Origin: Candidatus Gastranaerophilales bacterium
GTDB lineage: Bacteria > Cyanobacteriota > Vampirovibrionia > Gastranaerophilales > Gastranaerophilaceae
DNA: 64,000 nucleotides
Reading direction: 5' to 3'
Assembly: GCA_944325555.1 (NCBI GenBank)
Contig: CALVAN010000009.1
Coordinates: 1 to 64,000 of the forward strand
Shown in pieces: positions 1-64,000 of the stretch. The stretch's first letter is position 1. Every line of letters starts with the position of its first letter. Both the position numbers and the translations under genes were made by a program. The notes under the pieces are model-generated. The model had not been told where the DNA came from. It searched no databases and was given only the letters and a program-made list of their open reading frames with translations.

Positions 1-77
1 AATTACATAGCCCTCAAACAAACCTCGCTTGTAGTTGTTTGTGAAACTTTCTGTAATTCACTTCACAAAGGTCGGAT
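1..77 (+). repeat. 77-bp direct repeat, copy 1
   Basis: These 77 bases recur without mismatch at 58612-58688 on the same strand. The unit contains nested inverted repeats: AATTAC (1-6) with GTAATT (53-58), and CAAACAA with TTGTTTG around the string CCTCGCTTGTA, which also occurs near the left end of the dispersed structured element found five times in this window. It has no coding frame. In this copy the repeat ends directly at a TATAAT box (77-82); the second copy lacks that box. It may be truncated on the left by the window edge. Confidence 0.85.
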
Positions 78-88
78 ATAATGCATCT

Positions 89-250
89 AAGTTGTAAGCC
101 GTAGGGGGTTGCCTTCTTTTGCCGTTGAGCTGTGGCGAAACGTGCAAAATGGCTTCACGACTTCATTATGATATTGCAAATACACTCGTTCTTTTAATAG
201 TGAACTGGGAGAACCCCGCTTACAAGGTAAGCGTTTTGGCTTGCGTGTGC
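89..250 (+). ncRNA. candidate structured non-coding RNA (6S-like shape, unproven)
   Basis: A TATAAT box at 77-82 would start a transcript near 89. TTGTAAGC (92-99) and GGGGTT (105-110) can pair with AACCCC (212-217) and GCTTACAA (218-225), closing a domain of about 100 nt that has further short pairings (TGCAA 143-147 with TTGCA 174-178). GCTTAC (218-223) can alternatively pair with GTAAGC (227-232), so two structures exclude each other. No ORF runs through it, and the next gene appears to have its own promoter at 313. A long closing stem around an open centre resembles 6S RNA, but I see no diagnostic sequence motif. A leader or regulatory RNA is equally possible. Confidence 0.3.
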
Positions 251-312
251 GGGCAGCTCCTTTTGTTTTTTGATTTTTTCCCTTTGCTATTTTATTAGCT
301 ACAACTGTGTAA

Positions 313-318
313 TATAAT
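313..318 (+). promoter_or_regulatory. -10 box giving a probable leaderless mRNA for the binding-protein gene
   Basis: TATAAT at 313-318 lies only 8 nt before the ATG at 327, and no ribosome-binding sequence lies between. Transcription should begin at or 1-2 nt before the start codon. The -35 region is weak (T-rich). Confidence 0.5.
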
Positions 319-326
319 TATTTATT

Positions 327-1565
327 ATGAATAACTCTTTTAAACTCACGGCAGTAATCTCAATTGCCTGCATATTGCTTGTAAGCTTTGTTTACATACT
401 TACAAAACCTCAAAAAAACAGTAATAATGAGGTCGTTTTCTGGTCGCTTCAGATGGGGACTTTTGACGGATATATGAAACCCCTCATTGCGGAATTTGAA
501 AAACAGAATCCTGATGTGAAAATCAAATGGATTGATGTGCCGTATTCTGAAGGTGAAAAAAGAACACTCGCCTCTATTTTAAGCTCGACTCCGCCTGATC
601 TTGTTAACCTTACGCCGGATTTTTCGAGCGTACTGGCGCAAAAACAGGCGCTTGAATATATCGACTGCGCAAAACTCAAAGATTATAACAAACAGATTAC
701 ACAATCGCTTATGACGGACGGAAAGTGTTATGCCGTGCCTTTTTACGCTACCTCGTCTTTGACTTTTTATAATAAAGACCTGCTCAAAAAAGCAGGTATA
801 AAACAGGTGCCGAAAACTTATGACGAATTAAACCTGCTTGCTCCGTTGATAAAGCAAAAAACAGGTGCATTTGTCACTATGCCCACACTTACGGAAAATG
901 ACACGCTGCTTAAAATATTAAATAAATCGGGAATAAATACACCTCAAACTCTCACTTCCGACAGGTCTGTTAAAATCTTTGAGGGCTACAGAACACTGTA
1001 TCAAAAAGACTTAATTCCCCGTGAATCCATTACCCAGAACCATCAAGAGGCGCTTGAAAAATATATGTCGGGTCAGCTTGCGTTTATACAGTCGGGTGCA
1101 AACTTTTTGAATATAGTTAAAGAAAATGCCCCGCAGGTGTTTAATCATACCGATGTCGCCCCGCAGTTTACAGGTGATAACGGCAAGTATGACGTTTCCG
1201 TTATGAATTTGATTATCCCCGTGAGAGCAAAGCATAAGGACGGCGCTTTAAGGTTTGCGCTTTTTTTGACCAATAAACAAAACCAGATTGAACTGGCTAA
1301 ACTGACGACGATTCTGCCGGTTAACAACCTTGCACTAAAGGATGATTATTTTAATTCTTATACGGATGGCGATGTTATTGCAAAAGCAAGGGTGCTGAGT
1401 ACAAAACAGCTGGGTAATTTGCAGAAGAATATTCGTTTTGAAAACAACCATAAAGAAATTTTGACACTTTTAAATACAACGGTGCAGCAGATTTTGCTTG
1501 GTAATGACGATGTAAAAAAGATTTTGAAATCTGCGGCTAAGGATTGGAAAAGGCTGGAACAGTAA
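327..1565 (+). CDS. extracellular solute-binding protein, family 1 (ABC-type sugar binding)
   Basis: 412 residues. Residues about 7-26 form one hydrophobic segment with no convincing lipobox, so the protein is probably exported and held by an uncleaved N-terminal anchor. The rest has the layout of family 1 (maltose/glycerol-phosphate type) binding proteins: an early strand VVFWS, the EFEKQNPDVKIKW pattern, and 'YNKDLLKKAG...PKTYDEL' in the middle. Such proteins deliver sugars or oligosaccharides to an ABC importer, but no permease or ATPase gene lies next to it, so the ligand and partner are unknown. It is followed by the M14 peptidase gene with a one-base overlap (TAATG), which implies translational coupling. 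Family assignment is firm; substrate is not predictable. Confidence 0.85.
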   Translation: MNNSFKLTAVISIACILLVSFVYILTKPQKNSNNEVVFWSLQMGTFDGYMKPLIAEFEKQNPDVKIKWIDVPYSEGEKRTLASILSSTPPDLVNLTPDFSSVLAQKQALEYIDCAKLKDYNKQITQSLMTDGKCYAVPFYATSSLTFYNKDLLKKAGIKQVPKTYDELNLLAPLIKQKTGAFVTMPTLTENDTLLKILNKSGINTPQTLTSDRSVKIFEGYRTLYQKDLIPRESITQNHQEALEKYMSGQLAFIQSGANFLNIVKENAPQVFNHTDVAPQFTGDNGKYDVSVMNLIIPVRAKHKDGALRFALFLTNKQNQIELAKLTTILPVNNLALKDDYFNSYTDGDVIAKARVLSTKQLGNLQKNIRFENNHKEILTLLNTTVQQILLGNDDVKKILKSAAKDWKRLEQ

Positions 1566-2227
1566 TGATATTTGCGGATTTGGAAGTAAAAATTAATACA
1601 AAAAACGGCAATGAAATTTTGCTATTAAAACGCTCTCCCAAAGACGGTTATGAAAAAACAGTGCTTGTTATCGGGGTATTTCATGGTGACGAACCTGACG
1701 GAGAGTATTTGATAAACAGATACCTGTCAGAAAGGTCAGATACCAAAAACAGACTGCTTTTTATCCCGTGTCTTAATCCTGACGGAAAAATAAATAATAC
1801 AAGAACTAACGCAAACAGTGTTGATTTAAACAGAAATTTTCCGACTAAAAACTGGGAAAAGTCTGCCAGAGATGAATATTTTGGCGGGGATGAGCCGGCA
1901 AGTGAGGACGAAACCAGATTTATGGTGTATGTAATCGAAAAATATAAACCGGATTTAATTATTACTCTGCATGAGCCTTATGCGGTAGTAAACTATGACG
2001 GACCGGCAAAAGAAATTGCGCAAAAAATTTCTCAAATCACAGGGTTTGAGGTGCAGGAATCCATCGGCTACCCTACTCCGGGCAGCTTTGGAACTTATTG
2101 CGGAATTGAAAAAAATATCCCGACTGTTACTCTGGAACTGCCTGAGCACAGCACAGATACTCAGGCAAAAGAAGCACTGTGGCAAAAAGTAAAGGGTATT
2201 TTTGATTTTGCGGCAGGAGATTTTTAA
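1565..2227 (+). CDS. M14-family zinc carboxypeptidase (MpaA-like murein peptide amidase)
   Basis: 220 residues from the ATG that overlaps the upstream stop as TAATG. An in-frame upstream start at 1544 would lie inside the previous gene and is not needed. Zinc-site motifs of M14 peptidases are visible: GVFHGDEPDGEYL (H and E ligands), NPDG, the DLNRNFP substrate-binding signature, LHEP (third ligand His) and a late catalytic Glu in TLELPEHS. Small single-domain M14 enzymes such as MpaA cut gamma-D-Glu-diaminopimelate bonds in murein tripeptide during cell-wall recycling. There is no signal peptide, in keeping with a cytoplasmic role. Coupling with a binding protein suggests uptake and breakdown of a cell-wall-derived ligand, which is inference. 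Confidence 0.8.
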   Translation: MIFADLEVKINTKNGNEILLLKRSPKDGYEKTVLVIGVFHGDEPDGEYLINRYLSERSDTKNRLLFIPCLNPDGKINNTRTNANSVDLNRNFPTKNWEKSARDEYFGGDEPASEDETRFMVYVIEKYKPDLIITLHEPYAVVNYDGPAKEIAQKISQITGFEVQESIGYPTPGSFGTYCGIEKNIPTVTLELPEHSTDTQAKEALWQKVKGIFDFAAGDF

Positions 2228-2317
2228 AAATATATTCAACCTGTATGGCAAATTTATTTTTTACGGTGTTTATATAATTATAAATAGGTAATACACTAAT
2301 CGGAAAGAAAAACAGAA

Positions 2318-2644
2318 ATGGGGCAAAACCATAAAATCACGTCCTCTCCAAGCTTTGGTAAATTTATTAAAGTAAAGGGGCACGCACACGATATAAAGCA
2401 TTTCAGAAAACACCTGCTTGAGCAAGATGGGGATTTTTTGACGCTGATGACCAAAAGAGAATCCAAAAAACCGAACCTTTATATAATAAGCAAAAAGGAC
2501 TACGACAAATTTATTGATTTGACCCGTCAAATACATTTTTTTGAACTGCGTACGCATCTAGAAAAGTATATGGGTAAAAAACCGAAGGTTATGGATGTTG
2601 AAGATGCGCATAAACAGTTGAAGAACGGGGAGTTTAAAATATAA
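2318..2644 (+). CDS. hypothetical protein, 108 aa
   Basis: A small, highly charged, lysine-rich soluble protein with no signal peptide or membrane segment. I recognise no family. The N-terminus contains SPSFGKFIKVKG, loosely like the SFxG motif at the start of other proteins in this window. A purine-rich GGAAAG precedes the ATG by about 8 nt, and TATAAT (2271-2276) lies upstream, which together support a real gene. It stands alone between the M14 peptidase gene and a cluster of palindromic repeats. Confidence 0.6.
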   Translation: MGQNHKITSSPSFGKFIKVKGHAHDIKHFRKHLLEQDGDFLTLMTKRESKKPNLYIISKKDYDKFIDLTRQIHFFELRTHLEKYMGKKPKVMDVEDAHKQLKNGEFKI

Positions 2645-2692
2645 ATATAAGAATCGTGTTGTGTGAAACACTCGTAGTCAAGGGTAAAAAGC

Positions 2693-2791
2693 GTCATCCT
2701 GAGGGAGAGAAACGACCGGAAGATCTGCCGCAGGCTGATGCCAATAGTTGTAACCGCAATATAGATTCTTCGGCTGGCGCCTCAGAATGAC
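2693..2791. repeat. REP-like palindrome, empty copy 1
   Basis: Begins GTCATCCTGAG and ends CTCAGAATGAC; these arms are inverted repeats, with inner arms around AGATCTGCCG and AGATTCTTCGG. The loop (from 2736, TGATGCCAATAGTTGTAACC and following bases) is identical to the loop of the copy at 3281-3371. No coding capacity. Confidence 0.8.
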
Positions 2792-2804
2792 GAATAGAGG
2801 TCAC

Positions 2805-3214
2805 GTCATCCTGAGCGAAGCGAAGGATCTGCTGCGGACTAAAATAATGTTTCCGACAAATCAACCCAATCTTTGTTAAAAGAATTGATTAAATCTATCT
2901 TAAAGCTGCGTTTTTTCCCTTTCAGATATTTTTCTCGTTCTATTGCAGAAACAATACTGTCGGTTTGTTCGAAATATACAAGTTTGTATAAATTGTATTT
3001 TTTGCTGAATCCGTCAACAACTTTGTTTTTGTGTTCAAAAATTCGTTTTGCGAGATTAGATGTGACTCCTATATAAAGAGTTGTATTTGTAGTGTTTGTT
3101 AAAATATAAACGAATGCAGAATGGTTTTTATACATACTGATAATAATAACATAAAGTTTTTGTGCGGATAAATGTATCGCCACATAGATTCTTCGGCTGG
3201 CGCCTCAGAATGAC
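2805..3214. mobile_element. palindromic element with a GIY-YIG gene in its loop
   Basis: Left arm GTCATCCTGAG...GGATCTGCTGCGGACT (2805-2840); right arm AGATTCTTCGG...CTCAGAATGAC (3186-3214). These are the arms of the neighbouring empty palindromes, but the roughly 30-nt loop is replaced by a complete GIY-YIG nuclease gene whose stop codon (2839-2841) overlaps the end of the left arm. This looks like an autonomous form of the repeat, with the empty copies as its non-autonomous derivatives. That relationship is inference. Confidence 0.55.
2839..3135 (-). CDS. GIY-YIG family nuclease (small COG2827-type)
   Basis: 98 residues from the ATG at 3135; the in-frame extension to 3183 runs into the flanking repeat. 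The GIY-YIG core is clear: FVYILTN ... TLYIGVTSNLAKRIFEH (a YIL/YIG variant with the Arg of the helix), KYNLYKLVYFE, and a Glu in AIEREKYLKGKKRSFKIDLI. The end, FNKDWVDLSETLF, matches the NxxWxDL tail of stand-alone GIY-YIG proteins. These are presumed DNA endonucleases, and the family's cellular role is poorly known. The gene fills the loop of a REP-like palindrome, which suggests that it acts on, or moves with, these repeats. Confidence 0.85.
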   Translation of the reverse strand: MYKNHSAFVYILTNTTNTTLYIGVTSNLAKRIFEHKNKVVDGFSKKYNLYKLVYFEQTDSIVSAIEREKYLKGKKRSFKIDLINSFNKDWVDLSETLF

Positions 3215-3280
3215 GAAGTGTAGACAATAGGCAGATTCTTCGGTCACTATGTTCCCTCAGAATGACGTATAAATAATCAC

Positions 3281-3371
3281 GTCATCCTGAGCGAAGCGAA
3301 GGATCTGCTGCGGACTGATGCCAATAGTTGTAACCGCAATATAGATTCTTCGACTAACGCCTCAGAATGAC
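3281..3371. repeat. REP-like palindrome, empty copy 2
   Basis: Starts GTCATCCTGAGCGAAGCG and ends CTCAGAATGAC, with the same loop as the copy at 2693-2791. A half copy ending in CTCAGAATGAC lies just before it at 3231-3266. The remaining bases up to 3603 hold the autotransporter promoter and leader and no ORF. Confidence 0.8.
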
Positions 3372-3512
3372 ATACGGCTTTCGAATAAAAACTCAACGCC
3401 AAACACCTGTCAGGCATGGAAATTTTACAAACATTACATCCTTGTAATGAAGAATTGTGAAGCCTGAAATATCTACTGTTTATGACCTATTTCTTTATTT
3501 TGGGTTTAGGAG

Positions 3513-3596
3513 TATAATTCTTTTAATATTTGGATTTTTGTGTCCGGATTTATTAAGAATTTGAAAGAAATTACTTACTTAAATAATAAAAAGGAG
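3513..3596 (+). promoter_or_regulatory. promoter and RBS of the autotransporter gene
   Basis: TATAAT at 3513-3518 is the best -10 box upstream of the gene, with only a weak T-rich -35. AAGGAG at 3591-3596 sits 7 nt before the ATG at 3604, giving a leader of about 80 nt and a strong ribosome-binding site. Confidence 0.5.
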
Positions 3597-3603
3597 AGTG
3601 TGA

Positions 3604-6600
3604 ATGAGTAAAACCAAAACAAAACGCATGGTTGCTTCATTCCTGTTGCTGTGCGCAATGTCGGGGACAAAAGCTTTTGCAAACCCTGACCCCTGGAAAT
3701 TAGGCGATTCATTAATAGGGAAAGAAGATGTTTCAGGAAACATATTGTTTGATGAAATAACGGATTTTTCCGGATTAAGTACATCAAACTGGTACGGTGC
3801 TTTAGGGGTTCCGACACAAAAACATGATGATATAAATATAACACTTGATCATTCAACTATTGAAAATCCTCACTATACATTTAATAACAATGTGCAAATG
3901 GACGGCGGTTCATCAATATATTTATTTGCTAATCCTGACGGCAAGGAAATTGTTACCCCCGGTACTCCCGGTGATGAATTAAACGAGATTTCTAATGTTA
4001 CTTTAACAATTAACGGGACTTCCGAATTTAAAAATAATAATGCCAGCGGTGCACAAGGTCCGGGACTTGGCGGAGCTATATACACTGAAGGTGCAAATGT
4101 TATTTTTAACGGTAAATCTGACTTCACATCTAATACCGCTAAAGGATCCGGCGGTGCTATTTCTAATAACGGGGTAATGAATTTTAATAAAGGTGCCGGA
4201 TTCTATAATAATACTTCTAACGCCAGCGGTGGTGCAATACAGGTTGCAGCACAGGGTGAAGTGACTATCTCCGGCGGTGAAGTTATTTTTCAAAACAATA
4301 CTGCAACAAATAAAGGCGGTGCAATTTATAACGCAAACAAAGTCACTCTTGATTCCTCGGACGGTAATATTACATTTAGCGGTAATACTGTAAACGGAGT
4401 TGCAAACGATATTTATCTTGCCGATGCGACTGATTTGGGACATTTGCCTGCTCAAGAAGCTGCAAAACTTACATTGCAGGGCGACGCAAATACTATCACC
4501 TTTAACGGCTCTATAGAGGGCGAAGCAACAACTTCCATCTCCAACTCCGCAAACAAGCTCGTTTTAAACGGTGACAACAGCGGTTTTCTTGGTACGTATA
4601 AACAAACAGCAGGTGCCACAACCACGGTAGGCGCAGGCGGAAAATTCTTCGGCGGGAACAGTACCATTTCATCAAATAGTTCCGATACTCCGAGCAACTT
4701 GATTTTGAATGCAAAAGACGCACTTGTAGACGGTTCAACAATTAAACTTGATGGAACAATGTACCAGAACTACAGTGATGTTAACGTTTACATTAACGAT
4801 GATAATAAAATCAACGGAAACTTCTCGGGCTTAGGTTATATTTATAACGGCGACCAACGTTCTTCAGCGTCAACCGTTACACTTACGGGCGTCAATTCAG
4901 GTTTTAAAGGTACGTATTTCCAAAACAGCGGTGATGGCAAACTGGTCGTTGCAGAAGGGGCAACCTCTTTTGACGGCACAAACATAATTACCGGCTCGGG
5001 GTTGGAGTTACAAAACGGCTCGGGGTTGGAGTTACAAAACGGCTCAACTTTATTAGGTCAGACTGAAATCACAGATGCTGCCTTCACATCAACGGGTGCA
5101 ACTATTGCCGGTGCAGTTGATATGTTTGGAACCACCAATGGCGATATGACTGGCACAATAATTGACAACACGTTCAGAGTTGTTGGCGGTACTTTAAACC
5201 TCAAAGACGGCAACGAAATCAGCACTGCTGACGGTGCGAAAGGCAGCCTTGTAGTCAACGGCGGTGTTGTTAATATTAATCAGGATTTAACTCTCGGCGG
5301 TACGGGTAACGGCGTTATCACAAACGATGCGGCTCCCGAAAACCCTGCAACACCTCAAATCAACCTCGGTGTACACACTTTAACCGTTAATGGCGACACT
5401 TCCGGTTATAACAAGAATTTTACCGCTAACGGCGGCACCGTGGATATCAACGACGGCGGCAAGTTCTTCAGCGGTACAAATACCTTTACTAATAGCTCTG
5501 CCGTTACTGTAGACAACGGTGAGCTTTCGGGAACAAACATTTTTAATGCTTCCACCTTAACGGCCAACGGTGCAACTATCTCCGGCAGTATCGAAGCTGA
5601 AACGGGAGCTGAAGTTACTATTGCAAGCAGCAATTTAGATAATGCAACTTTTGCTTTTGACGGCGGCACAATAAATATCAATCAGGATTATACGATAAAT
5701 GACGGTGATATAACCGGTACTACCGGTACTCTGGCTCAAACAGGTGATTATAATCTTACCGTAAATACCGATGTTTCAAGTTTTGTCGGCACGTTGGATA
5801 AAAACGGCGGAACGGCAACCGTCGACGGTCAAAAATTCTTTGGCGGTCAAAACAATATTTACGGCGGTGCAGAGGTCAGCCTCTCCAATGGTGCCGAACT
5901 TGTTGCGGACAGTACAACAACTTTAGGCAACGATAGTTCGTCCGCTACTCTTAATATTGACGGCTCAACTGTTAACGGCGCAGTTAATGCATACAACAAA
6001 TCAGATATTAATCTGACAGACAATGCTGTTGTTAACGAAAATATAACACTGTACAATGATTCGCAGGTTGTTATTAACGACAACACAACATCAAATTCAA
6101 CAGTTCAATTAAACGGACAAATAATCTCCGATGCCGGTTCAACAACTTCAAATGTTACATTAAAAGGTCAAAATCTTGATATAAAAGCCGACCAATCAGG
6201 TTTTAAAGGTACTTATACACAGGAAGCCGGCACAACTAACGTTGAAGGCGGTTCTTTATTTGGCGTAGCAAACAACATCAAAAACGGTGTTGTGAATATG
6301 AAAGATGATTCTTCACTTGCAAAAGGTTCTACTTTGCAGATGAGCAGCGGCACAACCATAAATATTGAAAACAAAGGTGCCGATCATAATGCGGCTACAA
6401 ACAATATTCCCGCAACAACAGGTAATGAAACCGTTTTATCTGGTGCAATATCTTCTGAAGTTGATAAAGCCGGTGCAATCAATGTAACCGGTGAAAATAC
6501 TTATCTTGTAGTTGACGCTGATATGAGTGGTTACACAGGCACGTTTACTCAAGACAATGGCGCAACTACTGAAGTAACCGAAAACGGCGTATTCTTTGCC

Positions 6601-9600
6601 GGAACAAACGTACTTAATGACGGACACTTTATTTTCCGTGATAACGCACAGCTCGGCGGTAACGTTACGGTAGCAAGCAAAGATGTTCACCTTGCCTTTG
6701 GCGACGGTTCTCAAGGCTATAAAGTAGAAGACGGAAACCACGTTTATTATTACAATAGCGACGGAAGCAGAGGCGAACACTCCTTTATTATGAACTATGT
6801 AACAATCACTGACTCATTAGACGGAGGTCAGGGAGATTACAAAGTTATTGATACGGATTTCGGCTCAAACGGCGGTTTTGCCAATACTGCTGATTATGAT
6901 ATCAAACAGCAGAATGACGGCTCAAAAACAACAATTTCCTTCCGTGACGGTTCGGTTGCTCAAGACGGAGCACAGCTAAATCTTGCCGATGTAAATACAG
7001 AAATTAAGATAAATGCCAATTATATGGAAGAACACGCAACAAGCTCTTCTAAAGACGGCGTATTCGGTGCTGATATCTCAGGTATAGGTACAGTTAACGT
7101 CTACAATACAAACAGCAAAGACAAAGCGCTTACTTTCATATCAGATAACAGCGGCTTTAGCGGTGCATATAAACAGACAGGCGGCAGCATAAGATTTGAA
7201 GGTCAAAACGGTGCTTCACACTTCTTTGACGGTGTAAATGAACTTACAAATCAAAGCTGCGTTGCGTTTGGTGCAAATTCTGTAATCCATGGTACAAACT
7301 ATGTTGATTCGACTTCAACCATTGTCATGGAGAACGGCTCTTCAATAGATAAAAACGACGGAGACAAGACAAGAATTATTCTGCAAGGCGGTACGTTGAG
7401 TATAGAAAATACTGATAAAGACAATGCGCTTGACCTTAATATTCCCGTAGAAAATAATGAACTCGGCGGGAATGTTAACAAAACAGCCGCAGGTGCTCTG
7501 ACTATCAGTGCTGACCAGCATGAATACACCGGCAACTACACACAAACAGGCGAAGGCAAGGTCACTGTTAACGCACACAAAAGCTTCTTTGGCGGTACAA
7601 ACAATATCAACAACGGTATTGTTGACTTAACAGCAGAAGGCGCTAAAGTTGCAGGTCAAAACACAATATCTTCAACCAGTGACACAGTCGGCGGTAAAAT
7701 GCAAATCGGTGATAAAACAGATACAACAACCTATCTTAAGAATCCGATTATAGTAAACACTGTTGAGTCAGATGCCGATGCCGGTCTTGAACTTGTTACA
7801 AAAGACGGCAACAGTCAAAACCTTGAAGTTGCATTTGCGATTGCATCGGGTGCAGACAATACAGGGCGTGTTACACACAGCGGAAACGGTACGTTGAACC
7901 TTAACAACGCGGGTCAAAATGACCTGTTTGAAAACTTTAAAGGTACATTTGCCCAGACTTCAACAGGTGTAACCAACGTATTTGGCAATTCGTTTGAAAA
8001 GAACGATATTCAGGCAGGTACGCTGAATATGAAAAACGGCTCAAAACTTGCTGACGGAACAACAAACCTCGGCGCAAACGGTACGTTAAATATCGGTACT
8101 CTTGCAAACGATACAACATTTATTGAAGAAGGCGAAACACGCTACGACTTTGATGCAAATTCAACCGTAACAATCGCTTCCAGCATTTCCGGCACCGGTA
8201 AAGTCAATATCTCTGAAGGTCAAACAACGATTACAGGTGACAGCAATAACTCCGGCTTTAGAGGAAATTACACCCAGACAGGCGATTCACAGGTTACGGC
8301 GCAAAGCGGTTCAACCTTCTTTGGCGGAGTGAACAACCTTATCCAAAAAGGTATATTGTTCTTTAAACAGGGTGCAAAACTTGCCGATAACAGTCAGGTT
8401 AAGCTCGACGGTAATACTTATGACGCAAATGATCCTACTGCGCCAATAGACAAAGCAATACTTGACCTCGACGACAGAACAAATGCCGTATTCAACGGCA
8501 ACAAGCTTACTTTAAGCAAAGAATCCGCAACAGATGCAAGCTTTGTATTCACCGACGGTATTTTGCAAAATGCTGTCTTGCACGATACGCAAAATATTGC
8601 CGGCGATGTAGCTGCAGGTTCTGAGCCTGTTATTACTCTCGGCAATGACTCCGGCTTCGGCAATGATGCAAAGGTAACAATTGCATATGGTGCGGAAACC
8701 ATTCTTGCTTCAGGTTCCGTTGCTGAAAACGGCAGCATGGTTAAAGTGGATACAGACAGTGTATTAGGTCTTGTTTCAGACAATCTGGATTATTACACCA
8801 AGACAACAGGTGCCGGCTCTATCGGTGTAACAAAAGACCCGAGAGAAGAAAACGCACCTAATATTAATATTTATAACGATCAGTCACGTTTTACGGGCGA
8901 CTATACGCAAGATGCCGGTCGTGTAACTGTTAAAAACGGTGCAACCTTCTTTGGCGGTACCAACGAGGTAACAGGTACACAGGTAACGGATTCTACTACT
9001 GGTGAGATTATAAAATCCACCTCAGGTGATCTCTATCTGGAAAAAGGCTCGCTTATCGGTTCAGATATTAAAATCACAAACTTTGACAAAACAGCTAATG
9101 CAGGTGTTTCTACACCTCATGGACGTGTATTTATTGAAGATAAAATATATGACAAAGACGGTAATGAGTTAACAGACATCGATAAATTGATGGATGGTGA
9201 CTTGTACTACAACACTTCTGCTGACGGCAGTGCAATAACACAGCATAATATCAAAATTGAAAATGCAGGTTTGATTCTTTCAAACGGCACAATCTTTGAC
9301 GGTTCTGACGGTCCTACAGTCTTTGAAAACAAAGGCAACGGCGGTGTTGTTGACATAGGCTTCTCTAACGGAACAGGTGTTGACGGTGATATTGTTCTTA
9401 AGAGAGATACAATGCTTTCTTACGGCGACAATGCTTATATCAAAGATGATTCTACTTTAGAAATGGAAGATACCGCCATTTTGAACTTTATCAACGACAG
9501 CACAACAATAAACTATAATCCTGAAATTGTCGGCGGCGGTTCAATCTATAAGGAAGGTTTGGGTACAACAAATATTTCTTCCGCAATCGATATGACAGGT

Positions 9601-11265
9601 GAGGTCAAAGTCAGCGAAGGTACTTTGAACTTTACAAACAAAGACAAAGTTATCTTTAATAAAGGTGATGATTTAAATTTAAGACAAACCGGTAACTTGA
9701 CTGTAGGTTCAGGCTCTTCTAATGCAAGTATAAGCATTGTTGCAAAAGATACTGTATTTGGCGGAGATGTTACTTCAAATGCTCAGGACGGAACACAATC
9801 AACGGTTGCCTTGAACGGTAAAAATACCACTATCGGCGGCAACTTGTCCAACACTAACACAAATTTGTCGATACTCGGTAATTCTTCAATCGGCGGCGAT
9901 TGGACAATAAATGGTAATTCCGGTTTGAATCTTGTCGGAAATTACTCAAATACAATTGATGTGGCAGGCGATCTTATCTTAGGCGATAACCTTAAGGACG
10001 GAAAACTTCCTGTTGCTTTCGATTATGACCCTCACAGGGGAACAATGGATACAATCCTCGTCGACAGCTTCCAAAACGACAGTAATTCTCCGTTGTTGAT
10101 TACCGGTATCAACTTTGTTACTTCACCTGTTGACAGAAACTTTGATCTTTCTGCCGACAGATTGATTCAACAACGCAATCCCGAAGATACACCATATTAC
10201 GATGCGACCAGCTTCTATGCTAATACGGCAATGGGTCGTTATTTCTTAAGCAACGGAGCAGGCGGTGCTGACTTTACCGGTACGCTGGTTCACCTCAACC
10301 CGCAACAGTACAGAGGTCAGGTTGCAACAATCGCTTCTTGGCAAAACCAATTGTTGATTAACAACTTGTTATTCGACCACATGGATATTGTTACAAGACA
10401 GCTGATGGACGACGAAAAAACAGCAAACAAATATGCGGCATCTATTCCGCAGTTTGCACCTTATCAGTATGACTTAAAAGGAGGCAGCCTCTGGTACAAA
10501 GCTTACGGTAACTTTGAAACTCTTTCCATGACGAAAGGTTTGAGCGTAGGCAACAACGCATACGGTGCATTAATCGGTGCCGACTTCCCTCTTATAAAAC
10601 TTAAACACGGTTGGAACGTTGTGCCAACAGCTTACATCGGTTACAACGGTGCTCACCAACACTTTAACGGTGTAAGTATGTACCAGAACGGTGCTCAACT
10701 CGGTGTAATGGGTACCGCTTACAAAGGTGATTTCCTTACATCATTATTGGCATATGGCGGCGGTTACGGTAACGATATGTCTATGAGCGGACCTTACGGC
10801 TCCGGCAGCGACAATACAGGCAACTGGTTTGCAGGTGTTGCATCAAAAACCGCTTACAACTTCCATCTGCCTGCAGACTTCATATTCCAACCTACCGTTA
10901 TGGCTGCATATAACGCCTTCGGCTCTCAAAACTGGGGTTCCGACTTTGGCGTAATGAGTATGAGCTCCGGTATGCTCAACGGTCTTAACGTTGCTCCAGG
11001 ATTTAACTTAATCTGGCAGAAAAAATCCTTTAACATCTACTTAACAGCTCAAATGGTTTACAACATTATGGGCGGTGTAGACGGCAAAGCAGGCAATGTT
11101 GACCTCGGCTATGTGAGAATGCGCCATTCATACTTTGAATACGGTTTAGGTGTTTCCAAAAACTTCAAAGATCGTTTCGGCGGCTTCTTACAGTTCGTAA
11201 TCAGAAACGGCGGCAGAACAGGTATCGGCTTCTCCGGCGGATTACAATTCAAAGTCGGCAAGTAG
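3604..11265 (+). CDS. giant autotransporter / Pmp-like surface protein
   Basis: 2553 residues. A signal peptide ends in KAFA (about residue 26). Four GGAI motifs near residues 155, 182, 207 and 237, with FxNN patterns, match the polymorphic-outer-membrane-protein repeat. Then roughly 20 degenerate repeats follow the pattern SGFxGTYxQ...TTVexGxxFFGGxN, predicting a long parallel beta-helix. From about residue 2290 (GGSLWYKAYGNFE) to the end is an autotransporter beta-barrel rich in alternating aromatics. The last residues are GGLQFKVGK, so the usual terminal Phe/Trp is absent. It should be secreted by the type V route and displayed on the surface as an adhesin-like stalk. Monocistronic with its own terminator. 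A perfect 24-bp tandem duplication lies at 4993-5040. Confidence 0.92.
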   Translation: MSKTKTKRMVASFLLLCAMSGTKAFANPDPWKLGDSLIGKEDVSGNILFDEITDFSGLSTSNWYGALGVPTQKHDDINITLDHSTIENPHYTFNNNVQMDGGSSIYLFANPDGKEIVTPGTPGDELNEISNVTLTINGTSEFKNNNASGAQGPGLGGAIYTEGANVIFNGKSDFTSNTAKGSGGAISNNGVMNFNKGAGFYNNTSNASGGAIQVAAQGEVTISGGEVIFQNNTATNKGGAIYNANKVTLDSSDGNITFSGNTVNGVANDIYLADATDLGHLPAQEAAKLTLQGDANTITFNGSIEGEATTSISNSANKLVLNGDNSGFLGTYKQTAGATTTVGAGGKFFGGNSTISSNSSDTPSNLILNAKDALVDGSTIKLDGTMYQNYSDVNVYINDDNKINGNFSGLGYIYNGDQRSSASTVTLTGVNSGFKGTYFQNSGDGKLVVAEGATSFDGTNIITGSGLELQNGSGLELQNGSTLLGQTEITDAAFTSTGATIAGAVDMFGTTNGDMTGTIIDNTFRVVGGTLNLKDGNEISTADGAKGSLVVNGGVVNINQDLTLGGTGNGVITNDAAPENPATPQINLGVHTLTVNGDTSGYNKNFTANGGTVDINDGGKFFSGTNTFTNSSAVTVDNGELSGTNIFNASTLTANGATISGSIEAETGAEVTIASSNLDNATFAFDGGTININQDYTINDGDITGTTGTLAQTGDYNLTVNTDVSSFVGTLDKNGGTATVDGQKFFGGQNNIYGGAEVSLSNGAELVADSTTTLGNDSSSATLNIDGSTVNGAVNAYNKSDINLTDNAVVNENITLYNDSQVVINDNTTSNSTVQLNGQIISDAGSTTSNVTLKGQNLDIKADQSGFKGTYTQEAGTTNVEGGSLFGVANNIKNGVVNMKDDSSLAKGSTLQMSSGTTINIENKGADHNAATNNIPATTGNETVLSGAISSEVDKAGAINVTGENTYLVVDADMSGYTGTFTQDNGATTEVTENGVFFAGTNVLNDGHFIFRDNAQLGGNVTVASKDVHLAFGDGSQGYKVEDGNHVYYYNSDGSRGEHSFIMNYVTITDSLDGGQGDYKVIDTDFGSNGGFANTADYDIKQQNDGSKTTISFRDGSVAQDGAQLNLADVNTEIKINANYMEEHATSSSKDGVFGADISGIGTVNVYNTNSKDKALTFISDNSGFSGAYKQTGGSIRFEGQNGASHFFDGVNELTNQSCVAFGANSVIHGTNYVDSTSTIVMENGSSIDKNDGDKTRIILQGGTLSIENTDKDNALDLNIPVENNELGGNVNKTAAGALTISADQHEYTGNYTQTGEGKVTVNAHKSFFGGTNNINNGIVDLTAEGAKVAGQNTISSTSDTVGGKMQIGDKTDTTTYLKNPIIVNTVESDADAGLELVTKDGNSQNLEVAFAIASGADNTGRVTHSGNGTLNLNNAGQNDLFENFKGTFAQTSTGVTNVFGNSFEKNDIQAGTLNMKNGSKLADGTTNLGANGTLNIGTLANDTTFIEEGETRYDFDANSTVTIASSISGTGKVNISEGQTTITGDSNNSGFRGNYTQTGDSQVTAQSGSTFFGGVNNLIQKGILFFKQGAKLADNSQVKLDGNTYDANDPTAPIDKAILDLDDRTNAVFNGNKLTLSKESATDASFVFTDGILQNAVLHDTQNIAGDVAAGSEPVITLGNDSGFGNDAKVTIAYGAETILASGSVAENGSMVKVDTDSVLGLVSDNLDYYTKTTGAGSIGVTKDPREENAPNINIYNDQSRFTGDYTQDAGRVTVKNGATFFGGTNEVTGTQVTDSTTGEIIKSTSGDLYLEKGSLIGSDIKITNFDKTANAGVSTPHGRVFIEDKIYDKDGNELTDIDKLMDGDLYYNTSADGSAITQHNIKIENAGLILSNGTIFDGSDGPTVFENKGNGGVVDIGFSNGTGVDGDIVLKRDTMLSYGDNAYIKDDSTLEMEDTAILNFINDSTTINYNPEIVGGGSIYKEGLGTTNISSAIDMTGEVKVSEGTLNFTNKDKVIFNKGDDLNLRQTGNLTVGSGSSNASISIVAKDTVFGGDVTSNAQDGTQSTVALNGKNTTIGGNLSNTNTNLSILGNSSIGGDWTINGNSGLNLVGNYSNTIDVAGDLILGDNLKDGKLPVAFDYDPHRGTMDTILVDSFQNDSNSPLLITGINFVTSPVDRNFDLSADRLIQQRNPEDTPYYDATSFYANTAMGRYFLSNGAGGADFTGTLVHLNPQQYRGQVATIASWQNQLLINNLLFDHMDIVTRQLMDDEKTANKYAASIPQFAPYQYDLKGGSLWYKAYGNFETLSMTKGLSVGNNAYGALIGADFPLIKLKHGWNVVPTAYIGYNGAHQHFNGVSMYQNGAQLGVMGTAYKGDFLTSLLAYGGGYGNDMSMSGPYGSGSDNTGNWFAGVASKTAYNFHLPADFIFQPTVMAAYNAFGSQNWGSDFGVMSMSSGMLNGLNVAPGFNLIWQKKSFNIYLTAQMVYNIMGGVDGKAGNVDLGYVRMRHSYFEYGLGVSKNFKDRFGGFLQFVIRNGGRTGIGFSGGLQFKVGK
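4993..5040 (+). repeat. 24-bp perfect tandem duplication inside the autotransporter gene
   Basis: Two identical 24-base units (4993-5016, 5017-5040) encode two adjacent copies of GSGLELQN. The unit keeps the reading frame, so gain or loss by slippage would change protein length by 8 residues without disrupting it. Confidence 0.9.
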
Positions 11266-11294
11266 TCGAATTGATAAATATAAAAATAAAAAAT

Positions 11295-11320
11295 GCCTCT
11301 CAAACACGAGAGGCGTTTTT
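11295..11320 (+). terminator. rho-independent terminator of the autotransporter gene
   Basis: GCCTCT and AGAGGC pair around an 8-nt loop, followed by GTTTTTTA. It lies about 30 nt after the stop codon. Confidence 0.85.
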
Positions 11321-11328
11321 TATATATT

Positions 11329-11503
11329 TGTCTGAGTGGGACCTCGCTTGTAGGAGTGGTACACGGAGTGCGAGTGGCGCCGAGTCTAGCATTTTACGGA
11401 AGTGACCCCATTCACTTGTTGCGGGTACCCTTGTTGTATAGCCAATATTGTACTTGTTTATTGTACCCGTTCAATAAGTTGTCGGGGTCAGTTGACTATA
11501 TGA
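11329..11503 (+). repeat. structured dispersed element, copy A
   Basis: Left end TGTCTGAGTGGG, right end GTTGACTATATGAAA. The 3' domain has nested stems: TGACCCC (11403-11409) with GGGGTCA (11484-11490); ACTTGTTG (11414-11421) with CAATAAGT (11472-11479); CGGGTAC (11422-11428) with GTACCCG (11463-11469). This copy lacks the variable hairpin of the others and instead has CTCGC/GCGAG. No ORF of its own; a 78-codon frame that crosses it is an artefact. Confidence 0.85.
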
Positions 11504-11552
11504 AAAATTTTAGAAATTCCGTCAGCTAAATATCTTGCGCAATGTACGCAAT

Positions 11553-12608
11553 TTAGTCTTTTACAACTTTTGTAAGCCCTTTTGGTGAATCAGGGTTTTT
11601 GTCAAGAATACTTGCCATTGTACACGCAATTAGCTGCAGTGTAAGCAGTGCCCCGAAGATTGCTTTTGTTTTGCGCTTTGTCTTTATGTAGATGTTTATA
11701 TCGCCTGATTTGAACTCCTGAACAGAGGTTATGCACACAATTTTGGGATTGTAGTTTTTTCTTATTTTTTCAAGATTGCGCTGTGCAAAAGCGGCGTTTT
11801 CTTCGTCTATAATTGCAATTACAATGGATTTTTGGTTTAGTACTGCCACGTGTCCGTGCATAAATTCGCCGAAGGGATATGCCATAACATTGAGGTAGCA
11901 GGTTTCCTTCATTTTTAGTGCGCCCTCTTTTGCTACGGGGTAATAGTTTTTGTTGCCGAGAATTGAAATATTTTCGTATTGTGCAACGGTTTGTGCCGCA
12001 GTTTTTATCTTATCCTGATCCATAATTATTCTTTCAAGATAAGACGGCAGGCGTCGCATTGTGTTCACTATGCCCGAGATATCCTCTCCCTTTTGGGATA
12101 CAATTTTCATAATCACAAGGATTGAACAAAAAATCTGTGCACAAAGGGCTTTTGTAGATGCAATACTTTTTTCTTCTCCCGCATCCGAGAGTATTTTGTA
12201 ATCGCAAAGCTTCCACATTGTGGAATCCTTTGCGTTTGTAATACAAAGTGTCTTTACTCCCTCGGCTTTTATTGCTTTTAGGGCGTTTATGGTGTCTGAG
12301 GTTTCTCCGGACTGGGAAACAAATATATATAAAGAATCTGGGGTGACAAAATGTTTTTTCTGCAAAACAAACTCGCTTGAGTATTCGCAATCGCAGGGGA
12401 TGTTAGCGTATTCAATAACAAGCGGGCTTGCAATAGCAGCACAGTTGTAGGAAGAACCACTCGCCACTATAACAATGTTGCTTATTTTCTCAGGCAGCTC
12501 TATTGTTACTTTTCCGTCTTCCGTTATATAGTTTTCTATAAGTTGTTTTATTACGGAAGGTTCTTCAAAAATTTCTTTTTGCATAATAGAAGTTTGTTTT
12601 GATTCCAT
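11553..12608 (-). CDS. double SIS-domain sugar isomerase / deaminase (GlmS C-terminal-like)
   Basis: 351 residues from the ATG at 12608, chosen because GGAG sits 7 nt upstream and the protein then begins 'MQKEIFEEPSVIK' after eight residues, as in this family. Longer in-frame reading uses a TTG. Two SIS domains are visible: IVIVASGSSYNCAAIA and VSQSGETSDT in the first, KEGALKMKETCYLNVMAYPFGEFMHG in the second. The N-terminal glutaminase domain of GlmS is missing, so ammonia is not channelled from glutamine. Such proteins isomerise or deaminate amino-sugar phosphates (AgaS/GlmS-isomerase-like). Last gene of the trmL-nnrD-lipM-SIS group. Confidence 0.82.
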   Translation of the reverse strand: MESKQTSIMQKEIFEEPSVIKQLIENYITEDGKVTIELPEKISNIVIVASGSSYNCAAIASPLVIEYANIPCDCEYSSEFVLQKKHFVTPDSLYIFVSQSGETSDTINALKAIKAEGVKTLCITNAKDSTMWKLCDYKILSDAGEEKSIASTKALCAQIFCSILVIMKIVSQKGEDISGIVNTMRRLPSYLERIIMDQDKIKTAAQTVAQYENISILGNKNYYPVAKEGALKMKETCYLNVMAYPFGEFMHGHVAVLNQKSIVIAIIDEENAAFAQRNLEKIRKNYNPKIVCITSVQEFKSGDINIYIKTKRKTKAIFGALLTLQLIACTMASILDKNPDSPKGLTKVVKD

Positions 12609-12679
12609 AAGGCTGCTCCGAAATGTATCCACATATTTTATTTTATTACAAAACTGCACTGTGCGTCTATAGAACAAAG

Positions 12680-13390
12680 TCAAAATATGTTTTCTGCTGT
12701 TTGCAGTTTGATGTTAAAATATTCTTCAACACCGCTTTTAATAGAATTGCACAGTTCTTCAACCGTAATATCAGGAAGTATATCGTTTAAAATCGCAATT
12801 TTTTCGTCTTCGGGGTATTCGCCGAAAATATTTTTTATCCGCATAGGCTCGTAATCAAACATTATTGAGCCGTGCTGCAAAATATAGCCTTGTTTTCTGA
12901 ATTGCGCTGAGCCTACAATTTTTTTTCCAAGATAGCTCAAATCAGCACCTGTTGACAGCAACATGCAGTATTCAAACTTCGTTTTTGCCCGTACATTTTG
13001 TGGAAATTCAACTTCCATTCCGAGTTTTTTAAACCCGAGAGCAAGTGCAGAGGAAATTTCCTTGTATGATTCTATTATACTTTCTCCGTTTTTTAAAAAC
13101 GAGGCGGGACATATAAAAGAATATGTCAGTTCGTTATCGTGCAAAAGCGCACGTCCGCCTGTTATTCTTCTTACAATATCAATATTGTTATCTTTGCAAA
13201 ATTGTTTGTTTATATGTTCATCATTTTGGTTGCGCCCCAGAGATACGCACGCAGGACTCCAACCGTAAAAACGCAAGATGGGAAAAGTTAAAACGTTATG
13301 AATAGCTTTTTCAAGCAGCTGTTCGTCTTTGTCCATATTGTATTTGCCGCCGTAAACACCGTATGGGATAAAATAGCCGTGTTTTTGCAT
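12680..13390 (-). CDS. lipM: octanoyltransferase, LipM-type (lipoate-protein ligase A family)
   Basis: 236 residues from the ATG at 13390, preceded by AGGCAGG. The upstream extension would overlap nnrD. The lipoate-ligase fold signatures are present: YGGKYNMDKDEQLL, SLGRNQ, RRITGGRALLHDNELTYS and KKIVGSAQFRKQGYILQHGSIM. A Cys in EYCMLLSTGAD sits where LipM enzymes carry their acyl-accepting Cys, favouring octanoyl transfer from acyl carrier protein to a lipoyl domain over ATP-dependent LplA activity. It is slightly shorter than typical LipM. It lies 14 bases after nnrD and is probably cotranscribed. Confidence 0.82.
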   Translation of the reverse strand: MQKHGYFIPYGVYGGKYNMDKDEQLLEKAIHNVLTFPILRFYGWSPACVSLGRNQNDEHINKQFCKDNNIDIVRRITGGRALLHDNELTYSFICPASFLKNGESIIESYKEISSALALGFKKLGMEVEFPQNVRAKTKFEYCMLLSTGADLSYLGKKIVGSAQFRKQGYILQHGSIMFDYEPMRIKNIFGEYPEDEKIAILNDILPDITVEELCNSIKSGVEEYFNIKLQTAENIF

Positions 13391-13404
13391 TTTATTCGCC
13401 TGCC

Positions 13405-14286
13405 TTATTTGCCGATTTGTTTTACGGCTTCGGGAATGCAATCAATCTGATCCGTAGCCAGTACACAGTATTGCGTAAGAGTTTTGGACGCAATTTCTCC
13501 GCACAAACCGTGCAAATATACACCCAAAAGTGCTGCCTCTTTAACCTCTGTTCCCTGTGCAATCAACCCTGATATTATACCTGTCAAAACATCTCCGCTT
13601 CCTGCTTTTGCCAGTGAGCTGTTGCCTCTTGTGTTGATGTAAACCGGTCCGTCAGTTGTGCAGATAACGGTTTTGTTGCCTTTTAGAACAACATTGCATC
13701 CAAACTTTTGTGCAGTTTCTGCTGTATAGTTTATACGGTCTCGCTGAATTTCTTCAACAGGCACTTTTATGAGCCTTGACAGCTCCATCGGATGCGGGGT
13801 AATGATTGAATTTTTCGGCAGTCTGTCTATTTGGCTTGCCGCAATTATATTCAAGGCATCTGCATCTATGACGGATTTTTTGTTTGTTTGCGTCAGATAT
13901 TGTATAACCTCTTTGACAAACCCGCTTACTTCGCTTCCCGTGGAAAGACCAGGCCCTATTGATACAACACTGTATGAGTCAATGTAATCTTTAACCTGTT
14001 CAAATGCGTTTTGTGCAATGCATTCTTCATTATAGGTATCCAGAGGAAGAAAGGTTATCCAAGGAGTATTTGAGGCGAGATTATTCACAACCTGTTTTGT
14101 GGTTGCAAGGGTAACAAGCCCTGCACCTGTTTTAAGCGGTGCAAGCGAGGATAAGTATGCCGCCCCCTGATAATAAATTGAACCCGCTATATTTAAGACT
14201 TTTCCGTAAGTGCCTTTGTTTGAATCTTCAATTCTCTGCGGAAACAGGGCTTTTACAAAATCTTTTGTAAGTTCGGTTGCATCCAT
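13405..14286 (-). CDS. nnrD: ADP/ATP-dependent NAD(P)H-hydrate dehydratase
   Basis: 293 residues, ribokinase-like fold. Visible are the GPGL turn, VIDADALNIIA, ITPHPMELSRL, LKGNKTVICTTDGPVYIN and the catalytic glycine-rich AGSGDVLTGIISGLIAQG. The enzyme repairs hydrated NADH/NADPH using a nucleotide phosphate. The epimerase domain (NnrE), often fused in front, is absent here and must lie elsewhere. The gene follows trmL by 3 bases, consistent with one transcript. Confidence 0.9.
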   Translation of the reverse strand: MDATELTKDFVKALFPQRIEDSNKGTYGKVLNIAGSIYYQGAAYLSSLAPLKTGAGLVTLATTKQVVNNLASNTPWITFLPLDTYNEECIAQNAFEQVKDYIDSYSVVSIGPGLSTGSEVSGFVKEVIQYLTQTNKKSVIDADALNIIAASQIDRLPKNSIITPHPMELSRLIKVPVEEIQRDRINYTAETAQKFGCNVVLKGNKTVICTTDGPVYINTRGNSSLAKAGSGDVLTGIISGLIAQGTEVKEAALLGVYLHGLCGEIASKTLTQYCVLATDQIDCIPEAVKQIGK

Positions 14287-14289
14287 TAA

Positions 14290-14754
14290 TTATACTCCTA
14301 TCTGACGCAATGCCTCATAAACCACTATTGCAACGGAGTTGGAAAGATTAAGGCTCCTTTGCCCCGTTTGCATAGGTATGGTGAGAGAGTATTGTGCTTT
14401 TTCTTTAAGCAATTCTTCGGGAAGTCCTCTTGTTTCAGGTCCGAAAACAAGAAAATCTCCGTCTTTGAATTTTGTATTTGTATATAAATTTTTTGTTTTG
14501 GTTGTAAGGTAATAAAAAGTGCTGTCGGGAAACTCCTGCCACAGGTCAGAGAGGTGTTCTATTCTTTTTATGCTTACGGAATCCCAGTAATCAAGCCCTG
14601 CACGTTTGAGGTGTCTGCTGTCGATTGAAAATCCCAACTTGCCGACAAGGTAAACATCGCTGTTTGTGCATGCTGCGAGTCTTACTATGTTGCCTGTGTT
14701 TTGCGGAATTTCCGGTTCATAAAGCACTATATTCAGTTTTGTTTTTATATCCAT
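14290..14754 (-). CDS. trmL: tRNA (cytidine(34)-2'-O)-methyltransferase TrmL
   Basis: 154 residues, the standard length of this SPOUT enzyme. Start LNIVLYEPEIPQNTGNIVR is nearly invariant in TrmL, followed by HLKRAGLDYWD, FGPETRGLP and IPMQTGQRSLNLSNSVAIVVYEA, the knot-forming SAM site. It methylates the wobble ribose of tRNA-Leu isoacceptors. First gene of a four-gene minus-strand group. There is no clear Shine-Dalgarno; a TATAC-like box lies about 10 nt before the ATG, so this message may be almost leaderless. Confidence 0.95.
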   Translation of the reverse strand: MDIKTKLNIVLYEPEIPQNTGNIVRLAACTNSDVYLVGKLGFSIDSRHLKRAGLDYWDSVSIKRIEHLSDLWQEFPDSTFYYLTTKTKNLYTNTKFKDGDFLVFGPETRGLPEELLKEKAQYSLTIPMQTGQRSLNLSNSVAIVVYEALRQIGV

Positions 14755-14774
14755 TTTTTTAAGCCGTATAAACT

Positions 14775-14832
14775 AAAAAGTCTGCCCCTATTTTATCATA
14801 GAACTGATAATTGATAAAAGGGCAGACTTTTT
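14775..14832 (-). terminator. strong hairpin terminator
   Basis: AAAAAGTCTGCCC (14775-14787) pairs with GGGCAGACTTTTT (14820-14832), extended inside by TTTTATC/GATAAAA. It follows the minus-strand HExxH protein gene and is T-rich on both outer ends. Confidence 0.88.
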
Positions 14833-14860
14833 ACCTACCTGTAAGTATGTATAGGATGGA

Positions 14861-15718
14861 TTATTTGTTAGCCTGTTTGGTTTCTTTTTTGTCAACAAAG
14901 TAATCTTTGACTTTAACGGCTGCAAGTGAGCTAAGACCCAGTGCTGCTGCGGAAGCAAGATAAGACAGATAAGCTATTGCGTTGCCTTTTGCAACTGTTT
15001 TTGCCATTTTGGGCGACAGCAATTTCTTAGCCAGTTTTTGACCTTTAATTGTGGCCATTGCTTCTTCTGCAAGCATAGGAACCATTGCAGCAAAGGATAA
15101 TTTGCCGGCGTTATCTCTTACAAAGTTTTTGAATTTTTGCCATTTTGTAAGTTCTTTTCCGTCTTGAGGTTTGCTTGTTTTAGTAAATGCGCCGAACAAG
15201 CCGATTGCGCCTGCTGCAAACATACCGGGCATTCTCATTTTTTGAAGTAATTTGCCGATTTTGCTCAAATTATAGTTCATAGCATGCCCTATTTCGTGGA
15301 AGGCTGCAAAGGAAATGCCTTTTTCCGGCATCAATATTGTATTTTTCTTAAAAAATCCTGCCGGACTGTTAAGAAATGCCGCATTCATACCCTGCTCTAT
15401 CATTGCAATAGGGTTTGACAAAACTTGTATAAACGGTTTTTTAAATTTTGGTTGTTTTAGGTATTCTATTTTTACGCCGAATTTGTCAAGTCCTGCCATT
15501 TTTATTGCTTCTTCTGCTTTTTGATGCAAAAGATTGATTTTATGCTCCGGTAAATCCCCGACTTTTTGCATTTTTTTGACTATTGCAATGCCGGCAGGCA
15601 TTGATACTGTCGGAACTACCGAGGCTGCCCCTGCCGCAAGTAATGATGCACCGACGTTACGCCCTTTTGATTCTTTCTTTGGAGGGACTGCATTAAATTT
15701 TGAATTTGAAACTTCCAT
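14861..15718 (-). CDS. membrane protein with an HExxH metalloprotease-like motif
   Basis: 285 residues from the ATG at 15718 (AAAGG about 8 nt upstream). A hydrophobic helix near residues 25-45 (GASLLAAGAASVVPTVSMPAG) and others toward the C-terminus suggest membrane association. FHEIGHAMNY (about residue 140) has the zinc-binding HExxH signature, preceded by a conserved-looking block MIEQGMNAAFLNSPAGFF. I do not recognise the family; it may be an M48- or DUF-type peptidase of this lineage. The missing piece is a clear third zinc ligand, so catalytic activity is unproven. Single gene with its own terminator. Confidence 0.6.
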   Translation of the reverse strand: MEVSNSKFNAVPPKKESKGRNVGASLLAAGAASVVPTVSMPAGIAIVKKMQKVGDLPEHKINLLHQKAEEAIKMAGLDKFGVKIEYLKQPKFKKPFIQVLSNPIAMIEQGMNAAFLNSPAGFFKKNTILMPEKGISFAAFHEIGHAMNYNLSKIGKLLQKMRMPGMFAAGAIGLFGAFTKTSKPQDGKELTKWQKFKNFVRDNAGKLSFAAMVPMLAEEAMATIKGQKLAKKLLSPKMAKTVAKGNAIAYLSYLASAAALGLSSLAAVKVKDYFVDKKETKQANK

Positions 15719-15845
15719 CAAAATAGCCTTTCACACTTTTTCCTATAATTTTTTAAACGTTTTTTGCTTTTGGTTATTGATAAAAAAAAGGAGATTGTTA
15801 AGATATGGTTACAAATTATTTTGTTATGTTGCACAATGACATCGG

Positions 15846-15944
15846 GTGTTTGGCATACCTGTCCAACACCCTTACACTTTCAATCTTTCAATGTAAGTTG
15901 TGTGTATAAACAACAACCGGCTTTTTATTAAAGGCCGGTTGTTT
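15846..15944 (+). other. cluster of three intergenic hairpins
   Basis: Between divergent and convergent neighbours lie three successive stems: GGGTGTT/AACACCC (15846-15872), CTTACA/TGTAAG (about 15872-15898) and AACAACCGGC/GCCGGTTGTT (15910-15943). The last is followed by TTGTATTTC on the plus strand and may terminate the minus-strand CDP-alcohol transferase gene or a small plus-strand RNA. No ORF. I cannot decide which strand is used. Confidence 0.4.
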
Positions 15945-15972
15945 GTATTTCTATTGTAAAATTCTTCTTTTT

Positions 15973-16677
15973 TTATTTATTTTCCTGTTGTTCAGGTTCT
16001 TTGTTTTCTTTTTTGTCATCAACAAAAAATCTTCTGCTTTCAATTAACACAGGGAGTCCTCTCACTACACAGAAGAAAACAGCCGCATAAACACAGAAAT
16101 GAGCAAACGGACAAACACCTATGCAGAAGTTATGAAAATGGCTCCACGCAGAAATTGCCTGCTGTGATAATACAGGATCTTCTCCCTGTAAAAATAATGT
16201 CATAGTTGCAAACGGGAAATTACAAAGAATCATCAGTGCAAAAGCAAGTGCTTTTGTTACCGCATAAGTGCCTCTTGAAAAATTAGAAGCGACAAGAAAA
16301 TGCCCCAGCTTTGTCTGCATCATTGTTGTTTTGCCGAATGCCGTATAACCGTGTTCAAGAGCAATACTTCTTACACCGTCGGTTAAAATACCTCTTGTTA
16401 CAACAATAAGCGGTATCCATACCGGTATCCAGCCCAATACCGCAAAAACAATCCAATAAATATTTTCCACAACCCTGTCGCCTAAAATATCCAGTACTGC
16501 GCCAAAGGTGGAACTTTCTTTTAACAGTCTTGCAACAAAACCGTCCAAGCCGTCAAACCATATTGCAATTGCCGTAAGTACAAATGCAGTTATGTAACTT
16601 GCCGGTGTCTGGTAGAAAAGCAATCCTATTGCAATGAATGCAATAATCATTCTTATAATCGTAATTAAATTTGCCAT
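15973..16677 (-). CDS. CDP-alcohol phosphatidyltransferase family membrane enzyme
   Basis: 234 residues, several hydrophobic helices. The family signature D-x2-D-G-x2-A-R-x8-G-x3-D-x3-D is complete from DGLDGFVARL to DILGDR (about residues 42-67), so the two-metal active site is intact. Enzymes of this family transfer a phosphatidyl group from CDP-diacylglycerol to an alcohol (for example PgsA), or use CDP-alcohols. The C-terminal half is longer than in PgsA, with extra membrane helices, and ends in a charged KKENKEPEQQ tail, so the acceptor is uncertain. It lies 32 bases after the Gfo/Idh/MocA gene, with AGGAG before its ATG. Confidence 0.85.
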   Translation of the reverse strand: MANLITIIRMIIAFIAIGLLFYQTPASYITAFVLTAIAIWFDGLDGFVARLLKESSTFGAVLDILGDRVVENIYWIVFAVLGWIPVWIPLIVVTRGILTDGVRSIALEHGYTAFGKTTMMQTKLGHFLVASNFSRGTYAVTKALAFALMILCNFPFATMTLFLQGEDPVLSQQAISAWSHFHNFCIGVCPFAHFCVYAAVFFCVVRGLPVLIESRRFFVDDKKENKEPEQQENK

Positions 16678-16709
16678 CTTAAATACTCCTCGTTTTCCGT
16701 ATAAACAGA

Positions 16710-17720
16710 TTACTGTTTACTTCTTGATGAAGCGAAGTTGTGCTGGTTCAACAGTTTGAGCTTGTCACCGAGCATCATTTTTTCCGCATCTTCAAGGATT
16801 TTTACTACAAAATATCCGTTTTCTCCGTCACTTCTGGCTTTTTTGCCATTTTCAATACATTTTACAAAGTGTTCGCATTCAAGTTTCAGCGGTTCTATTT
16901 CAATGTAGTCAAGTGCAACATTGCTGCCTGAGTTTGGTTTGTCGTTTTTGAATACCTGCAGTTTGTTTTCTTTTAATGTGTCATCAAACATTGCAGAACC
17001 TTTTGTTCCTCTTAACATGAGGTTTACACGTTTTTGAGGGTGAATCCAGCTGTCGGAAATATGAGCGATACAGCCTGATTCGTATTCGATTTCGATATGG
17101 GTAATATCCATAATCTCGTTACCTTCAGAGCTTACACCCATTGCGGAAATAACCTGTGCAGGTTCTTCGCCTAAAATATAGCTGACCATCGAAACATCAT
17201 GAGGTGCCAAATCCCACATAACACTTCTGTCATTTTTAAAGTAGTTGATGTTCAATCTGTCGGATTGAACATATTTTATGTCACCGAGTTCTCCCGATGC
17301 AACAATCATTTTTAATCTGTTAACCGCAGGATGGTATAAAAGCAGGTGACCTACCATCAGTACCAAATTTTTGGATTCCGCAAGCTCTTTTAATATAAGA
17401 GCCTCTTTGCTTGCCGTAGCAATCGGTTTTTCCACATAGACATGTTTGCCTGCTTCAAGAGCCTGTTTTACAAGTTTAAAGTGTGTGTGGCTCGGGGTTG
17501 CAATAACAACCGCATTAATATCTTTGTTGTTTAAAACTTCGTTAAAGTCAGGTGTGGTATAAACTTCCGGATAATCCGCTTTGACTCTGTTTCTGTTTTC
17601 TTCATCCATATCGCAGACGGTGTGCAGGTAGTTGAGGTTGTAAAAATTTCTTACAAGGTTTTTCCCCCAGATGCCCGCTCCTAATACCGCTACTTTGGTG
17701 GTTGGTTTTGCTGAACTCAT
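16710..17720 (-). CDS. Gfo/Idh/MocA-family NAD(P)-dependent oxidoreductase
   Basis: 336 residues. N-terminal Rossmann domain VAVLGAGIWGKNLVR; D-M-D-E after the second strand suggests NAD(H). VIATPSHTHFKLVKQALEAGKHVYVEKPIA contains the family EKP Lys, and DLAPHDVSMVSYILGEEP carries the His of the active site. Closest in layout to sugar dehydrogenases acting on UDP-GlcNAc-type sugars (WlbA-like), but the substrate cannot be read from sequence. AGGGG precedes the ATG by 8 nt. The pair with the CDP-alcohol transferase gene may serve envelope biosynthesis, which is inference. Confidence 0.85.
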   Translation of the reverse strand: MSSAKPTTKVAVLGAGIWGKNLVRNFYNLNYLHTVCDMDEENRNRVKADYPEVYTTPDFNEVLNNKDINAVVIATPSHTHFKLVKQALEAGKHVYVEKPIATASKEALILKELAESKNLVLMVGHLLLYHPAVNRLKMIVASGELGDIKYVQSDRLNINYFKNDRSVMWDLAPHDVSMVSYILGEEPAQVISAMGVSSEGNEIMDITHIEIEYESGCIAHISDSWIHPQKRVNLMLRGTKGSAMFDDTLKENKLQVFKNDKPNSGSNVALDYIEIEPLKLECEHFVKCIENGKKARSDGENGYFVVKILEDAEKMMLGDKLKLLNQHNFASSRSKQ

Positions 17721-17853
17721 TTATAATCCCCTGTCGAACTATTCTAATTAACCAATTATATCAACGTAAAAAACAAAAAATCAAATTAATATTGTATAAA
17801 GGTAATATTTATGTAACATTGTAATGTAAGCAGGTATTTTTATTATTTTAAAA

Positions 17854-18123
17854 TGTCTGAGTGGGACCTCGCTTGTACCCAAGGGCATCCTGATTTGTAT
17901 GGCTCGCCTTCGGCTTGCCAACAACTCAAGCTAGGAGTGGTACACACTCTGCCGAGCAAACAATCCAGTGAATTGTTTGTGAGAGGTAGCGAGAGGCGCA
18001 AAATCCAAGATTTTACGGAAGTGACCCCTTGCACTTGTTGCGGGTACCCTTGTTGTATAGCCAATATTGTACTTGTTTATTGTACCCGTTCAATAAGTTG
18101 TCGGGGTCAGTTGACTATATGAA
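17854..18123 (+). repeat. structured dispersed element, copy B
   Basis: Full-length copy, about 270 bp, running antisense to both flanking minus-strand genes. Left stem CCTCGCTTG with CAAGCTAGG; variable hairpin CAAACAAT (17957-17964) with ATTGTTTG (17972-17979), followed by TGAGAGGTAGCGAG. The 3' domain has the same nested stems as copy A (TGACCCC 18022-18028 with GGGGTCA 18103-18109). It fills most of the 414-bp gap between the oxidoreductase and kinase genes. No coding content. Confidence 0.88.
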
Positions 18124-18134
18124 AATTATTAAGT

Positions 18135-19178
18135 CTATACTTCTTCCACTCTGAAGGCAGGTGTTTGTTTTAATCTTTCTTCCATCTGCTCAAAGGTCAG
18201 GAACCCTTCTTGAGCTCCGAAATGTGATACAACGGATGCTGCATTTACTGAAGCCAGCATAAGTGATTTTTTGATATCCCAGTTTGTATATTCCAAAGCT
18301 GCCGTAAAGGTGGACGACAAAGCATCGCCGGCTCCGAGGGTACTAACTACTTTAGCAGGAAATTCAGGACAACGATAGTACTTTTGTCCGTCAAATGCAT
18401 AAACGCCGTGTTTACCATCAGTTATAATAACAACTTTTGCATCGGTTGATTTCAGTTTGTCGAGCATAGCTCTGACATCAGGGTGGATTGCTTCCGAAGA
18501 AAAACATTCCGTTTTGGTGTCGGGGCGCACCTGGATTTTTGTAACCAGTGAAGCCTCTTCTTTGTTCATTACCACAACTTCAGCGGTTGCAAGAATTTTT
18601 TCAAAATATTTAAGTCCTCTTTTAAGGCTTGAACTGCCGGGGTTTATTGCAACGTTTGTGTTATGCTCTTCCGCAAAATGGGCAAGTTTGTCCAAGACAG
18701 CTCCGGATTCTCCGTTAAGAGGTGCGATATAGAGCCATTTTGCTTTTTTCACGGCATCAAAATTTATATCCTCTTCTTTAATTTTTCCGTTTGCTCCACG
18801 ATATGCGAGCACTGTTCTGTTACCTTCAAAACTTAGTAAAATGACAGAAGAACCGGAATTATCCGTTTTGCTTTTTACGACAAGAGAAGTATCAACACCG
18901 GCTTGTTCGACTTTTTCTAAAATATTGCGGCCTTGGAAATCATCGCCGATTTTGAATATGGCAGAGGTTCTTGCCCCCAGATGTGCAAAATTTGCCGCTG
19001 CATTAAGACCGCCGCCGCCTACAGCAGTTTTATAACTTTCTACTTCAACTTTTGCTCCGTACGGATATGACATAAATTCAAAACCGTTCTCTTTTGTGCT
19101 TACGGAAACAACATTTGCAGCATCTGATTCTACAAAGGAATCTATTGTTGCACTCCCTATTGTAATAACATCAAACAT
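18135..19178 (-). CDS. PfkB-family carbohydrate/nucleoside kinase
   Basis: 347 residues. PfkB features: early 'GSATIDSFVE', the GGGLNAAANFAHLGA substrate/lid region, DDFQGRNILEKVEQAGVDTS, and the C-terminal ATP/anion-hole signature TLGAGDALSSTFTAALE with the catalytic Asp. Members phosphorylate ribose, fructose-phosphates, adenosine or similar. The lid and loop sequences do not let me choose. A good RBS (GGGAG) precedes the ATG. It ends only 12 bp from the right end of repeat copy B. Confidence 0.85.
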   Translation of the reverse strand: MFDVITIGSATIDSFVESDAANVVSVSTKENGFEFMSYPYGAKVEVESYKTAVGGGGLNAAANFAHLGARTSAIFKIGDDFQGRNILEKVEQAGVDTSLVVKSKTDNSGSSVILLSFEGNRTVLAYRGANGKIKEEDINFDAVKKAKWLYIAPLNGESGAVLDKLAHFAEEHNTNVAINPGSSSLKRGLKYFEKILATAEVVVMNKEEASLVTKIQVRPDTKTECFSSEAIHPDVRAMLDKLKSTDAKVVIITDGKHGVYAFDGQKYYRCPEFPAKVVSTLGAGDALSSTFTAALEYTNWDIKKSLMLASVNAASVVSHFGAQEGFLTFEQMEERLKQTPAFRVEEV

Positions 19179-19222
19179 ATTCTTCTCCCTCTATTAAATT
19201 ATATTTTTTTCGGCTGTAAAAA

Positions 19223-20137
19223 TTATGCCCTCGGATGTGTACTATCATACACTGCTTTTAGTCGTTCTGTCGATACATGGGTATAAATTTGTGTATTTGA
19301 TATCGAAGCGTGACCCAAAAGCTCTTGTACAACCCTTAAATCGGCTCCGTTTTCAAGCAGCTTTGTTGCAAAACTGTGACGGAACACGTGAGGCGTAACT
19401 TTTTTAGGTAGTTCTATTTTTTTTACAATATCGTTTAATGCTGTTCTTATACTTTGTGGTTGCAGCCTGTAGCCTGTTTTATTTATAAAAATCGGACTGT
19501 TTTCGTTTTCTTCCGGTGTAGAGCCTTCTTCTGCCACCATATAACGCACGGTTTTTATATATTTTTCCAAAAAATCTTTTGCCCGCTGCGAAACCAGAAC
19601 TATCCTTTCTTTTGCACCTTTACCCATAACGGTAATTTCGTTTTCATCTAGATTCAGGTTCCCGAAATTTAAATTGCTCAGCTCGGAAATTCGCATGCCG
19701 GTTGCATATAAAAGTTCAAGTATTGTGCGGTTGCGATATCCTGCAGGGGTAGAAATTTTTATATTGTTTAAAATCTGTTCAATTTCTTTGCCGGTTAAAA
19801 ATTTGGGCAGACTTTTGTTTTTCTTTGGAGCGTGTACACTGTTTGCGGGGTTTGTTTCTATGATTTTTTCCCTGTACAAAAATCTGTAAAAAGTTCTTAT
19901 TGCGGCAATTTTTCGTGACAGAGTGGTTTTGGAATAGTTAAATCTTTGAATAAAAATAAGATAATCTTTAAGTTTTGTGTGGTCAGTTTGCTCTATCGGG
20001 GTCGTATCAAGCCACAGCAGAAAACTTAAAATATCTGAATTGTACGCACGTATTGTGTGTTTGGAAAAGTTTTTTTCAACTTCCAGATAAATTAAAAAAT
20101 CTTTTAAATATCTTTTAGTAATCTCACTTAGCCCCAT
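19223..20137 (-). CDS. xerD: tyrosine recombinase XerC/XerD
   Basis: 304 residues, the usual Xer length. The N-terminal SAM-like core-binding domain (LIYLEVEKNFSKHTIRAYNSDI) is followed by the catalytic domain with the full set of active residues: Arg in ATGMRISEL, Lys in MGKGAKER, H-x-x-R in HVFRHSFAT, His in LLGHASISNTQIYTHV and nucleophile Tyr in that same block. It resolves chromosome dimers at dif, and no dif-like site was recognised here. The mRNA is predicted leaderless. A phage origin is unlikely, because the neighbours are housekeeping genes and no att sites are visible. Confidence 0.92.
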   Translation of the reverse strand: MGLSEITKRYLKDFLIYLEVEKNFSKHTIRAYNSDILSFLLWLDTTPIEQTDHTKLKDYLIFIQRFNYSKTTLSRKIAAIRTFYRFLYREKIIETNPANSVHAPKKNKSLPKFLTGKEIEQILNNIKISTPAGYRNRTILELLYATGMRISELSNLNFGNLNLDENEITVMGKGAKERIVLVSQRAKDFLEKYIKTVRYMVAEEGSTPEENENSPIFINKTGYRLQPQSIRTALNDIVKKIELPKKVTPHVFRHSFATKLLENGADLRVVQELLGHASISNTQIYTHVSTERLKAVYDSTHPRA

Positions 20138-20145
20138 AATTACCT

Positions 20146-20174
20146 ATTATACGCACATTAGACGGTTTGTGCAA
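20146..20174 (-). promoter_or_regulatory. xerD promoter producing a leaderless mRNA
   Basis: On the minus strand, TTGCAC (20174-20169), a 17-nt spacer, TATAAT (20151-20146) and then only 8 nt to the ATG at 20137. No Shine-Dalgarno can fit after the expected start point. Confidence 0.65.
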
Positions 20175-20319
20175 AATATTTTTTGCAGGATTTTGCCTGT
20201 TATACTGTAATGTTTCAATTTATTACAAAATTTTATTTTTCCGCATATTCGACAGAACAAATGTTTTTATATATACAAGGGAATTTATAACTAAACTAAA
20301 TTTTGGGGATAAGGTAAAA

Positions 20320-20808
20320 ATGACAACAGTCAAGTCAACATCCGGTGATGTTGTATTACAAAAGCAAATGCAGGCATGGCGCCGGTCATCAATGATGACT
20401 GATAATATGCTGGAGTACCTGCAAGAAAACAACAAACGTTTAGCAAAATTACACGAAAAATATTTGGCGGATCAGAAAAAATCCAATACATATAAATTGC
20501 AAAAGCAAATTGCTGCTGTGGACACAAAAATACTCGGCAACAGAGAAAGTCTTGAGAAAAATCTTAACAATATTGCAGCGTTAAAACGTTTATATTGGGG
20601 GATGAACAGCAATTATGACCACTCTTTAGACTCTATTATTTCTAAAATCCGAAGCAGCGAGTTTGTACTTGAACAAACCTTGTATGAAATAAAAAAGAAT
20701 AACACGGAAGCTAACAGTTTGAATATTGGAGAATCAACCGCAGCAAAAAATAACGGGGTATTCAATAACAATTTAAAACCGTCATCAACGCCGAACACCT
20801 CGGTATAA
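20320..20808 (+). CDS. hypothetical coiled-coil protein, paralog 1
   Basis: 162 residues from the ATG at 20320, with AAGG 5 nt upstream; the longer reading from 20167 lacks an RBS. Sequence VVLQKQMQAW near the start, then long charged helices (YLQENNKRLAKLHEKYL and following), no signal peptide. It is a paralog of the next gene (20940): both share VKxxxxDxxLQKQxQA, the EDYNKRLEQ-like stretch and the central YDxSLDxxIxKxR. Function unknown. The two copies also share about 70 bases of upstream DNA, which indicates a tandem duplication of gene plus leader. Confidence 0.7.
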   Translation: MTTVKSTSGDVVLQKQMQAWRRSSMMTDNMLEYLQENNKRLAKLHEKYLADQKKSNTYKLQKQIAAVDTKILGNRESLEKNLNNIAALKRLYWGMNSNYDHSLDSIISKIRSSEFVLEQTLYEIKKNNTEANSLNIGESTAAKNNGVFNNNLKPSSTPNTSV

Positions 20809-20939
20809 TTGCCGGTTACAACGCAACAAAGATTGTATCAAATTATTAAAAATTTTCATATGTGCGCAATTTTTACCGGCAAAATGTTTTTATATATTTA
20901 GGGAAGATTATAACTAAATTGAATTTGGGGAAAGGTAAA

Positions 20940-21452
20940 ATGACATACACAGTCAAAGCAATGTCATCGGATCCGATACTGCAAAAACAGCTGCAGGCGT
21001 TTTATACAACTTCACAGTTGTCAAGGGGCGCAACGGAATCCATAGAAGATTACAACAAACGATTAGAACAATACAGAGCAGAATTACAGGAAAAAATCAA
21101 AGCACAGAATACTGAGCTCCTGCAAAATAAAATTGCAGGAATTAATCCAAGCATTAATTCCAATATGGAAGATTTAAAGAATGCTTATTCAAAAATTGAT
21201 TCTTTAAAATTCTGGCAGTTTGCGCTTGACCGTTACGATAATTCACTTGACGGACAGATTGCAAAGCTGAAAAGACAACAAAATCTTATACAGCAAAAAA
21301 TAGATGAACTGAAAAAAGGTAAAGAAGACGGCTCACGTCTTGATTTAAGAAACGGCAGCCCGTTTAATTCTGCACCGGAAGCTGCTGCACAAACGGTAAT
21401 GTTTGACAGCGACGATGTAATGGCTACCGGACAGCGCAACCTTTTTGTTTAA
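20940..21452 (+). CDS. hypothetical coiled-coil protein, paralog 2
   Basis: 170 residues from the ATG at 20940, preceded by GGGGAAAGG. Mostly helical and charged, with the block RYDNSLDGQIAKLKRQQNLI near the middle. Clear paralog of the preceding gene: the upstream ATGTTTTTATATAT stretch, TATAACTAAA and GGGG(AT)AAGGTAAAA are shared. No recognisable domain. The stop codon overlaps the convergent rimO stop by 4 bases, so it is an unusually tight tail-to-tail junction with no terminator between. Confidence 0.7.
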   Translation: MTYTVKAMSSDPILQKQLQAFYTTSQLSRGATESIEDYNKRLEQYRAELQEKIKAQNTELLQNKIAGINPSINSNMEDLKNAYSKIDSLKFWQFALDRYDNSLDGQIAKLKRQQNLIQQKIDELKKGKEDGSRLDLRNGSPFNSAPEAAAQTVMFDSDDVMATGQRNLFV

Positions 21453-22771
21453 TCCATAACACCGTATAAATCGTAATCGTCGCAGCCTGTGATTTTTACG
21501 ATTTCAATATCACCCGGAACAAGCAATTCATCATTTTTTATATATACAAGCCCGTCAACTTCAGGAGCATCTCTGTAAGAACGGGCTATTGTTGTGCCTT
21601 CGTCGGTTATTGATTCAATTATACAGGGAATTTCTTTCCCGATAAAAGTTTGGTTAACTTCAAGTGATATTTGTTTTTGAAGTTTCATCAGTTTGTTTCT
21701 GCGTTGTTTTTTTATTCGTGACGGAATTTGAGAAGGCAGAGTGTCCGCATAAGTGTCTTTTTCTCTTGAAAATTCAAATGCTCCCATTTTGTCGAACTTT
21801 GCCCATTTTGTAAATTCATACAAATGGTCAAACATTTCCTGCGTTTCTCCTGGGTAGCCAACGATAAAAGTTGTGCGTATAGCAACATCTTTGATTTTTT
21901 TTCTGAGTTTTTCTATAAAGAGCCTGTAATCCATAACAGGTCTACGCATTGCTTTAAGCATTTCCGGATGGGAATGCTGAAGCGGGATATCAACGTATTT
22001 TACAACCTTATCACACTTTGCATATGTTTCAATCAGCTCGTCATCAAACATCGACGGGTAGGTGTACATTACACGTATCCAGTTTATTTCTTCGAGTTTG
22101 TTTAGTTCTTTTAAAAGTTTTGCAAGTGACGGCTTTTTATAAAGGTCAATGCCGTAGGCTGTTGTATCCTGTGCGATAAGAACTATTTCTGATACCCCTT
22201 TTTGTCCCAGCTCTTTTGCTTCTTTTACAATATTTTCTATTGTTCTGGAACGGTAAGGCCCTCTTAGCTTTGGAATAACGCAATATCCGCAGTTGTAGTT
22301 ACAGCCTTCAGCAATTTTTACATAAGAGCTTGCCCCCACTGTAATTTGCTGTCTTTGTGCGTTTTCCGGATAAATGTAGACGGGTTCTTTTGACACTGCG
22401 CAAAAATAATCTTTGTTTAGTGCTGCCGATTTTACGGCATCAACAATTTTTTCAAGGTCCGATGTCCCCAGCATTGCAACTGCTTCCGGTACGGCTTTTT
22501 TAAGCTCGTCTTGATGTTTTTGCGCAAGACATCCGGCAATGATTATTTTTTTTCCTTTTGATGCTGTTTCTATTATTGATTGTACGGATTCTCTCTCTGC
22601 ATCGTGAATAAATGAGCAGGTGTTTATTATTACAATATCGGCTTCGTCGTCGTTTAAAGTGATATCAAAGCCGTTTTGCGCAAGCAGACCGAGCATAAGC
22701 TCCGAATCCACAAGGTTTTTGGCGCAGCCGTGATTTATTAATGCAATTTTTGAAATTTTATTGTTTTTCAT
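21449..22771 (-). CDS. rimO: ribosomal protein S12 methylthiotransferase RimO
   Basis: 440 residues from the ATG at 22771; a 48-residue in-frame extension is hydrophobic and unlike the family. N-terminal UPF0004 domain with cluster Cys in NHGCAKNLVDSE, INTCSFI and IAGCLAQ; radical SAM domain with CNYNCGYCVIPKLRGPYRSR (CxxxCxxC); C-terminal TRAM domain ending VKITGCDDYDLYGVM. It methylthiolates a conserved Asp of ribosomal protein S12 using two 4Fe-4S clusters. Upstream on the minus strand, TATACA lies 8 nt from the ATG, so the transcript may be leaderless. Confidence 0.95.
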   Translation of the reverse strand: MKNNKISKIALINHGCAKNLVDSELMLGLLAQNGFDITLNDDEADIVIINTCSFIHDAERESVQSIIETASKGKKIIIAGCLAQKHQDELKKAVPEAVAMLGTSDLEKIVDAVKSAALNKDYFCAVSKEPVYIYPENAQRQQITVGASSYVKIAEGCNYNCGYCVIPKLRGPYRSRTIENIVKEAKELGQKGVSEIVLIAQDTTAYGIDLYKKPSLAKLLKELNKLEEINWIRVMYTYPSMFDDELIETYAKCDKVVKYVDIPLQHSHPEMLKAMRRPVMDYRLFIEKLRKKIKDVAIRTTFIVGYPGETQEMFDHLYEFTKWAKFDKMGAFEFSREKDTYADTLPSQIPSRIKKQRRNKLMKLQKQISLEVNQTFIGKEIPCIIESITDEGTTIARSYRDAPEVDGLVYIKNDELLVPGDIEIVKITGCDDYDLYGVMD

Positions 22772-22923
22772 AAAAACATTGTATATGAAAAATACAAAGT
22801 AGCATACAAAAACGCTTTCAGGCAGAAGTTGCAGGTGGCTTTTTTTATTTGTTTTAAAAGTATTGTTTAATATAACAAAACAAACATCCTCCTTTACAAT
22901 TCTACAAAGTACCATGACAAAAT

Positions 22924-22952
22924 GTTGCGCCTGCGTTAATATTTAATATATA
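22924..22952 (+). promoter_or_regulatory. probable promoter
   Basis: TTGCGC (22924-22929), a 17-nt spacer and TATATA (22947-22952). Start would be near 22959, giving a leader of about 170 nt to the RBS-supported ATG at 23131. Confidence 0.5.
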
Positions 22953-23130
22953 AGTCAGACTAATGAGGAACAGGGCTATTAACGACAAATTTTCCGATAA
23001 TTCCGGTTCTAACTTAAACAATAAGGCTGCACAAAAGCCTAATCAAAATATAAATTCGGCTGCAAATTCAGGAACAAATTCCGATAAAAATTTGAGTGCT
23101 AAGGGTAATTTTAATATTAAAGGGGAAAAT

Positions 23131-23580
23131 ATGACAAGTCCGATGACACAAACCAATCCAATGGTTGATATGAATGATAAAAGCAATTTGAGTGCATCGT
23201 CACTTTTGTCAAAAGCCGGTGTGCCTATTTCCCATATCGTTGCTGCCGATAATTACATGTTTGTCAAAAAAATTTACGGCACTCCTGTTGTAAAAAGCCG
23301 TATTACCAACAAAGATAAAGCTCTTTTGGGAAAATATGATTTTAATCAGCTTGAATACACAACCGTAAAACAAATCAATGAAGAACTTGAACTGTTAAAA
23401 AAATGGTCGTCTTCTTTAGATAAAAGTCTTAAGGCAGATGCTGACAATATAATTGATATCAGGTTAAAAGAGTTAAAATATCTTGCTGCCTGTCGTTACA
23501 CGCTTATCACAAATGAAATTTACAACGGATATATAGCTCTCGAAAAATATTTTGAGGATATTTCCAAGTATTCAATATAA
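23131..23580 (+). CDS. hypothetical protein
   Basis: 149 residues from the ATG at 23131, chosen because AGGGG stands 5-6 nt upstream. The same frame is open back to an ATG at 22963, but that extension is a low-complexity Asn/Ser/Lys stretch. The protein has a disordered start (SPMTQTNPMVDMNDKSN) and helical remainder with YTTVKQINEELELLKKWSSSLDK. No signal peptide or known family. The leader GGGGAAAATATGACA resembles those of the two paralogous genes at 20320 and 20940, hinting at one small-protein family or shared regulation. Confidence 0.55.
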   Translation: MTSPMTQTNPMVDMNDKSNLSASSLLSKAGVPISHIVAADNYMFVKKIYGTPVVKSRITNKDKALLGKYDFNQLEYTTVKQINEELELLKKWSSSLDKSLKADADNIIDIRLKELKYLAACRYTLITNEIYNGYIALEKYFEDISKYSI

Positions 23581-23699
23581 ATATAAACGATAAAAATAAA
23601 TATTAAAAATTGTAAAAATTGCAAAATTATATATCAAATATTAGATATTCAATGTTTTATCTTATATATAGGTAAATGTGTGAAAGATAAGGAAGTGTT

Positions 23700-24149
23700 A
23701 TGTCTAAAGTTTTATTTTTAGTATCACCTACATTAAATTCTTTTGTGGATAGAAGAAAAGGTACAACAGGTAACAAAATTGACTGTGCTATGCAGCACTT
23801 TAAAAACTCTGCTATATCAAATGTTCAAATTGGTGCGGTAGCAGGTGCAACCGCATTAATCGGCAAAGGCGTGTTCCAATCAGCAGTTAAAAAATACCCA
23901 GCACTGGCAATACAATTAGAAGGCAAAGGTATATTAACAAAACTTGCAAAATACATTAGCGCCGCTCCAAAACCCGTAAAAGTTGCAGCCGGTGCATTAA
24001 TAGGTTTGAGTCTGCTTGTCAGAACATACAACAAAGGTAAAATTGAACAAAAATACTTAGACCGTGCTCAATTTGTTGACCACACATTTACATTGGATGG
24101 TGAAGGAGCTAAAGCTCAAAAACTCGCTGACACAACAAAAACTAAGTAA
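23700..24149 (+). CDS. hypothetical protein with two hydrophobic helices
   Basis: 149 residues, AAGGAAG upstream of the ATG. Two moderately hydrophobic stretches (SNVQIGAVAGATALIGKGVF and VKVAAGALIGLSLLVRTYN) suggest a small inner-membrane protein with a charged C-terminal tail. The beginning, LVSPTLNSFVDRRKGTTGNK, is polar. No family recognised; probably lineage-specific. Codon use resembles well-expressed genes of the window, and a strong terminator follows, so it is likely a real monocistronic gene. Confidence 0.65.
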   Translation: MSKVLFLVSPTLNSFVDRRKGTTGNKIDCAMQHFKNSAISNVQIGAVAGATALIGKGVFQSAVKKYPALAIQLEGKGILTKLAKYISAAPKPVKVAAGALIGLSLLVRTYNKGKIEQKYLDRAQFVDHTFTLDGEGAKAQKLADTTKTK

Positions 24150-24201
24150 ACAAAATACATAACACTGCTTAGGTAATATAGTTCATAAGATACTTAAGTG
24201 T

Positions 24202-24235
24202 AAACAGTTTGTATGGAAATACAAACTGTTTTTTT
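24202..24235 (+). terminator. rho-independent terminator
   Basis: AAACAGTTTGTA (24202-24213) and TACAAACTGTTT (24220-24231) form a perfect 12-bp stem with a 6-nt loop, followed by a T run. Confidence 0.92.
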
Positions 24236-24313
24236 ATGCCTTTGTAAGTAAGCTCAAAAATATTTTGCACTCAGATTGACTATGGATTTTATCTCAATTT
24301 ATATATTTTTCTG

Positions 24314-24342
24314 GTGACAATTATTTTTAACTCGGATATAAT
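24314..24342 (+). promoter_or_regulatory. consensus-like promoter of a leaderless gene
   Basis: GTGACA (24314-24319), 17-nt spacer, TATAAT (24337-24342), then 7 nt to the ATG at 24350. The expected start point is the start codon itself or one base before it. Confidence 0.7.
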
Positions 24343-24349
24343 ATATTTT

Positions 24350-24670
24350 ATGGATAAGGCGGAAGAATTAAAAATTATAGAAGATATGCAGGCTGTTGTT
24401 GCACAGATGAAAGCCGATGATATAGAAGAAAATCCCGACTGCGAGTTTGAAGGGTTTGATTGTCAGTGCTGCGGAGAAGAAAAATCAATAGCCGGTTCTG
24501 TAGTTTATGACGGAATCCGAATTTGTAACGATTGTGTTTTGCTTGCAGAAATAGGTTTTGCCCTTGGCAAAATTAAAAATATTCAAGATTTAATAACAAA
24601 TATGGAAGACAAAAAACTGGAGGCTCAGTGTAATTTCTTAAAACAGGAAGAAACAGAGCACAATAACTGA
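24350..24670 (+). CDS. small zinc-ribbon protein (ClpX N-domain-like C4 finger)
   Basis: 106 residues. The ATG at 24350 is set by the promoter just upstream; a GTG-initiated frame from 24314 would lie inside the -35 box. Central CQCCGEEKSIAGSVVYDGIRICNDC has the Cx2C-x18-20-Cx2C spacing and the 'CxxCG...vyICdxCv' wording of the ClpX zinc-binding domain. No ATPase domain follows. N- and C-terminal parts are acidic helices. Possible adaptor or regulatory protein, which is inference. It sits 5 bases before the LptF/G gene and is probably cotranscribed with it. Confidence 0.65.
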   Translation: MDKAEELKIIEDMQAVVAQMKADDIEENPDCEFEGFDCQCCGEEKSIAGSVVYDGIRICNDCVLLAEIGFALGKIKNIQDLITNMEDKKLEAQCNFLKQEETEHNN

Positions 24671-24675
24671 ATAAA

Positions 24676-25809
24676 ATGCATAACAAAATTTTAGATAAAC
24701 TCACCATATTAGACAGATATATATTGTTACAAGTATTAGAGATATTTGTAATGGGTATAGTTATTTTTACCTCTATTATTTTTGCCTCTGATACTTTCAT
24801 AACATTGATAAAGCAAATTACTCTATACGGAATACCTTTTAACATTGCTATGATGATAGTTTTGTTGAACCTTCCTCAGGTATTTGTTATGGCAATACCT
24901 ATGAGCGTGTTATTTTCTACAGTTATGACTCTTAACAGGCTCAGCTTGTCTTCTGAAATTACTGTTATGAGAGCCTGTGGTATTGGGCTTAACCGTATTG
25001 CAAAACCTATATTTATTTTTGCAACTGCCATGTCACTGCTTACATTTTTGATAAACGAAACAATTGTTCCTGTGACGAATTCACAATCCAAAACTCTGGC
25101 TGTTTGGGCTTTGGGACAGAAAAATATCCCTAACGGAAAACAAAATTTTACCTTTAAGGAAATTAAAACTGATGAAAACGGCCACCATTCGATGAAACGT
25201 CTTTTCTTTGTCCAAAAATGTGAGGATAATACCTTAAAAAATGTTTCAGTAGTTGATTTCTCCGACCCTAAAACAATTCAGGTCGTTCAATCTCAAACCG
25301 GAAAAACCAGTCCTGATGGATGGCAGTTTAATCGTGGTGCTGCTTATACAATGAACAAAGATGAAAAAGTGCTGAATACAACCTGGTTTGAACAGTCGAT
25401 TGTTGATTTCGGTATGGATGTAAAAGAGTCTCTTTCAGAGGACGAGGCAACTCAATATAATGTTATTGCACTTTGGAAATATATAGAAAATAATTCAAAA
25501 AAACATGATCCCAAAACTCATTCTTTATTTAAAATAGAGCTTCATAATAAATTTGCATTTCCGTTTACGACGGTTGTGCTTGTGTTGTTAGGTGTTCCTC
25601 TTGCCATTACACCGCCGAGAGTTCGTTACAACAGAGGCTTTTTGTTTAGTATTTTGATAATATTTTTATACTATTTGTTAAGGGCATTGTCGCTTTCTTT
25701 TGGCGAAAATATGGCGGTATCTCCATTCCTTGCAGCTTGGATACCTAATTTTGTTTTGATAATTTTGGGTTCAATATTGTATTACAGAAAGGTTTATACA
25801 ATTACATAG
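24676..25809 (+). CDS. LPS export ABC transporter permease, LptF/LptG (YjgP/YjgQ) family
   Basis: 377 residues. Early DRYILLQVLEIFVMGIVIFTS is the first membrane helix, GIGLNRIAKPIF and LINETIVPVTNSQSK match the family's cytoplasmic-helix/periplasmic entry region, a beta-jellyroll-like periplasmic domain occupies about residues 125-265, and three helices close the protein (FTTVVLVLLGVPLAITPPR). With LptB it extracts lipopolysaccharide or related glycolipid from the inner membrane, so its presence supports an outer membrane. Only one permease gene is here. No strong RBS; translation may be coupled to the zinc-ribbon gene 5 bases upstream. Confidence 0.9.
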   Translation: MHNKILDKLTILDRYILLQVLEIFVMGIVIFTSIIFASDTFITLIKQITLYGIPFNIAMMIVLLNLPQVFVMAIPMSVLFSTVMTLNRLSLSSEITVMRACGIGLNRIAKPIFIFATAMSLLTFLINETIVPVTNSQSKTLAVWALGQKNIPNGKQNFTFKEIKTDENGHHSMKRLFFVQKCEDNTLKNVSVVDFSDPKTIQVVQSQTGKTSPDGWQFNRGAAYTMNKDEKVLNTTWFEQSIVDFGMDVKESLSEDEATQYNVIALWKYIENNSKKHDPKTHSLFKIELHNKFAFPFTTVVLVLLGVPLAITPPRVRYNRGFLFSILIIFLYYLLRALSLSFGENMAVSPFLAAWIPNFVLIILGSILYYRKVYTIT

Positions 25810-25823
25810 GTTTGGTATTTATA

Positions 25824-25861
25824 AAAGAACCCGTCTTGTGTATTTTTAAGACGGGTTCTTT
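25824..25861. terminator. bidirectional terminator between convergent genes
   Basis: AAAGAACCCGTCTT (25824-25837) pairs with AAGACGGGTTCTTT (25848-25861). The palindrome gives T-rich 3' ends in both directions and serves the LptF/G gene and the convergent membrane-protein gene. Confidence 0.9.
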
Positions 25862-25882
25862 CTATCTTTATAAATAATTTAT

Positions 25883-26683
25883 TTATTCGGGTTGTTCAGC
25901 GGATTCTTCTTTTTGTTTTTCATCGGGTCTTGGCACGCTTGCCTGAATTTCCGCTATAACAAGATCCGTATAGAAGCTGACAAACGGCAGCAGTAATATT
26001 GTCGGGTAAAATCTTGTATATGCCAGTTGTGACAATCCAGCACAAATTAAAAACAGTATCAAATAGCTGATTACGTATATAAAATATTTTAATTTGTTAT
26101 CTTTTATTATGTTAAAAATCAGCTTAAAGTTAAAGAAAGATGCAATTTTTAAGTTTGTGGCAAAAGCTATTATTGCCGCCGGAAGAAGTATTATAAGCAA
26201 TACCGCCGTAATCAATGCAGTAATTAACGAAGCAATTGCAACAAGCACTGATAAATCTGATTTAAGAAACAAAGATAAAATAATGACCAATACTATGGTT
26301 AAAAGAATAAGAAATATTGATATCGGAATCATACTCATTACAAACAACACAAAAACTTTTAACCCGTTTAGGACAATATCTTTTACGTTTTTCCATTCGG
26401 GAAGGTCGGCATTGCTTTTGTAAATTCTTGTATTTAAGTTGATAATGTTGTAGCCGTAAACTATAAAACAGGCTATTATACAGACCGCTAACAAACCGTA
26501 AAATATATAATTTAAATTAGCGGCCGGCAGGTCTTTTATAAAAGGAATTGTCTGCAAGAAAGGATTATCGGGAGAAAAAATATTGCTGAGTGCGGCCGGA
26601 AATAATAAAACAACACCTATAAGGTATTTCAACCAGAAGTTTTTGTCTTTAAACATGTATGTGAAAGCGTTTTTAAAATCCAT
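25883..26683 (-). CDS. multi-pass membrane protein, DUF4013-like
   Basis: 266 residues with AAGGAG before the ATG. The start DFKNAFTYMFKDKNFWLKYLIGVVLLFP is typical of DUF4013 proteins, which begin with an amphipathic helix and a tryptophan-lysine-rich stretch. About six hydrophobic segments follow, and a conserved 'GYNIINLNTRIYKSNADLPEWKN' loop sits after the second. The tail is acidic (RPDEKQKEESAEQPE). Function unknown; members are often annotated only as integral membrane proteins. Single gene convergent with the LptF/G gene. Confidence 0.7.
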   Translation of the reverse strand: MDFKNAFTYMFKDKNFWLKYLIGVVLLFPAALSNIFSPDNPFLQTIPFIKDLPAANLNYIFYGLLAVCIIACFIVYGYNIINLNTRIYKSNADLPEWKNVKDIVLNGLKVFVLFVMSMIPISIFLILLTIVLVIILSLFLKSDLSVLVAIASLITALITAVLLIILLPAAIIAFATNLKIASFFNFKLIFNIIKDNKLKYFIYVISYLILFLICAGLSQLAYTRFYPTILLLPFVSFYTDLVIAEIQASVPRPDEKQKEESAEQPE

Positions 26684-26748
26684 TTTTTGCTCCTTATTTG
26701 TTAATCAACAGTATGGTAACACCTTTTAATTCAGTCAAAATCGTCTTT

Positions 26749-26777
26749 TTGATTTAAATAAAAAATGTTTGTATAAT
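26749..26777 (+). promoter_or_regulatory. promoter of a leaderless small gene
   Basis: TTGATT (26749-26754), 17-nt spacer, TATAAT (26772-26777), 5 nt, ATG at 26783. No room for an RBS. Confidence 0.65.
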
Positions 26778-26782
26778 TGGTT

Positions 26783-26980
26783 ATGGCTTATAAAAGAACA
26801 AAACTTGACGACAAATGGAAGATTTGCAGTTTTTGCAAATATATAAAACGTTGCGAAACAGGACAGGGAAGAATAATAGACCTGGCTGACAATCCTGTTG
26901 CATATAATGATATAGGCTGTTTTGATTATGAAATATACAAAAAACAGTTTACAGGCAAACAGCTTGGGCTGTTTAAGTGA
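26783..26980 (+). CDS. small cysteine-containing protein
   Basis: 65 residues, starting MAYKRTKLDD. CSFCKYIKRC gives Cx2Cx4C, with another Cys in DIGCFDYEIY, so a zinc or iron-sulfur site is possible. No family recognised. The gene is supported by a near-consensus promoter whose start point coincides with the ATG. It ends just before the promoter of tRNA-Gln, in a compact region. Confidence 0.6.
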   Translation: MAYKRTKLDDKWKICSFCKYIKRCETGQGRIIDLADNPVAYNDIGCFDYEIYKKQFTGKQLGLFK

Positions 26981-26991
26981 TGATTTTATGC

Positions 26992-27020
26992 TTGACATCA
27001 TGGTGTGTGCCTAATAATAT
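26992..27020 (+). promoter_or_regulatory. promoter of tRNA-Gln
   Basis: TTGACA (26992-26997), 17-nt spacer, TAATAT (27015-27020). An alternative TATAAT lies at 27022-27027. Confidence 0.6.
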
Positions 27021-27058
27021 ATATAATACAGATGCAAACAGCATAGACAACAGAATAA

Positions 27059-27134
27059 TGGGGCGTCGCCAAGTGGTAAGGCAGCTGGTTTTGGTCCAGC
27101 CATTCCGGAGGTTCGAATCCTTCCGCCCCAGCCA
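27059..27134 (+). tRNA. tRNA-Gln (anticodon TTG)
   Basis: 76 nt including an encoded CCA. Acceptor TGGGGCG pairs with CGCCCCA; D-loop has AAGTGGTAAGG; anticodon stem GCTGG/CCAGC encloses TTTTGGT, anticodon TTG reading CAA/CAG; the T-loop is GTTCGAATC. All arms are intact. Followed directly by a terminator. Confidence 0.97.
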
Positions 27135-27136
27135 CT

Positions 27137-27159
27137 AAAGACCCGAAAGGGTCTTTTTT
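27137..27159 (+). terminator. terminator of tRNA-Gln
   Basis: AAAGACCC (27137-27144), GAAA tetraloop, GGGTCTTT (27149-27156), T run. Confidence 0.92.
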
Positions 27160-27166
27160 ATTGTTT

Positions 27167-27220
27167 GCGGAAGGATTCTTCGAATCCCCCTCTCACAAAT
27201 ATGACATTTAGTCATATTTG
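27167..27220 (-). repeat. hairpin module related to the dispersed structured element
   Basis: CAAATATGAC (27196-27205) and GTCATATTTG (27211-27220) form a perfect 10-bp stem. Read on the minus strand, the stem is followed at once by TGAGAGG (27195-27189), exactly as the variable hairpins of copies B, C and D are. Next comes GGATTC-TTC-GAATCC (27173-27187). GCGGAAGGATTC (27167-27178) is the reverse complement of the tRNA-Gln 3' segment at 27115-27126. Confidence 0.6.
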
Positions 27221-27260
27221 CTTGCTGGATTACACAGTCAGTATTGTTCATAAATAAAAA

Positions 27261-27883
27261 TTACCAGTGATTAATATGTATTCTGTCTTCAACATTGATT
27301 ACTTTTTGTACAGGCAATTTTGCATCTTTACTCGGATAACCTAATGCGATATAACAGGGTAATGCATAATTATCAGGATGATTAAGCGTTATTTTAATGT
27401 GTTCAAGCTCTTCTGTCATAGGTATTCTTGTCACTCCTAAAATTCCTTCTGCTGCAGCAGCAAGGAGAATGTTTTCAATGCAGCACCATATTGATGCAAA
27501 TTCATTTAGCGAACTTAAACATGTCGGATGCATTAAAGGTTCACGCAATTTGAAAAACGGCAAAATTAAACATCCCGAATTGTACAGCATTGAGAATTGT
27601 TTTGGCATAGCGATATGATACATACCTCTTTGATCTGAGTCTGTCATTCCAAAGCTGTCCATCATATTTTCGCATTCATCGTAACTTGTCATATCTTTTA
27701 AATTGAGAATTTTTGTTCGTTCTTTTTTGTCATTAACAATAACAAATTCCCATTCTCTTAAATGATTGTTTGTTGGGGCTTTTAAACCTGCAGAGATAAT
27801 TTTTTTATGATTTCCATTTCAATGAGCCTATCGTCAAAATCTCTGACGGTTCTTCGTTTTTCTATTGCTTCATAAAGTTCCAT
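27261..27883 (-). pseudogene. nitroreductase-family protein, broken by a -1 frameshift in an A7 run
   Basis: The ATG at 27883 (AGGA upstream) opens MELYEAIEKRRTVRDFDDR, the standard nitroreductase start, but the frame stops after about 35 codons. The second frame resumes as IISAGLKAPTNNHLREWEFVIV and runs to 27261 through GCCIENILLAAAAEGILGVTR-type FMN-site sequence and GYP near the end. The break is at a run of seven A on the coding strand (about 27808-27814); one extra A restores a full reading of about 207 residues. It would be an FMN-dependent NAD(P)H oxidoreductase. A sequencing error, a true mutation or slippage-dependent expression are all possible. Confidence 0.8.
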
Positions 27884-27966
27884 TTAAAAATATTCCTGAT
27901 TTTTGTTTTGTAATTAGACCAAAAAATTTCATGGCAAAAAATTTTTTTTACATGTTTTATACAACT

Positions 27967-28722
27967 ATGATTAGACTACGTATTGATAGAGCAACAACAT
28001 TTTTACCACTTTCTCTTGCAAAAGGAACGTTACAGCAGCGTTTGCAAAAAGCAAAAGTACTGAATTTAAAATTTTATGATGATTTGCAAGACGAATTTGT
28101 CAAAAGAGAAGTCAAACCGTCTGCATTTAGACGTGTTTTGAAGGAAACCGCAGGCAATACGATATCGGTTAATGTTTTTGATATGAATACCGTCAAACTT
28201 CCTAAAGTAGCTATGGCGTTAAACATACGTGCAAATCAGAAAGTTAAAGGATTTTCTTTTTACCTTCCTTTTAGTTTTGTAAACGGAAAAATCCCTAAAA
28301 AAGCACAATTTTCGTTTCTTCCGGAAACTCAAAAGTTTTTTAATTCAATCCTTAACCCCAAGTTTTTAACACGTAAGTTAACGGTGGTTAACCATAATCC
28401 CGAGCAAATGCAAGAAGTGTTGGAGTTCTATACAAAAAATATAGAAGGTTCGGGCGTGTTAAAAAAAGAAGCTTTGCATAAATTTTTAAAAGATAAAAAA
28501 AATGACGAAAAAATAAATCTTCTGCAGCTTTTAAGATACACTTTAATTGATGAAAAAGCTGTTCAGCAGGCAGCATACAGTATGGACAGACATATAGAAA
28601 AAGCGGAAAACTTAAAATTTGCCAACAAAAGTTATGATTTAACTCCGTACCAATATGACGAAAAACTTGCATTGTTAAATGAAACCCTAGCTAAAACGAT
28701 AAAAGATGCAAGAGCAAAATAA
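27967..28722 (+). CDS. hypothetical protein
   Basis: 251 residues if started at the ATG at 27967 (MIRLRIDRATTFLPLSLAKG); in-frame ATGs at 27931 and 27952 are alternatives, and none has a convincing RBS. A TTATAC box just upstream favours a short or absent leader. The protein is basic, soluble and without signal peptide. It shows a regular pattern of FLP / FxxxLNPKFLTRKL blocks and a Lys-rich C-terminal helix. No family recognised. Confidence 0.6.
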   Translation: MIRLRIDRATTFLPLSLAKGTLQQRLQKAKVLNLKFYDDLQDEFVKREVKPSAFRRVLKETAGNTISVNVFDMNTVKLPKVAMALNIRANQKVKGFSFYLPFSFVNGKIPKKAQFSFLPETQKFFNSILNPKFLTRKLTVVNHNPEQMQEVLEFYTKNIEGSGVLKKEALHKFLKDKKNDEKINLLQLLRYTLIDEKAVQQAAYSMDRHIEKAENLKFANKSYDLTPYQYDEKLALLNETLAKTIKDARAK

Positions 28723-28771
28723 TGCGTTAAAGCTTTTTCCTGCGGGGTTCAATGCAGTGCGGCTGCCTTGA

Positions 28772-29872
28772 TTATTTTTTGTCGGGTGATTTTTTGTTGT
28801 GCAAAAACACTCCTGTTATTGCCGCAGCGGTTAATAGAACTCCGCCGAGCGGTAAAATTTTAGATTTTGCACAAGACAGAGTCTTTTGGGGATTTTTATA
28901 TTTGCCGCATAAAAAGAGGTCATCGGCGTTTTTGTAAAATATTTTGTCTATTAATGCGTCTGCCTTTTCGCCGAAAGCGTTTTTTATTGCATTTTGGATA
29001 TCTTCAACGGTCTTGCTGTATGCGGTTTGCGGACTGATTCCGTTTTCTCCGTTTGGGTTGAAGCGCCCGAGCGGAGCATCAGTGCCAAAGAGAAGCCTGT
29101 CTGTTTTGTCGCCTTTATTTGTTGTCATTAGTTTTTTTATGGCGGTAATAATGTCCGGCTTTTCTTTTGTGTCACAATTTACCCAGGATATATCGGCAAA
29201 TAGTGTTGCCCTGTCATTGTTTATAGAATCTACCATTAAATCTACGGCCGCCTGAGTGTTTTGTCCGGAGTTTCCGCCCATGTGAGCAAGTATCACAGGG
29301 ACGTTTTTGTGTCTTTGGGCAAGTTTGTATATTTGTTCGGGACGTGAAAACTCGTTGCGAGGAAGCGTTGAGCCGTCAGGGTATTTTACGTCGTATGTTG
29401 TGTCGGAGTGAAAAAGACACGGCAGATTATATTTTTGTGCAATTTCCATATATTTGTCATACAAAGAGCTGTCAGCAGGAAGTTGCATTTCTCTGGGGTG
29501 GAATTTTAACCCTTTAAATTGTTCGGGGTGTTCATTAATCAGTTTTTCAACCGCCGTTGCATCACCGTTTGTTAAATTTGGCTGACACACGGCGAGCGGA
29601 ACATAGTGAGAATTTCCGTTCAACATTGACAAAAGTTTTTTGTTGCCTGTCGTTTCGTCGAGAATATTGGCGCTGTTCAGGCAATCTGCGTTTGACACAA
29701 TCATTTTTTCCACAATGTCGCCGTTGTCCAGAGGCTTTTTGACGAATGTATCCAGCGAGTCTATAGTATAATTCGTATTTTCCCAGCTGCCTAAATGCGT
29801 GTGTGCGTCAATGATTTTTCTTTTAAACGATACATTATAAGGTTTTTTGTTTATTGCGGTGATACTTGTCAT
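28772..29872 (-). CDS. amidohydrolase-family (TIM-barrel) enzyme with N-terminal SFK tag and C-terminal anchor
   Basis: 366 residues. After a short N-terminal leader ending NVSFKR, the barrel begins IIDAHTHLG (HxH metal ligands). GLKFHPREMQ, LFHSDTTYD (His) and VILAHMGGN (His) follow, then LLFGTDAPLGRF with the metal-binding Asp. This is the Amidohydro_2/TatD-like arrangement; substrate unknown. The last 30 residues contain one hydrophobic helix (LPLGGVLLTAAAITGVFL) followed by NKKSPDKK, predicting a tail anchor, which is odd for this class. A TATAAA box lies 10 nt from the ATG and there is no RBS, so the leader is very short. Confidence 0.8.
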   Translation of the reverse strand: MTSITAINKKPYNVSFKRKIIDAHTHLGSWENTNYTIDSLDTFVKKPLDNGDIVEKMIVSNADCLNSANILDETTGNKKLLSMLNGNSHYVPLAVCQPNLTNGDATAVEKLINEHPEQFKGLKFHPREMQLPADSSLYDKYMEIAQKYNLPCLFHSDTTYDVKYPDGSTLPRNEFSRPEQIYKLAQRHKNVPVILAHMGGNSGQNTQAAVDLMVDSINNDRATLFADISWVNCDTKEKPDIITAIKKLMTTNKGDKTDRLLFGTDAPLGRFNPNGENGISPQTAYSKTVEDIQNAIKNAFGEKADALIDKIFYKNADDLFLCGKYKNPQKTLSCAKSKILPLGGVLLTAAAITGVFLHNKKSPDKK

Positions 29873-30035
29873 AGCTTTTATTTTTATAATTGTCTGACAA
29901 AATAACTATATAATTTTTTGCGGTTAAATATAACAAAAATCAGCCCAACTTTTACATAAAGTAATAATCAGCGGCATTTTTTTATCTTATAGTTGTTGCC
30001 TGCTGCTGCAGGGGAGATAAAACCTACCTGCTGAC

Positions 30036-32552
30036 TCAGAATGATGGTAAATTATTTAAAAATTTCCCCGTAACACTTTGTTTGCAGGCGCATATATCTT
30101 TTGGTGTACCTGCAGCAACAATAGTTCCGCCGTCATTACCGCCGCCGGGCCCCATATCTATTATGTAATCAGCGTTTTTGATTACGTCTAAATCGTGCTC
30201 AATCACTATAACCGTGGCATTATTTTCAATGAGTTTTTGAAATACCCCGAGCAAAGACTGTACATCAAGCGGATGCAGCCCTATTGTCGGCTCATCAAAA
30301 ACAAATACGGTGTCCTCCTGTTTTCTTCCCATTTCGGAAGCGAGCTTTAATCTTTGCGCTTCTCCGCCGGAAAGACTCGGTGTCGCTTCGCCAAGTGTAA
30401 GATATCCGAGTCCTAAATCTTTTAAAACCTGCAGCCGCTGCCTTACAAGGTTCAAATCTTTGCAGGCATCAAGTGCGTGGTTTACATCCATTGCCATAAG
30501 CTCGGGCAGTGAGTATTCTTTGTTTGATTTTGTTTTGTATTTGATATTTTCAGCCTGCTTGCAGTACCTTGAACCTCTGCAGTCCGGACAGGTTACCTCT
30601 ACATCCGGTAAAAACTGAACATCAAGGCTTATGCAGCCTGTCCCGTCACAGGTCGGGCAGCGTAATTTCCCCGTGTTGTAAGAAAAATCTCCTGCTTTTA
30701 GCCCCTGTTCTTTTGCGTCAGTTGTTTTTGCGAAGACTTTTCTGAGTTCATCGTGGACATTTGCATATGTGGCAACTGTTGAACGAACGTTTATGCCTAT
30801 CGGGGTTGCGTCAATAAGTTTTACCTGTTTTATTCCTTCTGCCTCAATATTTTTAACGTGGTCAGGCAGCTTTTTGTCCGCAATTTTGTTTGCAAGTGCG
30901 GGAATCAGACTTTCTAAAATCAAGGTGGTTTTGCCTGAACCCGATACACCCGTTACGACCGTAAGCCTGCCTTTGGGAATGCTTACCTGCAGCGGCTTTA
31001 CCGTATGAATTTGAGAGGTCGAAAGCTCGATTGCCCCGTTATTAAACATTTCGGAATCTTTTACTCTCGGGCGGATTAGAGTATTTTTTGTGCCTGCAAG
31101 AAAAGGTCCTATCTTTGAGCTGCTGCTTCCTGTTATGTCTTTAATTGTGCCTTCGTTTATGACCTGTCCGCCGTCAGCGCCAGAGTCAGGACCCATTTCG
31201 ATAACCCAATCCGATTCGGATAAAATTTGGGTGTCGTGGTCAACGAGTATCACCGAGTTTCCGTCTGAAACAAGGTCGTGCATTACATCGTTCAAACCTT
31301 TAATGTTAGCTGGATGAAGCCCGATAGAAGGCTCGTCAAGCACGTATAAAACACCCGTTGTTCTGTTTCTGACGGAGCGGGCAAGCTGCATTCTCTGTCT
31401 TTCGCCTGTTGAAAGCGTAGAAGCCGCCCTGTCCAAGGACAAATACCCAAGCCCTAAATCCATAAGCCTTTTGGCAGTTGCCTGAAAAGACTCGCAGATT
31501 GACTCCGCCATGGGTCGCATTTTTTCGGGTAAAGAAGACGGTACGCCGTCCACCCATTTTATCAATTCCGCAAGTGTCATTGTACAGGCGGCGTCGAGTG
31601 AAATATTTCTCAATTTCGGAGTTCTTGCCGCTTCTGAAAGCCTTGTTCCGTGACATTGCGGGCAGATGTCTTCTTTTAAAAACTTTTCAACACGTTTCAT
31701 TCCCGATTCGTCTTTAACTTTTTTAAGCGCATTTTCTACTGTGTAAACCGCATTGAAATATGTAAAATCTATTTCGCCAGCCTGATTGGAGTTTTTTGCC
31801 TTGTAGAAAATGTGTTTTTTCTCTGCGGGACCGTGGAAAACAATATCCCGTTCTTCTGCTGTAAGTTCTTTAAACGGAACATCCGTACGTACACCCATTG
31901 CACGGCAGACATCCGTCATAAGCGACCACATAAGGGAGTTCCACGGAGCAACTGCACCCTCGTCAATTGTCAAGGCTTCGTCGGGCACAAGGGTAGATTC
32001 GTCAACTGTCCTTATTGTGCCAACGCCGCCGCAGCGTTCGCAGGCTCCCTGACTGTTGAAGGCAAGTTCCTCTGCTGACGGAGCATAAAAATGTGCGCCG
32101 CATTCGGGGCAAACAAGCTCCTTGCCCGCAGCGACCAGCAGTGACGGCTCCAGATAATGACCGTTGGGACAGCGATGATGCGCAAGACGTGAATACATAA
32201 GCCTCAGGCTGTTTAACAGCTCCGTTCCCGTGCCGAAGGTGCTTCGAATCCCGGGTACCCCGGGACGTTGATGCAGCGCCAGTGCTGCGGGAACATACAA
32301 AATTTCATCCACGGGAGCTTTTGCTGCCTGAGTCATTCTTCGTCTTGTGTAGGTGGAAAGCGCTTCAAGGTAACGTCTTGAGCCTTCGGCATACAAGACC
32401 CCGAGTGCCAGAGATGATTTGCCTGAGCCTGATACTCCCGCAATACCAACAATTTTATTTAGCGGTATATCTACGTCTATGTTTTTGAGGTTATGCAGTC
32501 TTGCTCCTCTAACGAGGATTTTTGACGGTTGTTCTTGATTTGCTGTATTCAT
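30036..32552 (-). CDS. UvrA-like ABC excinuclease subunit (UvrA2 class)
   Basis: 838 residues, shorter than canonical UvrA (about 940). Two ABC cassettes: Walker A GVSGSGKSSLA and GVSGSGKTTLI, signatures LSTGERQRMQLA and LSGGEAQRLKLA, Walker B LYVLDEPSIGLHP and VFVFDEPTIGLHP. Zinc modules: CPECG...CERCGG, CPQCHG and CPTCDG...CPDCRG. The N-terminal UvrB-interaction region appears reduced, as in UvrA2/DrrC-type paralogs linked to damage tolerance and drug resistance. Whether this is the only UvrA of the genome cannot be seen here. It starts 15 bp after the arginase-like gene, likely one transcript. Confidence 0.88.
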   Translation of the reverse strand: MNTANQEQPSKILVRGARLHNLKNIDVDIPLNKIVGIAGVSGSGKSSLALGVLYAEGSRRYLEALSTYTRRRMTQAAKAPVDEILYVPAALALHQRPGVPGIRSTFGTGTELLNSLRLMYSRLAHHRCPNGHYLEPSLLVAAGKELVCPECGAHFYAPSAEELAFNSQGACERCGGVGTIRTVDESTLVPDEALTIDEGAVAPWNSLMWSLMTDVCRAMGVRTDVPFKELTAEERDIVFHGPAEKKHIFYKAKNSNQAGEIDFTYFNAVYTVENALKKVKDESGMKRVEKFLKEDICPQCHGTRLSEAARTPKLRNISLDAACTMTLAELIKWVDGVPSSLPEKMRPMAESICESFQATAKRLMDLGLGYLSLDRAASTLSTGERQRMQLARSVRNRTTGVLYVLDEPSIGLHPANIKGLNDVMHDLVSDGNSVILVDHDTQILSESDWVIEMGPDSGADGGQVINEGTIKDITGSSSSKIGPFLAGTKNTLIRPRVKDSEMFNNGAIELSTSQIHTVKPLQVSIPKGRLTVVTGVSGSGKTTLILESLIPALANKIADKKLPDHVKNIEAEGIKQVKLIDATPIGINVRSTVATYANVHDELRKVFAKTTDAKEQGLKAGDFSYNTGKLRCPTCDGTGCISLDVQFLPDVEVTCPDCRGSRYCKQAENIKYKTKSNKEYSLPELMAMDVNHALDACKDLNLVRQRLQVLKDLGLGYLTLGEATPSLSGGEAQRLKLASEMGRKQEDTVFVFDEPTIGLHPLDVQSLLGVFQKLIENNATVIVIEHDLDVIKNADYIIDMGPGGGNDGGTIVAAGTPKDICACKQSVTGKFLNNLPSF

Positions 32553-32567
32553 TGTGTTTGTTTTCTC

Positions 32568-33440
32568 CTACTCCATCATAGGCAGCTGCTGCAGCATGTT
32601 TTTGAGCTTTATTGCAGTTCTCGGCATAGGTTCCGCTACCGTCAAGCCGACTATATCATACTCTTGAGCAATGTCGTTGATAACTCTTATAACTTCAGCG
32701 ATTTTCATACCGTCCGGAACAACCCCGACGGCGGCAATAATTTCGTTCGGGTCCAAAACATCCATATCAAAATGGATTACAACATGTTTTGCTCCTGTGG
32801 ATTTCAGCCATTCAAGCACTTTTGTGCTGTCGTTTCTTGTATCCTCAACGGACAGGTGTTTTATACCGTATTCGCTCTGGCGGTCTTTTATCTGTTGTCT
32901 TTCCCAATCTCTTAAGCCCACAAAAAGGACTTTATCCGTATTTATTTTTGCGGGAAGCTGTCCTGTTATGCCGTCTTGCCACTTGCCCATAACGGCTGCG
33001 GCTGCCATTGCGTGATAACCGTTGTAGGTTTTGTCCTGCGGCAGTGTGATGTCTGGGTGTGCGTCTATCCAAATCATTGCCACATCGTTGTTATACTTTT
33101 TTTCAAGATAGGTAAAGGGTACAACGCTTGCCGAGCATTCTCCGCCGAGGGTTAGGATTCTGTCGGGATTTTCGTTTTCAAGAATCTCAAGAGCTGATTT
33201 TGTCTGCTCAGCGATTTCTTTATAGCCAAGGATTCCGTTTTCTTCGGCTCTGTTTATGTTTTGAGAAATCGGAACCGTCAAAGTCTTGTTTTTTGTTTCG
33301 GGTGCAAGATAGTTAAGCAAATTTGCACCTAAAAAATAGCCTCTTGATGCATCCTCAGGGCTTAAATCCGGAATCAATCGTGTAATATTACCGCCCTGCC
33401 ATTGCGGATAAACAAGTCTTATGGTTTTTGAAGTACTCAT
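32568..33440 (-). CDS. arginase/agmatinase-family hydrolase with an altered metal ligand
   Basis: 290 residues. The ureohydrolase fold is shown by WIDAHPD (D-x-H-x-D) and HFDMDVLDP (D-x-D). The first motif, normally GGDHS, reads GGECS, so the first metal-binding His is a Cys. Family members cleave guanidino groups of arginine, agmatine, guanidinobutyrate or guanidine itself. The altered site may change the metal or activity. GGGAG precedes the ATG. Divergent from a guanidine riboswitch and guanidinium exporter, which makes a guanidine-related substrate worth testing, though nothing in the sequence proves it. Confidence 0.8.
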   Translation of the reverse strand: MSTSKTIRLVYPQWQGGNITRLIPDLSPEDASRGYFLGANLLNYLAPETKNKTLTVPISQNINRAEENGILGYKEIAEQTKSALEILENENPDRILTLGGECSASVVPFTYLEKKYNNDVAMIWIDAHPDITLPQDKTYNGYHAMAAAAVMGKWQDGITGQLPAKINTDKVLFVGLRDWERQQIKDRQSEYGIKHLSVEDTRNDSTKVLEWLKSTGAKHVVIHFDMDVLDPNEIIAAVGVVPDGMKIAEVIRVINDIAQEYDIVGLTVAEPMPRTAIKLKNMLQQLPMME

Positions 33441-33512
33441 ATTTACTCCCTGTTTAATACTATTTATCTGTAGTAAAATTATATAATATAACGTTGAATT
33501 TAATAAACAAAT

Positions 33513-33632
33513 TTTCTAGGGTTCCGCACAAATTTCGGTTTGCGGTCAGGTCCGAGAGAAAATTCACAAATTTTTTATTTGTGTACACGGAGGGATAAAA
33601 GCCCGGGAGGTAGAAAAGACTCTCGGGCTAAA
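33513..33632 (+). promoter_or_regulatory. guanidine-I riboswitch (ykkC subtype 1)
   Basis: Core conserved strings of the ykkC aptamer occur in order: CTAGGGTTCCG, GGTCAGGTCCGAGAG, ACACGGAGGGATAAAAGCCC and GGGAGG. A stem of 10 pairs between AGCCCGGGAG and CTCTCGGGCT (33600-33629) overlaps the aptamer's 3' end and is the probable switching helix. A TATAAT (33482-33487) would start the RNA near 33494. It precedes sugE, the classic regulon member. Guanidinium binding should raise exporter expression. Confidence 0.93.
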
Positions 33633-33730
33633 TTGTATGTATTGTCTGAGGGGAAATTTACTGATCCCGACAGCTCTGCCCCGCTACGGTTTATCTTAAA
33701 AAACATTAAATATCGAAAGGAGAATAAAAA

Positions 33731-34048
33731 ATGCATTGGTTCTATTTATTAGTTGCGGGATTGTTTGAAATAAGCTGGGCTGTAGGGCTTAAATTTTCAC
33801 ACGGATTTACACAGCTTGTTCCATCTGTTTTGACTGTTATCGGAATGATAGCTAGTTTTTATTTTCTTGCCCTCGCTCTTAAAAATCTTCCGCTTGGTAC
33901 TGCTTATGCGATATGGACGGGAATAGGTACAATAGGAACCGTGATATTCGGGATTGTTCTTTTTAAAGAACCCGTGACTGCCGTAAGGCTTTTTTGTATA
34001 GCTCTTATTGTAAGCGGTATCACGGGTTTGAAACTTATATCAACGTAA
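33731..34048 (+). CDS. sugE: guanidinium exporter, SMR family (SugE/Gdx)
   Basis: 105 residues, four transmembrane helices, standard small-multidrug-resistance size. MHWFYLLVAGLFEISWAVGLKFSHGF carries the essential Glu of helix 1 and the SugE/Gdx wording (EISWAVGLK); GTAYAIWTGIGTIGTVIFG and KEPVTAVRL follow the Gdx pattern. It exchanges guanidinium for protons at the inner membrane as an antiparallel dimer. AAAGGAG lies 9 nt before the ATG. The leader contains a guanidine-I riboswitch, confirming the substrate class. Confidence 0.95.
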   Translation: MHWFYLLVAGLFEISWAVGLKFSHGFTQLVPSVLTVIGMIASFYFLALALKNLPLGTAYAIWTGIGTIGTVIFGIVLFKEPVTAVRLFCIALIVSGITGLKLIST

Positions 34049-34079
34049 ATATTTTTGTTAAGATTGTTGATTTTCACTC

Positions 34080-34643
34080 TCAGGCTATTTCGTCACAATC
34101 AGCAATTCTCACTTCGGCAAAAGATTGGTCTATTGTGTCTTTGACGGTTTGGTTTTTTTTGAGCATTTTATCTATTGTCTGATTGGAGATATACACGGTG
34201 TCTTTTTCCGATTTGTATGCAACTGAGGTCGGGGTTTTGCCGTTTTTTAATTCGGAAAACGGAATGTTGAGATTGGACAGTAAAGTTTTAAATTTGTTGT
34301 AGATATCCTGACTTTTCTTTGTATTTTTTGAGCCTATTAAAACGGCTTGCAGATTTGGATTTTTTAAATCGAACTTGCCTCTTAAAAAAGCTAATACCAG
34401 TGAAAAAGCGTGATTAATTTCTTTTGACGGGTCGAGGTGCATAAGAAGTGCTTCTTGACCGTCTGTGATTATACAAGCGCTGCAATCTATCACGCTGGTA
34501 GTGTAGACATCTTTTGCCAGTCGGCTTTCTGCTAAAGTCCACGGGTGATTGACCGCATTATTTGAGTTTATTGAGCCGGTAACTTTGTTAAGTTCTTTTA
34601 ATGGTAGCGGCTTTATTCTTGAACTAAAACTTATATTTTGCAT
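34080..34643 (-). CDS. hypothetical protein with N-terminal ISFSS, possible CheD/deamidase-like fold
   Basis: 187 residues beginning MQNISFSSRIKPLPL, an example of the SFxG-like N-terminus seen in other proteins here. The middle reads VIDCSACIITDGQEALLMHLDPSKE, then LQAVLIGSKNTKKSQDIYNKFKTLLSNLNIPFSEL. A Cys followed 12-15 residues later by His, and alternating strands and helices, recall CheD/CNF-type glutamine deamidases. The resemblance is weak and I would not name it on that. No signal peptide or membrane segment. Confidence 0.55.
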   Translation of the reverse strand: MQNISFSSRIKPLPLKELNKVTGSINSNNAVNHPWTLAESRLAKDVYTTSVIDCSACIITDGQEALLMHLDPSKEINHAFSLVLAFLRGKFDLKNPNLQAVLIGSKNTKKSQDIYNKFKTLLSNLNIPFSELKNGKTPTSVAYKSEKDTVYISNQTIDKMLKKNQTVKDTIDQSFAEVRIADCDEIA

Positions 34644-34711
34644 AATTACTCTTTTCGGGGATTATTTTGCATATAATAAACCCCGTAAAGAAAATTTTTT
34701 GCCTGTTAGAA

Positions 34712-34977
34712 TGTCTGAGTGGGACCTCGCTTGTACCCCAGGGCATCCTGATATGTACGGCTCGTAAACTCGCCTACATCTCAAGCTAGGAGTGGTACAC
34801 ACTCTGCCGAGTCAATGTGCCGGTGGCACATTGATGAGAGGTAGCGAGGTCGCCTAAGCTATAATTTTACGGAAGTGACCCCTTGCTCTTGTTGCGGGTA
34901 CCCTTGTTGTATAGCCAATATTGTACTTGTTTATTGTACCCGTTCAATAAGTTGTCGGGGTCAGTTGACTATATGAA
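34712..34977 (+). repeat. structured dispersed element, copy C
   Basis: Full-length copy, nearly the same outside as copy B but with a different variable hairpin: TCAATGTGCC (34812-34821), loop GGT, GGCACATTGA (34825-34834), again followed by TGAGAGGTAGCGAG. 3' stems TGACCCC (34876-34882) with GGGGTCA (34957-34963) and CGGGTAC with GTACCCG are conserved. It fills the gap between the 34080 gene and proC, in antisense orientation to both. Confidence 0.88.
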
Positions 34978-34980
34978 AAA

Positions 34981-35805
34981 TTATAAATGTTTTGCCATTT
35001 GTTTTGATTTTTCGGCTGTTTTGTTAACGGTTTCAAAAAGAATGTCCGAAATATTGCTTTCGTTTAGTACTTTATTGCCTTCGGCGGTTGTTCCACCGGG
35101 GGTGGTGACGTTAGTTATAAGCTGCTGCGGGTCTGTGCCGGATTCCAGAATCATTTTTGCCGAGCCGAGTGCTGTCTGCGCTGACAACAGCAGCGAGGTT
35201 TGGTAATCAAGCCCGAGTTCCTCTCCGGCTTTGGCGATTGCATCAATAATGTAGTAGTAAAAAGCAGGCCCCGAACCGCTTACACCTGTAATTGCGTCAA
35301 TATCGGATTCTTTAGCTTCAATAACCCTGCCCACGGACGAGAATATTTTTTTGACTGTTTCAAAATCTTCTTCCGTAGCGTTTTCTCCTTTGCATACGGC
35401 GCTCATACCTTCGCCCAAAAGTGCAGGCGTATTCGGCATAACTTTAACCACACGGGCTTTTTTCTCAAGGATTTCTTCCACTCTTGCAGTGGAAATGCCT
35501 GCCGCTATTGTTATAATTAGTTTTGAATCGTCGATTCTGTCTTCTATTTCCGTTAAAACTTCTTTTACTACAAATGGCTTTACTGCAAGCAAAATGATGT
35601 CAGCATTAGCTGCGGCTTCACGGTTGTTGTGCACCATTTTTATACCGAGTTCTTTTTCTGTTTTGTGTGCACTGTCGAGGTTGGGCTCAGAGGCAATTAT
35701 GTGCTTGTTATCAAAAATATTTGAAGTAAGCAATCCCTTCATAATTGCTGTTGCCATTTTACCGGCCCCTATAAAACCTATTGTTTTTCCATTTGTTTTA
35801 TCCAT
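34981..35805 (-). CDS. proC: pyrroline-5-carboxylate reductase
   Basis: 274 residues from the ATG at 35805 (AAAGG upstream); a 15-residue in-frame extension is unlike the family. Rossmann start TIGFIGAGKMATAIMKGLL, then LLAVKPFVVKEVL, MPNTPALLGEGMSAV, TGVSGSGPAFYYYIIDAI and the C-terminal signature LITNVTTPGGTTAEG. It makes proline from pyrroline-5-carboxylate with NAD(P)H. Its stop codon is only a few bases from the right end of repeat copy C, so the element may act as its 3' UTR on the opposite strand. Confidence 0.95.
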   Translation of the reverse strand: MDKTNGKTIGFIGAGKMATAIMKGLLTSNIFDNKHIIASEPNLDSAHKTEKELGIKMVHNNREAAANADIILLAVKPFVVKEVLTEIEDRIDDSKLIITIAAGISTARVEEILEKKARVVKVMPNTPALLGEGMSAVCKGENATEEDFETVKKIFSSVGRVIEAKESDIDAITGVSGSGPAFYYYIIDAIAKAGEELGLDYQTSLLLSAQTALGSAKMILESGTDPQQLITNVTTPGGTTAEGNKVLNESNISDILFETVNKTAEKSKQMAKHL

Positions 35806-35910
35806 CTTGTGTAAACCTTTATTAAATCCTTTATCGTCCGCATTTGACAATCATCTTTGTCTTATTTATCATGATATAACGCAAAAAAATTAATTCAAGG
35901 AGCAATAAAA

Positions 35911-36063
35911 ATGAGACGTACATTAGAAGGAACAAAAAGAAAAAGACAGAACGTCAGCGGTTTCAGAGCCAGAATGGCTACTCCCGGCGGAAGAACAGTT
36001 TTGAACAGAAGAAGAGCTAAAGGTCGCCATAGATTAGCTATCCAAGCTAAAAAAAGAGCGTAG
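35911..36063 (+). CDS. rpmH: 50S ribosomal protein L34
   Basis: 50 residues, starting [20 protein letters not shown] with [21 protein letters not shown] after it; highly basic and matching L34 along its length. The start GTKRKR replaces the more common 'KRTFQPS...RR', a form seen in some cyanobacteria-related lineages. CAAGGAG (35897-35902) precedes the ATG. rnpA, which normally follows, is absent: the next 400 bp hold a terminator and repeats. It is therefore separated from the usual rpmH-rnpA-yidC block. Confidence 0.95.
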
Positions 36064-36090
36064 TTTTATAGTCTTTTAAAAAAATCTTAA

Positions 36091-36126
36091 AAACGGGTTT
36101 TGCTTACTAAAGTGAACCCGTTTTTT
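36091..36126 (+). terminator. terminator of rpmH
   Basis: AAACGGGTT (36091-36099) pairs with AACCCGTTT (36115-36123), followed by T's. Confidence 0.88.
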
Positions 36127-36172
36127 GCATGTCAGGAGTTTTTTGGGGCTGAAAGTCTAACCTACGCTAATT

Positions 36173-36345
36173 TTTTGTCATCCTGAACTTGGTTCAGGAG
36201 CTTACCGGCTTGATTCTTTAGCTACAGATTGGTAAGATTCTGAACACACAAAATTCTCGCAAAACGCACAACCTGGCGCTTCAGAATGACATCAGGTGTC
36301 GGGCAGAAAGCCTAACCTATGCTACGTAACATATACAAGAATGGC
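36173..36345. repeat. REP-like repeat cluster, inverted copy of the 58.7-kb cluster
   Basis: Contains GTCATCCTGAACTTGG, GGTAAGATTCTGAACACAC and CTTCAGAATGAC. Its reverse complement matches 58735-58800 closely (GTCATTCTGAAGCG, TTTTGTGTGTTCAGAATC). Flanking 'GGGCAGAAAGCC' is a degraded form of the TTGGGCTTTCAGCCCAA palindrome at 58.3 and 58.7 kb. No ORF. Confidence 0.7.
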
Positions 36346-36395
36346 GGCGGATTTTTGCCATTCGTCGACAACTATATTAACTGTCCAAAGACGTT

Positions 36396-36432
36396 AAAAA
36401 GCCCTCTGAAATAACTTTCAGAAGGCTTTTTA
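36396..36432 (-). terminator. terminator of the long coiled-coil gene
   Basis: AAAAAGCC-TCTGAAA and TTTCAGA-GGCTTTTT pair around TAAC, with one mismatch. It lies about 37 bp beyond the stop codon of the minus-strand gene. Confidence 0.88.
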
Positions 36433-36468
36433 TTATGCTTTAATCCTTTATGGATTAAGTGCTGCTTT

Positions 36469-38865
36469 TTAGTTGTATCTCCAAGCCTGATGATAGTAGT
36501 CGCCGCCTGCTGATCTTGTTGATGCAGAAGATGATTGTGCATTTTTAACTAAATCAATAAGGGTTTGGACTTGATCTTCTGTCGGAACATTTTGGTTTTT
36601 GATTTCCTGACGCATTTCGTTTAATGCACGTGTAACTTCTGAGGAGTTAACACCGGAAAGATCGAGGTTGGAAACAAGGCTTACAAGAGTTTCAAGTAAA
36701 GCGTTTGTTCTTGTAAGGTCGACTGAGTTATTTTCGAAATAAGCATCTAAGTCGTCTTTTGTAACAAGATTGCCTATTTTGTCACTGATTTCATTCAAAA
36801 TGTCAGTGTAATTAGGAATAATGTCTTTCAAATCATCGATGCTTATGCTGCCGCCGTTGCCTTTGCCCATATTTTCGAAGATTGCCTGCAATACAGCGTG
36901 TTGTTCCTGTCTTTGTTGTTCCGCTTTTTGCAGATATTCAGTGTAACTGTCAAGATATGTCTGCAAGGCCGTTTTGTTAACCATATTGCTGCTGATATTT
37001 TGAAGTTCGTCTATCAATCTGTCGCCGTATGTAGTGGCAGAACTCATAGCTCTGTCAAATTGAGCTTTAATATCGTTACCTGTTGCAACGATTGCGTCTA
37101 AAGATCCTTCCATATTTGCAAGTTTTTCAAGAACAGCTTCAAGGTTTGCGATTACCTCTGCACTGTTAGCGTTGCTCTGGTTTTGGAATTCTCTGATAGC
37201 GTTAGCAATTTCTTGTAATGCTTCATTGTTGCCGCCTGCGCTGCCGTTACCCAAATCGAGGTTGGAAACAAGGCTTACAAGAGTTTCAAGTAAAGCGTTT
37301 GTTCTTGTTAAGTCTGTACCGTGCTCTTCAAGAATAGCTTCAAGATCACCCACAGTAATCTGGTTGCCTGAAATTTGATCCAGATATTGTTTGAGTTCAT
37401 CATACATAGGACCAAACATTTCTTTAACTTGATCAATTGTTAATGTTTTATTATTGATTTGTTCTAACTGGGCATACATTTCATCCATTTTTTGTGAAAT
37501 TTCCAGTGTTGTTTGGTTGTTTTGTTCCTGATTTGCTTCAATCTTGTCTAATTTACTGTTGATGCTGCCAACGCCGTTGTTAATGTCACCTAAAATGCCA
37601 AGAATTTCTTCCTGATTATTTTCGAAGTTTGCATTCAGGTTGCCTACTTCATCGGCAAGTTTGTTAATTGCATCGAGAATTGCGCTTGTGTTGGATTCAA
37701 TTTGTCCTAACAATTCAATAACTTTATCAAGAGCTTCTGACACTGTCATGTTGCCTTGATTGATTGCGGCTAAGATTGCATCAAGTTTTGTATTAAAGTC
37801 GATGTCTCCATTGCCGCTTGAAACCTCTTGAAGTGCAGCAAGAATTTGTTTAAGCAGTTCTTGTTCATTCAGTGTGCCCTGCTCATATTTTTGGATGAAT
37901 TCATCAATCTTACCTGCAAGGTCAGGGAATTCTGCTTTAATTTGATCAACAGCGTCTTTCAAGCTGTCAAGTTTACTGTCAATGCTTGCCAGCAATTCAA
38001 TAATTTGAGCGAGCATTTGTGAGTCAGTAATTTGACCGTTTTCAAATTTTTGTGCAAGGTCGTTGATTGCGGCTAAGATATCAGAGCTGATGCTGTTGTT
38101 GTTTTTGATTTCATTGAGGATATTTTCCAACATTTCTGATTTTGTGGAATCACCGTTTTTGTAGTCATTGTAGAAATTAAGAACGGTATCATAAATATTG
38201 GAATTTGTTTCGTTAAGAGTTTCGAGCAATTTTTCCAGATTAATAAGTGTTTGGTTTTGCTCTTTATTAGCTTGGATAATTTGATTCAATTTATCAGCTG
38301 CATCACCTTGACCGGCAATAATTGCATCTAATTTTGCAAGAAATTCCTGATCGTTTGCGTTAGATTGTTCAAGCAATGCTACAATTCTGTACATTGCTGA
38401 CTCCATAGATTGAGTTGTTCCGTCAATTGAGGCTAAAATTGATGAAATATCTTTATTTTGGTCAATAATGTCTTGAACAAGGTTGATTAACTGTTTATTA
38501 TCAGAGTTCATTTCCTTCAAATATTCAAGCATTTGTGAATTTTGTTCAATTTGCTGCTGTTGCAATTTCATTATGTTATCTAATTTGTCCAAAATAGCAG
38601 ACATATCCACATCTACGTTTTGTTCCTGATCAACGCAGCTTGTCATTGTTGTGGCCATACCACCTGCAGCAGCCAAGCCGCCAGTTACTTTCATCAAACC
38701 AAGTACATAACCGGCAAGAGCACTGTCTCTTATTTTTGCCATCATTGATTTTTCTTCTTGTGTCATTTCAGGTTCCACTGAAGGACCTTTAGGAGCTTCC
38801 TTTGATGTTTGGTTTACATCAGTCTTCTTTGGAAGCTTGTTGAAATTAATACCATCAATAGTCAT
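36469..38865 (-). CDS. 798-residue coiled-coil protein, possibly membrane- or lipid-anchored
   Basis: N-terminus MTIDGINFNKLPKK, polar for about 45 residues, then one hydrophobic stretch (ALAGYVLGLMKVTGGLAAAGGM, residues 49-70) ending TTMTSC at Cys77, which resembles a lipobox although it is unusually far from the start. The remaining 720 residues are heptad-patterned helices rich in Asn, Gln, Ile and Leu (ILDKLDNI, LAAINDLAQKF, ILGDINNGVGSINSKLDKIE), predicting a very long coiled coil. LTRTNALLETLVSLVSNLDL occurs twice. The tail is SSASTRSAGGDYYHQAW. Function unknown: tether, surface fibre or scaffold are options. Own promoter and terminator. Confidence 0.7.
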   Translation of the reverse strand: MTIDGINFNKLPKKTDVNQTSKEAPKGPSVEPEMTQEEKSMMAKIRDSALAGYVLGLMKVTGGLAAAGGMATTMTSCVDQEQNVDVDMSAILDKLDNIMKLQQQQIEQNSQMLEYLKEMNSDNKQLINLVQDIIDQNKDISSILASIDGTTQSMESAMYRIVALLEQSNANDQEFLAKLDAIIAGQGDAADKLNQIIQANKEQNQTLINLEKLLETLNETNSNIYDTVLNFYNDYKNGDSTKSEMLENILNEIKNNNSISSDILAAINDLAQKFENGQITDSQMLAQIIELLASIDSKLDSLKDAVDQIKAEFPDLAGKIDEFIQKYEQGTLNEQELLKQILAALQEVSSGNGDIDFNTKLDAILAAINQGNMTVSEALDKVIELLGQIESNTSAILDAINKLADEVGNLNANFENNQEEILGILGDINNGVGSINSKLDKIEANQEQNNQTTLEISQKMDEMYAQLEQINNKTLTIDQVKEMFGPMYDELKQYLDQISGNQITVGDLEAILEEHGTDLTRTNALLETLVSLVSNLDLGNGSAGGNNEALQEIANAIREFQNQSNANSAEVIANLEAVLEKLANMEGSLDAIVATGNDIKAQFDRAMSSATTYGDRLIDELQNISSNMVNKTALQTYLDSYTEYLQKAEQQRQEQHAVLQAIFENMGKGNGGSISIDDLKDIIPNYTDILNEISDKIGNLVTKDDLDAYFENNSVDLTRTNALLETLVSLVSNLDLSGVNSSEVTRALNEMRQEIKNQNVPTEDQVQTLIDLVKNAQSSSASTRSAGGDYYHQAWRYN
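36661..36714 (-). repeat. 54-bp internal duplication, copy 1
   Basis: 54 bases identical to 37255-37308, in frame within the coiled-coil gene, encoding the LTRTNALLETLVSLVSNLDL segment. Perfect identity suggests recent duplication or gene conversion. Confidence 0.9.
37255..37308 (-). repeat. 54-bp internal duplication, copy 2
   Basis: Second copy of the duplication at 36661-36714, in the same orientation, 594 bp apart (a multiple of three). Confidence 0.9.
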
Positions 38866-39019
38866 GTAGTTTTACTCCTTTTTGTTATTAATGTTGTGGT
38901 GCCTAATAGAAATACTATGAAGATTGAAATTTGCGCATATTTTATCTTTATGTAAAAAAACTTTACAATTTTCGGCTAAAAAGCAAGAAAAACTTGACAA
39001 AAATTTTTACATTTACTTG

Positions 39020-39181
39020 TTACTTAACTGCAATCACTTCGATTTCTATATGGGCTCCTTTTTTAGTTCTGTCACTGCATGGCAGGATAGAGCCGTTTTA
39101 CCAGTGAAATATTCTGCATAAATTTTATTAAATTCAGCAAAATCGCTCATCTCTTTTAAAAAGCATGAAACCTTCACTAAT
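39020..39181 (-). pseudogene. ridA C-terminal fragment
   Basis: The minus strand reads LVKVSCFLKEMSDFAEFNK and continues to VIAVK with a stop, about 53 residues aligning with the second half of the intact RidA encoded at 39267-39644 (KVSCFLKDMGDFSEFNK ... VIAQV). There is no N-terminal half and no start upstream. The catalytic Arg region 'ARSCV' has become ALSCH. The frame is not interrupted, so the fragment is either recent or still expressed from an internal ATG. It is probably a remnant of a tandem duplication. Confidence 0.85.
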
Positions 39182-39266
39182 ATATAAATACCCATTTTTT
39201 TAATTTTTAAACATTTTTTTCGGCTTTAACGTTAAAATGTGTAGAAATTGTTACAATTGATTTTTA

Positions 39267-39644
39267 TTAAACCTGCGCAATTACCTCTATTTCTACAAGT
39301 GCGCCCTTGGGTAATTCTTTGACCGCCACGCAGGAACGTGCAGGTTTTGAATCCGTAAAGTATTGCTCATATACTTTGTTAAACTCGGAAAAATCTCCCA
39401 TGTCTTTTAAGAAACAAGAAACCTTTACAACATTTTTGATATCTGTTCTTGCTGCGTTTAAGATGTTTTTTATATTTTTCAGGCATAAATGTGTCTGGGT
39501 TGTTATATCACCGTCGGAAAGCTTTCCGGTTGTCGGATCGATAGCTATCTGCCCCGAGCAATAAAGTGTGCTGCCTGCGAGAACGGCCTGTGAATATGGA
39601 CCTACCGGTTCCGGTGCATTGTTTGTATAAATTATTTCTTTCAT
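39267..39644 (-). CDS. ridA: 2-iminobutanoate/2-iminopropanoate deaminase RidA
   Basis: 125 residues from the ATG at 39644, AAGGA upstream. YjgF/RidA signatures: PEPVGPYSQAVLAG, LYCSGQIAIDPTTG, KVSCFLKDM, ARSCVAVKELPKGALVEIEVIAQV with the conserved Arg and Glu of the active site. It hydrolyses reactive enamine/imine intermediates released by PLP enzymes, above all threonine dehydratase, whose gene (ilvA) lies 15 bp upstream in the same orientation. A damaged duplicate of its 3' half lies just downstream. Confidence 0.95.
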   Translation of the reverse strand: MKEIIYTNNAPEPVGPYSQAVLAGSTLYCSGQIAIDPTTGKLSDGDITTQTHLCLKNIKNILNAARTDIKNVVKVSCFLKDMGDFSEFNKVYEQYFTDSKPARSCVAVKELPKGALVEIEVIAQV

Positions 39645-39659
39645 CAACCTATTCCTTAG

Positions 39660-40862
39660 TTATTTATCAGATGTTATTTTGTATCCCGCTTTGCTGAGTG
39701 CGTGTTTGATTTCGCACAAGTGGCGCAGGTTACGTGTTTCCATTGTTATTTTAAGATAGCATTCGTTTATATCCGTATTTTCACCACCTTGATTGTGGCG
39801 TACTCTTATAACATTTGCACCTAAATCTGCAATTATGCGGGAAACTTCTTTTAACTGTCCTGGTTTGTCGAGCATTTCTATTGTCAAATCGGCGATTCTT
39901 CCTGATTTTAACAAACCTCTGTTTATTACCCTTGACAATATATTTACGTCAATATTTCCGCCTGATACTACGCTGACTACTTTTTTGCCGTCAATCGGGA
40001 GTTTTTTAAAGATGGCTGCTGCCACACTAAGAGCTCCTGCTCCTTCTGCAATCAGTTTTTGAGCTTCGATAAGAGATAAAATTGCGGTAGCTGTTTCATC
40101 ATCAGTAACAGTAACAATTTTATCCACATATTTTTGACAATATTCAAAAGTATGTTCGCCAGGCATTTTTACAGCTGTACCGTCTGCAAAAGTTGATACT
40201 GCAGGCAGTTCGATTCTTTCATTTTTTTCTATTGAATTGTACATACTGCCGGCACCTGCGGCCTGTACGCCGTAGACTTTGCAGTCTGGTTTAAGCATTT
40301 TTATTGTGTAAGCAATACCGGAAATAAGTCCTCCGCCGCCAATGGGGACAATAATTGCATCAACATCGGGCAATTGTTCTATTATCTCAAGCGCTATTGT
40401 TCCCTGTCCCGCTATTACATCTTCGTCATCAAACGGGTGAATAAATTCAGCCCCGGTTTCTTTCTGAAATTTTACGGCTTCGTTATAGGCATCGTCATAT
40501 ACGCCGTCAACCAATCTTATATTTGCGCCGAGTTTTTTCGTTGCTTCTATTTTTGATATTGGAGCTGTACTAGGTATAAAAATAGTGGATTCAATCCCGT
40601 TTTTTTGCGCAGCAAGCGCTACACCCTGAGCATGGTTACCTGCAGAACATGCTATTATGCCTTTTTGCTTTTGTTCTTCCGAAAGCCCTGCTATTTTTAC
40701 ATAAGCACCTCTAACCTTAAAAGAACCGGTTATTTGCAAGTTTTCCGCTTTAAGGTAAAGTTCATTGTTTTTAGACAGTGCAGAAGAATGTATCAAATCA
40801 GTTTTTCTTATGACCGGTTTTAGGGTTTCTGCAGCTTTAATTATTTTATCTATTGTTAACAT
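39660..40862 (-). CDS. ilvA: threonine ammonia-lyase (threonine dehydratase) with ACT domain
   Basis: 400 residues, the short (IlvA/TdcB-like) form. ENLQITGSFKVRGAY contains the PLP Lys, PIGGGGLISGIAYT the glycine-rich phosphate loop, and CSAGNHAQG the Asn loop. From about residue 325 an ACT-type domain (LTIEMLDKPGQLKEVSRII) suggests feedback control by an amino acid. It makes 2-oxobutanoate for isoleucine, releasing the imine that RidA clears; the ilvA-ridA pairing is consistent with this. GGAG precedes the ATG. Confidence 0.93.
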   Translation of the reverse strand: MLTIDKIIKAAETLKPVIRKTDLIHSSALSKNNELYLKAENLQITGSFKVRGAYVKIAGLSEEQKQKGIIACSAGNHAQGVALAAQKNGIESTIFIPSTAPISKIEATKKLGANIRLVDGVYDDAYNEAVKFQKETGAEFIHPFDDEDVIAGQGTIALEIIEQLPDVDAIIVPIGGGGLISGIAYTIKMLKPDCKVYGVQAAGAGSMYNSIEKNERIELPAVSTFADGTAVKMPGEHTFEYCQKYVDKIVTVTDDETATAILSLIEAQKLIAEGAGALSVAAAIFKKLPIDGKKVVSVVSGGNIDVNILSRVINRGLLKSGRIADLTIEMLDKPGQLKEVSRIIADLGANVIRVRHNQGGENTDINECYLKITMETRNLRHLCEIKHALSKAGYKITSDK

Positions 40863-40987
40863 TTATCAACTCCGCCAAATCGAGTTATTATAATATATCA
40901 ATTTTTTGTTTTAATTGCAAAGATTTTTAAAAAGTATTTTAAAAAGGAAATATTTCATAAATTTATAAACAAAAACACTCAATAGGT

Positions 40988-41019
40988 ATTATTTTTAAAG
41001 CTTATTACTTAAAAATAAT
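40988..41019. promoter_or_regulatory. perfect 11-bp dyad upstream of glnA
   Basis: ATTATTTTTAA (40988-40998) and TTAAAAATAAT (41009-41019) are exact inverted repeats with a 10-nt loop, in the otherwise ORF-free 312-bp gap between the divergent ilvA and glnA. It is not an NtcA site (GTA-N8-TAC). It may be an operator or a weak hairpin, and the AT richness makes chance possible. Confidence 0.4.
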
Positions 41020-41174
41020 GGGAATTTTTGACTTTTTTGTACTGTCCTTTGATTGTATTAAATTCTTAAAAAAACTTTATATAGGATTATTAAAATATTT
41101 TATTGCACAAAATGACTAAATTTATCATAATTATAAGAGTAAATACAAAACACTACGAAACGAAGGAGTATGCT

Positions 41175-42542
41175 ATGAGTACCTATATTCCCAAGCCTGG
41201 GGTTGAGTTGTCTAAAGAGGAAATTAAAAAACTTATTGTTGCCCACAAAGTTAAATTTGTAAGACTTCAGTTTGTTGATATTAACGGTATGGTTAAAAAT
41301 ATGGCTGTACCTGCAGGGCAAATAGATAAAATATTAAATAATGAGTTGATGCTTGATGGCTCTTCTATAAAAGGTTTCAGAAGCATAGAAACATCTGATA
41401 TGTGTTTCCATCCTGACCGTTCAACATTTGCGATTCTTCCTTGGAGATGTAAAGAGGGCGAATGGAATGTTGCAAGAATAATCTGTGACATTTACAATTC
41501 TGACGGCACTCCGTTCGAGGGCTGTCCGAGATGCAACTTAAAAAGAGTAATCAAAGAAGCTGAGGAAATGGGCTTTGTTATGAACGTTGGTCCTGAGGCA
41601 GAGTTCTTCTTATTCAAAAAAGATGATGACGGCACTCCTACAACCTCAACTCACGATGCCGCAGGATATTATGACGTAGGTCCCGATGACAAAGGTGAAG
41701 ATATCAGAGCAGAAATAGTGGATAATCTCGAACGTCTTGGCTTTGAGATAGAAGCCAGCCACCACGAAGTTGCCAGAGGACAGCACGAAATTGACTTTAA
41801 ATATGCAGATGCGCTTACTGCTGCTGACAATATCGTTACTTTTAAATATGCGGTAAAAGCCTGTGCTGACAAAAACGGATTGCACGCAACGTTTATGCCA
41901 AAGCCGATTTTTGGTATAAACGGTTCAGGTATGCACTGCAATATTTCTCTTTATAATATTAAAGAAGGTAAAAACGCTTTTTATAGTGAAGATTCTGCTT
42001 ACCAGCTTTCTAAAGAGGCGCTTTATACAATCGGTGCAATACTTGAAAACGTAAAAGACTTCACGGCTGTAACAAACCCCACCGTAAACAGCTACAAAAG
42101 ACTGGTTCCGGGATACGAAGCACCTGTTTACATTGCCTGGTCTTTGTCTAACAGAAGCGCTCTTATAAGAGTTCCCGCAAAAAGAGGTAATGCAACAAGA
42201 ATAGAGCTGCGTTCTCCTGATGGATCCTGCAACCCGTATCTTGTTATGGCTGTGCTTTTGACCGTTGCAATGGAAGGGGTTAAAAACCAGATTAAGCCGC
42301 CGCTTCAAACTGAAGAAAATATTTATGAAATGAGCGCCAAAGAAAGAAAACGCAGCCATATCGACTCTTTGCCGGGAAGCTTGAACGAAGCGCTTGCGCT
42401 TATGAAAAAGAGCAAGATTGTAAGACAGGCGTTAGGCGAGCATATCTTTAACGAGTTTGTTACGGCTAAAGAAATTGAATGGGATAGATACAGAACGGAT
42501 GTATCCCCATGGGAAACAAAAGAATACCTTGAAAAATACTAA
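41175..42542 (+). CDS. glnA: glutamine synthetase, type I
   Basis: 455 residues from the ATG at 41175 (AAGGAG 7 nt upstream); the extension to 41103 lacks an RBS. Beta-grasp N-terminus VKFVRLQFVDINGMVKNMAVP, DGSSIKGF, MNVGPEAEFFLF (metal Glu), NGSGMHCNIS, NPTVNSYKRLVPGYEAPVYIAWS and RIELRSPDGSCNPYLVMAVLL mark GSI. Length and insert-free middle resemble the GSI-alpha form (Bacillus type), not the adenylylated enterobacterial form. It makes glutamine from glutamate and ammonium. I see no glutamine riboswitch or NtcA box upstream. Confidence 0.95.
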   Translation: MSTYIPKPGVELSKEEIKKLIVAHKVKFVRLQFVDINGMVKNMAVPAGQIDKILNNELMLDGSSIKGFRSIETSDMCFHPDRSTFAILPWRCKEGEWNVARIICDIYNSDGTPFEGCPRCNLKRVIKEAEEMGFVMNVGPEAEFFLFKKDDDGTPTTSTHDAAGYYDVGPDDKGEDIRAEIVDNLERLGFEIEASHHEVARGQHEIDFKYADALTAADNIVTFKYAVKACADKNGLHATFMPKPIFGINGSGMHCNISLYNIKEGKNAFYSEDSAYQLSKEALYTIGAILENVKDFTAVTNPTVNSYKRLVPGYEAPVYIAWSLSNRSALIRVPAKRGNATRIELRSPDGSCNPYLVMAVLLTVAMEGVKNQIKPPLQTEENIYEMSAKERKRSHIDSLPGSLNEALALMKKSKIVRQALGEHIFNEFVTAKEIEWDRYRTDVSPWETKEYLEKY

Positions 42543-42556
42543 GACATATTTATTTG

Positions 42557-42600
42557 AAACAGGCTTCCTTACTTTAAATTTTGAAGGAAGCCTGTTTTTT
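42557..42600 (+). terminator. terminator of glnA
   Basis: AAACAGGCTTCCTT (42557-42570) pairs with AAGGAAGCCTGTTT (42584-42597), then T's. It runs up to the stop codon of the convergent GH13-like gene. Confidence 0.92.
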
Positions 42601-44080
42601 ATCCATAAGTTTTTATAACGTTTTCAAAAATATGATACACATTGTTGCGGTAGTCCGTTGCTGCGGGGCTGGTATTAAAAGCACCGTCATAGTGGCGTTC
42701 GCATTTTGTCCAGGCATCGGAGCCGCTCATTTGTTTTGCATGCATCATCACCTCGTGGGTGTTAGAGTATGGCGATAGAGGGAATATATCGTGCATTTGC
42801 ATAAAGGACGGAAGTTTTTCTCCTATATTTCTATAGCCGAAAAGGCAGGAGTTTATTCTGTTTAATCTTTGCGGGTAGAAGATTCCTCCGTCATCGTTGT
42901 CGTTTGAAACCTCAGGACCGCCTGCGTATTCACCGGACCAGCTTTGTTGTTCGGATTCCCACTTTACGCTGTTGAAATCATCCGCTTTGCCCCAATCCGT
43001 ACCGGCTGTAAAGCCCATGTCTTTGTAATCGTATCTGTTGTCACATTTTTCTCCGATAAAGGACAAATCAGGTCTGCCGGTTTGTTCTCTTATTTTGTAG
43101 AGAATGTATCCCATCTGGTTTTTGTTTGGCAGGTCGCCTATACCGCAATATCCGTCACGGTCGGTAATATGTTTTGCGCTGTCAAAGTATATTGCGTCGA
43201 AACCCAGCTCTATTCCCCAAACGCAGGCATCTATAAAAGCTTTCTCGTGATCGTACCAGTTAAAATCACGTCCTTGTACTCTTAACTGACCTGCTGACAG
43301 CGGTATTCTAAAACCTGTTTTAAATCCTAAAAGGTGAGCCATATCATTAAAAGCTTTTACCTGTTCGTCTGCACCCATTTTACCGTATAAACCGTCAGCT
43401 GTTAAAGTTTGGCTTATGCCGGTATGCAGGTTTGCGCAATATAAAGAGCCGGCATCATTATACCCGTCGCCATTCAGAGATGGATAAAGCTGAGAAAGGA
43501 CAATACAATTGGCAAAAGAATTAGGTGAGGTGGGGATTGCTCTCATCAGCTTCATTGTATTAAGCAGCCCGTCAGTCAGTCTGTTGCTGTCGTTGTCGTA
43601 TTTTGCAATAACACGGGGATTAATTTCTATATAGTTTGCCCTTCTGCCCCATTTGTCGCCGAAATTTGGCGAAGGTATGTAGGGCGGAATTCCCGGATAC
43701 TGGTTGTCGGGTTTTATTAATGTGCAAAGAGATTGTATTGTTTGCTCGGGAGTATGCTTTAAAAGTTCTGCAGGATGAGCATTTACCCATTTTTTTATGC
43801 CGACCTGATAAAGGTGATCTTTTGTCCAGTTGTCTTCATACACGTCATTTCGGCCTGTTGAAATCCAGAAAAGTTTTTTCAACGGCTGCTGGTCGCCGTA
43901 ATATCCTTTAAAAGAAATCAGCGACTTGTTGAGCATTGCCCTGTTCATATCAAACAGCGCAAAATTGTTTTTTATGGACGGCTTTTCCCTATCGGTTAGC
44001 TTATTCCCCTTAGATAATCCAGTGGTGTTATAAGGTAATCCCAGACATGCCGAATTTAATGCAGTAATTTGTAGTGGCAT
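42599..44080 (-). CDS. GH13-like (alpha-amylase-superfamily) protein with an N-terminal SFKG motif
   Basis: 493 residues from the ATG at 44080; a TTG 18 bp upstream is less likely. The N-terminus MPLQITALNSACLGLPYN and LISFKGYYG about 50 residues later form a two-part leader shared with other proteins of the window. The barrel carries AHLLGFKTGFRIPLSAG, LGFDAIYFDSAKHIT (nucleophile Asp position), FIGEKCDNRYDY (acid/base Glu position) and MQMHDIFPL (H-D). These match the GH13 catalytic set in order. Substrate unknown, glucan likely. No signal peptide and no carbohydrate-binding module seen. Confidence 0.68.
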   Translation of the reverse strand: MPLQITALNSACLGLPYNTTGLSKGNKLTDREKPSIKNNFALFDMNRAMLNKSLISFKGYYGDQQPLKKLFWISTGRNDVYEDNWTKDHLYQVGIKKWVNAHPAELLKHTPEQTIQSLCTLIKPDNQYPGIPPYIPSPNFGDKWGRRANYIEINPRVIAKYDNDSNRLTDGLLNTMKLMRAIPTSPNSFANCIVLSQLYPSLNGDGYNDAGSLYCANLHTGISQTLTADGLYGKMGADEQVKAFNDMAHLLGFKTGFRIPLSAGQLRVQGRDFNWYDHEKAFIDACVWGIELGFDAIYFDSAKHITDRDGYCGIGDLPNKNQMGYILYKIREQTGRPDLSFIGEKCDNRYDYKDMGFTAGTDWGKADDFNSVKWESEQQSWSGEYAGGPEVSNDNDDGGIFYPQRLNRINSCLFGYRNIGEKLPSFMQMHDIFPLSPYSNTHEVMMHAKQMSGSDAWTKCERHYDGAFNTSPAATDYRNNVYHIFENVIKTYG

Positions 44081-44113
44081 ATTTCTAGTAAAACACAAAT
44101 AAAATATTTGTCA

Positions 44114-44833
44114 CTACCATCCGCTGAATATTTTTTTGATACCTTTACCTATAGCTTTTGCTGCATTTGCGATGCCTTTACCTACTGCTTTAGCTGCTTT
44201 GCCTATGCCTTTACCCAGTGCTTTGGCACCGTCAACAATACCTTCGCCAATGGCTTTAAATCCTTTGCCTATGCCTTTACCCACTGAAACAATGGCTTTG
44301 CCGACACCTTTAATAGGCTGCCATATTGCATTACCTATGCCTTTAGCAAAGGTTCCAAGCCCTTTCCATACATTTCCGTGGAAAATTTGTTTCCAGCCGT
44401 TAATAAGACCGCTGCCAAAACTTTTTATTCCGCCAAATACCCCGTTAAGCAGTTTTCCTACACCGCCTACGGTACCTTTGGCCATATCCCATATACCGAC
44501 ACCTAAACCTTTGATGACGTTTACACAATAGCCTCCGACTCCGACTAAACCTTCAAAGCCGCCTTTAATTGTACCGCCGAGTGCTATAAACGGAGATTTC
44601 ATAATGCTAAAAATACCGGAAAAACCGCTTTTTAGATTATCATAGTCACCTTCTTTTTCTTCAATTTGGACATCACCTTCGGCGTCTTCTGATGTGTATT
44701 TTGCAATAAACTCAGCATTTGAATACAGTTCTTCTGAACTGACGACACCGTCCTGGTTTGCGTCGAGTTGAAGTATATCTGAGGCGGATAACGCCGTGCC
44801 TGTAAATGGATTTAAGATAATTCTATCTGACAT
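44114..44833 (-). CDS. EF-hand protein with glycine-rich amphipathic repeats
   Basis: 239 residues from the ATG at 44833 (AGGGA upstream). Near the start, LDANQDGVVSSEELY is a canonical EF-hand/dockerin-like calcium loop. From about residue 75 the sequence is a run of glycine-zipper helices: FSGIFSIMKSPFIALGGTIKGG, then repeated GKGIGKAxKAxGKGI units to the end (KKIFSGW). Such cationic, small-residue helices insert in or lie on membranes. Resemblance to phage tail or bacteriocin proteins is only compositional. Calcium-dependent membrane binding is a reasonable guess. The opposite strand is open only because of the repeat composition. Confidence 0.65.
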   Translation of the reverse strand: MSDRIILNPFTGTALSASDILQLDANQDGVVSSEELYSNAEFIAKYTSEDAEGDVQIEEKEGDYDNLKSGFSGIFSIMKSPFIALGGTIKGGFEGLVGVGGYCVNVIKGLGVGIWDMAKGTVGGVGKLLNGVFGGIKSFGSGLINGWKQIFHGNVWKGLGTFAKGIGNAIWQPIKGVGKAIVSVGKGIGKGFKAIGEGIVDGAKALGKGIGKAAKAVGKGIANAAKAIGKGIKKIFSGW

Positions 44834-44987
44834 AATACCAATTTCCCTGTTGTTGTGTATATCGGCAGATTTGCAAAAAAGTTTAGTTATTTTGAACACT
44901 AATCTTTTACATTTTTGAAAAAGCTTGATATAATTGGATTTGAAAGGTGTTTTTTAGTTTAAAAAACTTTACAATTCGGGGTTGAAT

Positions 44988-46316
44988 ATGAAAATTGCTC
45001 TTATTATGGTTAAATCAAAAGTTTATCGGTTTAAGAACCGTTCAATATTTTTTAACAGAATGCCCGATTGTTTAACTCTCGGGATGCTTCATTCCATTGT
45101 TAAAAATGCTTTCCCTGAAATTGAAATACAGCTTTATGATGAAACGGTAGAGGTGGTAAAAAAAGAAGAAATTGATGCTGATTTAATAGGAATTTCCGCA
45201 ATTACTCCCTGTATAAACCGTGCATATGAATACGCAAGATATTTTAAAAATAAGGACAAAACAGTTTTTATCGGCGGGGTGCACGCCACCTTGCTCCCTC
45301 AAGAGGTAAAAAAACATTGTGACAGCGTGGTTGTCGGTCTGGCTAACGAAACATTGCCTGCTTTAATACGGGATTTTACGGAAGGAAATTTAAAGGATTT
45401 TTACTTTCAGGACCAAAATATGTCCTTTGAAAATATGGTCTTTCCCTCAAGGAGTATCTATGAAGAAAAGAGTCTTTTCGGCGATGAGCTTAATATGGTG
45501 CAGGCAACTTTCGGCTGTATGAATATGTGTGGCTTTTGCGTTCAGCCTTATGTCTGTTTCGGTCATCACAAAAGACCGGTAGCCGATGTTATCGAAGAAA
45601 TTAAACAAATAAAAGACAGCTATATAGAATTTTATGATCCCAATCTTGCAAAGGACAAGGAATATTTAAAAGAACTGTGCGAGGCTCTTATTCCTTTGAA
45701 AAAGCAATGGTTTGCGCCTATGACGATTTCCGTGTGTTATGACGAAGAACTGCTTGAGTTAATGAAAAAAGCCGGCTGCTGTCAGATATTAATAGGGTTC
45801 GAGTCAATAAGTCAGGCATCTGTTAAATCAATAAATAAAAAATTTAACACGGTTGATGAATACAAAGGTTGTGTTAAAACGCTGCATAAACACGGAATAA
45901 AGGTAATGGGCAGCTTTGTTTTGGGCTTGGACGGAGATGATAAAAATTCTTTTGGAAAAATTTTGAAATTTGTAAATGACGCACATATTGATTTTGTACG
46001 ATATACCATCAACACTCCGTATCCGGGTACTCCTTATTATGAAGAAATGAAGAAGTCGGGCAGGATTATTCAATCAAACTGGGATTATTACGATTGCAGA
46101 CATTGTGTTATACAACCCGCCTTGATGACAAAAGATGAGCTTGAAAAGGGGTATGATTTTTTGTGGCATAAGACCTACAGCCTTTTGAACGTTATAAAAA
46201 GACTCAACTACGGGCAATCAAAAGTAAAATTTTTAAAACAGGTTGTGCACAATTTTGTTTTTGGCATTGTTTACAACTCGATGGTGCATAAAAGATCTGA
46301 AGGGAACTTTACATAA
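44988..46316 (+). CDS. B12-binding-domain radical SAM protein
   Basis: 442 residues from the ATG at 44988 (GGGG 6 nt upstream). The N-terminal cobalamin-binding-like domain has DLIGISAITPCINRAYEYA and VFIGGVHATLLPQEV. The radical SAM core carries ATFGCMNMCGFCVQPY (CxxxCxxC), DPNLAKDKEYLKEL and ILIGFESISQASVKSINK, then VMGSFVLGLDGDD. This layout (BchE/oxygen-independent cyclase and methyltransferase group) covers methylations and ring-forming reactions on lipids, hopanoids or peptides. The product is not predictable. Repeat copy D begins just after its stop codon. Confidence 0.85.
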   Translation: MKIALIMVKSKVYRFKNRSIFFNRMPDCLTLGMLHSIVKNAFPEIEIQLYDETVEVVKKEEIDADLIGISAITPCINRAYEYARYFKNKDKTVFIGGVHATLLPQEVKKHCDSVVVGLANETLPALIRDFTEGNLKDFYFQDQNMSFENMVFPSRSIYEEKSLFGDELNMVQATFGCMNMCGFCVQPYVCFGHHKRPVADVIEEIKQIKDSYIEFYDPNLAKDKEYLKELCEALIPLKKQWFAPMTISVCYDEELLELMKKAGCCQILIGFESISQASVKSINKKFNTVDEYKGCVKTLHKHGIKVMGSFVLGLDGDDKNSFGKILKFVNDAHIDFVRYTINTPYPGTPYYEEMKKSGRIIQSNWDYYDCRHCVIQPALMTKDELEKGYDFLWHKTYSLLNVIKRLNYGQSKVKFLKQVVHNFVFGIVYNSMVHKRSEGNFT

Positions 46317-46323
46317 AGGATTG

Positions 46324-46503
46324 GTGAGAGGTAGCGAGTGGCGCAGTGTCCGAGATTTTGCTACTCTGCCGAAGAAACAATTGATAATTGTTTCTGAGAG
46401 GTAGACCCCATGCACTTGTTGCCGGTGCCTAAGTTATATATCCGATATTGTACTTGTTTATTGCACCGGTTCAATAAGTTATCGGGGTCAGTTGACTTTA
46501 TAA
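46324..46503 (+). repeat. structured dispersed element, copy D (rearranged 5' part)
   Basis: Lacks the usual left end; begins TGAGAGGTAGCGAGTGG. Variable hairpin GAAACAATT (46374-46382), loop GAT, AATTGTTTC (46386-46394), followed by TGAGAGGTAG. In the 3' domain the inner stem is CCGGTGC (46422-46428) with GCACCGG (46463-46469): two to three base pairs differ from copies A-C, all compensated. Outer stem GACCCC/GGGGTC kept. Confidence 0.85.
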
Positions 46504-46557
46504 AAAATCCTATTAATTAAGGATTTGCATAGATTTTTGCGGGTTTAAAATTGTAGT

Positions 46558-47508
46558 ATGAAGAAGTTTTTTACACAGTTTTTGTTAATATGTTTGATTT
46601 GCGTGCAAACCTTTTCTGTTGTTGCGGCGGAAGAAAAATTGCCCGACCTGCCGAATTTGCCGCCCGAATTTGACACGGTTTTGCCGCCTGACGGAGTGGA
46701 TGTCTTTTCGCCTTCCACAACACCCGCACAGGTTGCGCCGGAAAACTCAAAATCACCAGCGCAGTCTTCAAGCGCAAAACCTGTTCAAACACAAATTCCT
46801 GCAAAGCAGACACCTGCTCAACCTCAAAAATCAAGTTTGACACCGGTGAAAAAAAACTCCCAAACGCAGGTCAGCACACAAAACAACAATTATGTTAAAA
46901 ATACAGCGCCGATAAAAAACAACACCTTTGTCATTCCCAAGGGTAAGAAATTCAGTGTAAGGCTGCAGACAAATATTTCAAGCAGTACACCGCAAAACAG
47001 TCGTTTGAGTTTTGTCAGCAGATATCCGGAAACTTCACCTTATATAACAATCCCCGCCGGCACGATATTCAAAGGCAGGGTAACGGATTCGCACCCGCCG
47101 CAATTAACAGGTAACGGCGGTTTGATAGTCATAAATGTGGATCAAATGGTTTATAACGGCAGAACCTATGAAGTTGACGCAAAAATAAGTATGGCAAATG
47201 ACAAACACATATTTTTCAACAACATAAAAGGCAAAAGAATGTATTTAAGAAGCATCCCTAAATCTATAAAACCAGGGGCACGATTCTTTAAGAAAATGTG
47301 GAGAAAAACAAAAAATCTTGCCAGAAACGAAAACGGTATAGAAATTATATTGACGCCGTTCACACTGCTGACAGGTACGGTGGTTTATGTGGTGAATTTT
47401 GTTTCTTCTCCCGTTTTGGCTTTGTTCTATAAGGGGAAATCCATTACAATCCCGAGCGGAACACTGTTTACCATACAGCTGCGAGAGGATGCCGTTATAC
47501 AAAAATAA
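46558..47508 (+). CDS. secreted proline-rich protein with VirB10/TrbI-like C-terminal domain
   Basis: 316 residues. A signal peptide (MKKFFTQFLLICLICVQTFSVVAA) is followed by a Pro/Gln/Ser-rich linker to about residue 120. The C-terminal region has FVIPKGKKFSVRLQTNISS, ITIPAGTIFKGRVTD and SITIPSGTLFTIQL, which are the 'IPxGTxxxxRL' strands of the VirB10/TrbI beta-barrel. No other conjugation or type IV genes are near, so an envelope role is more likely than DNA transfer. TAAAAT lies 6 nt before the ATG with TTGCAT upstream, so a leaderless mRNA is possible. Confidence 0.7.
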   Translation: MKKFFTQFLLICLICVQTFSVVAAEEKLPDLPNLPPEFDTVLPPDGVDVFSPSTTPAQVAPENSKSPAQSSSAKPVQTQIPAKQTPAQPQKSSLTPVKKNSQTQVSTQNNNYVKNTAPIKNNTFVIPKGKKFSVRLQTNISSSTPQNSRLSFVSRYPETSPYITIPAGTIFKGRVTDSHPPQLTGNGGLIVINVDQMVYNGRTYEVDAKISMANDKHIFFNNIKGKRMYLRSIPKSIKPGARFFKKMWRKTKNLARNENGIEIILTPFTLLTGTVVYVVNFVSSPVLALFYKGKSITIPSGTLFTIQLREDAVIQK

Positions 47509-47510
47509 TA

Positions 47511-47544
47511 AAAGCAAAAAGCGGTGTAATGCTTTTTGCTTTTT
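47511..47544 (+). terminator. terminator after the secreted protein gene
   Basis: AAAGCAAAAAGC (47511-47522) pairs with GCTTTTTGCTTT (47531-47542), then T's. Confidence 0.9.
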
Positions 47545-47554
47545 GGTGAAAATT

Positions 47555-47863
47555 TTAACTTATTACACAATTATTGAGATATTCTATTGTGTTCAATTTG
47601 TTTTCGTACAAATATTTTAAAAAGTCGAGATGCTCACGGCTGAAGGATGAAATTACAAGATTAATCTCAAAACCGTCCGAGCAAAACGGCTCGTAATCAT
47701 ATATTACGTAGCTGTTGTATTTGCTTTTCCACTCTTTTCTGTCAATTTTGCAGTTGTTTTCGGCGGCAACATCTTCAAGCCAGGGCAGTATCTCCTTGCC
47801 GACATTGTTAAATTCCAGCTGATGGCGTTGGTTAAGACCATCTATATACCTTTCAGTAAGCAT
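47555..47863 (-). CDS. hypothetical protein, 102 aa
   Basis: Soluble, acidic small protein beginning MLTERYIDGLNQRHQLEF. GAGAGGAG sits 7-8 nt before the ATG, which supports it as a real gene. YVIYDYEPFCSDGFEINLVISSF suggests a mixed alpha/beta fold. No motif, signal peptide or partner is recognisable. It stands alone between a secreted-protein gene and metX, convergent with the former. Confidence 0.6.
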   Translation of the reverse strand: MLTERYIDGLNQRHQLEFNNVGKEILPWLEDVAAENNCKIDRKEWKSKYNSYVIYDYEPFCSDGFEINLVISSFSREHLDFLKYLYENKLNTIEYLNNCVIS

Positions 47864-48046
47864 TATAAGACTCCTCTCTATGATATATATAGACAGTTTA
47901 CGTTCCTTTTGCTTAAGTTAAAATACACCAATGTACAATTATTAGTTGTAAAAAAGTACTATCTTTATGGAGTTTGATATTATTAACTTTTATTCTTTTA
48001 GTTCCATGCCATGTTATGATTAGCATTAAATCAGGGAGATTTTTCT

Positions 48047-49180
48047 GTGCATAAAGAATCAGGTTCTGTCGGTTTAACCAAAACGCAATATTTTCAAATT
48101 GAAGATAAAATCCGTCTGGAGTCCGGTGTTGAGTTTGGCCCCATACAGGTCGCTTACGAAACTTACGGTACTCTTAATGGAAAAAAAGATAATGCAATCC
48201 TTTTGCTGCATGCACTTACGGGTGATGCCCACGCAGCGGGCTATCACGATGAGAACGACAAAAAACCGGGTTGGTGGGACGATATGGTAGGCCCCGGCAA
48301 GGCTTTTGATACGGACAAATATTTTGTTATTTCTTCAAATATGCTTGGCGGGTGTTCGGGTACAACTGGGCCGTGCTCAATAAACCCCGAAACCGGCAAA
48401 CCCTATGGTTTAAGTTTTCCCGTAATAACAATAGAGGATGCGGTTAAGGTACAAAAAAGGCTTGTGGACTTTTTGGGAGTGAAAAAGCTTATTGTTGCAG
48501 GCGGCTCAATGGGCGGGATGCAGGCTCTTGAGTGGTCTATAACAAATGCTGATATGGTGAAAGCTGTCATTATTATTGCCTCCACAAGCAGACTGACCGC
48601 ACAGGGTATTGCTTTTAATGCAGTCGGGCGCAACGCAATTTTGAGCGACCCTTATTTTAATAACGGAGATTATTACGGCTGTGAAAATCAGCCGGAGAAG
48701 GGGCTTTCCATAGCCCGTATGGTGGGGCATATCACCTATCTTTGCGAAGAATCCATGCACAAAAAATTCGGCAGGCGTTTTCAATACAGTGACAAGCCGA
48801 ACTTTGATTTTAATATAGATTTTCAGGTGGAAAGCTATCTTGACCATCAGGGGCGCTCGTTTGTGGAACGCTTTGACGCAAACAGCTACCTGTATATAAC
48901 AAAGGCGGTTGATTACTTTGATCTGGCGCAGAAGCACGGCTCTTTAAAAGCGGCGTTTGAAAAAACAAACGCACGTTTTTTGGTTATGTCGTTTACGTCG
49001 GACTGGCTTTTCCCGACTGAACAGTCCAAAGAAATTGTGTATGCTTTGATAAAAGCGGGCAGAGATGTTTCCTTCTGCGAGATAGAATCTCCCTGCGGGC
49101 ATGATGCCTTTTTACTGGAATTTGAAACGCAGACAAAAATCGTAAAAAGTTTCCTTGCGAAAGGAGCGGAAAATGTTTAA
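48047..49180 (+). CDS. metX: homoserine O-acetyltransferase
   Basis: 377 residues with a GTG start after AGGGAG. Alpha/beta-hydrolase fold: [42 protein letters not shown], nucleophile elbow [14 protein letters not shown], Asp in TSDWLFP and His in [11 protein letters not shown], all in MetX positions. It acetylates homoserine with acetyl-CoA for methionine synthesis. It overlaps metW by 8 bases, the usual metX-metW pairing. No SAM riboswitch or T-box is visible in the 183 bp upstream. Confidence 0.96.
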
Positions 49181-49790
49181 CCCTAATGAATCTTTGCATT
49201 TAAACTATACGGTCATTACAGATATAATTGAGGATGGTGCAAAAATCCTTGATTTGGGCTGCGGAAACGGCACACTGCTAAAAATGCTTACGGACAAAAA
49301 GCACTGCAGCGGACTCGGGATAGATATAAACCAGAATAATGTAATAGAAAGCATTCAAAAAGGCTTATCCGTAGTGCAGGGGGATATTGATGAAGGGTTA
49401 AAGGAGTTTGAAGATAACGAATTTGACTGTGTGATACTCAACCAAACCCTTCAATCAACGGAAAAACCTGATTATGTAATAGAAGAAATGCTCAGAACAG
49501 GGAAAAAAGGAGTTGTCAGTTTTCCGAATTTCGGCTACTGGCGTGTGCGTTTTTATCTGTTTTTTAACGGAAGGATGCCAAAGTCCAAAATGCTGCCCTT
49601 CAACTGGTATGATACTCCCAATATTCACCTTTTGACTGTTGAGGATTTTTTTGACTTTTGCAAAGAACACAACATAAAAATCACAAAATCTGTTTACATA
49701 AAGCGTGGAAGAATAAGCAAAAATCCGTTTAACAGAATTTTAACCAATCTTTTATGCGAGGAAGCGCTTTTTGTAATAGAAAATGTCTGA
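49173..49790 (+). CDS. metW: methionine biosynthesis protein MetW
   Basis: 205 residues from the ATG at 49173 (AAGGAG upstream), overlapping the end of metX by 8 bases. Class I methyltransferase-like: [17 protein letters not shown] (SAM loop), [29 protein letters not shown] and [13 protein letters not shown] are typical MetW wording. It works with MetX in methionine synthesis. The last codon and stop (GTC TGA) come from the left end of repeat copy E: the gene's natural end appears to have been replaced by the inserted element with little loss. Confidence 0.94.
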
Positions 49791-49962
49791 GTGGGACCTA
49801 ATTTGTAATAACAATTAGGAGAGGTAGCGAGGTCGCCTAAGCTGTAATTTTGCTCAAGTGACCCCATGCACTTGTTGCAGGTGCCCTTGTTATATAGCCA
49901 ATATTGTACTTGTATATTGCACCTGTTCAATAAGTTGTCGGGGTCAGTTGACTATATGAAAT
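49784..49962 (+). repeat. structured dispersed element, copy E
   Basis: Left end TGTCTGAGTGGG (its TGA ends metW). Single 5' hairpin CCTAATT (49797-49803) with AATTAGG (49813-49819), then AGAGGTAGCGAG. 3' domain: TGACCCC (49859-49865) with GGGGTCA (49940-49946), and CAGGTGC (49878-49884) with GCACCTG (49919-49925), a compensated variant of the CGGGTAC/GTACCCG stem of copies A-C. The shortest complete copy. Confidence 0.88.
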
Positions 49963-50074
49963 ATCTGTGTAAAAAGTAGTGATTTTCTCGAAAAAATGGT
50001 ATGATTATACATACCGCCGTGTGCGGTTGTAAAGTTAAAGCAGAGATAAAAAACAAAATTTAGAAAGGACAAAA

Positions 50075-52060
50075 ATGACTAAAATTGATGAAAAATGCGT
50101 CAATGCTCTTCGCATTCTTTCGGCTGACGCAATCCAAAAAGCGAATTCAGGACACCCGGGTTTACCGTTAGGTGCAGCACCTGCTGCATACACGCTTTTT
50201 AAAGGATATCTCAACTTTAGCTTTAACAACCCCTATTGGTATAACAGAGATCGATTTATACTCTCGGCAGGACACGGCTCGGCTCTTTTGTATTCACTTT
50301 TGCATTTATTTAAATGCGGCTTAACCATTGATGATATTAAAGATTTCAGACAGTTCGGCTCAAAAACTCCGGGACATCCCGAGTACGGGCACACTCCGTT
50401 TGTTGAAGCAACCACCGGCCCGCTTGGTGCCGGCATGGGGATGGCTGTGGGTATGGCTATGGCACAGGCACATCTTGCTTCAATTTTTAACAAGCCCGAT
50501 TACCCGATTGTTGATCACTACACATACGTTTTTGGCGGCGACGGCTGTTTGATGGAGGGTATTTCCTCAGAAGCGTTCTCGCTTGCGGGAAATCTTAAGC
50601 TTGATAAGCTGATTGTAATTTACGACAGCAACAATATTACGATAGAAGGCGATACAAATATTACCTTTACCGAAGATGTGGAAAAACGTATGCAGGCGTT
50701 CGGTTTCCAAACCATAACCGTTGAAAACGGAAATGATATGGTGGCTATTGGCAGAGCAATAGAACAGGCAAAAGCCGAAAAAAATAAGCCGTCCTTTATT
50801 ACGGTTAAGACTGTAATCGGCTACGGCTGCCCCGCAAAACAGGGCAAGGCATCTTCACACGGCGAGCCTCTTGGCTCCGAAAACGTTGCGGAGCTAAGAA
50901 AAACTCTCAACTGGGAAAGCGATGAACCCTTCTTCGTTCCGCAGGAGGTGTATGACCATTGCGAACAAATTTCTATAGAAAAAGCTAAAAAAGAAGCTCA
51001 GTGGAACGCAATGTTTGAGCAATACTGCCAAAAATATCCTGAGATGAAACAGCTGTGGGATAAATATCACAGCGAGGTTGATGCTGATGAACTTATGAAC
51101 AGTCCGGATTTTTGGGCTTGCAGTGACAAAGCTGCAGCAACAAGAAGCACCTCGGGTGAAGTGATTAACAGGGTAAAAGACCTTATCCCAAATCTCATAG
51201 GCGGGAGTGCTGATTTAGGCCCGTCCAACAAAACCTACATCAAAGACGGCGGAGAATTTTGCGCACAAAATTACGCAGGCAGAAATCTCCACTACGGCGT
51301 AAGAGAGCAGGCAATGGCAGCAATTGCGAACGGTATGGCGCTTTATGGCGGGGTTAAAAACTATGTTGCAACCTTCTTTGTATTCAGCGACTATATGAAG
51401 CCGATGATGCGTTTGTCTGCATTGATGGAATTGCCTGTTACATACGTATTTACACACGACAGTATCGGTGTCGGCGAGGACGGACCGACCCATCAGCCTG
51501 TTGAACATCTCTCTATGCTCAGGGCAATACCTAATCTGATTGTTTTCCGCCCGGCCGATGCGCAAGAAACAATTGCGGGTTGGTACGTTGCTTTAACAAG
51601 CAAAAAAACACCTGTTGCGTTAGTTTTGACACGCCAGAACCTTGAACAGTGCAAATACTCTTCAAAAGAGGCAATAAAAGGCGCTTACATAATCGTTAAA
51701 GAAACCAAAGCAAAACCGGACGGTATAATCATTGCCACCGGTTCCGAGGTTGACCTTGCCGTTAAAGCAAGAGAGGAACTTCTACAACAGGGTATCGATG
51801 TTCGTGTTGTAAGTATGCCGTCTATGGAGCTGTTTGAGGCTCAAAACGAAGAATACAAAGAGTCTGTATTGCCTCACGACATACAAAAGCGTATTGTTGT
51901 GGAAGCTGGCGTTGAGTTCGGCTGGGGAAATTACATAGGACTCGGCGGAAAATCAGTGACGATAAATACCTTTGGTGCAAGCGCTCCGGCTAAGGTGCTG
52001 TTTGAAAAATTCGGTTTTACCGTGGAAAATGTTGTCAAAACGATGAAATCAGTTTTATAG
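50075..52060 (+). CDS. tkt: transketolase
   Basis: 661 residues, standard size. ThDP-domain motifs: SGHPGLPLGAAPAAY, GHGSALLYSLLHLF, FGGDGCLMEGISSEAFSLAG with the GDG...N ThDP signature, YDSNNITIEG. Pyrimidine domain: GVREQAMAAIANGMALYGG (catalytic Glu), HDSIGVGEDGPTHQPVEHL. C-terminal domain RVVSMPSMELFEAQ. It transfers two-carbon units in the pentose phosphate pathway. AGAAAGGA lies 10 nt before the ATG, and TATGAT about 80 nt upstream may be its -10. Monocistronic, with its own terminator. Confidence 0.96.
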   Translation: MTKIDEKCVNALRILSADAIQKANSGHPGLPLGAAPAAYTLFKGYLNFSFNNPYWYNRDRFILSAGHGSALLYSLLHLFKCGLTIDDIKDFRQFGSKTPGHPEYGHTPFVEATTGPLGAGMGMAVGMAMAQAHLASIFNKPDYPIVDHYTYVFGGDGCLMEGISSEAFSLAGNLKLDKLIVIYDSNNITIEGDTNITFTEDVEKRMQAFGFQTITVENGNDMVAIGRAIEQAKAEKNKPSFITVKTVIGYGCPAKQGKASSHGEPLGSENVAELRKTLNWESDEPFFVPQEVYDHCEQISIEKAKKEAQWNAMFEQYCQKYPEMKQLWDKYHSEVDADELMNSPDFWACSDKAAATRSTSGEVINRVKDLIPNLIGGSADLGPSNKTYIKDGGEFCAQNYAGRNLHYGVREQAMAAIANGMALYGGVKNYVATFFVFSDYMKPMMRLSALMELPVTYVFTHDSIGVGEDGPTHQPVEHLSMLRAIPNLIVFRPADAQETIAGWYVALTSKKTPVALVLTRQNLEQCKYSSKEAIKGAYIIVKETKAKPDGIIIATGSEVDLAVKAREELLQQGIDVRVVSMPSMELFEAQNEEYKESVLPHDIQKRIVVEAGVEFGWGNYIGLGGKSVTINTFGASAPAKVLFEKFGFTVENVVKTMKSVL

Positions 52061-52080
52061 GCTTTATTGCTTTATATGCT

Positions 52081-52110
52081 AAAAACCGCACGCGATAGTG
52101 CGGTTTTTAT
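52081..52110. terminator. terminator between tkt and the convergent flavoprotein gene
   Basis: AAAAACCGCAC (52081-52091) pairs with GTGCGGTTTTT (52098-52108). Palindromic, so usable in both directions. Confidence 0.9.
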
Positions 52111-52125
52111 TTTACGGCTTAAGCA

Positions 52126-52671
52126 TTAAGCGTGCAATCCGGCTTCGTAAGCTTCTTTAAGAGCTGCAGGATTGTTCTTTATTTCTCCTTTGTGCCATAC
52201 TCCGGCGGCGTAGATACATTTTTTCTCAACTGCGCCTTCAAGACAGTCCAAAAATCCTCTTATGCCGTCAAAAGTTCTGTCCAGCGCAGATTTGTTTTCG
52301 TCCGCTGCAGTTGCAATCAGGTAGAACTCTTTGTTAATTATTTTGGTATATTTTGCACAGGTTCTGTCTATCAGCGTTTTAAGCTGTGCATTCATAGTGT
52401 AAAAATATACGGGTGTTGCCATTACAATGACATCAGCCGCAATCATTTTATCGAGAATTTCTTCCATATCATCTTTTTGCGAGCAGCCGCTGTAATCGTT
52501 CTTTGTGCATAATCCGCAGCCAATGCAAACGTTGATTTTTTTGTCCTTCAAAAAGATTTTTTCAACCTCGTGTCCTGCTTCTTGTGCGCCCTTTAAAAAT
52601 TCATCGCACAAAGTGTCGGAGTTTCCGCTTTTTCTCGGACTTGCCGATAGGATTAAGATTTTTTTTGTCAT
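52126..52671 (-). CDS. flavodoxin-fold NAD(P)H:FMN oxidoreductase / iron-sulfur flavoprotein-like
   Basis: 181 residues. ILILSASPRKSGNSDTLCDEF is the FMN-phosphate loop of the NADPH-dependent FMN reductase family. CIGCGLCTKNDYSGCSQKDDM has the CxxCxxC...C wording of iron-sulfur flavoproteins, and ATPVYFYTMNAQLKTLIDR is the conserved second FMN contact. It probably transfers electrons or reduces quinones and nitro compounds in the cytoplasm. Single gene, convergent with tkt. Confidence 0.85.
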   Translation of the reverse strand: MTKKILILSASPRKSGNSDTLCDEFLKGAQEAGHEVEKIFLKDKKINVCIGCGLCTKNDYSGCSQKDDMEEILDKMIAADVIVMATPVYFYTMNAQLKTLIDRTCAKYTKIINKEFYLIATAADENKSALDRTFDGIRGFLDCLEGAVEKKCIYAAGVWHKGEIKNNPAALKEAYEAGLHA

Positions 52672-52876
52672 AATTTTGTACCCTCTTTTTATAAAATATT
52701 TGCTGATTATTAAAATGATAGACCTTAGAGTGCACTCTAAGTCAAGTTTTTTTAATTACAGCCCAAACAGACCTCTCCTAATTGTCATTACAAATCAGTA
52801 TGCCCCCGAATACAGGTGAGTTCCTCACAGAGATAATATGTTTGTGCTAAAATAATAAAAATGAGGGGGGCAGGCT

Positions 52877-53110
52877 ATGCAAATTCCGCCGGTAAGCACA
52901 ACAAATCAAACAACAACACCCAACAAGAAAATATGGAAACATCCGCTGAGAGATACGGGATATGCTTCTGCTGCACTTGGCATTGCAAGCGGAATTGCAG
53001 GCAGCAGAAAAAAGATAAAATTGCATAAATATCTTGCTTATGCGGCTGGTGCACTGATGCTTGCGCATATCGGGATTGCGGAATATTTTAAGCATAAAAA
53101 AGCTAAATAA
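52877..53110 (+). CDS. small membrane protein, hypothetical
   Basis: 77 residues, strong RBS (GAGGGGGG) before the ATG. Starts MQIPPVSTTNQTTTPNKK, a polar Thr/Pro-rich stretch, then two hydrophobic segments (GYASAALGIASGIAGS and YLAYAAGALMLAHIGIAEYF) separated by a basic RKKIKLHK loop. Probably a two-helix membrane hairpin. No family recognised. Confidence 0.6.
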   Translation: MQIPPVSTTNQTTTPNKKIWKHPLRDTGYASAALGIASGIAGSRKKIKLHKYLAYAAGALMLAHIGIAEYFKHKKAK

Positions 53111-53159
53111 TAATTTTATATAGAATCCAGTGCTGGCTATAAGCTGCCTGTTTTCCACA

Positions 53160-53197
53160 ATTTGTCATTCTGAGGGAACAAAGTGATCTAAGACTCT
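53160..53197. repeat. single half-copy of the REP-like repeat
   Basis: GTCATTCTGAGGGAACAAAG matches the GTCATnCTGAG arm of the palindromic family. The rest of this 220-bp gap (53111-53330) has no other feature that I can see. Confidence 0.6.
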
Positions 53198-53330
53198 GAA
53201 GTTTGTAGGCGAACTTTATACTGTCTTAAGAAATATTTATGCAGGTTAGGTGGGCTTCTTAAAAAATGTGACAGTCAATTTTTGAGAAGAATTTGTGTTT
53301 ATATTTATATAGGTTTTAGAAAGGTAAGGT

Positions 53331-54290
53331 ATGTATTTAGCGGCAGGCAAAAAGATATTGCAGTCAATATCAAGAGCTACGCCTTATAACTTAATGGGCG
53401 TGCAAAAGTTTGAAAATCCGAAATTTTCGTTTTCAAACCCCTATATCCTTGACGGCTGCGATGATGTGGTGTTAAATGCCTCTGAAAAAGCAAAAAGATA
53501 TCTTGAAACCAAGCAGTTGAATGAGGCTGCAGGAGTTTTGGACGAAATTTCTTCTAAAACCAATATATTCGGCGATATTTTTAATGCCTTGAAATCCAAA
53601 TTGCCGGAAAAAGAACTGGCAGCTTACCTTGAAAAGAACAATCTGAAAGAGCTTTACAGCGATTTTTTAAAAAACGGAGAAAAAGGTCTGTTCTCTAAAT
53701 TTTTGAATAAGTCAGCGCAAAATCCGTCTTTGGGCGTTGAAAGTTTGCAAAAGGAAAATAAGATATTAAATACATGGAAAACGAATATTCTGCAAAAACT
53801 TTCTGTCAAGAATGCCGCTTTCAGTCAGGACGAACTTAATCTGCTCACTCAAAAGGCTTTTGGCGGGGTAAAGGTTCCGTCCGGTGTAAATTATGATGCT
53901 TTTGTTTATTTAAACGGGCTGAATCCGGAAATTGCCTGCAAATTTGATGCTCACGGTCTTGCAAAAGGCGGAGTTGCCAATCAGCTTGAGCAGCTTAACA
54001 ATTTGCTTTCAAAGGGAATAAATAAAAACAAAGATTTTTACACGGCACCTCTTGCTGTAACAGACGGCGCAGGTATCGGAGCCGGGCTTGGAACAGCCGG
54101 CGGGCACGCATACCGTGACGGTTCTTTTATACTGGTATCCGGTAAAAACAAGTCTTTGGCAGCAGACGGCATTGAGTATGTAATAGTTAATGATGCGTAT
54201 TATAAAATTTTTGACGACCTTGTGAAAAAATTTCCGGAGCAAAAATTTATCAGGGCTGATAAGGCTGCTGAGTTTTTCAATTCATTGTAA
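53331..54290 (+). CDS. hypothetical protein
   Basis: 319 residues, GAAAGG before the ATG. No membrane segment. N-terminal part basic with NPKFSFSNPYILDG, helical middle (ASEKAKRYLETKQLNEAAGVLDEI), and an alpha/beta C-terminal third: FDAHGLAKGG, GAGIGAGLGTAGGHAYRDGSFILVSGKN, GIEYVIVNDAYYKIFDDL. The glycine-rich loop and the following strand suggest an enzyme or nucleotide-binding-like domain, but I do not recognise the family. Monocistronic by spacing. Confidence 0.6.
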   Translation: MYLAAGKKILQSISRATPYNLMGVQKFENPKFSFSNPYILDGCDDVVLNASEKAKRYLETKQLNEAAGVLDEISSKTNIFGDIFNALKSKLPEKELAAYLEKNNLKELYSDFLKNGEKGLFSKFLNKSAQNPSLGVESLQKENKILNTWKTNILQKLSVKNAAFSQDELNLLTQKAFGGVKVPSGVNYDAFVYLNGLNPEIACKFDAHGLAKGGVANQLEQLNNLLSKGINKNKDFYTAPLAVTDGAGIGAGLGTAGGHAYRDGSFILVSGKNKSLAADGIEYVIVNDAYYKIFDDLVKKFPEQKFIRADKAAEFFNSL

Positions 54291-54378
54291 GATTTTTTGA
54301 CTGTATAAGCCACACTGGATGACAAGATAAAACGCTTGATTAACTTTCATGTTTCATTTATAACATGTGTGTATTTAG

Positions 54379-55416
<1,038 letters not shown>

Positions 55417-55442
55417 TCAATTACAATTCAGTGTAAATTATA

Positions 55443-55473
55443 AAAGCCCGAAAATTTTATATTTTCGGGCTTT
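55443..55473. terminator. terminator of gap
   Basis: AAAGCCCGAAAAT (55443-55455) pairs perfectly with ATTTTCGGGCTTT (55461-55473); 3 bases beyond lies the stop codon of the convergent hypothetical gene, so it serves both. Confidence 0.9.
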
Positions 55474-55476
55474 GCT

Positions 55477-56046
55477 TTATCTCATAACATATTCAGTCAG
55501 TACATTGGCAAACTTTTTGCAAAGAGCATTTGCGCCTGCAATCACCGTGTCTCTCCGGTGAGCATCATCAAGAATTTTGTTGATATCAGAAGAATCCGGA
55601 TATGCTGTGTATTCCATAAAGGCATACTGTGCCTCTAACGTTCTGAGATAAGAGTTGTCTACAGATATTTGTTCGCGCGGCATTTGCGAAACCTTTTTCA
55701 GCAGCTTAAACACCTTGTTGAACACATCAAAAGTTACCCTGTTTATGTCCAAAATATTGTCATTAATAGAGTACATACGCATTTTTTCTCCGTTGTTTGG
55801 GTTTATGCACCATTCATAGGTGATATTTATTGCGTTTTTGTTATGCTTGTTGGGGTACGCCTTTAATATGTGTTTGAAATCATCAAGGTCGTTTCCGTTT
55901 TCGTTAGTGAGTTCGCAGTTAAAACTCATTACCCTGCCGCGGGGTAAGATATAATTTTGCCCTGCGAGGCTTACTGATTTCGCTCTTTCCTGATAATGCG
56001 TGTATGCACCGGGGTTTTTTATACCTCCAAAACTTATTTTATTCAT
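55477..56046 (-). CDS. hypothetical protein with N-terminal ISFGG, paralog of the next gene
   Basis: 189 residues from the ATG at 56046, the start best spaced from AAAGGA (two codons inside the longest frame). It begins MNKISFGGIKNPGAY and contains DLDDFKHILKAYPNKHNKNAINI. The neighbouring upstream gene shares FxGIKNxGA and DLDxFKxxLxxYPNK, so the two are diverged tandem paralogs with an 8-base overlap, hence probably cotranslated. No known family, signal peptide or membrane segment. The SFGG start is one of several SFxG-type N-termini in this window. Confidence 0.65.
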   Translation of the reverse strand: MNKISFGGIKNPGAYTHYQERAKSVSLAGQNYILPRGRVMSFNCELTNENGNDLDDFKHILKAYPNKHNKNAINITYEWCINPNNGEKMRMYSINDNILDINRVTFDVFNKVFKLLKKVSQMPREQISVDNSYLRTLEAQYAFMEYTAYPDSSDINKILDDAHRRDTVIAGANALCKKFANVLTEYVMR

Positions 56047-56650
56047 CACCATTATCCTTTGAATTTTTTAGCATTGTACATAAATCAGATGCAATTATTC
56101 GAGATACTAGTTTTATATTTGCAGGATTAAAAAATTGCTCAAAAACTCCTATTAGTTTTGTAGGTTCTGACGAAAATTTTTCAAAATAATAAGAATAAGA
56201 GTTTCTGCAGGAGTTTGAATTGAGATAGTAATCATCATATTTTAAATCCTGTTGCTTTATTGAAAAAATTTTTTCGGATAAATCCTTCAGTTGTTTGACA
56301 GCAGTTTTGTTTTGATGGTTTATCGGCACAATATGTCCGTTTATCATACATATATCAACGGGAACCTTATCTCCCGAGGCGCCTTGAAGGCTGATTCTGT
56401 CAATGCTTACATCAAGAACGTTCTTTTGTCTTTTATCTTTGTTCGGGTATTTATCCAAAAGTGTTTTAAATTCGTCAAGGTCTTTTGAACCCTCGTTATC
56501 CAGCTCGCAGTGCAATTCAATAGACTTTCCCTGCGGCATACAAATTATTTTGCCGCCGTTGGGGTCGTTTGTTGTATTAAAAAGTTCGGGCTTGTCTCTG
56601 AATTCTACTGCCGCACCTATATTTTTTATTCCGTGAAAGCTGACTCTCAT
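56039..56650 (-). CDS. hypothetical protein with N-terminal VSFHG, tandem paralog
   Basis: 203 residues, GGAG before the ATG. Starts MRVSFHGIKNIGAAVEF and contains DLDEFKTLLDKYPNKDKRQKNVLDV, matching the downstream gene; the C-terminal halves have diverged (SKDNGDE end versus LTEYVMR). Predicted mixed alpha/beta, cytoplasmic. No function can be given. First gene of the pair. Confidence 0.65.
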   Translation of the reverse strand: MRVSFHGIKNIGAAVEFRDKPELFNTTNDPNGGKIICMPQGKSIELHCELDNEGSKDLDEFKTLLDKYPNKDKRQKNVLDVSIDRISLQGASGDKVPVDICMINGHIVPINHQNKTAVKQLKDLSEKIFSIKQQDLKYDDYYLNSNSCRNSYSYYFEKFSSEPTKLIGVFEQFFNPANIKLVSRIIASDLCTMLKNSKDNGDE

Positions 56651-56716
56651 ATTATTATCTCCTTTGGTACGGATAAAGCTCCGGAATAAAATTTTTTGCT
56701 ATTTTTTTAAGATAGA

Positions 56717-57406
56717 TTAAGAAAAAAGCCCAAGCTGTTCTTCCTGAGGTTGTGCAAGGATATTGCGCACAAACTTTGCTCTGTGCCATTTTGTCACGCC
56801 GTAATGTTTTATTGCATCCGTGTGCGCAGCCGTTAAATAGCCCTTGTTGTGTTCCCAGCCGTATTGGGGATATTGCTTTGCCAGTCGTTCCATAAGCCTG
56901 TCACGGCTGACTTTGGCAAGAATACTTGCCGCTGCAATTGCTGCTGATTTGGAATCACCTTTTACTATCGTTTTTTGATTATGTTTAAAATCTCTGATTT
57001 TTTTGTTGCCGTCTACAAGCACAAGACAACGGTCAGGGCTGATTTTGTTTATGACATCGTTACAGCTTCTTCGCATACAATCAAGCGAGGTGGCCAGTAT
57101 GTTTTTTTGGTCGATATCTTCAACACTGCCTTCTTGTATGCTGTATATAGCGTTTTGAAGGATTATTTCAAAAAGTTCTTCTCTGTGTTTTTCAGATAGT
57201 TTCTTGGAATCGTTTAATATCGAAAGTTTTTCGCAAATGTTTTCATCAATTTGCGGAAAATAAACAGCTGCAGCAAAAACAGGACCTGCTCCTGGACCTC
57301 TGCCTGCTTCGTCCGTGCCTATTATGCAGCTGCATTGTGCCTGACGTGCTTCGTCAGCATCAAACTCAAACAGTTCGTGAATTTTACTCTTCAATTTTGT
57401 CGTCAT
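56717..57406 (-). CDS. rnhB: ribonuclease HII
   Basis: 229 residues. CIIGTDEAGRGPGAGPVFAAAV gives the first acidic residues (D, E) with the GRG motif, LVDGNKKI the third and KGDSKSAAIAAASILAKVSRD the conserved K-x-D and final region. It removes RNA from RNA-DNA hybrids, including single ribonucleotides. The start overlaps the end of rbgA by 23 bases, so the two are translationally coupled, a common arrangement. Confidence 0.95.
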   Translation of the reverse strand: MTTKLKSKIHELFEFDADEARQAQCSCIIGTDEAGRGPGAGPVFAAAVYFPQIDENICEKLSILNDSKKLSEKHREELFEIILQNAIYSIQEGSVEDIDQKNILATSLDCMRRSCNDVINKISPDRCLVLVDGNKKIRDFKHNQKTIVKGDSKSAAIAAASILAKVSRDRLMERLAKQYPQYGWEHNKGYLTAAHTDAIKHYGVTKWHRAKFVRNILAQPQEEQLGLFS

Positions 57407-58229
57407 CTAAAACAAACCTGCCTATTCTTCCCGCTCTGAAATCCGTAAGCACCATAACGGCGGTGCGTACCGTATCCGGCTGAGAATTTTTAACAATCCA
57501 GTTTCTGCTTTGTGCAATAGCCTCCAGCGTAAAATCTTCGTCGATTTTGTAGTAATCTTTGACAGCCTGCGGATATTTTTCTTTTAAAATATTTAAAAGC
57601 TCCTGCGCAACTTCCTCGTTTTCGTAGGCATTTTCGCTGACGGAGTTAACCATTGCAAGCTTGCCTGCTTTGAGCTGGTCCTCCTGTTTCAGGGGGATTA
57701 TACCGGGGGTATCGAGCAAGTCTATTTTAGGGTTAACTCTCACCCACTGCTGCTGTCTTGTCACTCCTGCTTTTGCCCCTACTTTTGTTTTGCCTTTTTT
57801 TATAAGTTTGTTAATGATACTAGATTTGCCTACATTTGGCATTCCTACAACAACAACTCTGGCGGGCCTTGGCAGCAAACCTTTTGCCACAAGTTTGTCT
57901 ATTTTGGGCTTTGCAAGCTCCGTAACTTTGTTAACAATAGTGTTTATATCGTTGCTTTTTGCTGCGCAAGACGCAATAACCGGAAAGCCGGTTTGTGTTT
58001 TGTAATAGTCTATCCAGTATGTAAGTTTTGTTTCGTCAGCAAGGTCGGCTTTGTTTAGAACAATAAGTCTTGGTTTGTCGCCGAGCAGCTTTTTTATATC
58101 CGGATAAACAGAACTCTCCGGTATGCGTGCATCGAGAACCTCTATTACAACATCAACGAGGTTGATAAGTTCTTTTAACTTTTTTTCCGCTTTTGCAATA
58201 TGTCCGGGGTACCAGTGGATATGAGCCAT
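57384..58229 (-). CDS. rbgA: ribosome biogenesis GTPase A (RbgA/YlqF)
   Basis: 281 residues. Starts AHIHWYPGHIAKAEKKLKE, the RbgA opening, and has the circularly permuted GTPase order: G4 LNKADL, then G1 GMPNVGKSSIINKL, G2 around KAGVTRQQQ, G3 DTPG. The C-terminal part is the RNA-binding helical domain. It assists late 50S assembly. AAGGAA precedes the ATG. Cotranscribed with rnhB. Confidence 0.95.
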   Translation of the reverse strand: MAHIHWYPGHIAKAEKKLKELINLVDVVIEVLDARIPESSVYPDIKKLLGDKPRLIVLNKADLADETKLTYWIDYYKTQTGFPVIASCAAKSNDINTIVNKVTELAKPKIDKLVAKGLLPRPARVVVVGMPNVGKSSIINKLIKKGKTKVGAKAGVTRQQQWVRVNPKIDLLDTPGIIPLKQEDQLKAGKLAMVNSVSENAYENEEVAQELLNILKEKYPQAVKDYYKIDEDFTLEAIAQSRNWIVKNSQPDTVRTAVMVLTDFRAGRIGRFVLDDDKIEE

Positions 58230-58255
58230 AAAAATTCCTTGCTTTTTGGGTTTAA

Positions 58256-58292
58256 TTGTTTGAGTGTGACCTTGCTTGTATGAAAAAATTAT
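58256..58292 (+). repeat. internally deleted relic of the structured element
   Basis: TTTGAGTGTGACCTTGCTTG matches the left end of copies A-C with a few changes, and is joined directly to TATGAAAAAATTA, which matches the right end. Both outer ends are kept and all of the middle is lost, which helps to place the element's borders. Confidence 0.5.
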
Positions 58293-58336
58293 AGTTGAAA
58301 ACTATATTAAGAACTGTAAAAACACGATTTGGCAGT

Positions 58337-58952
58337 GTAGGTTGGGCTTTCAGCCCAACACAAAAAGCAGTCATTGCGAGGGAGTGAAACGACCGAAGCA
58401 ATCCAGACATACGGCAAGGATTTTTGTTTTATTGCCTTCGTGCTTAAATATATTTGCTTTATGTTCCGCCCATTCTTTGATGCAAAGAACGGGTGGAGCC
58501 CAAGAAACTCCCGACCTGCTGTTCCGTTCATACAGAAAGTAATACAAACCTGTGCTCGGCAACTCGGGCTATATAAATTGCTCTCCTTTGATGTATTAAA
58601 GTATTTGTTATAATTACATAGCCCTCAAACAAACCTCGCTTGTAGTTGTTTGTGAAACTTTCTGTAATTCACTTCACAAAGGTCGGATTTCTATTAAGTT
58701 TTTAGTCGCATAGGTTGGGCTTTCAGCCCAACACCTGATGTCATTCTGAAGCGTCAAGTTGTTCGTTATGCGAAGATTTTGTGTGTTCAGAATCTTACCG
58801 GTGTTCTTGGTTGTCGTTCATAATTGGTAAGATCCTCAGCTCGCTTTGCATCTCGGGATGACAATTAATTTTATTGTTTTTGTTACTGGCAGATTCTTCG
58901 CTTCGCTCAGAATGACGTGTTTTTTTATCGTAGCTTGTGCTTTCAGTCCAAC
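58337..58952. repeat. intergenic repeat cluster
   Basis: The 875-bp gap between rbgA and the first plsC gene contains no gene that I can support. It holds the palindrome TTGGGCTTTCAGCCCAA twice (58337-58360, 58711-58734) and a degraded third (58929-58952), CATTGCGAGGGAGTGAAACG (58371 onward), REP arms GTCATTCTGAAGCG and CTCAGAATGAC (58740-58916), and the 77-bp repeat. Part is an inverted copy of 36173-36345. Confidence 0.75.
58612..58688 (+). repeat. 77-bp direct repeat, copy 2
   Basis: Identical to 1-77 over all 77 bases. The identity stops where copy 1 has its TATAAT box: here GGATTTCTATT follows instead of GGATATAATGC. So the repeat is a discrete unit and does not carry the promoter. Confidence 0.88.
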
Positions 58953-59104
58953 ACAAAAACTTCACCTTAAAAAAAAACAACCCGTCTAACCCGACATGGC
59001 AGCATAAAAACTCTCCTTTTCGTTAATTGGTTTTTTAAAATATTTTCTGCTAAAATATCCTTATAAAACGATATGCGATAAAGATGAAAGTCACAGGCAT
59101 TTAA

Positions 59105-59743
59105 ATGAGCACATTTTCTAAAAGGGACGCTAAAACTTACAATAAATTCCGTACGATATTTCAATGGATTACCTGTCATTTGTGTTTTGGCAGTTTTATA
59201 AGATTAATGTACGATTATTCGGTAGAGGGCAGAGAAAACATTCCTGAGCACGGAAAGTTTATTGTAGCAGCAAATCATATATCGGGACGTGACCCTTTTT
59301 TGCTGCCATTGGCTCTTAATTTACCAATCGCTTTTATGGCAAAGGAAGAACTGTTTGAAAAGTTCTTTTCAAGGACACTTATGGATTTTTGCGGTGCATT
59401 TGCTGTAAGACGTGATAAAGTGGAAGTTTCTACAATAAAAACAGCTTTAAATATAAAAAACACAAACTGGATGCTTGGACTTTTTCCTCAAGGAACAAGA
59501 GATTCAAGCCAAAAAGTGGAAAAGATAACAAAAGGCTTTGCTTCTTTTGCCAAAGCAACCAAAACGGGTATTTTACCGGTAGCGATTATTGGAACTGATC
59601 AAAAACCTAAATGGCCATTCAGTCCAAAATTAACGGTAAAAATAGGTAAAGTAATACCTTACAGTGACAATATCGATGATATGATGCGGCAATGGTGCAA
59701 TGCAATTTCGAGTATGACAGGAAAAGAGTACGTCTTAGAATAG
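59105..59743 (+). CDS. 1-acyl-sn-glycerol-3-phosphate acyltransferase (PlsC family), paralog 1
   Basis: 212 residues. AANHISGRDPFLLPLAL has the HX4D catalytic motif, FMAKEELFEKFF motif II, LGLFPQGTRDSSQKV motif III (FPxGTR) and TGILPVAIIGTD motif IV. It acylates lysophosphatidate at sn-2 in phospholipid synthesis, at the inner membrane. Followed after 24 bases by a paralog with the same motif order, so two acyl specificities in one operon are likely. No strong RBS. Confidence 0.9.
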   Translation: MSTFSKRDAKTYNKFRTIFQWITCHLCFGSFIRLMYDYSVEGRENIPEHGKFIVAANHISGRDPFLLPLALNLPIAFMAKEELFEKFFSRTLMDFCGAFAVRRDKVEVSTIKTALNIKNTNWMLGLFPQGTRDSSQKVEKITKGFASFAKATKTGILPVAIIGTDQKPKWPFSPKLTVKIGKVIPYSDNIDDMMRQWCNAISSMTGKEYVLE

Positions 59744-59767
59744 TTTGAAGTAATTGAAGGAGCTTTA

Positions 59768-60460
59768 ATGTCTAGGAATTATGCAAGAAGATATGCTTAC
59801 GAATATAATACTTTCAGAATGTTGTTTCAGGCCTTATGGTGTATTTTTATAGCCATACCAATATTTTGGTTTTTTTACAGGTTTGAAATCCGTGGCAGGG
59901 AAAATATTCCGAAAAGCGGAAAATTTATATGTGCAGCAAACCATATATCCTACCTTGATCCGTTTCTTGTGTCGATAGCTGTAAGAAAACCTATTGCTTA
60001 TATGGCAAAAAAAGAACTGTTTGAAAACTTTGGCTTTTTTACTCTTAATATAGACTGGCTGGGTGCTTTTGCCGTAAACAGACAAAAGCTTGAAGTTTCC
60101 ACAATTAAAACAGTAAAGGAACTCACTAAAACAAACTGGCTTTTGGGAATATTTCCGCAGGGCGGCATAAGAAGAAACAGAACAATTGAAAAAATTAACA
60201 AGGGTTTTGCTGTCGTAGCCAAAGCTGCAAAATGGGATATCTTGCCGATTTCTATTGTCGGATGTGAAGAATATAACTGGATACCTTTTAAGGGGAAAAT
60301 TATTGTACAGATAGGCAAACCAATATCTTGTGAGCTTTCTCAGGATGAAATTATTGACAGTTGGGGCAAGCAGGTTGCTTCTATGTGCCATTATCAATAT
60401 GTCGAAACCGAACATGAAAACAATGAGGTTCAGGATCAACAAGAGTTTGCACAAACCTAG
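59768..60460 (+). CDS. 1-acyl-sn-glycerol-3-phosphate acyltransferase (PlsC family), paralog 2
   Basis: 230 residues, GAAGGAG before the ATG. One N-terminal hydrophobic helix (LWCIFIAIPIFWFFYRF). AANHISYLDPFLVSIAV (HX4D), MAKKELFENFGFF, LGIFPQGGIRRNRT (the usual GTR is GGI-R here) and WDILPISIVGCEEYN. The altered motif III may change the acceptor or head-group contact. The C-terminal tail is polar (EHENNEVQDQQEFAQT). Tandem duplicate of the preceding gene. Confidence 0.88.
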   Translation: MSRNYARRYAYEYNTFRMLFQALWCIFIAIPIFWFFYRFEIRGRENIPKSGKFICAANHISYLDPFLVSIAVRKPIAYMAKKELFENFGFFTLNIDWLGAFAVNRQKLEVSTIKTVKELTKTNWLLGIFPQGGIRRNRTIEKINKGFAVVAKAAKWDILPISIVGCEEYNWIPFKGKIIVQIGKPISCELSQDEIIDSWGKQVASMCHYQYVETEHENNEVQDQQEFAQT

Positions 60461-60521
60461 TTTGTTAAATAATGTAAACATAAAATAAAAAGATAAAAAG
60501 TGTCAAAAACACAATTTATAT

Positions 60522-60558
60522 AAAGGTGTACAACAGTTTATTGTATGCCTTTATTTTT
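60522..60558 (+). terminator. terminator of the plsC pair
   Basis: AAAGGTGTAC (60522-60531) pairs with GTATGCCTTT (60543-60552), including two G-U pairs, and is followed by ATTTTTTC. Confidence 0.75.
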
Positions 60559-60576
60559 TCTTTGCCTGCAAAGGTA

Positions 60577-60610
60577 TTGACGAAAATTAAAACAAAGTGT
60601 AGTCTATAAA
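60577..60610 (+). promoter_or_regulatory. possible promoter of the leader transcript before the AAA+ gene
   Basis: TTGACG (60577-60582) with a weak TAGTCT at 17-nt spacing or TATAAA (60605-60610) at 22 nt. It would start a transcript near 60613-60618 that contains the small ORF. Confidence 0.35.
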
Positions 60611-60660
60611 ATAACAAACAACTACTACCATAGTAACAAACTTGTTAAAAAGGAGTCTAT

Positions 60661-60744
60661 ATGTTCTGGCATACGCTAAAATCCGAAATTGTACATTGCG
60701 TGCGTTTATCCAAACGAATGTATGCGTATGCGGTTTTGTTTTAA
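60661..60744 (+). CDS. 27-codon leader-like ORF
   Basis: Reads MFWHTLKSEIVHCVRLSKRM then YAYAVLF. AAGGAG lies 6-7 nt before the ATG, a better RBS than that of many genes here. The ORF contains inverted repeats GCATACGC (60669-60676) with GCGTATGC (60724-60731), and ACATT/CGTTT with AAACG/AATGT inside, so the RNA folds strongly. A strong terminator follows 34 nt after the stop, and the AAA+ gene begins 37 nt beyond that. This is the layout of a leader peptide plus attenuator. A small toxin or chance ORF over a structured RNA are the alternatives. Confidence 0.4.
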   Translation: MFWHTLKSEIVHCVRLSKRMYAYAVLF

Positions 60745-60777
60745 ATTATTGTACAAATCACACTTATTATTAAATAC

Positions 60778-60814
60778 AACCGCTTTTCAAAAATCTGATT
60801 AGCGGTTTTTTTTT
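60778..60814 (+). terminator. terminator after the leader ORF (possible attenuator)
   Basis: AACCGCT (60778-60784) pairs with AGCGGTT (60801-60807), followed by nine T's in all. It stands between the small ORF and the AAA+ ATPase gene on the same strand. Confidence 0.85.
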
Positions 60815-60850
60815 GAGGTTATTAATTCAAAGAAGGGGGAATTTTTATCT

Positions 60851-62491
60851 ATGCAAATTTCAGCTATTAAGCCATACACTACGCCGGAAACTTATCGCAA
60901 AATTTACAGTCCTAACAAGTTAAAAGAGGTTTCTGAAACGGAAAAAAGTGAAAATTTTCCCAACTTTAAACTTGCTGATATTCACTATAATCAGCTGCTT
61001 GTAAAATCGGCAAACGAAGAGATTTCTTTTAAAGGGGTTCCTCAGGTCGGCAAGATTGTTCCTGCTTTAATAAAGAGCATTCCTTTTGAAGAAAGGCTTG
61101 CATCGCTTGTAGAAATAATAGACACAAACGATTTGATTGTAGCTGCAAAAAATAAAAAGGCGGCAAATAAATTTTTAAACGAATCAATTGGCGCTTTTAA
61201 CAAAGTTATAAAAAGGGTATTTTTCCTTCCCGAAGAAAAAATACCCGAGGCCATAGCCGTTTCCAGAAGCGATGTTGCTCCGGAGCTTATTAACCTCGGT
61301 AATGCTCCTATCCTTGTAACAAACCTTGAGGGTAAAAATTATGCAGTGGGCAAAAAAGCAGGTGTATGGATTACGCCGGAGGCAACCGTCAATTTGAATA
61401 ACAAGTTTCACTTCAGCGTAAAAGAAAGATCTAATGAAAATTTGAGCTTTATGCGTGCAGAATTCAGCGAGCCGTATAACTTTACGGAATTTGTTCAGCC
61501 TTCTATCGTTAACGTAAATAAAAGAACTTTCAAAAACATTTTTCTTGATGATGTTCAGACCGCAAAGTTCGGGCTTGCTGATGTAGGCGGTATGGATAAC
61601 GTGGTAAAAGAATTGAAAAAGAATATTTTGTTCCCGATAAAAAAACCTGAGGCCTTCCTAAACAGAAAGGTTAACCACGGTATTATCCTTTACGGACCGC
61701 CCGGAACCGGTAAGACCTTTGTTGCAAAAGCTCTGGCAAATGACGCCGGCGCAAATTATTACGAAATTAACGCAGGCTCTTTAAGAGGCGGGCTTGTAGG
61801 TCAAACCGAAGCTAACTGGAGAAATCTGTTTAAAGAAGCGGTGGACAACCAGCCGAGCATCTTGCTTATTGATGAATGCGATGCCGTTTTTAAAACCAGA
61901 AGCTCTCTGCAGCCGTACGCAGCTGATGAGCTTAACCAGATACTTGCCCTAATCAGTGATCTGGAAAAAAACAACGATCAGGTGTTTGTAATTTCCACTA
62001 CAAACAGGCCTGAACTCCTTGATGAGGCTGTATTGAGGGCCGGCAGGCTGGGTAAGCAAATAGAAATTCCTGTACCTGATTTGGAAGGGATAAAAGATAT
62101 TTTTTCCAAACAGCTGAAAAAAGTTAAGGTAGAAAAAAAGTTTGATATCAATGCATTTGCTAAAAAACTCAATGAAAACAAATTAACAGGGGCTGATACA
62201 AATCAGGTAATAGATAATGCATATGACATAGCATACGACAGATTGGGGATTTTTGACAAAATAGAGAAGGGGAACTTTAATGCTGATGAAGTTAAAAATC
62301 TCGTTTTAACTTCGGATGATTTTGAGCAAGGACTTGTAAAACACCTTGCTCAAAATATCAAAGCGTCAGGAAAAAACAAAAGACGTCCGATTGGTTTTAC
62401 TGCAAAAGACAGTGATGCCGTGGCGCAGAAATATACTGAAATGAAACAACAAACCCTTAAAAATGAACCGCAAGTAGCGGCTATGGGCTAA
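60851..62491 (+). CDS. AAA+ ATPase (Cdc48/FtsH-type module) with a lineage-specific N-terminus
   Basis: 546 residues, GAAGGGGGA upstream. One AAA module at about 250-430: ADVGGMDNVVKELKKNI, Walker A YGPPGTGKTFVAKAL, Walker B ILLIDECDAVF (DECD in place of the commoner DEID), sensor ISTTNRPELLDEAVLRAGRLGKQIEIPVPD with arginine finger region. No protease or second AAA domain follows. The N-terminus starts MQISAIKPYT and has EEISFKGVPQVGK near residue 57, the two-part leader also seen in the GH13-like and amidohydrolase proteins. Probably an unfoldase or remodelling factor; substrate unknown. Confidence 0.85.
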   Translation: MQISAIKPYTTPETYRKIYSPNKLKEVSETEKSENFPNFKLADIHYNQLLVKSANEEISFKGVPQVGKIVPALIKSIPFEERLASLVEIIDTNDLIVAAKNKKAANKFLNESIGAFNKVIKRVFFLPEEKIPEAIAVSRSDVAPELINLGNAPILVTNLEGKNYAVGKKAGVWITPEATVNLNNKFHFSVKERSNENLSFMRAEFSEPYNFTEFVQPSIVNVNKRTFKNIFLDDVQTAKFGLADVGGMDNVVKELKKNILFPIKKPEAFLNRKVNHGIILYGPPGTGKTFVAKALANDAGANYYEINAGSLRGGLVGQTEANWRNLFKEAVDNQPSILLIDECDAVFKTRSSLQPYAADELNQILALISDLEKNNDQVFVISTTNRPELLDEAVLRAGRLGKQIEIPVPDLEGIKDIFSKQLKKVKVEKKFDINAFAKKLNENKLTGADTNQVIDNAYDIAYDRLGIFDKIEKGNFNADEVKNLVLTSDDFEQGLVKHLAQNIKASGKNKRRPIGFTAKDSDAVAQKYTEMKQQTLKNEPQVAAMG

Positions 62492-62516
62492 CTCCTACAC
62501 TAATCCACACCAAAGC

Positions 62517-62549
62517 AACGGCCTGTTTTTATATCAGTGCCGTTTTTTT
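62517..62549 (+). terminator. terminator of the AAA+ gene
   Basis: AACGGC (62517-62522) pairs with GCCGTT (62539-62544), then a T run of eight. Confidence 0.82.
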
Positions 62550-62584
62550 TATGAGTTTAATATTTTAATACTTAACGTTAACGG

Positions 62585-63313
62585 TTACAGAGGATTCTTT
62601 TTTGCCTGACCTGATTTTCTCGGGTAATCTTTTGACGTGGAATTGTTTTTCTTAAATATCAATAGTTCTCTTGTATAATCGTTTTCAAGAGGCAGGTTGT
62701 AGCTTATACTCTCAGAAAATTCGCATTTGAGTATTCCCATTGCGTTTTGCGCTTCCTTAAGCTCCTGTTGAGCGTTTTTAGACTTGTATGCTGCAAAATA
62801 CCCGCCTGTTTTAACGAACGGAATTGTGTATTCAAGAAGAATATTAAGTGCTGCCACGGCACGGGAGGTTACAACATCAAACGAGTTTTTAAAATCTCTG
62901 TTTAAGTCCTCAACCCTTTTGCAAATCGGGTGCAGATTCTCAAGTCTTAACTCTTTTTGTACAAGTTCTATAAAACCTATTTTTTTAGCCACGGAATCTA
63001 TCGGGTATATTTGCATTTCCGGATAAACAATACTCAGCGGCACTGCAGGGAAACCTCCGCCCGTGCCTACATCAAGCAGTTTGATGTTGCCCGGAATTTC
63101 GTATTTTTGGAAAAATATGCTAAGACAAAGCGAATCGTAGATGTGTTTTTCAAAAAATACGTTTTCATCATTTTTGCTGATTAAATTTGTGTGTGAGTTG
63201 TATATTTTAAAAAGATTTTTATATTCGCTAAACTGCAGCAGTTCTTGTTTTGTAAGGGGTCTGCCGAGCAGTTTTTCTATGAGTTGGGTATGTTCATTGT
63301 GTGTGTTATTCAT
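62585..63313 (-). CDS. rsmG: 16S rRNA (guanine(527)-N(7))-methyltransferase RsmG
   Basis: 242 residues. KLLDVGTGGGFPAVPLSIVYP is the GidB/RsmG SAM motif; DSVAKKIGFIELVQKELRLENL and VVTSRAVAALNILLEYTIPFV follow in family order. It methylates G527 of 16S rRNA; loss gives low-level streptomycin resistance in other bacteria. The C-terminus (NSTSKDYPRKSGQAKKNPL) is an extra basic tail. The start overlaps the upstream TPR gene by 8 bases (ATGAATAA), so they are coupled. Confidence 0.94.
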   Translation of the reverse strand: MNNTHNEHTQLIEKLLGRPLTKQELLQFSEYKNLFKIYNSHTNLISKNDENVFFEKHIYDSLCLSIFFQKYEIPGNIKLLDVGTGGGFPAVPLSIVYPEMQIYPIDSVAKKIGFIELVQKELRLENLHPICKRVEDLNRDFKNSFDVVTSRAVAALNILLEYTIPFVKTGGYFAAYKSKNAQQELKEAQNAMGILKCEFSESISYNLPLENDYTRELLIFKKNNSTSKDYPRKSGQAKKNPL

Positions 63314-64000
63314 TTTTATTGAGTTCTTCCGTTATTTTGTTTATTAAATTTTCATCCATCCTTGCCCTTAACTCATTTAGTCTTAGGTTAATACTTTCTG
63401 CCGGTGCCTGTTCGGCTGAAAGATTCTTCTTGGCAAGTAAAAGCGCTTTGTATGCCTTGGCATCTGCGTTATTTGTCATGTAATAATCCGCAAGTTCGAT
63501 ATATGCATTTGTAATATAAATTGCTTCGCCGGTTCTTTTAGCCGAAGATAAGGATTTTAACAGAAAGTCAAGAACCTTTTGCGGTGCAATCTCCTCATAC
63601 AGCTGAGCCAGCTTGAGGCAGATGTAATACATTCCTTCATAGTTTGAACGTTCGTAATCTGTTTTTAAACCGAGTTTGTAGTAATCCTCAGCTTTTGTAG
63701 GGCTGCCGGATTCTTTTAAAATTTCCGCTATATTTGTATAAGCTGCAGAAAGATAGATATTATCTTCTTTTGCTGTTCTAATACTTTTCTGGTAAAAATC
63801 AAGAGCCGTCTGCTGTTTGTTGAAATCGTCGAGAATAAGCGCATATTTAAAATACGCCTGAGCAAGCACAGGCTGTTTTATTTCCGTTCCGTCATTTATC
63901 AGTGCAAAAGCTTTTTTGAAATATTCAACAGCTTTATCTGTGTTGGACAAATCCTCTTCTATTGAAGCAAGCTCAATGTAAGAGCGGGCAAGGATACTGT
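63306..64000 (-). CDS. TPR-repeat protein, 5' end outside the window
   Basis: At least 231 residues; the frame stays open through 64000 (ILARSYIELASIEEDL before the first alternative start), so the true N-terminus lies beyond the window. At least five tetratricopeptide repeats are visible, for example AQAYFKYALILDDFNKQQTALDFYQKSI, AAYTNIAEILKESGSPTKAEDYYKLGL and AYIELADYYMTNNADAKAYKALLLA. These are protein-binding scaffolds. Coupled to rsmG by an 8-base overlap. Function unknown. Confidence 0.8.
   Translation of the reverse strand, partial: SILARSYIELASIEEDLSNTDKAVEYFKKAFALINDGTEIKQPVLAQAYFKYALILDDFNKQQTALDFYQKSIRTAKEDNIYLSAAYTNIAEILKESGSPTKAEDYYKLGLKTDYERSNYEGMYYICLKLAQLYEEIAPQKVLDFLLKSLSSAKRTGEAIYITNAYIELADYYMTNNADAKAYKALLLAKKNLSAEQAPAESINLRLNELRARMDENLINKITEELNKNE

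What the first reader, a model, noticed from the sequence alone, without database searches (positions are those of the whole stretch)
3604..11265. 2553-residue Pmp-like autotransporter lacking the usual terminal aromatic residue
Combines chlamydial-type GGAI repeats near the N-terminus, about 20 GTYxQ...FFGGxN beta-helix repeats and an autotransporter barrel. The last residue is Lys after LQFKVG, whereas most autotransporter barrels end in Phe or Trp, the signal for barrel assembly. Either the assembly machinery here reads a different signal, or the aromatic one is internal. The single largest gene of the window and probably the main surface protein.
Basis: partly seen in the sequence, partly recalled or inferred. 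Interest (0 to 1): 0.5.

Follow-up and report, generated by a model that had tools for sequence, protein, structure and literature searches.

The report
Giant surface protein, internal barrel signal
A gut cyanobacterial relative makes a giant, probably self-exporting surface protein whose membrane-insertion tag ends in an ordinary oily residue two positions before the protein's end instead of the usual terminal aromatic residue, and its relatives have swapped between the two forms several times.

Summary
The ORF is real: 2553 aa, Ca. Gastranaerophilales (by record titles), with four GGAI motifs, ten (not about 20) GxYxQ units, a predicted beta-solenoid passenger and a C-terminal barrel. AlphaFold2 gives a confident helix plus 12-strand barrel that superposes on NalP, EspP and AIDA-I (Z 30-32); their aligned ends fall on V2551. 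G2552-K2553 is a two-residue overhang. The last strand, SGGLQFKV, fits the published bacterial beta-signal, so the signal is present, ends aliphatic and lies two residues inside. It is not a truncation: 19 of 19 same-genus homologues fetched end the same way. Of 158 distinct family barrel ends, the strand ends in L/I/V in 146, F in 11, P in 1; 10 chains end in an aromatic. Autotransporters from other families of the phylum: 24 of 24 aromatic. F and aliphatic ends swap about six times on a tree, even within one genus; BamA still ends aromatic in 20 of 22. So the terminal aromatic looks dispensable and no new machinery is needed. The unexpected part: TpsB of the genus lost it too, gaining a basic tail ending in Leu (26 of 26).

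The parts
3592..3596 (+). AGGAG, probable ribosome-binding site
   Evidence: read; inference
3604..11265 (+). whole gene, 2553 aa plus TAG stop
3604..3681 (+). probable Sec signal peptide (basic start, hydrophobic core, AFA before NPDP)
   Evidence: by eye; no signal-peptide predictor was run
4015..4389 (+). Pmp-like stretch: 4 GGAI and interleaved FxxN motifs (aa 138-262)
   Evidence: NCBIfam TIGR01376 19 bits over cut-off 15; Pfam Chlam_PMP 20.1 bits, just under cut-off 20.6
4585..8973 (+). passenger part with ten GxYxQ units (aa 328 to 1763), about 105-210 aa apart with one gap of 293; predicted beta-solenoid where modelled
   Evidence: AlphaFold2 of aa 1180-1790 only, pLDDT 85.5, pTM 0.81
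10300..10443 (+). helix before the barrel (aa 2233-2280), at the autotransporter alpha-linker position; its last part (from model residue 60) is under pLDDT 50
   Evidence: superposition
10483..11256 (+). 12-stranded beta-barrel (first strand from aa 2294, last strand aa 2538-2551)
11233..11256 (+). beta-signal S2544-G-G-L-Q-F-K-V2551 (polar-x-G-x-x-aromatic-x-hydrophobic)
   Evidence: consensus from PMC10945584 and PMC3045335, passages
11257..11262 (+). two-residue overhang G2552-K2553, presumably periplasmic
   Evidence: (strand ends at model residue 337 of 339)
11295..11322 (+). terminator-like hairpin with T run
   Evidence: by eye

Best explanation
It is a type Va (classical) autotransporter of Ca. 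Gastranaerophilales with a partly Pmp-like, beta-solenoid passenger. Shown by sequence or model: a 12-strand C-terminal barrel with a helix before it; a last strand that satisfies the BAM beta-signal; V2551 at the canonical terminal-aromatic place, the aromatic two residues earlier (F2549), and GK beyond the strand; the same kind of ending in all 19 homologues of the subgroup fetched from the genus. Inferred: after Sec export the ordinary BamA of this cell pairs its first strand with this last strand, the barrel inserts, the passenger is carried out and folds on the surface, and the GK end stays in the periplasm. A large hydrophobic residue at the end of the last strand is enough; an aromatic, and an exactly C-terminal position, are not required. 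Phe and Leu/Ile/Val have exchanged places at the strand end, and short or long tails have been added or lost, repeatedly in this order of bacteria (direction not established).
For: Barrel model pLDDT 85, pTM 0.82. Foldseek ranks 1-19 in PDB are all autotransporter barrels, best E 4.9e-14. VIA-align: NalP Z 32.3 (model 20..337 to 786..1084), EspP Z 31.4 (16..337 to 999..1300), AIDA-I Z 30.4 (..337 to 1286), BrkA Z 24.7 (..337 to 1010): model residue 337 = V2551. 158 distinct closed C-termini from 182 loci (180 with a match): strand end L69 I39 V38 F11 P1; residue two before it W106 F23 Y9 of 158; 144 of 158 match polar-x-G-x-x-[aromatic/hydrophobic]-x-[aromatic/hydrophobic] (two rows re-anchored by eye). 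Same-genus homologues of the subgroup: 19 of 19 end V, L, I or (one) P, then GK, GKE, GKD or GKDKK; with the window they match a starred set of 20 rows on the tree. Comparison: PF03797 autotransporters of other families of the phylum, 24 of 24 aromatic. F/aliphatic changes on the tree: 6, at least 5 forced by starred branches; nearest F/L pair 0.12 changes per column apart, same genus g26. BamA ends 20 of 22 aromatic. Barrel 94-97% but passenger 62-80% identical among five homologues.
Against: The window protein itself gets no PF03797 hit; of 42 barrels scanned 1 did. Paralogue C4 is over cut-off in the six-frame search (57.9 bits) but not found by hmmscan. So the sequence link to PF03797 is weak and the fold carries the assignment. 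No profile match to any PDB sequence at E up to 1. Not every superposition ends at residue 337: Hbp pairs 339 with 1379. Eleven of 158 rows keep a strand-final Phe, so an advantage of Phe in part of the family is not excluded. No BamD-like protein over cut-off, so the machine's accessory part may differ. No expression, insertion or localisation data.
Confidence: 0.82

Rival explanations
1. The gene is a truncated or frameshifted exception that has lost a normal aromatic end.
For: The last residue is Lys, unlike most known barrels.
Against: 19 of 19 homologues of the subgroup fetched from the genus share the GK-type ending; the last strand is complete in the model; past TAG only two codons precede TGA.
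Confidence: 0.02
2. The assembly or quality-control machinery of this lineage reads something new: the terminal aromatic rule has been relaxed for substrates other than BamA, and the freed C-termini have become periplasmic tails with a function of their own (docking, turnover).
For: TpsB of the same genus lost the terminal aromatic and has a basic tail ending in Leu in 26 of 26; all 41 TpsB ends examined are aromatic (9) or Leu (32), against Leu in 9.9% of 242 other frames; autotransporter tails of 20 aa or more hold a [KR]..[VIL][IL]K motif in 12 of 21 (shuffle mean 0.83, maximum 4 in 2000 shuffles; 13 of 416 other frames in their last 30 residues) and 19 of 31 in the wider set; one autotransporter tail ends KKKENL like TpsB KKKKENL; no BamD over cut-off.
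Against: Ten of 158 autotransporter chains still end in Phe and one genome can hold both kinds; the window protein has only two extra residues; the motif was chosen after seeing the tails and the rows are related; an exact DNA pattern for RKVIK gave no more matches (8) than its backward control (11) over 7 genomes.
Confidence: 0.2
3. C-terminal processing removes the overhang so that a conventional end is exposed.
For: Nothing direct; an aromatic lies four residues before the last residue.
Against: 36 of 158 rows have no tail at all, and 26 of these still end in Leu or Ile, so there is nothing to remove.
Confidence: 0.03

Closest known systems
Type Va autotransporters (NalP, EspP, AIDA-I, BrkA)
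   Same: helix plus 12-strand barrel of the same size and register; beta-solenoid passenger; beta-signal in the last strand
   Different: strand ends in Val, not an aromatic, and two residues follow; about 2200 aa before the barrel; sequence too far for PF03797 in the window protein
Chlamydial polymorphic membrane proteins (Pmp)
   Same: GGAI/FxxN repeats near the N-terminus; NCBIfam POMP repeat over cut-off; paralogue C33 has Chlam_PMP at 74.4 bits
   Different: the Pfam scan showed no Pmp middle domain; only about 125 of 2553 aa are Pmp-like
   Same: same phylum; last strands such as GGFRWQF compare position by position with AGFRWAI or GGLQFKV
   Different: 24 of 24 distinct ends read are F19 W4 Y1
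Mitochondrial beta-signal (PoxGxxHyxHy)
   Same: the final hydrophobic need not be aromatic; motif near the end of the last strand (PMC3045335, passages)
   Different: resemblance of the rule only
Autotransporters with an alpha-tail after the beta-motif (12 of 1523, Celik 2012)
   Same: residues follow the beta-motif (PMC3419190 section 8)
   Different: rare there; here 122 of 158 rows have some tail, and the strand end is mostly aliphatic

Membership tests
type Va autotransporter | C-terminal 12-stranded barrel with a preceding helix | tested here: met
type Va autotransporter | beta-signal in the last strand ending in a bulky hydrophobic residue | tested here: met
   SGGLQFKV; consensus; Celik: in 1038 sequences with the motif in the last strand its final residue is always bulky hydrophobic
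type Va autotransporter | last residue of the chain aromatic (usual, not defining: 473 of 1523 have only an internal motif) | tested here: not met
   ends V-G-K
type Va autotransporter | match to Pfam PF03797 | tested here: inconclusive
   window protein no hit; paralogue C4 over cut-off in six-frame search, no hit by hmmscan
type Va autotransporter | beta-helical passenger | tested here: met
   AlphaFold2 of aa 1180-1790, pLDDT 85.5; PDB matches weak, best antigen 43, E 0.0019, TM 0.21; the rest of the passenger was not modelled
type Va autotransporter | N-terminal signal peptide | not tested
   seen by eye; no predictor run
type Va autotransporter | passenger on the cell surface | not testable with these tools
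   needs an experiment
chlamydial Pmp | repeated GGA(I/L/V) and FxxN tetrapeptides | tested here: met
   Pfam Chlam_PMP just under its cut-off
chlamydial Pmp | Pmp middle domain (a Pfam family by recall) | tested here: not met
   Pfam scan at E up to 0.1 shows only the repeat model; so it is Pmp-like, not filed as a Pmp
chlamydial Pmp | barrel of the chlamydial clade | not tested
   no chlamydial sequences were fetched

The most novel reading that the evidence does not exclude
In Gastranaerophilales the C-terminal aromatic rule for outer-membrane barrels has been relaxed: the beta-signal moved inside, and the freed C-termini of two different barrel classes (autotransporters and TpsB) became basic periplasmic tails with shared short endings (KVIKSL-like, KENL-like, terminal Leu) that something in the periplasm recognises, while BamA mostly keeps its aromatic end.
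Probability: 0.25. Interest if true: 0.65.

Novelty: new variant of a known kind. Interest (0 to 1): 0.42.

Why it matters
The terminal Phe/Trp is commonly taken as the signal for barrel assembly. This bacterial order offers a natural series in one barrel family (ITFKF, FSFKL, FQYKL-GK, LQFKV-GK), with F and L swapped between close relatives, so whether the aromatic or its terminal position matters can be tested with ready-made natural variants. It also warns that an outer-membrane protein predictor that demands a terminal aromatic would miss most of the family sampled here (148 of 158 ends), and that TpsB of the same genus carries an unexplained conserved tail.

Tried and rejected
Truncation: rejected (shared ending). 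The first census (105 distinct ends, 105 of 105 aliphatic, none chain-final aromatic) was biased to near relatives; wider sampling brought F-ending rows, and 'never aromatic' was dropped. A machinery-wide change is weakened by BamA and by F and L ends within one genus. OprB and LptD by PF04453 gave no match in this genome and could not serve as comparison barrels. BamD model TIGR03302: best 37.1 bits against cut-off 81.4.

Tail motif in other proteins: an exact DNA pattern for RKVIK plus a later HT base pair in 7 genomes gave 8 matches in 4 genomes, against 11 for the backward control, so no excess overall. Three of the 8 are autotransporter C-termini (G040, G041, G042); of the other five, one (L172) stands 7 codons from a stop but in a 9-residue frame, and four lie in frames of 17-69 residues; I take them as chance. 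A tail-peptide search in 3 genomes found only its own source. Profile search of PDB sequences: nothing. The one TPP_enzyme_N match among 42 barrels is taken as noise. The C28 row of the DNA identity table was out of register by one codon and is not used.

Literature: 'autotransporter' with 'Gastranaerophilales' 0 papers; Melainabacteria, outer membrane and autotransporter 1, a Baltic Sea review (listing only). Other searches: (listings). Passages looked up without a point that decides the question: PMC3582582, PMC6659671, PMC9289746 (the term 'cyanobacteri' does not occur), PMC2811131.

Rows dropped: one search dropped 3 segments (short hits in L041 and L100, open L305) and found none in L300 and L304. 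L019-L021 (C24, C38, C53) are too short for the profile and were read directly (all GLRWKVGKE). Two of 43 lower-scoring Omp85 places (G028:C107, G031:C145) were not fetched for the TpsB table. Of the 30 loci, 24 lie outside Gastranaerophilales and were all read; weaker matches without a locus there were not read. One search left out 4 of 158 rows as too short.

Full report
What is there. The ORF at 3604-11265 (+) is intact and 2553 aa long. The window is contig C9 of a 2.32 Mb, 60-contig genome, 99.95% complete. The five nearest records have barrels 94-97% identical; four are titled Ca. Gastranaerophilales, one 'uncultured bacterium'. The N-terminus looks like a signal peptide (by eye). Four GGAI motifs with FxxN motifs lie at aa 138-262. 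NCBIfam's POMP repeat scores over its cut-off, Pfam's Chlam_PMP just under. A model of aa 1180-1790 from six sequences is a confident beta-solenoid (pLDDT 85.5, pTM 0.81); its PDB matches are weak, the best being antigen 43 (E 0.0019, TM 0.21).

The barrel. A model of the last 339 residues, built from 42 sequences, has pLDDT 85 and pTM 0.82, a long helix and twelve strands, the last at model residues 324-337. Foldseek's first 19 PDB matches are autotransporter barrels. VIA-align gives Z 32.3 to NalP, 31.4 to EspP, 31.2 to EstA and 30.4 to AIDA-I; model residue 337 pairs with NalP 1084, EspP 1300, EstA 622, AIDA-I 1286 and BrkA 1010. One chain, Hbp, pairs at 339 instead. That these numbers are the proteins' last residues, and aromatic, is recalled, not shown by a call. 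Model residue 337 is V2551; G2552 and K2553 hang beyond.

The signal. The published bacterial beta-signal is polar-x-G-x-x-[aromatic/hydrophobic]-x-[aromatic/hydrophobic] (PMC10945584, passages). S2544-G-G-L-Q-F-K-V2551 fits it. Celik et al. found the motif in the last strand of 1038 of 1523 autotransporters, its final residue always bulky hydrophobic, often F or W; only internal in 473; and followed by a short tail in 12 (PMC3419190, section 8). Cyanobacterial outer-membrane proteins are reported to end in FxF (PMC2222254, passage); here the pattern is mostly W/F-x-aliphatic.

Census. A first set of 119 loci gave 105 distinct ends, all aliphatic at the strand end and none chain-final aromatic. 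Because that set was chosen by similarity, I widened it. In 182 loci (180 with a match) there are 158 distinct closed ends: L69 I39 V38 F11 P1 at the strand end, after two mis-anchored rows (L295, L296) were corrected by eye; 10 chains end in an aromatic, all Phe. The 19 homologues of the window gene's subgroup, fetched from 19 of the 22 other genomes of the genus, all end like it, with GK, GKE, GKD or GKDKK. Other genera of the family show the same strand as ITFKF, VTFKF, FSFKL, FNFKL, ITFKL and FQYKL-GK. In genus g26, G252 and G180 have F where G222, G320, G124 and G262 have L. On a tree of 154 barrels built without the last 14 residues, F and aliphatic change 6 times (at least 5 forced) and tail class 14 times (quick method, with warnings about long branches, and no direction implied).

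Other barrels of these genomes. BamA: 22 distinct ends from 30 loci, Y18 F2 N1 L1; the exceptions are L135 (another family) and L139 (same family, genus g3). In the window's own genome BamA ends FTFGVGEFY, and the TpsB homologue (ShlB 88.4 bits) ends KNRETL. TpsB ends, 41 loci, all distinct: genus g1 26 of 26 Leu, with a basic last stretch (net charge +2 to +6 over 16 residues); f2 4 of 4 aromatic; f3 3 of 4; f4 2 of 3; f7 0 of 2; f1 g2 and g3 0 of 2; every non-aromatic one ends in Leu. Background of 242 other frames: 22 aromatic, Leu 9.9%. So TpsB has also lost the aromatic in this genus, while BamA has kept it.

Tails. Of 158 rows, 36 have no residue after the strand, 81 have 1-5, 10 have 6-19 and 31 have 20 or more; 30 of those 31 are net positive. 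In one search's set 12 of 21 long tails hold a [KR]..[VIL][IL]K motif (shuffle mean 0.83, maximum 4 in 2000 shuffles), against 13 of 416 other frames in their last 30 residues; in the wider set 19 of 31. The motif was defined after seeing the tails and the rows are related, so this is a lead. An exact codon pattern in seven genomes gave no excess over its backward control; leaving out frames of under 70 residues, it stood at a C-terminus only in the three autotransporters.

Mechanism. Shown: fold, place of the last strand, fit to the signal, conservation of the ending. Inferred: export by Sec, pairing of the last strand with BamA's first strand, passenger translocation, GK in the periplasm. 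No BamD-like protein passed the cut-off, so recognition may rest on BamA alone. The best reading is a conventional type Va autotransporter with a relaxed, slightly internal beta-signal.

Assessment. It needs no new machinery. What would surprise a specialist is the scale of the relaxation, its repeated exchanges, and the parallel change in TpsB with an invariant terminal Leu in the genus.

Noticed in passing
window 2804-2830, 3280-3306, 58891-58917 (-): Exact direct copies of a 27-base repeat flank a single-domain GIY-YIG nuclease ORF (2839-3183 -, PF01541 54.9 bits); a third copy has 2 mismatches; none expected by chance. The same repeat seems to be read within the frame of the C10 autotransporter (by eye). 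Possibly a small mobile repeat with its nuclease.
   Followed up: partly
L023:1171-3270 (own genome C7) and L173-L212: TpsB proteins of the genus end in a lysine-rich tail with an invariant terminal Leu (26 of 26), where most of the order-level relatives read in f2-f4 end in F or Y (9 of 11).
   Followed up: partly
G000 contigs C24, C28, C38, C53 (L018-L021): Four contigs break inside autotransporter barrels; three (C24, C38, C53) are 95-98% identical to C4 over the last 110 bases, so further passengers of this family probably lie in assembly gaps.
   Followed up: partly
L025-L029 against window aa 901-2214: Passenger 62-80% identical while the barrel is 94-97% identical: a fast-changing, probably surface-exposed part.
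   Followed up: partly
L245, L256: Autotransporters with C-terminal tails of 109 and 197 residues after the barrel, rich in Lys, Asn and Thr, with VIK-like motifs.
   Followed up: no
window 33505-33611 (+): Guanidine-I riboswitch, 91.8 bits.
   Followed up: no
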